This document shows, in pieces, positions 1 through 22,442 of a stretch of 22,442 bases of DNA (positions are counted from its first letter, which is position 1; each line of letters starts with the position of its first letter). Where the stretch lies: the IMG/VR virus record IMGVR_UViG_3300025543_000239, positions 1-22,442 of that record; one strand, given 5' to 3'. The notes under the pieces are model-generated. The model worked only from the letters and a program-made list of their open reading frames with translations, did not search any database and was not told the DNA's origin. Source of the DNA: a virus. The translations under genes and the position numbers were made by a program.

Positions 1-704
1 CCGATTTCAAGCTGGACGCCTGTGATGTAGAAGGTTGCTGAAGCTGAACCTATCCAAGCGGCTTGATTGGTTGTGCTAAAGTCCTGACTTGCAAGCCAAG
101 TGTCGGCACTCGCTTGATAGGTTGACCCAGAGCCAAAATCCCAATATATCCGCAAACCATTACCATTAGTTCTATTCCAGCTACCTGTCGTGTCGCCAGA
201 CGAAATTGTAATGGTTTTCTTCTCCCAAGTGTTTGCGCTTGAAATTGTGTATTCTTTAATATGCGAACGATCTGCTGTTGTAGAATACAAAGCAATGCAG
301 TATGTCCCAGCTAAACTGGATTTGACCCAAAAAGATAATGTGACAGCCTTTGCGTCACTATGACCATAGGCAAGTTGGCTAACATTGTACCCCTCTATAT
401 CAGTGGCGTAAGCATAAAAATCGCCAGCCGCAACAGAACCATCTGTAGCTGTGTTCGTTAGCTTTGCACTAAACTCAAACTCATTGTTTGGCACATCTGT
501 AGACTGTTCTACGGTAAATGTACCGCCGCCATTTGCCCAACCCTTAAAACGGTCAGCCGCAAAAATGTCATTACCGCTAACAGTTGTTGCGCTGGTTCCG
601 CGCTGGAAAATAGGAAACGCACCATTGATGATGAGGTTGCGCCCTGTCAGTCCACCCGCATCTGCGCTACCAGCTAGGTCTGCGAAATCTCTTGCTCTGC
701 TCAT
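1..704 (-). CDS. Tail fibre / receptor-binding protein, C-terminus cut by window edge
   Basis: I translated this frame by hand: it is open from an ATG at 704 to the window edge, 234 codons without a stop, so the C-terminus lies outside. It begins MSRARDFADLAGSADAGG, followed by GRNLIINGAFPIFQRGTS, a segment typical of the start of a jelly-roll, carbohydrate-binding-like domain in marine phage fibres. The visible part ends FYITGVQLEIG, which in related fibres closes that beta-sandwich. TLSFWVKSS near residue 140 is another strand typical of such lectin-like folds. The ATG shares a base with the TAA of the small upstream gene (TAATG), so the two are translationally coupled. The likely role is host receptor or glycan recognition at the tail tip. 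The fold family is clear in outline; the ligand is unknown. Confidence 0.85.
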   Translation of the reverse strand, partial: MSRARDFADLAGSADAGGLTGRNLIINGAFPIFQRGTSATTVSGNDIFAADRFKGWANGGGTFTVEQSTDVPNNEFEFSAKLTNTATDGSVAAGDFYAYATDIEGYNVSQLAYGHSDAKAVTLSFWVKSSLAGTYCIALYSTTADRSHIKEYTISSANTWEKKTITISSGDTTGSWNRTNGNGLRIYWDFGSGSTYQASADTWLASQDFSTTNQAAWIGSASATFYITGVQLEI

Positions 705-746
705 TATGACCACTCCTCTGTAGGCGCATCAGGCCAAGTTGGGCTG
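702..746. repeat. 45-bp direct repeat, copy 1 (end of chaperone-like gene / start of fibre gene)
   Basis: The first 35 bases match 1800-1834 exactly, and after one mismatch (737 a versus 1835 t) the next nine bases match again. The repeat covers the last 14 codons or so of the small upstream gene, its TAATG junction and the first base pairs of the next fibre gene. The flanking fibre sequences are unrelated, so the repeat marks a module boundary. Confidence 0.95.
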
Positions 747-934
747 TCTGAATTTGTTTTGCGAATAGTTCGGATACTGGCACGATAAGTGGCAAACAAG
801 GCTACACACGCATCTGTTAAACCGCTATCTGGCAACTGTGTCCAGTCGGTGGCTTTAAGAAGTTCCTCTGCTGTAGGTGCTATAAGCACATCTTTACTAG
901 GATTAGTTACAAAAATGTTTTTATAATTTGCCAT
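704..934 (-). CDS. Small tail-assembly-chaperone-like protein (second copy)
   Basis: A 76-residue protein, MANYKNIFVTNPSK..., preceded by a purine-rich site (AGGATAAAAAT) before the ATG. Its C-terminal half has the pattern of the phage tail assembly chaperone family often called Phage_tail_APC: LLKATDWTQLPDSGL, then a YR..IR..R segment, then TWPDAPTEEWS at the very end. It is a clear paralogue of the gene at 1802-2035: 39 of the last 52 residues are identical and both start MANYK, while the middle has diverged. Each copy sits immediately upstream of a different fibre gene. The inferred role is assembly or folding of that fibre, or of the tail tip. The family assignment rests on the motif pattern alone. 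Confidence 0.8.
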   Translation of the reverse strand: MANYKNIFVTNPSKDVLIAPTAEELLKATDWTQLPDSGLTDACVALFATYRASIRTIRKTNSDSPTWPDAPTEEWS

Positions 935-938
935 ATTT

Positions 939-1802
939 TTATCCTACCAAGTAGCCGCTAAAATGCGGGTCGTATATCGTAGTGGCATCTGCAAATACAT
1001 AGTTACTCCCCATTACTGCTCTTACACGGTCATTTGCTGCTAGATAAACACTTCCTGAAACACTAATATTAGGAAAGCTTGTGCTGCTAACAACTTGGGA
1101 AAATCCACTTGCAAAAGAGACTAACCCAGTAGTGAAAGCATCGTCAGTTGCTTTTTGCAATATTACATTGCAGTTGCTGCCAGCACCAACAGCCCCGCCA
1201 ATAGTATTCCCACTGCCAAAGCCAGAAAAATTAAATTGATATACTCCAGCAACAGGGGCTTTAAAAAATCCCGCAGTATCGTAGTGACTACCTATGTTTG
1301 TAACAACTGTGTCAAATGCTAGTTGACCAGTTATTCCCACACCCCCAGTGTTATTCGCTTCTGTAACATGAAAAAAAGGTTTGGCGGGTTGAAGTACACG
1401 CCCAGTGCTATCAATGGTCATAGCCGTTGTAGTGCCAGTAACCTCTTTGATTGTGCCTACGTTTAAACCACTATTAGCTGTTACACCACCACTAAACGTA
1501 CCGCCGGATGTGGCAGAGACAGTGTCGGCTACGTTAAACACATCGTAGACCAAGATCTCAATGATATCCCCCGCCGACAACGCAGATAGGCCAGCTATCG
1601 TGTTGGCAGTCGTGGTGTTGTAATCCGTGCCCGCAACTAACGTAACGCCGTTAAGCGCAACGTCTACATACGCCCCATCGGTAAAACTAAGACCTTTCCC
1701 GGCATCATCGTTACCAGATATAGAGGTGGCTCCGCCGCTGGCTTGTGTGTAATAGAAGCGGTTTCTAACACCAAATTTTTCGGATCGACCTATGTATGGC
1801 AT
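939..1802 (-). CDS. Tail fibre with C1q-like C-terminal domain
   Basis: I start this gene at the ATG at 1802 (MPYIGRSEKFG, 287 residues), which shares one base with the upstream TAA; three more codons could be read upstream but would only increase the overlap. Residues 1-105 carry an N-terminal domain common in marine phage fibres (FYYTQASGG, then VDVALNGVTLVAGTDY, then DIIEILVYDVFNVADTVSA), probably the virion-attachment part. Residues 141-287 resemble a C1q/TNF-like trimeric beta-sandwich: FFHVTEANN, GQLAFDTVVTN, then GFFKAPVAGVYQFNFS, which matches the characteristic F..P..GVY.F core. C1q-like heads in phage fibres usually act as receptor-binding tips. The start MPYIG resembles MPYLG of the gene at 5568-6239, suggesting a shared attachment module. 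Confidence 0.85.
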   Translation of the reverse strand: MPYIGRSEKFGVRNRFYYTQASGGATSISGNDDAGKGLSFTDGAYVDVALNGVTLVAGTDYNTTTANTIAGLSALSAGDIIEILVYDVFNVADTVSATSGGTFSGGVTANSGLNVGTIKEVTGTTTAMTIDSTGRVLQPAKPFFHVTEANNTGGVGITGQLAFDTVVTNIGSHYDTAGFFKAPVAGVYQFNFSGFGSGNTIGGAVGAGSNCNVILQKATDDAFTTGLVSFASGFSQVVSSTSFPNISVSGSVYLAANDRVRAVMGSNYVFADATTIYDPHFSGYLVG

Positions 1803-1844
1803 TATGACCACTCCTCTGTAGGCGCATCAGGCCATGTTGGGCTG
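1800..1844. repeat. 45-bp direct repeat, copy 2
   Basis: This is the partner of 702-746, with 44 of 45 bases identical. It spans the 3' end of the first chaperone-like gene and the start codon of the C1q-like fibre. The two copies lie 1,098 bp apart in direct orientation, so recombination between them would delete or exchange exactly one fibre plus one chaperone gene. Confidence 0.95.
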
Positions 1845-2035
1845 GATGGGTTAGTCTTACGGATTACCCTGAGTGCTTGACGATAGGTATCAAATGCAGT
1901 CACACAGCTAGATGTTAATCCTGAATTGGGTAGTTGTGTCCAATCAGTAGCGTCCAACAACGCTTGTGAAGCTATTTCCACTCTAACGGAGCCATCTTCT
2001 GCTTGGAAAAGCTCTATACCTTTATAATTAGCCAT
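1802..2035 (-). CDS. Small tail-assembly-chaperone-like protein (first copy)
   Basis: A 77-residue protein (MANYKGIELFQAEDGSV...) of the same family as the 76-residue gene at 704-934. The C-terminal half shows LLDATDWTQLPNSGL, DTYRQALRVIRKTN and TWPDAPTEEWS, matching the DW...YRqaLR...WP..P pattern of phage tail assembly chaperones. It begins four bases after the preceding fibre-like gene and ends in TAATG with the C1q-like fibre gene. The likely role is folding or assembly of the adjacent fibre; this is inferred from motif and position. Confidence 0.8.
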   Translation of the reverse strand: MANYKGIELFQAEDGSVRVEIASQALLDATDWTQLPNSGLTSSCVTAFDTYRQALRVIRKTNPSSPTWPDAPTEEWS

Positions 2036-2038
2036 GTC

Positions 2039-2503
2039 CTACCCCGCTATTTCCATAACAATAATTCTACCGTCATTAACATAATATGCACTGCTGGCAT
2101 TGTTTGTGAGACCTTGAACTTTATAAGTAACGGCACTTGCAGTGCTTGGAGAATCCAAATGCGAAAACGCTACGGAATCTCTTACTTGCACACCGCCACT
2201 GCCGGTTCCCGCACCCGCTATAGTAGAAGCAAGCGAGGTGCTGTCACGCAATAGCGAAAAACTACATTGCACGTTTGCACCACCTACCAAAGCATTTGTC
2301 ATTCCACAAGAAACTGAAACGAAGATTTTGCTAGATGTACTTGTAGGGGTGATTGATACAGTAAAGTTAGCAATATCTGAAAGGGTTGTGTTTGTGCCGC
2401 CGCTAACAGTACCCACTGTTCCATTTGTTACGGTTTGCAAAACAGTACCAGTTGGCAATCCAGATGTGGCTACGCCACCATTTGAAATTTTACTTATTGC
2501 CAT
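2039..2503 (-). CDS. Small fibre-tip / receptor-binding beta-protein
   Basis: A 154-residue beta-rich, Ser/Thr/Gly-rich protein. It begins MAISKISNGGVATSGLPTG, an N-terminus common among marine phage tail-tip proteins, followed by VLQTVTNGT. The central segment FTVSITPTSTSSKIFVSVS matches a pattern (ITP.STSSKI.V.V..) seen in many uncultured marine phage fibre tips. A later stretch, VTYKVQGLTNN, resembles the strand pairs of a jelly-roll. It has no signal peptide and no membrane segment. It follows the 188-residue Tfa-like gene by four bases, so it may be a client of that protein. The structural call is good; the precise role is inferred. Confidence 0.75.
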   Translation of the reverse strand: MAISKISNGGVATSGLPTGTVLQTVTNGTVGTVSGGTNTTLSDIANFTVSITPTSTSSKIFVSVSCGMTNALVGGANVQCSFSLLRDSTSLASTIAGAGTGSGGVQVRDSVAFSHLDSPSTASAVTYKVQGLTNNASSAYYVNDGRIIVMEIAG

Positions 2504-2507
2504 ATCT

Positions 2508-3074
2508 CTACTCCGGCCAGTCGTTTATCGGGGCATTAGCGGTTGGGTTACCATCACTATCAACTGGTGTATCCCATAATGCCACAAAAGCAGCCATATC
2601 GCTAGCCCCATCAATCGAAGCCTCAATCGCGTTACTCGCAGCGCGGATCGCGGCACGAGCAGTCAAGGTATCGCTGGGCACGTTATAGTCAGAAATTTCT
2701 GACGCTTTGATTACCATCCAGTCCGTAGGAGCCAACAAACCTGCGGCTTGATCCTTAGTGTTTTGCTTCCATTGAGACTTGAGGCCAAGCGTAACTATCT
2801 GGTTGCCATCAACATCGTTTACAGCGTTGCCGTCCTCATCGACTTCGTTAACGTCAACGAGTGAACGCTCAATCAAGGTGCCATCAGCTTGGCGTCCCCA
2901 ATAGAACTTGTTATCAAAAGGAGCCTCACTTGCTGGCGCATCTTCCCAAACAACTCCAAAGGTCGTTTTTTCATCTTCAGACCAAATAGTCCAGTTTCTA
3001 GGGTGCGTCACACCGTTGTCATCGGTCCACGCCTTGCCAGCGCGGATAGTGCGATTGTTGTATTTCCAAGGCAT
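2508..3074 (-). CDS. Larger tail-fibre-assembly-like protein
   Basis: A 188-residue acidic protein, MPWKYNNRTIRAGKAW. The N-terminal 60 residues contain several Trp-rich turns (NWTIWSEDE, GVVWEDAP, FYWGRQADG), as in short domains that precede phage tail assembly factors. The C-terminal part has QWKQNTKDQAAGLLAPTDW (residues 101-119), then a YNVPSD...RAAIRAASN segment and a final PINDWPE. This is the same DW - YR/RAAIR - W-P ordering seen in the 76- and 77-residue proteins, so I read it as a longer, more distant relative. It sits between the 824-residue fibre and the next fibre-like gene. The function is inferred. Confidence 0.7.
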   Translation of the reverse strand: MPWKYNNRTIRAGKAWTDDNGVTHPRNWTIWSEDEKTTFGVVWEDAPASEAPFDNKFYWGRQADGTLIERSLVDVNEVDEDGNAVNDVDGNQIVTLGLKSQWKQNTKDQAAGLLAPTDWMVIKASEISDYNVPSDTLTARAAIRAASNAIEASIDGASDMAAFVALWDTPVDSDGNPTANAPINDWPE

Positions 3075-3083
3075 TTTTATCTC

Positions 3084-5558
3084 CTATCTGGCGTTACTAA
3101 ATTTTGCGGGTTGGTCTGCTATGGCAAAATATACATATCGAACCCCTGATGCGTTTTGGTTGGCACCCGCGCCAGTCAGCCTAAATCCATTAGAATGTAT
3201 GTTCACTGGATATGTGTTAGCAGCTTCCACCACACTTTGGTCGGCCCACATTCCCGGTAATAACGCAACATTAATTGGCGACCTTGATGTATCATACATC
3301 TGCCAACCATATGTTGTACTACGAGTTGTTTTTTTCAACATTAAGAAGGCTGGTCGAAAACCTGTGTATACGAAATTATTTGCATTATTGCCAATGTAAT
3401 GAGATGCTTTACTGTAACCATCTACATCGGCAAAACAGTAGGCTATGTAATCTTCACCGTCAGCGTTCACTGAATGATCTGAACCTACTGTAAAAACGCT
3501 GTCTGTGGGGGCTGTGTCATTCCACCAATTGGGGCTATCAGCTACGGCATTAATAAGATTCAGTATCATGTAATCAGTCTCAGGGTCACTAGCTGTGCCA
3601 GCGTGGTAGACTGCCCAATTGTCAGCTTGATCTCTATTCTTAATTATAATCATCGTTGGCTTTGCACCACAGCCGTGTGATACTGTTCCAGCGGAGCCAG
3701 TCCCGGTGTATGACACAATCGAAAAACCAGCGTCGGCATTTGATGAACTGGAAAATGCAGGATTGTTCCCAACCTCGCTACCAGATGCGGTAGTGCCAGC
3801 TTTCCAGTTCCAAGCAACGTAGGTTCTGCCAGAATAGTTCACATAACCGCCAGTAGTCGCTACAGCCCCATCGTCAACGCTAAATCCATCAGCATCAAAA
3901 GATGAAACAAAACCATAATCACCGTCTGGATATGAGTTTACAGTTCCTTCAACAGCCGTTGTGTTAGAGCTTAAATTTTTACCACTACCCGCACCACGAA
4001 CTGAATCATAAAGTTGGTGGTCTTGTGAAGTTCCACTGCGGATTTTTAACCAAGAAAAATCTGGCTGAAACCCTAGCCCAGACAAGCTGCGAGTTTGTGC
4101 GGCATCACCGGTCCAAAGCACTGTATTAAAATGCTCAGTGCCATCAATAATCGTAGGCGTTTGTAAATTTGAGGAACAAATTGAAAGAAACCCATTTGGC
4201 ACCGCGTAAAAAAAATCGCCAATACCATTGTCATCAGAACCATTTGCAGAACCGCTTGTTTTTAATCCTGCAAAACTGCTGTCTTGCCCAAAATTAAAAG
4301 TGTGCGTACCCGAAGTCGAAGTTCTGTTTGTAATAGGCACAAGAATAGAACCATCATAATTATCGATTGTTCCAACTTCACCTGTTCCATTAGCGGGGTC
4401 GCCACTGTTATACCAACCAGTGCTGTTACCTATCCAGACCTTGCCGTTAGACGCATCAAAAGCAAAACGCAATACATTGCTTGCTGGGTTGTTAGTCAAG
4501 CCTGTTATGACAGAACTGCCATTGGCATTAATGACTGTGTTATAATAAACTACGCCTTCAGTATACAAAGTTGATGCTGTTGCCTTTGAGTTTTGAACGC
4601 CTACGCCAGTCGCTTGACCACTGCCCTGCAAAGTCGTCACAAACTCAAAGTAATACTTGCCGCCGCCAGCACCCCCAGTAACTCCTATACTACCTTGTCG
4701 CCAAACATTAGTAGACCAATTACTCGAAGCTGTAACAGCTAAATTACCCTCAGCATATGTGACTGTTTGGCCTGTGTCATTTAAAACATTATAGGTAGCA
4801 AAGTTATTAGTCGGGCTGTCAGGCACGACATCTGTTGCAACTAGATTGTTTACAGTCCAATCGTTTGTGTTGCCGCTTTCATCATCTCCTATTGCGCTAG
4901 AATCATCGAACGGCAAATAGAATCCATTGGTTCCGTATGAACCTGAGTAGGCTTTTGGAATCCACACGCCGTCCTTTGTTTCACCAAAGCTGGAGGGTGT
5001 CAGGGCGGTTCCGTCAATCCAGTGCATTTCAGCTAGGTATAGGTCGGCATAAATACTTGATGTACTTTCTCTGCGGCCTATGGTTTGTACAACGGTGTTA
5101 TTAAAAGCAAGTTCAGCATTTTCCGCACAGACTTCGGAAATAAACGATGTTTCTTGAGTGCCGTTTATATAAAGTTTAAAACGGTTCCCAGTACCTCCTG
5201 ATTGAGTGGTATCTATCGCAACTACAATATGATACCACGCTAATGAGTCTCGAAATACTCTTGTCGTCTGGAAATTTAAATCTGTGCCATTACCATAAAA
5301 AGTCATAGTGTCGGTTGTATTAAATCTAAAATTATAGTAATTGCCAGCCGCACCAAAAATACTTGTATTTATACCCAAGTTCCCACGTTTAACCCAACAA
5401 CTAAGCGTAAATGTCCTACGGTTGCCAGCAGATGAAGGAGTGCGACTTAGATACGCACTATCGTTATCATTGAACCGCAAAGATTGGTCAATGGTGTAGG
5501 AGTAGAAATCACCGCCGGGGTTGTAACCCCAAGGACTTGATCCAAAAGGTCCTGACAT
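3084..5558 (-). CDS. Large tail fibre with LamG-like, SPRY-like and repeated C-terminal domains
   Basis: An 824-residue protein, the largest in the window. Residues 20-220 form a LamG/concanavalin-like domain: RTFTLSCWVKRGN, DSLAWYHIVVAID, RFKLYINGTQ and LYLAEMHWIDG are its typical strands. Residues 270-425 resemble a SPRY-type sandwich (GKYYFEFVTTL, LRFAFDASNGKVWIGN, HTFNFGQ). Residues 498-818 hold three diverged copies of an 80-90 residue repeat, starting PDFSWLKIR, PTMIIIKNR and PAFLMLKKT and ending AWNWKAG, AYCFADV and YFAIADQ. Such architectures are found in marine phage fibres and presumably bind host surface glycans. The ATG follows GGAAGAGCTT. It contains no peptidase or glycosidase motif that I can see. 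Confidence 0.85.
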   Translation of the reverse strand: MSGPFGSSPWGYNPGGDFYSYTIDQSLRFNDNDSAYLSRTPSSAGNRRTFTLSCWVKRGNLGINTSIFGAAGNYYNFRFNTTDTMTFYGNGTDLNFQTTRVFRDSLAWYHIVVAIDTTQSGGTGNRFKLYINGTQETSFISEVCAENAELAFNNTVVQTIGRRESTSSIYADLYLAEMHWIDGTALTPSSFGETKDGVWIPKAYSGSYGTNGFYLPFDDSSAIGDDESGNTNDWTVNNLVATDVVPDSPTNNFATYNVLNDTGQTVTYAEGNLAVTASSNWSTNVWRQGSIGVTGGAGGGKYYFEFVTTLQGSGQATGVGVQNSKATASTLYTEGVVYYNTVINANGSSVITGLTNNPASNVLRFAFDASNGKVWIGNSTGWYNSGDPANGTGEVGTIDNYDGSILVPITNRTSTSGTHTFNFGQDSSFAGLKTSGSANGSDDNGIGDFFYAVPNGFLSICSSNLQTPTIIDGTEHFNTVLWTGDAAQTRSLSGLGFQPDFSWLKIRSGTSQDHQLYDSVRGAGSGKNLSSNTTAVEGTVNSYPDGDYGFVSSFDADGFSVDDGAVATTGGYVNYSGRTYVAWNWKAGTTASGSEVGNNPAFSSSSNADAGFSIVSYTGTGSAGTVSHGCGAKPTMIIIKNRDQADNWAVYHAGTASDPETDYMILNLINAVADSPNWWNDTAPTDSVFTVGSDHSVNADGEDYIAYCFADVDGYSKASHYIGNNANNFVYTGFRPAFLMLKKTTRSTTYGWQMYDTSRSPINVALLPGMWADQSVVEAANTYPVNIHSNGFRLTGAGANQNASGVRYVYFAIADQPAKFSNAR

Positions 5559-5567
5559 AAGCTCTTC

Positions 5568-6239
5568 CTACGCTAACGCTGCAAAAGCGAGTTGAGGAGT
5601 ACCTAGTAAAATTTTATCGGTGTCCTGAACCATGTACGGCACAACATCAATTGCGCTTGCGGCAGTGGATATGGTTATAGCACCTCCGGGAGCAAAGAAC
5701 TGGTTACCCGTGGACAACCCCCTGCTACCTGAACCGTCTTGAATTAAAATAATAAAACCTGTCTGACCTACGGCTTCCGTAGTCGGATTAACCAGTACCA
5801 CGGCTCCTGTCATGGTAAGAACAAAGTTTTGATAAGTGTCAAAATCAAGAGTGATGTTGCCTGAATTGGTGGTGTCTACAAAAGTTGTCCCCTGAACCGC
5901 TTTAGCTAATGTAAGATCTCCGCTCACGGTCAAGTCTGTGATCGACATATTAGTGCTTGCCGCAGGACTTACAGTCTGCTTTGCCATGCCTTGAAAAACA
6001 ACGTAAAAGTCATCTGTTGTCTCGACATCACCGAGCATTGTCAAAGTTGTTCCCCCGGCGGTATACGCTACCGAAGGCTCTTGACGCACATTATTAACAA
6101 AAACTTCTATCTCGTTTGCGTTTAACACAGCGTTATTAAGGGTAAAGCCCCGCTTTACGGGATCTCCTGTAACATTGGTCAAATCTTGATAGCTTACCGC
6201 GCTGTAAGCAAAGGCTAAAGGATTACCCAGATACGGCAT
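5568..6239 (-). CDS. Tail fibre or tail-tip protein with conserved N-terminal domain
   Basis: A 223-residue protein beginning MPYLGNPLAFAYSAVSYQ. The first ~95 residues (GFTLNNAVLNANEIEVFVNN, then VAYTAGGTTLTMLGD, then FYVVFQGMAKQTV) follow the pattern IEVFVNNVRQEP...Y...G..L...........V...G of an N-terminal fibre module common in marine phages and also present in divergent form at 939-1802. A repetitive linker (SITDLTVSGDLTL) precedes a C-terminal beta-region (FVLTMTGAVVLVNPTT, FIILIQDGSGSRGLS). It shares its start with the TAA of the upstream gene (TAATG). Probably part of the fibre or its baseplate attachment; no enzymatic motif is visible. Confidence 0.75.
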   Translation of the reverse strand: MPYLGNPLAFAYSAVSYQDLTNVTGDPVKRGFTLNNAVLNANEIEVFVNNVRQEPSVAYTAGGTTLTMLGDVETTDDFYVVFQGMAKQTVSPAASTNMSITDLTVSGDLTLAKAVQGTTFVDTTNSGNITLDFDTYQNFVLTMTGAVVLVNPTTEAVGQTGFIILIQDGSGSRGLSTGNQFFAPGGAITISTAASAIDVVPYMVQDTDKILLGTPQLAFAALA

Positions 6240-6586
6240 TAGGTGATCTCCATAATTGACAAAGTTACATCCGTTGCACCAGTAGCTGTGACTTTTATTA
6301 TGTCAGTGGTTTCTAAAACAACCTTGTTACCGGCTAACATCTCCAACGATGATCCTGCGGGTATTGGAGCATTTGTTACAAGTTCAACCTCTTGGTTTGC
6401 CTCGTTATTAGCTCCCGCACGATTTGCCGTATCTGACGTTAAAGTAACGGTAGCTGTCTGTTGAGTGGTGGTGGTGTTTCCTAGAATAACACCAAGAACT
6501 ACTGTAGTAGTAGACGACGCTACGGTATAAATGGTGTCTATTGATGTGACACCCGCCTTTGTTATAACTTTAAATGTGTTTGCCAT
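6239..6586 (-). CDS. Small beta-rich tail/virion protein
   Basis: A 115-residue protein, MANTFKVITKAGVTS. It is almost entirely beta-prone, Thr/Val-rich (TTTVVLGVILGNTTTTQQTA) and ends in a conserved-looking VLETTDIIKVTATGATDVTLSIME. Similar short proteins sit next to fibre genes in marine phages, where they are probably structural (tail knob or head-fibre). I do not recognise a named domain. It is coupled to its downstream neighbour by TAATG. Confidence 0.65.
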   Translation of the reverse strand: MANTFKVITKAGVTSIDTIYTVASSTTTVVLGVILGNTTTTQQTATVTLTSDTANRAGANNEANQEVELVTNAPIPAGSSLEMLAGNKVVLETTDIIKVTATGATDVTLSIMEIT

Positions 6587-6590
6587 ATCA

Positions 6591-7079
6591 TTATCCTAAC
6601 GCAATTGCCAGAGCAGTGGCGTCTCCTGACGCTGTGTTGTTGATGAAGGTGGTGCTTGCCGCCATTGTTGAGGTGAAATCAGTCACCGCAGCACCGCCGC
6701 CCGCACCATCAGCGCGAATTATCCGACTTTCGCCTGTCGCCACGGTTACGTTAGCACCACTTCCTTGAGAAAATACCACTGACTGATTGGTGTCATTGGT
6801 TACAAAGTAGATTTTCTCTGCGTCATTAGGGGCAATCGTTATCGTATGTGTTCCGGAAGGAGATCCGCCACAAACAATTAACTTGTTCATGCCATCTGAA
6901 ACACTGCCGTCTGAAGTGGTTAAAGAAGAACTTGTACCTGATAAGCTTAACGTAACTACCCCATTAAGGGCCGTATCAATTATATCGAAGTTCAGGTTAG
7001 TGGTATCACCCCAAGTTCCCGATTGTTCGCCAGTAGCGGGTTTTTCAATACCGGTTCTAGTAGTATATGAGCTAGCCAT
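6591..7079 (-). CDS. Fibre-like virion protein with GIEKPATGEQ-type N-terminus
   Basis: A 162-residue protein. The first ~50 residues (TRTGIEKPATGEQSGTWGD, then NLNFDIIDTALNGVV) are a motif repeatedly found at the N-terminus of marine phage tail-fibre-like proteins, where the W..N.N...D...NG spacing is constant. The remainder is beta-rich (HTITIAPNDAEKIYFVTN, then SVVFSQGSGANVTV), with a Gly/Ala-rich turn at GESRIIRADGAGGGA that recurs in viral fibre domains. The ATG is preceded by AAAGAGGT. A structural role is likely; receptor-binding is possible but not shown. Confidence 0.7.
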   Translation of the reverse strand: MASSYTTRTGIEKPATGEQSGTWGDTTNLNFDIIDTALNGVVTLSLSGTSSSLTTSDGSVSDGMNKLIVCGGSPSGTHTITIAPNDAEKIYFVTNDTNQSVVFSQGSGANVTVATGESRIIRADGAGGGAAVTDFTSTMAASTTFINNTASGDATALAIALG

Positions 7080-7640
7080 TTATGCGACCTCTTTCCAATT
7101 CGCTGATTGACTCGGCACTAGGTCAGTCCATGTTCCTGCACCAGCAGGAGTTAAATCTGTCCAATTTGCCTGTTGATCCGGCGTTATGACGATTTGACTC
7201 CAGATAAAGACAATACCAACATTTCCTGTTGCTGACAATCCTGTAACGCCAAAAGCCATATCGTCTACTATCGGAGATCCGATAGCACCCGTAACAGCGT
7301 TTCCAGTTACACCGACAGTTACTGGAATTACAAGAGTAAGTGTTCCAACCGAAGCTGTCGCGGAAGTGCCCGTCAAAGTAACGGCGGCAGGGGCTTCTGG
7401 TGTAGATGTGGCCGAAGTTGCACTTACTCCCGTTACAGCTACAACGGCAGTACCAACAACCTGTTCATCGCCAAACCCTATGGTGCCAACCGCGCCAACA
7501 GGCCCGACTAAGCTACCGCCTCCGGCTAAAGGGGTGCCAAGACCCGTAGTAGCGGCTACTCCCGTTAATACTACGGGTACAGGTTGGCCCCAAGCGCCGT
7601 CACCCCACGCGCCTCTACCCCATCCGCCAATATTGGACAC
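7080..7640 (-). CDS. Repeat-containing tail protein (TGxSATxxVG and W-x-D/E motifs)
   Basis: A 186-residue protein with a GTG start (7640) after the site GGAGTAGACT; no nearer ATG exists. The N-terminus GGWGRGAWGDGAWGQP is Gly/Trp-rich. Five copies of a ~12-residue motif follow: LTGVAATTGLGT (25-36), VTGVSATSATST (69-80), LTGTSATASVGT (89-100), VTGNAVTGAIGS (111-122) and VTGLSATGNVGI (132-143). The C-terminus has three Trp motifs, ANWTDLTP, GTWTDLVP and ANWKEVA, a pattern common at the ends of phage tail proteins. The same TGLSATASVGT motif occurs in the cupredoxin-like protein at 9759-10460. The role is presumably structural. Confidence 0.7.
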   Translation of the reverse strand: MSNIGGWGRGAWGDGAWGQPVPVVLTGVAATTGLGTPLAGGGSLVGPVGAVGTIGFGDEQVVGTAVVAVTGVSATSATSTPEAPAAVTLTGTSATASVGTLTLVIPVTVGVTGNAVTGAIGSPIVDDMAFGVTGLSATGNVGIVFIWSQIVITPDQQANWTDLTPAGAGTWTDLVPSQSANWKEVA

Positions 7641-7651
7641 AGTCTACTCCG

Positions 7652-8107
7652 TTAAGCTATTCTAATAATAGCGTTTGAAGCGTCCGCTGTAGGGAATTGA
7701 ATGGTAAAGGTGCCTGAACTTGAACTCTTATTTGACCCAAAATCAAGCACACAAACCGCTTTATCAGCGTTTGTGTCATTGTAGATCAACGCGCCACGAG
7801 CAGTAATTGTTGCTGTAGTAAAGCTTAAATCAGCAAAATCTGTTATAGCAGTTGTTCCAGAGGCTGACGGCGTCACATTTGTTAATGCGCTGCCACCAGA
7901 GGCATAAGAACCACTGTTTGCCACCTCACCTGTTGTGGTGAAAGCTGTTGTTGCCGCGCCAAGTGTAGCGGTTGTGCTAGATTTCCCTCCACCCCCGATT
8001 GCATACAAGGCCAGTTTGAAAGAGTTTCCAGAGCTATTTGTGAAATTATGTGTACCCGTTAGGAGCTCTGTTTTAAATGAGGTACACATTGCTTGAGTGA
8101 TTGCCAT
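7652..8107 (-). CDS. Conserved tail/virion structural protein
   Basis: A 151-residue protein beginning MAITQAMCTSFKTELLTGTH, a start shared by a family of phage virion proteins that are common in marine short-tailed phages. The N-terminus is followed by SFKLALYAIGGGGKSS and a Ser/Thr/Gly-rich beta-region, then ALIYNDTNADKAVCVLDFG near the end and a C-terminal FTIQFPTADASNAIIRIA. The family is usually annotated as hypothetical. Position among fibre genes and composition argue for a virion role; its exact place in the tail is unknown. Its ATG shares a base with the TAA of the preceding gene. Confidence 0.7.
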   Translation of the reverse strand: MAITQAMCTSFKTELLTGTHNFTNSSGNSFKLALYAIGGGGKSSTTATLGAATTAFTTTGEVANSGSYASGGSALTNVTPSASGTTAITDFADLSFTTATITARGALIYNDTNADKAVCVLDFGSNKSSSSGTFTIQFPTADASNAIIRIA

Positions 8108-8397
8108 TATAGTCTCCTAATAAAGTCCGCAATGTCGTCGTGACCCGCCTTACGCAAAGTCTGGCATATAGTACCACGCTCCTCACGTTTAGCCAAGTCT
8201 ATGTAAAAACGTAGCACGTCTTCGACCCTTCCTGCAAACGCTTGAGCCTGATCTTTTATAGCAGGCGGAGCCTCTTCTGACACATAAACTATCTTTTTAC
8301 GAGCCATTTCAGCTATTTGATCGGACGAAAGGCCGCCCTCATTTGACGTAGTAACGTCAATCGTACCTACATCTATTCCTGTTTGTACACTAATCAT
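8107..8397 (-). CDS. Small conserved helical phage protein
   Basis: I choose the ATG at 8397 (MISVQTGIDVGTIDV, 96 residues), which overlaps the end of the upstream gene by 8 bp and has GGGAG about ten bases upstream; an ATG 33 bases further up would give a longer overlap. The N-terminal 20 residues are extended, the remainder helical: SSDQIAEMARKKIVYVS, then AFAGRVEDVLRFYIDLAKRE and a closing AGHDDIADFIRRL. The last segment is a recurring signature in marine phage homologues. The function is unknown; a tail-completion or virion-associated role is only suggested by location. Confidence 0.7.
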   Translation of the reverse strand: MISVQTGIDVGTIDVTTSNEGGLSSDQIAEMARKKIVYVSEEAPPAIKDQAQAFAGRVEDVLRFYIDLAKREERGTICQTLRKAGHDDIADFIRRL

Positions 8398-9118
8398 TAT
8401 ACGATACTCCCGGCACATCATGTCGCCCAATAAGAACTGGATTATCTAACGGCTCTGGCGGTGATAAAGTTTCTTTTTCTTCTTTGATATACTCAGATTG
8501 AGGAACAATAATCAGATTTCCGTCTTTTATTGTCTGAACAAGAGGATCCGCTAAACGATGGTAGCCGTACAGTTTTTCATTCTCTGGCACGTTAGTGTCC
8601 ATAAAGCCTGAATTTTGAGCTATCTCTATCTGTATACCCTTTGAAAGAGCTATGGCGCACCAAAACTCACAACAAGCACGTCCCGCTTCCGCAAAATTTA
8701 TATTCTGTTTGTAACTGAAGTCTATGCCGTACAGGTGGATTTTCGAGACTTTTTCGCTGTAAATAGCATAGGCTAGGGCGTAAGCCACCGTGTTGTTAAA
8801 GTACGCAAAGCCTAACGAGCCAACAACCTCCTTTAAGGGATATAGCTCTATCTCAGGTACTCTTTCATCTAAACAACAAGAATATATAGGACCTTTTTTA
8901 GGGGTCTTTAATAAGAATTCTTGCGCTATCCCAGTCTGTTTCCCGGCTTTTTTACCATCTAAAAAACGAGAGGCAGGGTCCATCATAAAGGTCTTATCTA
9001 CATGAAAGATAGCCCCTATGCTGTTTATACCCCACACTTCGTCAAAGTTCTGCGAGTTTATGCGCGACATGACGTACTCGGAAAACGAGCCGCCAAACGC
9101 CACTATTGCTACATTCAT
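8390..9118 (-). CDS. DUF115/MptE-like Rossmann-type protein within tail genes
   Basis: A 242-residue protein with the order of motifs seen in DUF115/MptE-like and related sugar-transfer folds. The first strand and glycine turn are MNVAIVAFGGSFSEY (1-15), then VWGINSIGAIF and TFMMDPASRF, then GFAYFNNTVAYALAYAI (~100-120) and the hallmark KIHLYGIDFSY (~125-135). It ends with acidic, Pro-rich sequence (EKETLSPPEPLDNP). Known relatives include the archaeal 6-hydroxymethylpterin pyrophosphokinase and the flagellar glycosylation factor Maf, so nucleotide-sugar or pterin chemistry is possible but not shown. It overlaps its neighbours by 4 and 8 bp, so it is a fixed part of the structural operon, and may modify a tail protein or be carried in virions. 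The substrate is unknown. Confidence 0.65.
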   Translation of the reverse strand: MNVAIVAFGGSFSEYVMSRINSQNFDEVWGINSIGAIFHVDKTFMMDPASRFLDGKKAGKQTGIAQEFLLKTPKKGPIYSCCLDERVPEIELYPLKEVVGSLGFAYFNNTVAYALAYAIYSEKVSKIHLYGIDFSYKQNINFAEAGRACCEFWCAIALSKGIQIEIAQNSGFMDTNVPENEKLYGYHRLADPLVQTIKDGNLIIVPQSEYIKEEKETLSPPEPLDNPVLIGRHDVPGVSYND

Positions 9119-9762
9119 GTCTTCTGAGTCCTCACTAACCCGTCGCGATAAGCTTCGGTATTTTCTACGCCTTCGCCATAATTTTTAAGACGAAGTGCTG
9201 CTTCTTCAAACTGCTGCCTATACACCTGAAGAAGATTAGGATCCCCTTTCATAAATATATAAGCCTCAACTAAAGAGCCGTATAAAAGCGCATCTGGTGC
9301 GTTTTCCCCAAGCCACGACGTTCCCGTTGCCCCTGTAATAGAAGCGGGTCGGTAGTAATAATGTAATTCAACAGCATAATCCTGATCGGGAGTAGGGGCT
9401 ATAAGAAAATTTCCTACATCAAAAACAGAATAGTAACGCGGCGCACCCGTAGTGGTGGGTGTAGTCCAGTACGTTTGTAAGAAGTTCACGTCCTTTTGTT
9501 CTAAAAAAACATGACTTGTGCCGGAGCCGTTGTTGTAAGATAGCGAAAAAGTAGCCAAATAGTCTGTCGGCTGACTCAAGAACCTGTTACCCGTAGTCAT
9601 AGCGGCGTTCACGTTTTTACGAAAAACGTCCAGATCCACTACTTTTAAGAGTTTTTCTTCAGCATTCTTTATGAAGTTATCAAGATTATTAACGAAAGTT
9701 GTTTCGTCATTCTCAGCATAATCTTGTATAGCTTGTTTCAAAGTTGTTTTTGTGTAGCTCAT
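9115..9762 (-). CDS. Head-tail adaptor-like protein
   Basis: A 215-residue protein, MSYTKTTLKQAIQDYAE. It has the layout of phage adaptor proteins found below the portal: an N-terminal helix pair (ETTFVNNLDNFIKNAEEKLL), a central beta-part (NRFLSQPTDYLATFSLSY, then RYYSVFDVGNFLIAPTP, then VELHYYYRPASIT) and C-terminal helices (DALLYGSLVEAYIFMKGD, then LQVYRQQFEEAALRLKNYG). The PTDYL...P..D...EL.YY.rP pattern is characteristic of this class (compare SU10-type adaptors). It overlaps the cupredoxin-like gene by 4 bp. It probably joins the portal to the tail nozzle. Confidence 0.75.
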   Translation of the reverse strand: MSYTKTTLKQAIQDYAENDETTFVNNLDNFIKNAEEKLLKVVDLDVFRKNVNAAMTTGNRFLSQPTDYLATFSLSYNNGSGTSHVFLEQKDVNFLQTYWTTPTTTGAPRYYSVFDVGNFLIAPTPDQDYAVELHYYYRPASITGATGTSWLGENAPDALLYGSLVEAYIFMKGDPNLLQVYRQQFEEAALRLKNYGEGVENTEAYRDGLVRTQKT

Positions 9763-10460
9763 GGTGTGTTCGCCTGTCCGCCCATGCCACTGTGATTAGT
9801 ACAGTAATAATACAGGGTTGGGGCCCCCACAGCAACTGTGATTTGAGTGTAAGAAGAAGTGGTTGTTACGCCCGTAGTGTATTGTGACCCGCCGCCATGT
9901 GTTCCATCCGAGGTGGTGGATAGACGTAAAGGGTGTCCGGAGTTAGTACCGTCTGACTGATCGAAACGATAAGTGTTACCTTCGGTAAGTGTTACCGTGG
10001 CTTGCTGAACACCATCTATATAGTATTTGTTGCCAGAACCCGGATTTGCAACAGTTACCGCGAACGTCTGATTTATGGTCACCCCTGTTGTAGTCACCGT
10101 GCCCACACTGGCTGTCGCGCTAAGACCCGTAGGAGTGGCCGTAGACGGTATTATCGTAGGTAAATCAACTATTACCTGACCAACTTGCGCTGAAGCTTTT
10201 ATAAAAGCCATATTAGGGTCTTCTAAAGGCGGATTACCCACTAAAACAGTAAAAGTTTCGGGCTCTGGTGGGCGGGCGTCTTTTAAAGCTTGAGCGTCAA
10301 AGACTTTACGGAAAGGACCTAATTGCGGTTGTTTTGCCTCAAACTCATCTTTTCCGACAAGCAACCCGTTCCACTCTTTTCGCATGTCACGGTATTTATA
10401 CCTAAAGCCAGATCTATCTGAAATAGCATAAGAGTCTTTTCCAGAGGCAAAACGTGACAT
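9759..10460 (-). CDS. Virion protein with cupredoxin-like C-terminal domain
   Basis: A 233-residue protein of two parts. Residues 1-70 (MSRFASGKDSYAISDRSGFR, KEWNGLLVGKDEFE) resemble the N-terminus of a small head-tail-junction protein family in marine podoviruses. After a linker with TPTGLSATASVGT (109-121), residues 130-233 form a beta-domain with a cupredoxin signature: YYIDGVQQATVTLTEGNTYR, GHPLRL with His176, and LYYYCTNHSGMGG with Cys220, His223 and Met226. Cys-x2-His-x2-Met is the spacing of amicyanin, a type I copper protein; the upstream His would be the fourth ligand. Such domains recur in marine phage tail proteins, but copper binding is not proven here. A structural role at the tail is likely. 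Confidence 0.75.
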   Translation of the reverse strand: MSRFASGKDSYAISDRSGFRYKYRDMRKEWNGLLVGKDEFEAKQPQLGPFRKVFDAQALKDARPPEPETFTVLVGNPPLEDPNMAFIKASAQVGQVIVDLPTIIPSTATPTGLSATASVGTVTTTGVTINQTFAVTVANPGSGNKYYIDGVQQATVTLTEGNTYRFDQSDGTNSGHPLRLSTTSDGTHGGGSQYTTGVTTTSSYTQITVAVGAPTLYYYCTNHSGMGGQANTP

Positions 10461-11128
10461 TATGTTGTCCTAAAATATTGGAACTGCGGCACAACATTAA
10501 AGGATGCTCTATCCCGGTCTTCTGCCATAGCCCTTTCAAACTCTTCTTCATACATTGCTTTTAAGAGTTGTGCTCTATTCGGGGCTCTTTTGATGGATAT
10601 ATAATACGCTAATCCCGCAGCTAAACAAGGATACAGCCTAAACGGAACATCTAAAGTGTTAGTGTACTCGTCCGCGTCATCCATTCTAGTTAAGGCATCA
10701 TATATAATAACATCGGTGCTGTTCTCTGGAACAGGCCAAACTTTTAAAACCGGCGTGACTTGTCGGTCTAAGAAAAACTGGTTAGGTCTACCCGTAGTCG
10801 TTTTTGTTGGAATAGTTAGATAATCATCCCGACTCATCCTAGTTAAGGCAAAATCGGTTCCATCTCTTCGCACCACAACAGATAGAATATCAATAATGTT
10901 AGTTCCTAAAGTGTAGTCGCCTGTACCAGAAGTAACTGCCTGAGTGCTTTGAGCAATAGTCCACTGGTTTAGACCCCGATTGGCCCATTCTGCCAACATC
11001 AGGTTTAACGAGCGTCTAGCTGTCTTCAAGTCATACCCCGTGCGAACTTGCAGCCCGCATCGCTCAAACGCCTCTTCAACGTAATCCGTTACGTCTAACT
11101 CAAAATTTGTGCTACCAGAAAGGGTCAT
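10460..11128 (-). CDS. P22 gp4-like head-tail connector
   Basis: A 222-residue protein. The N-terminal part, DVTDYVEEAFERCGLQVRTG, then DLKTARRSLNLMLAEWANRG, then LNQWTIAQ, is typical of packaged-DNA stabilisation / tail accessory factor proteins like P22 gp4, and continues with a beta-region (DYTLGTNIIDILSVVVRRDG). RPNQFFLDRQVTPVLKVWPV and a long C-terminal helical end (YYISIKRAPNRAQLLKAMYE) follow the family order. It would bind the portal ring after DNA packaging and prevent loss of the genome. It is coupled by ATGA to the upstream gene and by TAATG to the downstream one. Confidence 0.8.
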   Translation of the reverse strand: MTLSGSTNFELDVTDYVEEAFERCGLQVRTGYDLKTARRSLNLMLAEWANRGLNQWTIAQSTQAVTSGTGDYTLGTNIIDILSVVVRRDGTDFALTRMSRDDYLTIPTKTTTGRPNQFFLDRQVTPVLKVWPVPENSTDVIIYDALTRMDDADEYTNTLDVPFRLYPCLAAGLAYYISIKRAPNRAQLLKAMYEEEFERAMAEDRDRASFNVVPQFQYFRTT

Positions 11129-11805
11129 TTCTTATCTTCCGCATACAGGTTGTCGAAGATCTGATTTACATCCATTGTATAGTCTAAATCCGATTTTGAA
11201 TAGTGTATATGCTGCGAAGGTAGAAAATCAGGGGGACCTTCACCTGTTTCAAACCACGCTGGATGCGTAACACGAACACGATTGTTAGGCAACGCAACAA
11301 TATTTCCGGTGTAAGGACCCGCATCCAAAAGTTCTAGAACGTGGCTTTGTTTGTGCTGGGCGGGATCGTCCGCTATCTCACTTTCGGTATAATCTACCGT
11401 AAAATAGTATTTAGCCGGAAAAAAATCAGGCCCTATTTTGGCAAGCCACGGGCAAGGATGAGCTCTATCTAAACGATAAACTGCGTGTGTATGGGACATG
11501 CAGTCCCAAGGTTGCGCCAAATGGACAGGCATAGGTTCGGGCCATTCTTCAAAAGGAGTATCGCCCACAAGAGCCGTAATAGGCATTCTAGCCCACATCG
11601 CTCCCCCGTGGATATTTGGATCATCCGTCCCATCTGCCTCGCAGCCGGTGAATATCATCTGAAAACTTAAACACCGGCTAGGCATTGTAGTAACGGCAAC
11701 CGCCATAGCATGAAGAAACTCACCTTGGTATTTCAAATGGTTACAGGTGTATTCCCTTCGCACCCAACATTTGAAATGCGGTATATTGCTCTGAAGATAA
11801 GGCAA
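11125..11805 (-). CDS. Conserved phage protein of unknown function, TTG start
   Basis: A 226-residue protein starting with TTG at 11805: the first in-frame ATG is 34 codons later and would remove the conserved-looking start MPYLQSNIPHFKCWVRREYT. The start lies one base after the upstream TAA, with AAGG about ten bases before it. Visible features are a Cys-rich N-terminal half (four Cys in the first ~60 residues), AMWARMPITALVGDTPFEEW, and AQPWDCMSHTHAVYRLDRA near the centre, which holds two His next to each other in SHTH. Similar proteins are found at this position in uncultured marine phages. I do not recognise a fold. Position before the gp4-like gene hints at a head or connector role. Confidence 0.7.
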   Translation of the reverse strand: MPYLQSNIPHFKCWVRREYTCNHLKYQGEFLHAMAVAVTTMPSRCLSFQMIFTGCEADGTDDPNIHGGAMWARMPITALVGDTPFEEWPEPMPVHLAQPWDCMSHTHAVYRLDRAHPCPWLAKIGPDFFPAKYYFTVDYTESEIADDPAQHKQSHVLELLDAGPYTGNIVALPNNRVRVTHPAWFETGEGPPDFLPSQHIHYSKSDLDYTMDVNQIFDNLYAEDKK

Positions 11806-11806
11806 G

Positions 11807-12007
11807 TTATTTTACCTTACCGCCCTTCGCGTAACCTTTTTTCTTCATCATCATGCCGCCGCCAGCCATTTTCTGGACTTTACCGCCTTTAGCGTAGCCC
11901 TTCTTTTTCATGCCAACCGCGCCGCCTTTAGCCATGCCTTTAGACCGCATGTTTCCGCCAACAAGATCTGCTGAATACTCTTCCATAGTCATAAATTCTT
12001 TTGCCAT
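11807..12007 (-). CDS. Small Lys/Gly/Met-rich protein with a duplicated 12-residue motif
   Basis: A 66-residue, very basic low-complexity protein. After MAKEFMTMEEYSADLVGG it contains MAKGGAV (25-31), then MKKKGYAKGGKV twice (33-44 and 54-65) with QKMAGGGMM between. The GGxV motif recurs in the proteins encoded at 12017-12394 and 12394-12618, so this is the most repetitive member of a local family. It is preceded by AGGAGCTTAAA. Such proteins are common in marine phage structural operons and are not characterised; nucleic-acid or capsid-lining contact is only an idea from charge. Confidence 0.7.
   Translation of the reverse strand: MAKEFMTMEEYSADLVGGNMRSKGMAKGGAVGMKKKGYAKGGKVQKMAGGGMMMKKKGYAKGGKVK
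11813..11911. repeat. Imperfect direct repeat encoding MKKKGYAKGGKV twice
   Basis: The two 36-bp units (11876-11911 and 11813-11848) encode identical 12-residue peptides but differ at several third codon positions, so the peptide rather than the DNA seems to have been kept. Confidence 0.85.
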
Positions 12008-12016
12008 TTTAAGCTC

Positions 12017-12394
12017 CTATGCTTGACTTACAGAACCTTTGGTTCTTTTCCTACGATTTGACATAACAGCGCCACAACCCCGTGCTACCGCCGTTCCCGG
12101 AACAGACCTACCGTTAAATGGCCGTTTAGGCTTCGTTACAGCCCCACCATTTCGTAAACCTGTTACCTTCGCAGCTTTTGTGTTAGCGACTGTAGTTTTT
12201 CCTTTAGAGCCTGCCCGCTTCTTCTTACGAGCCGTTGTAGCGCGTTCACTTTTCGATAGACTGTTAGCTTTAGCTCTAGGCAAGCAACGATCAGGGTTAC
12301 TCTTATCTTTTGAAGTACCACATTTACCTTTGATAGAACCATCTGATCCAATCCTAACCCAGTCCTGTTTCACCCATTCTTTTAACTGACCCAT
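12017..12394 (-). CDS. Basic phage protein (CGTSKDKxNPDRCLPRAKA type)
   Basis: A 125-residue, strongly basic protein. After MGQLKEWVKQDWVRIGSDG come KGKCGTSKDKSNPDRCLPR with Cys25 and Cys37, then a helical basic stretch, ANSLSKSERATTARKKKRAG (43-62), NTKAAKVTGL, the GGxV motif (NGGAVTKPKRPF) and the end GCGAVMSNRRKRTKGS. The W(V)RI...CG.S...C.P..KA..L...ER...R.KK layout is a recurring small-protein family in marine phages, including cyanophages. The function is unknown. It begins one base into the TAA of the preceding gene. Confidence 0.7.
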   Translation of the reverse strand: MGQLKEWVKQDWVRIGSDGSIKGKCGTSKDKSNPDRCLPRAKANSLSKSERATTARKKKRAGSKGKTTVANTKAAKVTGLRNGGAVTKPKRPFNGRSVPGTAVARGCGAVMSNRRKRTKGSVSQA

Positions 12395-12618
12395 TACTTG
12401 CCCTTTGATTTTTTAGCGTAGTTGGGGTCTTTACAATACTTTGAAGCGGCCATGTTTGCATACGCTGACGGGTATGTGTCAAATGTGCGCTTGGCCCACG
12501 CTTTCCCTTTGGGACAGATCTTACCACCACTTTTTACCTTGCCCCCTTTTTTCATGCGGACAACGCTACTTTTACCAGTAGGACACTGCCCTGCACCTAA
12601 ATTTACTGCACTACCCAT
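12394..12618 (-). CDS. Basic phage protein (CPKGKAWAKRTF..YPSAYAN type)
   Basis: A 74-residue basic protein. The first 30 residues include RMKKGGKVKSGGK, with the GGxV motif, and the second part is GKICPKGKAWAKRTFDTYPS, followed by AYANMAASKYCKDPN. That core is a conserved small module in marine phages, encoded alone or next to other basic proteins. Cys12, Cys35 and Cys62 are present. No known catalytic residues. Two bases separate it from the upstream gene; the ribosome binding site is weak, so coupling is likely. Confidence 0.7.
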   Translation of the reverse strand: MGSAVNLGAGQCPTGKSSVVRMKKGGKVKSGGKICPKGKAWAKRTFDTYPSAYANMAASKYCKDPNYAKKSKGK

Positions 12619-12620
12619 AC

Positions 12621-12866
12621 CTAACCACCCTTCGTTTTAAAAGCAATGTTGCCTTCATAGGTCCGGCCCGTAAACTCTTCCCACATAGGTTTAAGCATTA
12701 TGTGAACTTCATCTATTTTTTGACTATTATCCTCGGTCTTTACGGCCATAACGGCTATGTTTTTGTCTACTTCTATCAGAGTAGCCGAGATCCAAGTAAC
12801 ACCTGTAACGCAAACGCCTACTAAAGCTACAAAAAGCGTTCCCGCTATGAACTGCTGACCTAACAT
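12621..12866 (-). CDS. Small membrane-anchored protein
   Basis: I prefer the second ATG, at 12866 (MLGQQFIAGTLFVALVG, 81 residues), because GGAG sits six bases before it but only one base before the ATG at 12872. Residues 6-31 form a hydrophobic helix, followed by a probably coiled segment (IEVDKNIAVMAVKTEDNSQK) and a C-terminal WEEFTGRTYEGN. This topology, one N-terminal helix and a polar helical tail, resembles small holin- or spanin-like accessory proteins, but location among head genes gives no direct support. The function is unknown. Confidence 0.65.
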   Translation of the reverse strand: MLGQQFIAGTLFVALVGVCVTGVTWISATLIEVDKNIAVMAVKTEDNSQKIDEVHIMLKPMWEEFTGRTYEGNIAFKTKGG

Positions 12867-13147
12867 TTCCATCTCCTACGAGCGGCGCAAATACGCTTTT
12901 TAGGCGTCTTTTTGCAACTTATGTTATGCATTTTCATCTGGCCTTTTGATCTACTGCAATAAGAAGAACGGCGTTTAGCCGCAGCACTCCCCTTCTTCAC
13001 CTTGCCAGTAACAGCCGTTTTTAACTTAGAACCGGGGTTTGCGCGTTTGTATGCCGCAACACCAGCTTTAGTCATTCCCGCCCCTTTTTCGGTGGGGCGG
13101 AAATTTTTCTTGTTTTTCTTCGGCATTGCAGCTTTACGAGGAGCCAT
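12860..13147 (-). CDS. Highly basic Cys-containing small phage protein
   Basis: A 95-residue protein with about a third Lys and Arg. KGAGMTKAGVAAYKRANPGS (21-40) and KTAVTGKVKKGSAAAKRRSS resemble a small family (GAGLT..G...YNR..GS.LK..VTGKVK.GS.AAKRR) found in marine phages and large DNA viruses. The C-terminal half carries Cys64, Cys78, Cys87 and Cys95 plus His74, so a zinc-binding knuckle is possible. Methionine 8 could also be the start. Nucleic-acid binding is suggested by charge; nothing proves it. Confidence 0.7.
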   Translation of the reverse strand: MAPRKAAMPKKNKKNFRPTEKGAGMTKAGVAAYKRANPGSKLKTAVTGKVKKGSAAAKRRSSYCSRSKGQMKMHNISCKKTPKKRICAARRRWKC

Positions 13148-13155
13148 AACCTACC

Positions 13156-13428
13156 TCAATTAAAGAATACCGTTATCGCCGTAAGGTTAGTTGCGGCTGA
13201 TATATAAATATCGTCCACACGAATACCGTTCGACGGGATGTTCACCGAATGCGTTGTAGATGCGTTGAAATCAAGATCAAGCACAGTGGCCCCGCCGTTA
13301 CCGTTAGTGATAGTAAGACGAGGTGTACCTGCCGCTGTTTTCAACTGTATCTGACGAATTCGTGCAGGCCCTACAGCAAGCGAGCCTGTTGCAGTCACCC
13401 GTTTTGATCTTACATCAGAGTCAGACAT
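13156..13428 (-). CDS. Small beta-rich structural protein
   Basis: A 90-residue protein, MSDSDVRSKRVTATGSLAVG, preceded by AGGAGGCTGCA. It is beta-rich (RIRQIQLKTAAGTPRLTITN, then ATVLDLDFNAS, then NGIRVDDIYISAATNLTAITV). Small proteins of this type occur next to capsid genes in related phages and are likely decoration or head-surface proteins. I cannot name the family. Confidence 0.65.
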   Translation of the reverse strand: MSDSDVRSKRVTATGSLAVGPARIRQIQLKTAAGTPRLTITNGNGGATVLDLDFNASTTHSVNIPSNGIRVDDIYISAATNLTAITVFFN

Positions 13429-13440
13429 TGCAGCCTCCTG

Positions 13441-13923
13441 TTAGGCTGTTGGTGAGTCGGATGAAATACCGAAGAACTTCAGTGATAGCTGACCGCCAGC
13501 ACCGGCTGTTCCAGAAATAACAACTTCTACCTCATCCGCAGTCTCGGTTGCCGCAGTAGTTGTTCCACCAGACATGCCCAAAACACCGTTACAAGGGAAA
13601 AAGCCCTTAAAACCAGCAGCGTTAATAGCAATTGATACACCGTCTACGAAACCGTCTGTATCAGCATCTGTACCAATATCAACAAGGTTAACGGCGTTTG
13701 CAGCCGCAGTAACAACAGTGATAGCTACGCCCATAGGAATAAAGTTGGATGGAATGCCGATAGCAGCTTCTTTATGCTCAGTGCCTGTAGCAGCAATATC
13801 AATGGTGGCGGTGTATGTAGAAAGAACCATCTCATTAGTAAGTGCGCCGGTTGTCGCATTCTTGATGATGGATTTGAAACCGTTTTCTGAACGGACGGGA
13901 CCGTTAAAAGTTGTGTTCGCCAT
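13441..13923 (-). CDS. Putative head-surface/structural protein (MANTTFNGPVRSENGFK type)
   Basis: A 160-residue Ala/Thr/Gly-rich protein, first gene after the capsid terminator. It starts MANTTFNGPVRSENGFK, a start shared by virion proteins in many marine phages. VAITVVTAAANAVNLVDIGT and DTDGFVDGVSIAINAAGFKG (middle) and a beta-rich end (GQLSLKFFGISSDS) suggest a compact beta-domain. Its Shine-Dalgarno AGGAG can pair in the leader hairpin at 13931-13959, and it has its own promoter, so expression of this gene may be adjusted separately from the capsid genes. A head decoration or other abundant virion role is inferred. Confidence 0.75.
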   Translation of the reverse strand: MANTTFNGPVRSENGFKSIIKNATTGALTNEMVLSTYTATIDIAATGTEHKEAAIGIPSNFIPMGVAITVVTAAANAVNLVDIGTDADTDGFVDGVSIAINAAGFKGFFPCNGVLGMSGGTTTAATETADEVEVVISGTAGAGGQLSLKFFGISSDSPTA

Positions 13924-13930
13924 GTCAAAC

Positions 13931-13959
13931 TCCTGTCGTGGCTAATGTCAGCCACAGGA
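13931..13959 (-). promoter_or_regulatory. Leader hairpin sequestering a Shine-Dalgarno sequence
   Basis: On the minus strand TCCT-gtg-less outer pairs close with AGGA of the ribosome binding site, around a perfect six-pair stem GTGGCT/AGCCAC with loop GACATT (core at 13938-13955). The outer AGGA is the Shine-Dalgarno for the ATG at 13923. The stem is directly upstream of the start codon and has three unpaired bases (GAC) on one side. It could reduce initiation or protect the 5' end of the transcript; regulation is inferred. Confidence 0.6.
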
Positions 13960-13981
13960 TGCGGCTGTCAGGGATGTAAAA

Positions 13982-14010
13982 ACTATACAATAAAAAAGAG
14001 CGACTGTGAA
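13982..14010 (-). promoter_or_regulatory. Sigma70-type promoter overlapping the terminator
   Basis: On the minus strand, TTCACA (14010-14005, five of six bases of TTGACA) is followed after exactly 17 bases by TATAGT (13987-13982, five of six of TATAAT). The predicted start lies near 13975, about 50 bases before the ATG at 13923. The -35 box lies in the loop of the terminator and the spacer includes its T-run. This would let host polymerase restart on the downstream genes. Confidence 0.6.
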
Positions 14011-14020
14011 GCCGCTCTTT
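13992..14020 (-). terminator. Intrinsic terminator after the major capsid gene
   Basis: On the minus strand AAAGAGCG pairs perfectly with CGCTCTTT, eight pairs, extendable by a C-G and a G-T pair to leave the loop TTCACA, followed by a run of six T that begins in the stem. It lies about 30 bases after the capsid stop codon. The position fits a partial stop of transcription after the most heavily needed head genes. Confidence 0.85.
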
Positions 14021-14022
14021 CT

Positions 14023-14049
14023 AATCTCTACGGGAGGAGAGATTTTTTA
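14023..14049. terminator. Second hairpin next to the capsid terminator
   Basis: AATCTCT (14023-14029) and AGAGATT (14038-14044) pair around the loop ACGGGAGG. On the plus strand the stem is followed by TTTTTT, giving the form of an intrinsic terminator for transcripts coming from the left; on the minus strand it forms a stem directly after the capsid stop codon, in tandem with the main terminator. No plus-strand gene was found, so the plus-strand function is uncertain. Confidence 0.45.
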
Positions 14050-14958
14050 TTAAGCACCTTCTGTGCCGAAGACAGAACGCCAATCTGAAACACCGAAGCT
14101 GTAACGCTCACGGGCTTTAAACCGCATGTTTCCGGTGTCAAAGTCACCTTCCATAGCAGTTTTGATTGGTGACCGGTTAAAGTACTTAAAACCGTTTGGC
14201 GCATCTGTTTTGATGAAGAAGGCATCAGTGTCCGTCAGGAAGTGGTTAACCACTGCACCTTCTGGAATCATACCCATGTTCTTCATCGCATTTGCGTCAT
14301 TGTCGGCAGTACCCGGACGAAGGTTTGAGTTGAGAACCCGCTCTGCAATAAATTGCAACTCTTTCGGGATGATCAACTTTGTGCCACGAACCGCAATCTT
14401 CAGACCACGCTCATCAGTCAAACCAGCAACATCAATCAACATTTGCTCAAGAGAAGTCTCGTTGAGGTCTGCTGCGGTTGACAAGATGTTGCGCTGATTG
14501 CCCGACAAAGACGGGTGTGCGGTTGAACAAAGTGCTGCACCGTCACCAATAGCAGAAGCACCGGCTGTGAACGCATTGTTCAAAATAGACGCCGCTTTGA
14601 TCTGCTTTGTCTGAGCCATTGAACGGGCCAGAGCTTTGGTGTAACGAGACGCCAGACGATCGTAAAGATTGTCTTCGATAGCTTCTTCTGTGATAGAGAA
14701 AGCCAGAGCGATTGTCTCGTGTGTGTAACGAGCAGTGTATGTCTCTTGGGCATCATCAAAGTTGATGGACGCGCCTTCACCTTTGACTGGAGCCGTTGAG
14801 AAACCACCGAGCATCACTTCTTCTTCAAATGCACGATCTGAGGACTCTTCATCGAAGATCTCAGCATGTTCATTTTCGTAGCGATCGTACTCAAGACCGA
14901 ACAAGGCATTCAGGCCGGGCTCAAGCTCTTTCGCTAATTGTGCGCGAGAAATAGCCAT
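14050..14958 (-). CDS. Major capsid protein, Mu gpT-like
   Basis: A 302-residue protein of the Mu gpT-type major head subunit family (HK97-like fold). MAISRAQLAKELEPGLNALF is followed by the acidic YENEHAEIFDEESSDRAFEE, which is typical of this class. The signature ALCSTAHPSLSGNQRN (143-156) is clearly present, as are the C-terminal SPIKTAMEGDFDTGNMRFKA and FGVSDWRSVFGTEGA. The ATG has a strong ribosome binding site (AAGGAGGG, eight bases before) that fits the high demand for this protein, and transcription ends in tandem hairpins right after the stop codon. It follows the putative scaffold and head genes in normal capsid order. Confidence 0.92.
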   Translation of the reverse strand: MAISRAQLAKELEPGLNALFGLEYDRYENEHAEIFDEESSDRAFEEEVMLGGFSTAPVKGEGASINFDDAQETYTARYTHETIALAFSITEEAIEDNLYDRLASRYTKALARSMAQTKQIKAASILNNAFTAGASAIGDGAALCSTAHPSLSGNQRNILSTAADLNETSLEQMLIDVAGLTDERGLKIAVRGTKLIIPKELQFIAERVLNSNLRPGTADNDANAMKNMGMIPEGAVVNHFLTDTDAFFIKTDAPNGFKYFNRSPIKTAMEGDFDTGNMRFKARERYSFGVSDWRSVFGTEGA

Positions 14959-14972
14959 TATCTATTCCCTCC

Positions 14973-15620
14973 TTAAATGCCGGTTGACAACGACGTGGTC
15001 TGTGAAGCCGAAGCTGCCACAGGCGCGTTGTGATGGAAATTAAACCGAACTACAAAGTTCACACCAGCAGAGGCGTAATCTAGATTGGCTTCATCTTGCG
15101 ATAAACCAACAATACGCATCAATAGTGTTGCAGTGGTAGCTGCGGTAGAAATGTCTAGTTCAGCAGTGGAACGACCGTTTGCAGTAGAACCAGATGTACC
15201 GTTTGCAAGAGAGCAGTTGGAGAACACATCAGCAAGAGCGGTTGCTCTGTCTGTAGTTGTGGTATCCGCAGCTATCATAAACAACTGGTTTGGGTTGTCC
15301 GCAACAAAAGCTTTGACAGGATGATTTGTGTCAACGCTAGCGTTGTTTGAACCGGGCCAGTAATTTTTGAAAACAGGCTTCTTTGTAGAGCTATCTACAT
15401 ATTCTACGCCCATCAGGACTCCAAGAGCAGGAACTGTACCACCGTTTGCATTACCAACAATGTCAATTACACCAGCCGCCAACGGAATAACCGGTGAGTT
15501 CTGGAAAATTGCATTAGTGTTGTTGGATGCGATCTCATATTGAGTTACACCAGTAGTGTTGGCACCTGCGCCATTAATCCCGATAGGACGAAGGCCAAAG
15601 GCAGTATCTTGATTTGCCAT
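14973..15620 (-). CDS. Putative head structural / decoration protein (MANQDTAFGLRP type)
   Basis: A 215-residue protein starting MANQDTAFGLRPIGINGAG, a start found in a family of phage virion proteins encoded beside the major capsid gene. LMGVEYVDSSTKKPVFKNYW (about 90-110) and AFVADNPNQLFMIAADTTTT are its most distinctive parts; the end is FVVRFNFHHNAPVAASASQ. It has no membrane segment. A head decoration role is inferred from position and composition. It stops two bases before the strong capsid ribosome binding site, so translation is probably coupled. Confidence 0.7.
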   Translation of the reverse strand: MANQDTAFGLRPIGINGAGANTTGVTQYEIASNNTNAIFQNSPVIPLAAGVIDIVGNANGGTVPALGVLMGVEYVDSSTKKPVFKNYWPGSNNASVDTNHPVKAFVADNPNQLFMIAADTTTTDRATALADVFSNCSLANGTSGSTANGRSTAELDISTAATTATLLMRIVGLSQDEANLDYASAGVNFVVRFNFHHNAPVAASASQTTSLSTGI

Positions 15621-15648
15621 TTGATTTTTCTCCTAATCAGGGCGGCCC

Positions 15649-16137
15649 CTATTTTTGTGGACCGCCAAAGGTTACACGAGATTGACGATCGGGTTTATTG
15701 ATCGTCATAGTTGAATGAGCGTTCTCTCTCATCATATCGTGGTCCACCGCTTGCATCTGATCCGCATTTCTCTTATCGAAATATGCTTTTCTTTCTGCAA
15801 CAGTTTCTAACGGTATACGAGCAAGAACAAGACCACCTACTCCAAACACACCTTCATATTTACCTGTATCAAGTACCGGGGCCTCAAAGTCTGGATACTC
15901 GTCCTTACGAACCAGTTCCCAACCCTCGCGCATTTTTGCGCTGACGTTTTTAGTATCATCAAAACCACGGGTTTCAGCCCGGATCCAACGATGCTTAAAA
16001 CCATCCGGTGCAGGCGGTGCATCTAACATAGACGGGGGAGCCCACGGCTTACGCTGCGCCGTCTTATCCCTAGTCTGGTTTGCGCGAGCAGTACGTTTCA
16101 CTGTACCTTCAAACATTTCGTTTTGTTCTTCAGACAT
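15649..16137 (-). CDS. Conserved head-region protein of unknown function
   Basis: A 162-residue protein. Basic, Pro-rich N-terminus (RANQTRDKTAQRKPWAPPS), then PDGFKHRWIRAETRGFDD, MREGWELVRKDEYPDF and GVGGLVLARIPLETVAERKA, ending in DKRNADQMQAVDHDMMREN. The HRWIR...RG..D..N...R...GWE.VR pattern is conserved in marine phages, always between scaffold and capsid. A role in capsid assembly seems likely; no known domain was recognised. Confidence 0.7.
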   Translation of the reverse strand: MSEEQNEMFEGTVKRTARANQTRDKTAQRKPWAPPSMLDAPPAPDGFKHRWIRAETRGFDDTKNVSAKMREGWELVRKDEYPDFEAPVLDTGKYEGVFGVGGLVLARIPLETVAERKAYFDKRNADQMQAVDHDMMRENAHSTMTINKPDRQSRVTFGGPQK

Positions 16138-16142
16138 TTAAC

Positions 16143-17012
16143 CTACTCCTTCACGTATTTCGCGTATTCTTCAAGCGGCACACCCAATTTCTTTGCTATC
16201 GCAACTTGGCTAGGGGTGAGTCTAACCTTTTTCCCACTACTGCGCCCAGAACTTGATCGGGATACGGAAGCAACCGTCTGAGCGGGCCGTCTGCTACCAC
16301 CGTTTAGCTTATGAGGGAACTCTTCCTTCATTCGCTGATCTAACTCAGTATAGTACTCATCGGACTGCGGGTCAAACCCTTCGTTCTCAACAAGTTTTTT
16401 GTGTACACCAAAAGCCGCATAAGTCATGGCTTCATCTGACCCAAACCACTCGTTCCGATCCGCCCAACTGGCGGCCTTGGGATCCGGTCTTCGGGGCTGT
16501 TGCTGCGGCATAGGCTGTTGAACCTGCTGCTGCTGTTGAGCCGCAGCCTGTTGAGCATATCGCTCCTGCTGCATCTTGGCTTGTCTGGCGCGATCGTTTT
16601 CAATAGCCAAACCGGTGATTTTACGTTGCGCTTCAACCACGCCGTTCGTATCACCGATCTCAATCGCTCTAGCTAAATCTTGTTCTGCTGTGCCCATTTG
16701 GGTTTCAACACGAGTGCTATATTCATTAACATAGCTAGTGTCTAAGGTGTTCATGCGCTCTTGAAGTTTTTGAGCTTCTGACTGAACACCTTGAGCGTAC
16801 CGTAGAGCCTCCTCTTTCTGACGCTCCGCTTCACGCATTTTTTTGGTCAAACGATCAATACGTTTCTGCGTGGCATTTTCAGCTTTTTCAAACTGATCCT
16901 CAGTCTGAGCCTCTACCGAGGGCGAATCCTCATCCTTCTGAGCTTCTAGCTCAACCTCAGTATCTGAATCTTCTTCCAGATCTAATTCAATTTGTTGCTT
17001 ATCCTCTGCCAT
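16143..17012 (-). CDS. Capsid scaffolding protein
   Basis: A 289-residue protein with the standard scaffold layout: a highly acidic start (ELDLEEDSDTEVELEAQKDE), a long coiled coil (40-155, e.g. RIDRLTKKMREAERQKEEAL), a Gln-rich linker (153-173), a Ser/Gly-rich hinge (VSRSSSGRSSGKK) and a C-terminal basic helix pair LTPSQVAIAKKLGVPLEEYA (265-284) similar in form to capsid-binding ends of P22-like scaffolds. It lies two genes before the capsid gene. It would guide assembly of the prohead and then leave it. Confidence 0.85.
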   Translation of the reverse strand: MAEDKQQIELDLEEDSDTEVELEAQKDEDSPSVEAQTEDQFEKAENATQKRIDRLTKKMREAERQKEEALRYAQGVQSEAQKLQERMNTLDTSYVNEYSTRVETQMGTAEQDLARAIEIGDTNGVVEAQRKITGLAIENDRARQAKMQQERYAQQAAAQQQQQVQQPMPQQQPRRPDPKAASWADRNEWFGSDEAMTYAAFGVHKKLVENEGFDPQSDEYYTELDQRMKEEFPHKLNGGSRRPAQTVASVSRSSSGRSSGKKVRLTPSQVAIAKKLGVPLEEYAKYVKE

Positions 17013-17021
17013 TTTCTACTC

Positions 17022-17471
17022 CTAGAAATGAAGAACGTCTTCGGGTTCTTGTATTTTTGCCAATATTTCGTCGTCGTTCAAAATACGAACTTCGCCGCCG
17101 TCTATTTTAAAACGTGAACCTGAGTAACGCGCAAACATCACCCAGTCCCCCTGCTCACACCAACTCCCCATAGGGAATTTCTCTTTGTCTTTGTAAGCTA
17201 AAGAACCCACTTTCAACACATATCCTACCTGAGTAGATACGGTTTGTTCTTGAACAACAGCGTCTGGCAAATAAATACCCCCGTCAGTTTTACCCTTACC
17301 TCTGTACGGTAAAACCAGAATTCTCCACCCTGTAGGGCTAGGCATTCTTTCTAGGAGAGACTCCCCAATAGCACTGGGGTCTAATACCTTGTCGGTAACA
17401 TCTTTATACGCGGAAGCTATGTTTTCAACACCTTCCGAAACCTCTGCGAGGTTGATCTTTGCGTCAGTCAT
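17022..17471 (-). CDS. Phage-encoded GroES-like co-chaperonin
   Basis: A 149-residue protein with a Cpn10/GroES domain at 48-140 and a 47-residue N-terminal extension that host GroES lacks. The domain starts GWRILVLPYRGKGKTDGG, and GGIYLPD (64-70) lies where GroES has its mobile-loop GGIVL motif that binds GroEL. Further matches are TQVGYVLKVGSLAYKD (80-95), WCEQGDWVMFARYSGSRFKI and EVRILNDDEILAKI at the end. T4 gp31 is a known phage GroES substitute needed for capsid folding; I infer the same here, with host GroEL, because the gene sits next to scaffold and capsid. It overlaps the previous gene by 8 bp. Confidence 0.85.
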   Translation of the reverse strand: MTDAKINLAEVSEGVENIASAYKDVTDKVLDPSAIGESLLERMPSPTGWRILVLPYRGKGKTDGGIYLPDAVVQEQTVSTQVGYVLKVGSLAYKDKEKFPMGSWCEQGDWVMFARYSGSRFKIDGGEVRILNDDEILAKIQEPEDVLHF

Positions 17472-17661
17472 TTGATCGCTCCTGTTTATCTAGCAGGCTC
17501 TTGAGTTCCTGTTCCACGTGATCTAGGGATTTTAAATTGCCCATGAGCTCACGATATTGCTCTATGCTGTTTACGTTGTCATAAATCAACAAATCGTAAA
17601 TAGCCTGTCGCCGTTCTTTTATTATGCGAAAAACAGCTTCCGCAAAGTAAACTTCATCCAC
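17464..17661 (-). CDS. Small helical phage protein with GTG start
   Basis: A 65-residue helical protein. The GTG at 17661 has GGAG eight bases before it and is the first start after an upstream in-frame stop. MDEVYFAEAVFRIIKERRQA followed by IYDLLIYDNVNSIEQYRELM suggests a compact helix bundle; the C-terminal part has a heptad pattern (LDHVEQELKSLLDKQERSND). It sits between the lysozyme and the co-chaperonin in the same order as in related marine phages. The function is unknown. Confidence 0.75.
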   Translation of the reverse strand: MDEVYFAEAVFRIIKERRQAIYDLLIYDNVNSIEQYRELMGNLKSLDHVEQELKSLLDKQERSND

Positions 17662-17703
17662 TCCGATAACTCCGCATTAAATCCTATGTCTTCTTATAAC
17701 ATA

Positions 17704-18156
17704 CTATTCGGATTCCGCAAGAGCTCTCATACGATCTACCAAACGTCTGGCCCGATTTGGGACCTGTGTATACCACCGGGAATCTACCATCTCGTTGGCT
17801 GCGGCGTTCCAATCACGGGCGTCCACACCAGCCTTCATACCTTTGAACTTGCTTAGTCGAGGCCGACCCATGTTAAACATCATGTTACAAATAATATGTT
17901 GCGCCTCTTCCGGCAAGTCCTCAAAGTCTGAGTACAAAACTTTGCACTCATCAATCGTTACTGCAATGTCTAAAGAAAACAGGTTTCTAACTCGTTCCTG
18001 TTCGACAACGGTGCCAACGGGCTTGCCGTATTCTTCGTCATGCTCAGTGATTAAATGACCCACACCACAAGTTGGCAGTGCTAAATGGTCTAAATACACC
18101 TCGTACTTGCAGCCCTCGTCTTCGGCGATTTCTTCGCGTAATCTATCTTTGTTCAT
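17704..18156 (-). CDS. T4-type lysozyme (endolysin), GH24
   Basis: A 150-residue muramidase that hydrolyses the peptidoglycan beta-1,4 bond between N-acetylmuramic acid and N-acetylglucosamine. The catalytic site matches T4 lysozyme with a constant offset of three: Glu14 (DEG), Asp23 (YLDHL) and Thr29 (LPTCGVGH), T4 having Glu11, Asp20 and Thr26. His34 follows the family pattern GxGH. AQHIICNMMFNMGRPRLSKF and the C-terminal SRWYTQVPNRARRLVDRM also fit T4-type lysozymes. It lacks a signal peptide or anchor helix, so the holin would release it. It overlaps the holin gene by 4 bp (ATGA). Confidence 0.95.
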   Translation of the reverse strand: MNKDRLREEIAEDEGCKYEVYLDHLALPTCGVGHLITEHDEEYGKPVGTVVEQERVRNLFSLDIAVTIDECKVLYSDFEDLPEEAQHIICNMMFNMGRPRLSKFKGMKAGVDARDWNAAANEMVDSRWYTQVPNRARRLVDRMRALAESE

Positions 18157-18530
18157 TTTTTAAATCCTTTTAGGCCCCGAATACCAAAAGATGCGCCAAT
18201 GCTGGCGTACATCGCCCATTGAAACCATTCTGGTGTACGAGACAACGCGGCAAATCCATCTTCAACATATTGTTGCGTAAACGGAATGAAGCACATAGCA
18301 ATTATAGCTATAAATAAAATTGTCCACGCTTCGTCCTTCCAACTATTGTCAGAGGATTGCGCCATTATTTTTTCCCAGCCCGCCTCATGCGTAGCTGCGG
18401 TGACCATAACTTGCGCTTCTGCCTCTGCCCGTGCTTTGGCTACAGCGCCCTTGGCTTTAGTCTGTTCAATCTTTGACTCCATAAAAGAGCCTGCTAAATT
18501 TGCTATAGGACCAATAAGAGCCTGTAACAT
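18153..18530 (-). CDS. Holin, GTA-type three-helix family
   Basis: I choose the ATG at 18530 (TGATG with the previous stop) for a 125-residue protein, MLQALIGPIANLAGSF. It matches the GTA_holin_3TM family: an N-terminal amphipathic region, a charged Ala/Glu/Lys-rich helix (KIEQTKAKGAVAKARAEAEA), a conserved DNSWKDEAW (61-69), then two hydrophobic helices (ILFIAIIAMCFIP and FQWAMYASIGASFGIRG). The gene-transfer agents of Alphaproteobacteria use this holin for release. It lies immediately before the lysozyme, as expected for a holin-endolysin pair. Confidence 0.88.
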   Translation of the reverse strand: MLQALIGPIANLAGSFMESKIEQTKAKGAVAKARAEAEAQVMVTAATHEAGWEKIMAQSSDNSWKDEAWTILFIAIIAMCFIPFTQQYVEDGFAALSRTPEWFQWAMYASIGASFGIRGLKGFKK

Positions 18531-18811
18531 CACTTCATCTCCATCACTGTTTCAATCTTAGCAATGCGTAGCTCAAGGTCCCGCACACGTTGGATATTAG
18601 CTTCTACCGACGCTGGCGGCTTCCATTCGTCTATCCAGTTGTCATTCTCTTGAATTTCTTCCCAGTGCATTTTCTGTTCATGCTCTAAAAAAGCCAGCCG
18701 TTCAGTAATCGAAAAATAACCCCAGACCGACAGGCCAGTAAAAGCTATCAGCCCTATCAAGTTTTTCAAGGGAATGGTAAATTCACTACTCTCGTTTAAC
18801 TTTGAAGCCAT
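18530..18811 (-). CDS. Membrane-anchored coiled-coil protein, i-spanin-like topology
   Basis: The ATG at 18811 overlaps the previous TGA (TGATG), with AAGGAA about eight bases before it; the protein has 93 residues. FTIPLKNLIGLIAFTGLSVW contains most of an N-terminal membrane helix (about residues 15-35). The rest is polar and helical with heptads (ITERLAFLEHEQKMHWEEIQ and IQRVRDLELRIAKIETVMEM). The order helix-coiled coil, next to holin and lysozyme, resembles the inner-membrane spanin Rz. No outer-membrane lipoprotein partner was found. Confidence 0.65.
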   Translation of the reverse strand: MASKLNESSEFTIPLKNLIGLIAFTGLSVWGYFSITERLAFLEHEQKMHWEEIQENDNWIDEWKPPASVEANIQRVRDLELRIAKIETVMEMK

Positions 18812-19023
18812 CAATACAATTCCTTACTTGCAGCCACCTTAACAGGCTTACAATAAGCCGTAGCTTTGTGCTTGGTAGGGACACCGCTTATACTGCCGTA
18901 ATTCCCATACCGTTTTGTTATCTGACTAGCATAAAAATTACAATCTACTACCGACCTAAAATACATGTCTTGGCTTTGAACCTTACCACCTAACACAAAA
19001 ACAAGCAAAAAGGCGTGTATCAT
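18811..19023 (-). CDS. Small exported protein with two cysteines
   Basis: The ATG at 19023 overlaps the previous TGA (ATGA) and gives 70 residues; an extra five codons upstream are possible but not needed. MIHAFLLVFVLGGKVQSQ is a short hydrophobic N-terminus that could act as signal or anchor. DMYFRSVVDCNFYASQI and TKHKATAYCKP hold Cys28 and Cys58, which could form a disulfide in the periplasm. The core (DMYFRS...C.FYA......YC.P) is recurrent in marine phages. There is no lipobox, so it is not an evident spanin lipoprotein. The function is unknown; the context is lysis. Confidence 0.7.
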   Translation of the reverse strand: MIHAFLLVFVLGGKVQSQDMYFRSVVDCNFYASQITKRYGNYGSISGVPTKHKATAYCKPVKVAASKELY

Positions 19024-19334
19024 TTCCGGTTCATCCAAGCTGTCGTACCCATATAAGCACCGACAATACCAGCACCGCTGATGTAGAAGAGGTTAGATAT
19101 ATCAGACAAAGCTGTGACTCGGTCCAATGGAATAAAGAACATAGCCAAAGTAAATACACCCATTGAAATCAAAGTGTAACGAGCCATTCTAAGTTGAGCT
19201 AAGTTCTTACGAAGATTATCTTCTGTCTTCTTGATCTCCTTAACGTGCATTAGCTCCGCATCGCTAACGATGCCGTCACCGTCCTCATCATACTCCGCAA
19301 ACCTAGACTGTTTCTGTAGTTTTTTCTGAGCCAT
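19020..19334 (-). CDS. EF-hand membrane protein in lysis cassette
   Basis: A 104-residue protein. Residues 16-27 (DEDGDGIVSDAE) form a perfect EF-hand loop: ligand positions 1, 3, 5, 9 and 12 are Asp16, Asp18, Asp20, Ser24 and Glu27, with the invariant Gly21 at position 6 and Val23 at position 8. A charged helical region follows (HVKEIKKTEDNLRKNLAQLR), then two hydrophobic helices, about 52-70 (ARYTLISMGVFTLAMFFIPL) and 79-99 (ISNLFYISGAGIVGAYMG). This predicts calcium binding at one membrane face. It lies just upstream of the holin group, so a role in holin control or membrane disturbance is possible, but not shown. Confidence 0.8.
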   Translation of the reverse strand: MAQKKLQKQSRFAEYDEDGDGIVSDAELMHVKEIKKTEDNLRKNLAQLRMARYTLISMGVFTLAMFFIPLDRVTALSDISNLFYISGAGIVGAYMGTTAWMNRK

Positions 19335-19340
19335 ACTACC

Positions 19341-20003
19341 TTACTCCCATTCTACAATCTTGTTACTGCTATTAGGGTCATACAAGCACATATACATCCT
19401 CGGGCAGAATTCTCCAATAATCATAGATGTTCGGGTTTTATTGGCCCCCTCGTAGTAACAGTGCCATTCTTTATCTATTTTCTTGTATTTGACAAGCCTG
19501 CACGGGACGTAGTTGTCAACATCCGCTCGCGCCATCATCACAATCATTATAGCAAAAAACGCCGCAGCCGCTACGACGGCTCCCGCAACCATAAAGAACT
19601 GCTTCAAATTTTCCTCAAACTCTTTGGCCTCTTGGATCTTCTTGCGTTTCTCCGCAGCCGCCGCCTCTCTAGCCGCCTGTATACGTCGTGCCCGTTCCTC
19701 TGTAATAGACTTCCACGTGCCGGGTCCAAACCTCAAATCCACCATCTGCGCGATTTCCCGCATCTGCTCTTGTGCAAGGCGAGCGTCAATAATCTCAGAG
19801 GCAACCGATTTTACGCCAAACTGATCCCCTACGCTAACGCCGGACTTGGCGTTACGTCTCTTCTGGACTTGTTGCTCACCCTCAAAAAGGTTGTCAATAA
19901 ATCCTGCAATTTCGGATACATCGTTGGCAGTCCCAATAGCGGATTTTATCCCGTCCACTGCACTTTTAAACAACGCTATGCCCGCTAGCGTTTCTGCTAT
20001 CAT
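19341..20003 (-). CDS. Membrane protein with four-cysteine C-terminal domain
   Basis: A 220-residue protein. The N-terminal 40 residues are helical (IALFKSAVDGIKSAIGTAND). Residues 98-135 are a charged coiled-coil-like helix (ITEERARRIQAAREAAAAEK), followed by one membrane helix at 136-158 (VAGAVVAAAAFFAIMIVMM). After it comes a ~60-residue C-terminal domain with Cys168, Cys182, Cys200 and Cys206 (VPCRLVKYKK, WHCYYEGANKT, FCPRMYMCLYDP). The positively charged side before the helix predicts the Cys-rich domain lies outside the cytoplasm. Related proteins sit downstream of portal genes in marine phages. Whether it serves lysis, superinfection exclusion or the virion is unknown. Confidence 0.7.
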   Translation of the reverse strand: MIAETLAGIALFKSAVDGIKSAIGTANDVSEIAGFIDNLFEGEQQVQKRRNAKSGVSVGDQFGVKSVASEIIDARLAQEQMREIAQMVDLRFGPGTWKSITEERARRIQAAREAAAAEKRKKIQEAKEFEENLKQFFMVAGAVVAAAAFFAIMIVMMARADVDNYVPCRLVKYKKIDKEWHCYYEGANKTRTSMIIGEFCPRMYMCLYDPNSSNKIVEWE

Positions 20004-20029
20004 TATGCCCCCAAGCTAATGTCTATAGG

Positions 20030-20227
20030 TCACTCACAGGCAATATAGCTTCCGCCTTTGGTTGCGGCACCCATACCACGAACGGTCTTACGGCTCATGC
20101 CAGAGGGTATCTTTACATCGGCGGTCTTGCCATACGGAATACGGCCCTGACCTTTAATGTCTGCAAACGTGTCAGCTTTTTGAGCCGCACCCGGTGTGTT
20201 CGTTACAATCTTTACTACGCTTTTCAT
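20030..20227 (-). CDS. Small basic phage protein after portal
   Basis: A 65-residue basic protein, MKSVVKIVTNTPGAAQKADT. The ATG at 20227 lies just after the portal stop and has a good ribosome binding site (GAGGAGATTAGA) that overlaps the end of the portal gene. The same reading frame is open far into the portal gene, but that extension is an antisense-free shadow of the portal and I reject it. IKGQGRIPYGKTADVKIPSG and SRKTVRGMGAATKGGSYIAC are recurrent in marine phages at this position. The function is unknown. Confidence 0.75.
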   Translation of the reverse strand: MKSVVKIVTNTPGAAQKADTFADIKGQGRIPYGKTADVKIPSGMSRKTVRGMGAATKGGSYIACE

Positions 20228-20228
20228 T

Positions 20229-22442
20229 CTAATCTCCTCGCTGTTTAAGCATTTCACGTTCCATAGCAGACTGAATGCGCTTGTCTGTCTGCCGCTCTTG
20301 AGACGCCAACCGCTGCTGGAACTGATCCGCCCGCAACCTTTGGTTCTGTGCATCCAAGTTGAGCTTGGCTTGGTCGTTCTGTGCGTCCGCCTGCTCGGCT
20401 TGCGCCTTGATCTGAAGCTCCTGCTCCTTGAGTTGTACCAGAGGATCCGGCCCTTGACCCGATACCTGCTGAGACATCTGCTTGACCATCTGCATACCCT
20501 CGGCAATGAACTGAGCGGTCAAACCCTCTATCTGCAACATCTCCTCTTCCGTTGCAGCCTCACCACCAACAGCCTGCCTAGACTGAATAAACTGAACCGC
20601 CGCCCGTTCCCGCGCTGCAATCTTTACATGCTCCATAATGTGCTTCTGCAAAGCCATCGCCATAGCAGGCATACTACCAACTAGCGGCGTTGAACCAAAG
20701 ACCATGTGAGCCATAATATGAGCCTCATGCTCCTGACCCTCAAACGCCTGCAACGGTATCATGTCCATTACGTCAATGTTTTCCTGTGCAGGATCCTTTG
20801 GTACAGGCTCCTCATCAGGTATACGACGCATGATCCGGTCAACATCTTTAACGCCTAAAGCATCGTACATGTCCTGATACACCTCATACATGTTGTGCAT
20901 CTCAGGAGCCGCACCAGCTAGCTGCAACTTAGTCTGAGCCAAAGCAATACGCTGCGCCTGACTGAATATATTGGGGTCAGATACAGGAACCACGTCAATC
21001 CGATCATCAAAATCAGTCGCCATGACACTGGTATCCGCTCCCTCAACAGAATACGGATACTCCTGCGGTAAAAACTCCGCCATCACCTTCGCAAGTAACT
21101 TGAACTCTAACTTCATGGCGTAGTGCAAACGCTTATGCACCGCACTCATTACACGAGATCCCTGCTCCAACAACGCAATAGTCGTACCAACCGCCGCGCC
21201 CTGATTTCCGTCGCCAACCTTCATATCAGTAATGGTCGCGAACCGCTGACCAGCATCAACTACAAAACCTAACAAGTTAAATAACGTCTGGTCAGGCCCT
21301 TTGAAGGGCAACGGCATCAGGCTGTCACGAATAGCCCCACCCGGAGCATCTACATCGCGAAACTCACCGGGCTGCAACGGATTATCATCGTCCCTGATCC
21401 GTAGGCCGCGGGCCTTGAAACCCGCAGGGAGATTAGACAACGTACCAGCGTCAATCAACTGCCGCAGTGCCGAGGTAGCGGCCCGTGACAAACCGCCAAT
21501 GGTGTGAATTAGCCCTAATCCGTAGAAACCAAACCCCGGAAGGAACTTATAATGCACAAAATACTGTATTTTCTTCCGACTTTCGTCTTCTTCGCGGTAA
21601 TTTCTACGAATAGACAGTATCTGGCCGTTGTCCTGACTGATTGTGACAACATATGGTATCTTAATACCGGTTAACTCACCGTCCTCGTCCGTATCCTCGT
21701 ACCCCTCAAGGTCCAAATCAACGTGACACTCCAAAATCGTGCAGTCATAGTCGATCTGAGACGACGAAACACCGTCTATATTGTCAATCTCGTCACTAAC
21801 AGAGTTACTATCGCCCTGTGCAGGGATAACAGGTATGTCCAAATAGAACCCAGCCACCTGTTTCTTCCGCAAATCGTTCAACGACATGCGAATACTCTGG
21901 GTTATGTTAGGACAAGTCTCTAAATCTGACGTTTCATACGGTACAACAAGCTGTTCAGCCGGTATAAACTTACTAACAGCACGGCTTAAAGTCTCGTCGT
22001 AGTACACCTTCTTGAAGGTAGACCCCGCAAGCGGTAAATAAAACAGCATCTGATCCAGTTCAGGCGTGTATTCCTCCATCACATTGGTGATGTAGTAGTT
22101 CATAAACTGCCTTACGCGCTGTGACTGCTGCTGCTTGTCCCTTGTTTCGCCTCCCATAATAGTAGTTCGCACGGGGCCGCTGGCAGGCAACAACTCATTG
22201 AACGCCTGCGCCTGAAACTGCGTAGCCGCCTCGGCAAGCAACGGGTGCGTAACCCCAGAAGCCCCTCTAAAAGGCTGGGTCCTCTCCTCGTAGTTGAACC
22301 CAAGAAGCTCCAAACCGTTTGCATAAGCATCTTCCCAATCCTGTCGGCCAGCCTTGTTGGCCTCAAACTCACCCAACAACTCACCGGCTATGCGGCCAAG
22401 CTCCCTTTCAGGCATCTCCTCGGCCAAGTTTGCATAAAAATC
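20229..22442 (-). CDS. Portal protein, P22-like, N-terminus cut by window edge
   Basis: The frame is open to the window edge (737 codons visible; it reads DFYANLAEEMPERE before the TTG at 22427), so the true start lies upstream. FRGASGVTHPLLAEAATQFQ and AQAFNELLPASGPVRT are strong signatures of the marine P22-like portal group. FVHYKFLPGFGFYGLGLIHT, a long connector and GVGDG-like DMKVGDGNQGAAVGTT follow. The last ~80 residues are a Gln-rich coiled region (QLKEQELQIKAQAEQADAQN), matching the barrel at the C-terminus of P22-type portals. The protein forms the twelve-subunit ring through which DNA enters and leaves the head. Terminase would be expected just outside the window. Confidence 0.92.
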   Translation of the reverse strand, partial: DFYANLAEEMPERELGRIAGELLGEFEANKAGRQDWEDAYANGLELLGFNYEERTQPFRGASGVTHPLLAEAATQFQAQAFNELLPASGPVRTTIMGGETRDKQQQSQRVRQFMNYYITNVMEEYTPELDQMLFYLPLAGSTFKKVYYDETLSRAVSKFIPAEQLVVPYETSDLETCPNITQSIRMSLNDLRKKQVAGFYLDIPVIPAQGDSNSVSDEIDNIDGVSSSQIDYDCTILECHVDLDLEGYEDTDEDGELTGIKIPYVVTISQDNGQILSIRRNYREEDESRKKIQYFVHYKFLPGFGFYGLGLIHTIGGLSRAATSALRQLIDAGTLSNLPAGFKARGLRIRDDDNPLQPGEFRDVDAPGGAIRDSLMPLPFKGPDQTLFNLLGFVVDAGQRFATITDMKVGDGNQGAAVGTTIALLEQGSRVMSAVHKRLHYAMKLEFKLLAKVMAEFLPQEYPYSVEGADTSVMATDFDDRIDVVPVSDPNIFSQAQRIALAQTKLQLAGAAPEMHNMYEVYQDMYDALGVKDVDRIMRRIPDEEPVPKDPAQENIDVMDMIPLQAFEGQEHEAHIMAHMVFGSTPLVGSMPAMAMALQKHIMEHVKIAARERAAVQFIQSRQAVGGEAATEEEMLQIEGLTAQFIAEGMQMVKQMSQQVSGQGPDPLVQLKEQELQIKAQAEQADAQNDQAKLNLDAQNQRLRADQFQQRLASQERQTDKRIQSAMEREMLKQRGD

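Follow-up and report, generated by a model that had tools for sequence, protein, structure and literature searches.

The tail fibre genes of the window (the whole stretch of viral DNA analysed here, 22,442 nucleotides of IMG/VR record IMGVR_UViG_3300025543_000239) appear to form an array of tandem cassettes, each made of a fibre gene followed by a small chaperone gene. The comparison with other phages suggests that a fibre head and its chaperone are exchanged as a unit, with the 3' end of the chaperone gene acting as a conserved joint. We give this reading a probability of roughly three in four. The joint is common to different neighbouring genes, the identity of the chaperone tracks that of the upstream head, and DNA similarity stops either at the joint or where the N-terminal anchor of the next gene finishes. 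We infer that homologous recombination within the joint drives the exchange, that receptor specificity changes with it, and that each chaperone serves the head encoded upstream of it. A cassette would thus consist of a fibre, with an N-terminal anchor and a C-terminal head mostly of the C1q/TNF type, and then of a small chaperone helping its own upstream head to fold or trimerise. The head and the chaperone, above all the variable N-terminal part of the latter, would be inherited and exchanged together. The conserved 3' end of the chaperone gene and the TAATG that follows, sometimes with the anchor of about 31 codons of the next gene, would be the joint that accommodates different neighbours.

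We give coordinates as positions in the window, which is a fragment, and all fibre and chaperone genes discussed are on the - strand, where their order is P0006 (5558-3084), P0003, P0005, P0002, P0004, P0001 and P0007 (table 1). A preliminary description of this DNA had delimited a chaperone-fibre cassette at 702-2035. Both small genes and the repeat are indeed inside this span, but they are part of a larger array that begins upstream, at least at 5558, and that is cut at the other end by base 1 of the window. Contig L023 comes from the same phage (99.8% identity over 983 nt) and encodes the complete counterpart of P0007 (366 aa); it carries, in its positions 1-4766, the phage sequence about 3.8 kb past base 1 of the window. 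Elsewhere in the window there is a gene for a GroES-like co-chaperonin (17022-17471, - strand; PF00166, 49.7 bits), and phage HTVC023P has a co-chaperonin annotated at a like position, 3' of the portal. The window also has a PHROG ferredoxin match (11125-11757, - strand; phrog_3704, E = 1.7e-17) without Pfam family.

Table 1. Features of the fibre array, in window coordinates.
Feature	Position	Strand	Description
Fibre P0007, MSRARD type	1..704	-	PHROG 4492 tail fiber protein; truncated by window end
Joint copy 2	702..746	-	Last codons of P0001 (WPDAPTEEWS) with GAGGAG as ribosome-binding site; P0007 starts at TAATG
Chaperone P0001, 76 aa	704..934	-	PF16778, 29.0 bits; PHROG tail fiber assembly; putative partner P0004 (upstream)
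Fibre P0004, 287 aa from ATG at 1802-1800	939..1802	-	MPYIG N-terminal anchor and C-terminal C1q head
Joint copy 1	1800..1844	-	Last codons of P0002 with the ribosome-binding site; P0004 starts at TAATG
Chaperone P0002, 77 aa	1802..2035	-	PF16778, 34.7 bits; PHROG tail fiber assembly; putative partner P0005 (upstream)
Fibre P0005, 154 aa	2039..2503	-	All-beta TNF-like head (model), without Pfam family
P0003, 188 aa	2508..3074	-	Divergent protein, probably the chaperone of P0006
Large fibre P0006, 824 aa	3084..5558	-	PF24299 DUF7483; PHROG virion structural and tail fiber

P0001 and P0002 exceed the cut-off of Pfam family PF16778 (Phage_tail_APC, 26.6 bits) and match PHROG tail fiber assembly proteins, in agreement with the earlier suggestion that these paralogous small proteins resemble tail assembly chaperones. 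They are 60% identical overall, and the 39 identities reported among their last 52 residues are exact. The 45-nt repeat has one mismatch between its copies and forms the core of a longer repeat (65 nt, 86% identity). Its end on the coding strand is TGGCCTGATGCGCCTACAGAGGAGTGGTCATAATG, that is, the codons of WPDAPTEEWS with an internal GAGGAG followed by TAATG, in which the stop codon of the chaperone (TAA) overlaps the ATG of the next ORF at both junctions. In bins of 30 nt, the two copies are only 13-47% identical 3' of the junction and about 13-37% identical 5' of the two chaperone genes, bearing out the picture of a near-identical direct repeat between divergent flanks. The common protein sequence does not account for all of the identity in the repeat, since the same codon is used at 10 of the 11 identical degenerate residues in the last 14 codons and at 7 of 25 in the 39 codons before these (Fisher p = 0.0006). 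Outside the joint, the two chaperone genes differ at 44% of the nucleotides.

The repeat alone does not imply a duplication or an exchange inside the window phage, because its junctions are equally close to that of another contig, L005. The junction 45-mer of the gene at 704-934 is identical (0 mismatches) to one in L005, whose junction is as close to the two copies of the window as these are to each other. Local duplication was hence rejected as the origin of the repeat: other phages have a junction just as similar, and the upstream heads have no DNA similarity. This also disposes of the term duplicated cassette used in the preliminary description, as the heads are unrelated in sequence and near-identity is a property of the junction across the family.

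An exact 35-mer of the junction is present in 8 other viral contigs, and a looser pattern in 31. We collected the relatives of P0002 and of alignment A1 in viral contigs, i.e. 62 distinct chaperone copies, and 46 of these have the TAATG junction. The genes after the joint vary (starts MALGK, MPYIG, MSRAR, MALS, MTS, MASEL, MSKD and others), and the gene before the chaperone is usually a fibre whose C-terminus looks by eye like C1q (..FSGYLVG, ..FFGYFLG). Across 43 non-redundant relatives, synonymous codons agree more often than codon usage predicts, mainly in the last 12 codons (mean excess 0.27 vs 0.07 elsewhere, p = 0.0002), also when the two Shine-Dalgarno codons are removed (p = 0.0008), in a test that treats codons as independent, ignores phylogeny and uses a 12-codon limit set after seeing the profile. 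The GAGGAG sits 8 nt before the ATG of the next gene, and the two Glu codons of the joint are GAG in 40/43 and 38/41 relatives. Conserved Pro codons lie 15 to 27 nt 5' of the Glu codons, with CCT in 41/43 at codon -9.

The joint is found in at least three lineages: phages with an HTVC023P-type portal (the window and L070), phages with a T7-type portal (L012 and L043), and HMO-2011, for which the portal comparison gave neither an HTVC023P-type nor a T7-type match. The isolate HTVC023P itself has a related portal and no detectable PF16778-family chaperone in the 42-kb stretch searched, and a scan of genome contigs retrieved only distant chaperone relatives (31-47% identical). Nearly all compared contigs are metagenome assemblies, where short repeats can make false joins, and HMO-2011 is the sole isolate in the chaperone comparison. 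The same arrays also contain a second, more divergent chaperone type ending in ..DDVTWPxKP (L004 7976-8297, L022 2692-3013, L027 6628-6901, L028 3057-3444 and L043 4244-4436).

The preliminary description had paired each small protein with the fibre that it precedes. We analysed this in 54 copies, using the identity of the chaperones without their last 15 residues, the C-terminal 100 residues of the upstream fibre and the first 45 residues of the next gene. These pairwise identities of defined ends replaced a single-linkage clustering of the neighbour genes, which lumped nearly all fibres together because their domains are mosaic. The Mantel rho of the chaperone was 0.52 with the upstream fibre and 0.21 with the next gene, in a test that does not model phylogeny, although uncorrected shared ancestry would lift the downstream value too. 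The partial rank correlations were 0.51 and 0.18, respectively, and the genes on either side of a chaperone hardly correlate with each other (0.11). The link to the upstream head weakens along the chaperone, from 0.43 for its N-terminal part to 0.38 for the core, and has faded to 0.06 by the last 12 codons. These values support the assignment of the chaperone to the upstream fibre and not to the downstream one, and the proposed pairing has to be reversed. The upstream pairing fits the order fibre then chaperone, which is described as usual in T4 and Mu (PMC7289586). P0001 and P0002 are placed directly 3' of the fibre that they would serve, like intermolecular chaperones of the gp38/Tfa type, both by position and by these statistics.

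We then located where DNA similarity stops in 22 pairs of copies with similar heads and in two pairs involving L009. Similarity stops at most 10 nt from the chaperone stop codon in 14 of these 24 pairs, at +93 to +118 nt in 8, mostly where a common N-terminal anchor (MALGKIKADTLEHSTAG..) finishes, and runs on in 2; several pairs come from one HMO-2011-like group and the 24 are not independent events. The shared blocks consist of the C-terminal fibre head and the chaperone, at 75-96% identity. HMO-2011, the complete genome of an isolate (L022), is among the pairs, with L025, L026 and L033. It should be stressed that similarity must end at the gene border when the next gene is different, so the end points alone are no proof of a crossover in the repeat.

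Blocks shared by different backbones illustrate the pattern. L005 has an HMO-2011-like backbone (79% nucleotide identity over 1.1 kb) and L009 a window-like one (73% over 717 and 470 nt). In this region they share only 677 nt at 90.7% identity, covering a fibre head and the chaperone. The block begins 85 nt inside one of the two fibre ORFs, 694 nt inside the other, and ends 2 nt past the stop codon; the next gene is of the MSRARD type, that of the window, in L009 and of the MALGK type in L005. Since the L009 chaperone matches its L005 counterpart exactly as far as the DWT codons and diverges beyond them, a second crossover near the domain border of the chaperone is likely in L009. L044 and L049 show the opposite arrangement within the chaperone. 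L020 has a P0004-type head with a P0001-type chaperone, 88% identical to the window over 764 nt, and a different next gene. One head is therefore found with different neighbours and with similarity ending at conserved flanks, which is the pattern of T-even-type exchange.

The cassettes vary between contigs that have the flanks of the window, with MANTFK.. on one side and, on the other, MSRARD and MPLTKLQFKPG.. (or a close relative of it). Those of L070, of L073 and of the window are unlike in number and type, and those of L009, which ends in the MSRARD gene, differ again. The P0006-P0003 pair comes before the PF16778 cassettes in the window and after them in L075, L062 and L058. Yet cassette order is not random, as L002 keeps that of the window (P0005-like fibre, chaperone, MAYIG fibre, chaperone, MSRARD fibre). 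The comparison of related contigs for different fibres joined at the repeat, which the preliminary description had called for, thus retrieved them: different fibre genes follow the same sequence in many contigs, and both the set and the order of cassettes vary between like flanks. This favours the exchange of receptor-binding modules at the junction, as had been proposed, and the movement of chaperone and fibre as one unit, with the upstream fibre in place of the downstream one.

The fibres of the two cassettes had been considered unrelated. P0004 has a partial C1q match (PF00386, 34.1 bits for a cut-off of 23.7; profile positions 15-55 of 127). The structure model of P0005 (pLDDT 81.6) has as best Foldseek matches the TNF-like lectins BC2L-C and PLTL (E = 2e-6, TM 0.57-0.64) and also resembles phage tail-needle knobs; relatives of P0005 are present in many of the compared contigs. 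The two heads differ in sequence and probably share a fold class. In L005, three consecutive P0005-type fibre genes (6009-7574) have no PF16778-family chaperone between them, hence a P0005-type head does not always come with one. The chaperone sequences have a variable N-terminus and a conserved C-terminus; the structure model is poor (pLDDT 64.8) and its fold search gave no match.

P0003 has no Pfam match, and thus falls outside PF16778, and it matches the chaperone profile built here with 40 bits at residues 98-145. A relative of P0006 followed by a relative of P0003 is also found in the isolate CRP-406 and in L062, L058 and L075. By sequence and position, P0003 is a probable divergent chaperone of the large fibre P0006. 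The P0003 relative of Roseobacter phage CRP-406 (L046 9349-9891) is annotated as 'N-acetylmuramidase/lysin'. P0003 of the window matches no lysin family in Pfam or PHROG, and this label is possibly a misannotation.

Other processes could produce some of these patterns. The junction may be kept for its function, i.e. for the C-terminal residues and the coupled ribosome-binding site, in which case illegitimate recombination and selection would shuffle the fibres and the repeat would be uninvolved. The position of the GAGGAG and the prevalence of GAG at both Glu codons are in line with this, and illegitimate recombination at gene borders gives the same end points. However, the synonymous excess persists without these two codons and reaches the upstream Pro codons, no RNA structure is predicted at the junction, and some crossovers (L005/L009, L044/L049) seem to lie inside the conserved core of the chaperone. 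We regard this explanation as possible, if rather unlikely. It is far less probable that the mosaics arose through misassembly of metagenomes at short repeats. Many contigs do end near a junction, as expected at repeats or variable sites, but the pattern recurs in many contigs with blocks that have diverged (75-96% identity), it involves the isolate genome of HMO-2011, and the order of the window at the last junction is confirmed by the independent contig L023.

Similarly improbable is the growth of the array by tandem duplication in the lineage of the window, with fibres that diverged afterwards and the 45-nt repeat as a scar. The paralogous chaperones in tandem, with their near-identical ends, would be expected from it; the perfect match of the joint to L005, the lack of DNA similarity between the upstream heads and the 44% difference in the remainder of the chaperone genes would not. 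We give even less credit to a programmed switch, by site-specific inversion or deletion at the repeats within one phage population. Tandem cassettes with short near-identical repeats might evoke such a system, but the repeats are direct, all cassettes are on one strand and the three junctions of L002 differ among themselves. The inverted sites of Mu Gin or shufflon-type invertible cassettes are absent from the junctions, and no recombinase or reverse transcriptase was found among the proteins scanned in the window, itself a fragment.

If head and chaperone are indeed exchanged at a conserved joint, a definable exchange unit with recognisable ends would be at hand for abundant marine phages, few of which have an identified receptor, and the sequence of the joint could serve to locate receptor-binding heads in metagenomes and to mark their limits. 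The linkage between head and chaperone might arise because a new head works only with its own chaperone. More speculatively, and in our opinion doubtfully, the 3' end of the chaperone gene and the TAATG could be kept as a common plug-in standard that lets unrelated lineages of marine phages hand on head-chaperone units and stack several in an array.

The process is known in kind, from gp37/gp38 of T-even phages and from the fibre-chaperone modules of Alteromonas phages, and tandem arrays of C1q/TNF-type fibres with the chaperone 3' end as joint seem to be a new variant. We found no description of this tandem-array form in the openly licensed literature, nor publications there on the tail fibre and C1q of HMO-2011 or under the name of the PF16778 family. 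In T-even phages, the fibre gene (gp37) precedes a small assembly or adhesin gene (gp38), and the specificity part is exchanged between conserved motifs. The window resembles them by the small gene 3' of the fibre and by the apparent exchange of the specificity part, and differs in that the joint is the conserved 3' end of the chaperone gene itself, that more than one cassette is present in tandem and that the heads are of the C1q/TNF type. Alteromonas phages A5 (gp8/gp9) and V22 (gp26/gp27) have a fibre-chaperone module common to phages of different families (PMC10579305, PMC7289586). These are also marine phages with a shared module and a chaperone 3' of the tail fibre, but they have one pair per phage, the available parts of both reports describe no short joint, and the V22 chaperone was reported to be of a new type, with DUF4376 and not PF16778 in its relatives. 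Candidate receptor-binding genes with C1q domains are the most variable genes of marine metaviromic islands and cryoconite phages, for which an exchange of variants was proposed (PMC3909814, PMC7468147). These aquatic phages share with the window the C1q-type candidates; in the available text of the two studies the word chaperone does not occur and no exchange joint is described.

The Puniceispirillum phage HMO-2011 (GU557055) has a chaperone 59% identical to P0002 in an array of small fibres, one of them annotated as C1q, whereas its backbone is different and its joint ends in EDFS instead of EEWS. The chaperone-family gene is annotated there just as 'putative tail-related protein'. Structurally, the most helpful comparison is with the isolate Pam3, in which gp24 is a TNF-like fibre and its chaperone gp25 has a variable N-terminal domain that binds the fibre and a conserved helical C-terminal domain (PMC9608196). 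The window array shares the TNF-like head and a chaperone whose sequence has a variable N-terminus and a conserved C-terminus, unlike in size, as gp25 has 162 residues and a full beta-sandwich N-terminal domain against the 76-77 aa of the window chaperones. Among PDB chains, 2kz6 was the sole sequence match of the window chaperone, which gave no sequence link to gp25. By analogy, the plan of the Pam3 chaperone would account for the N-terminal part remaining with the head.
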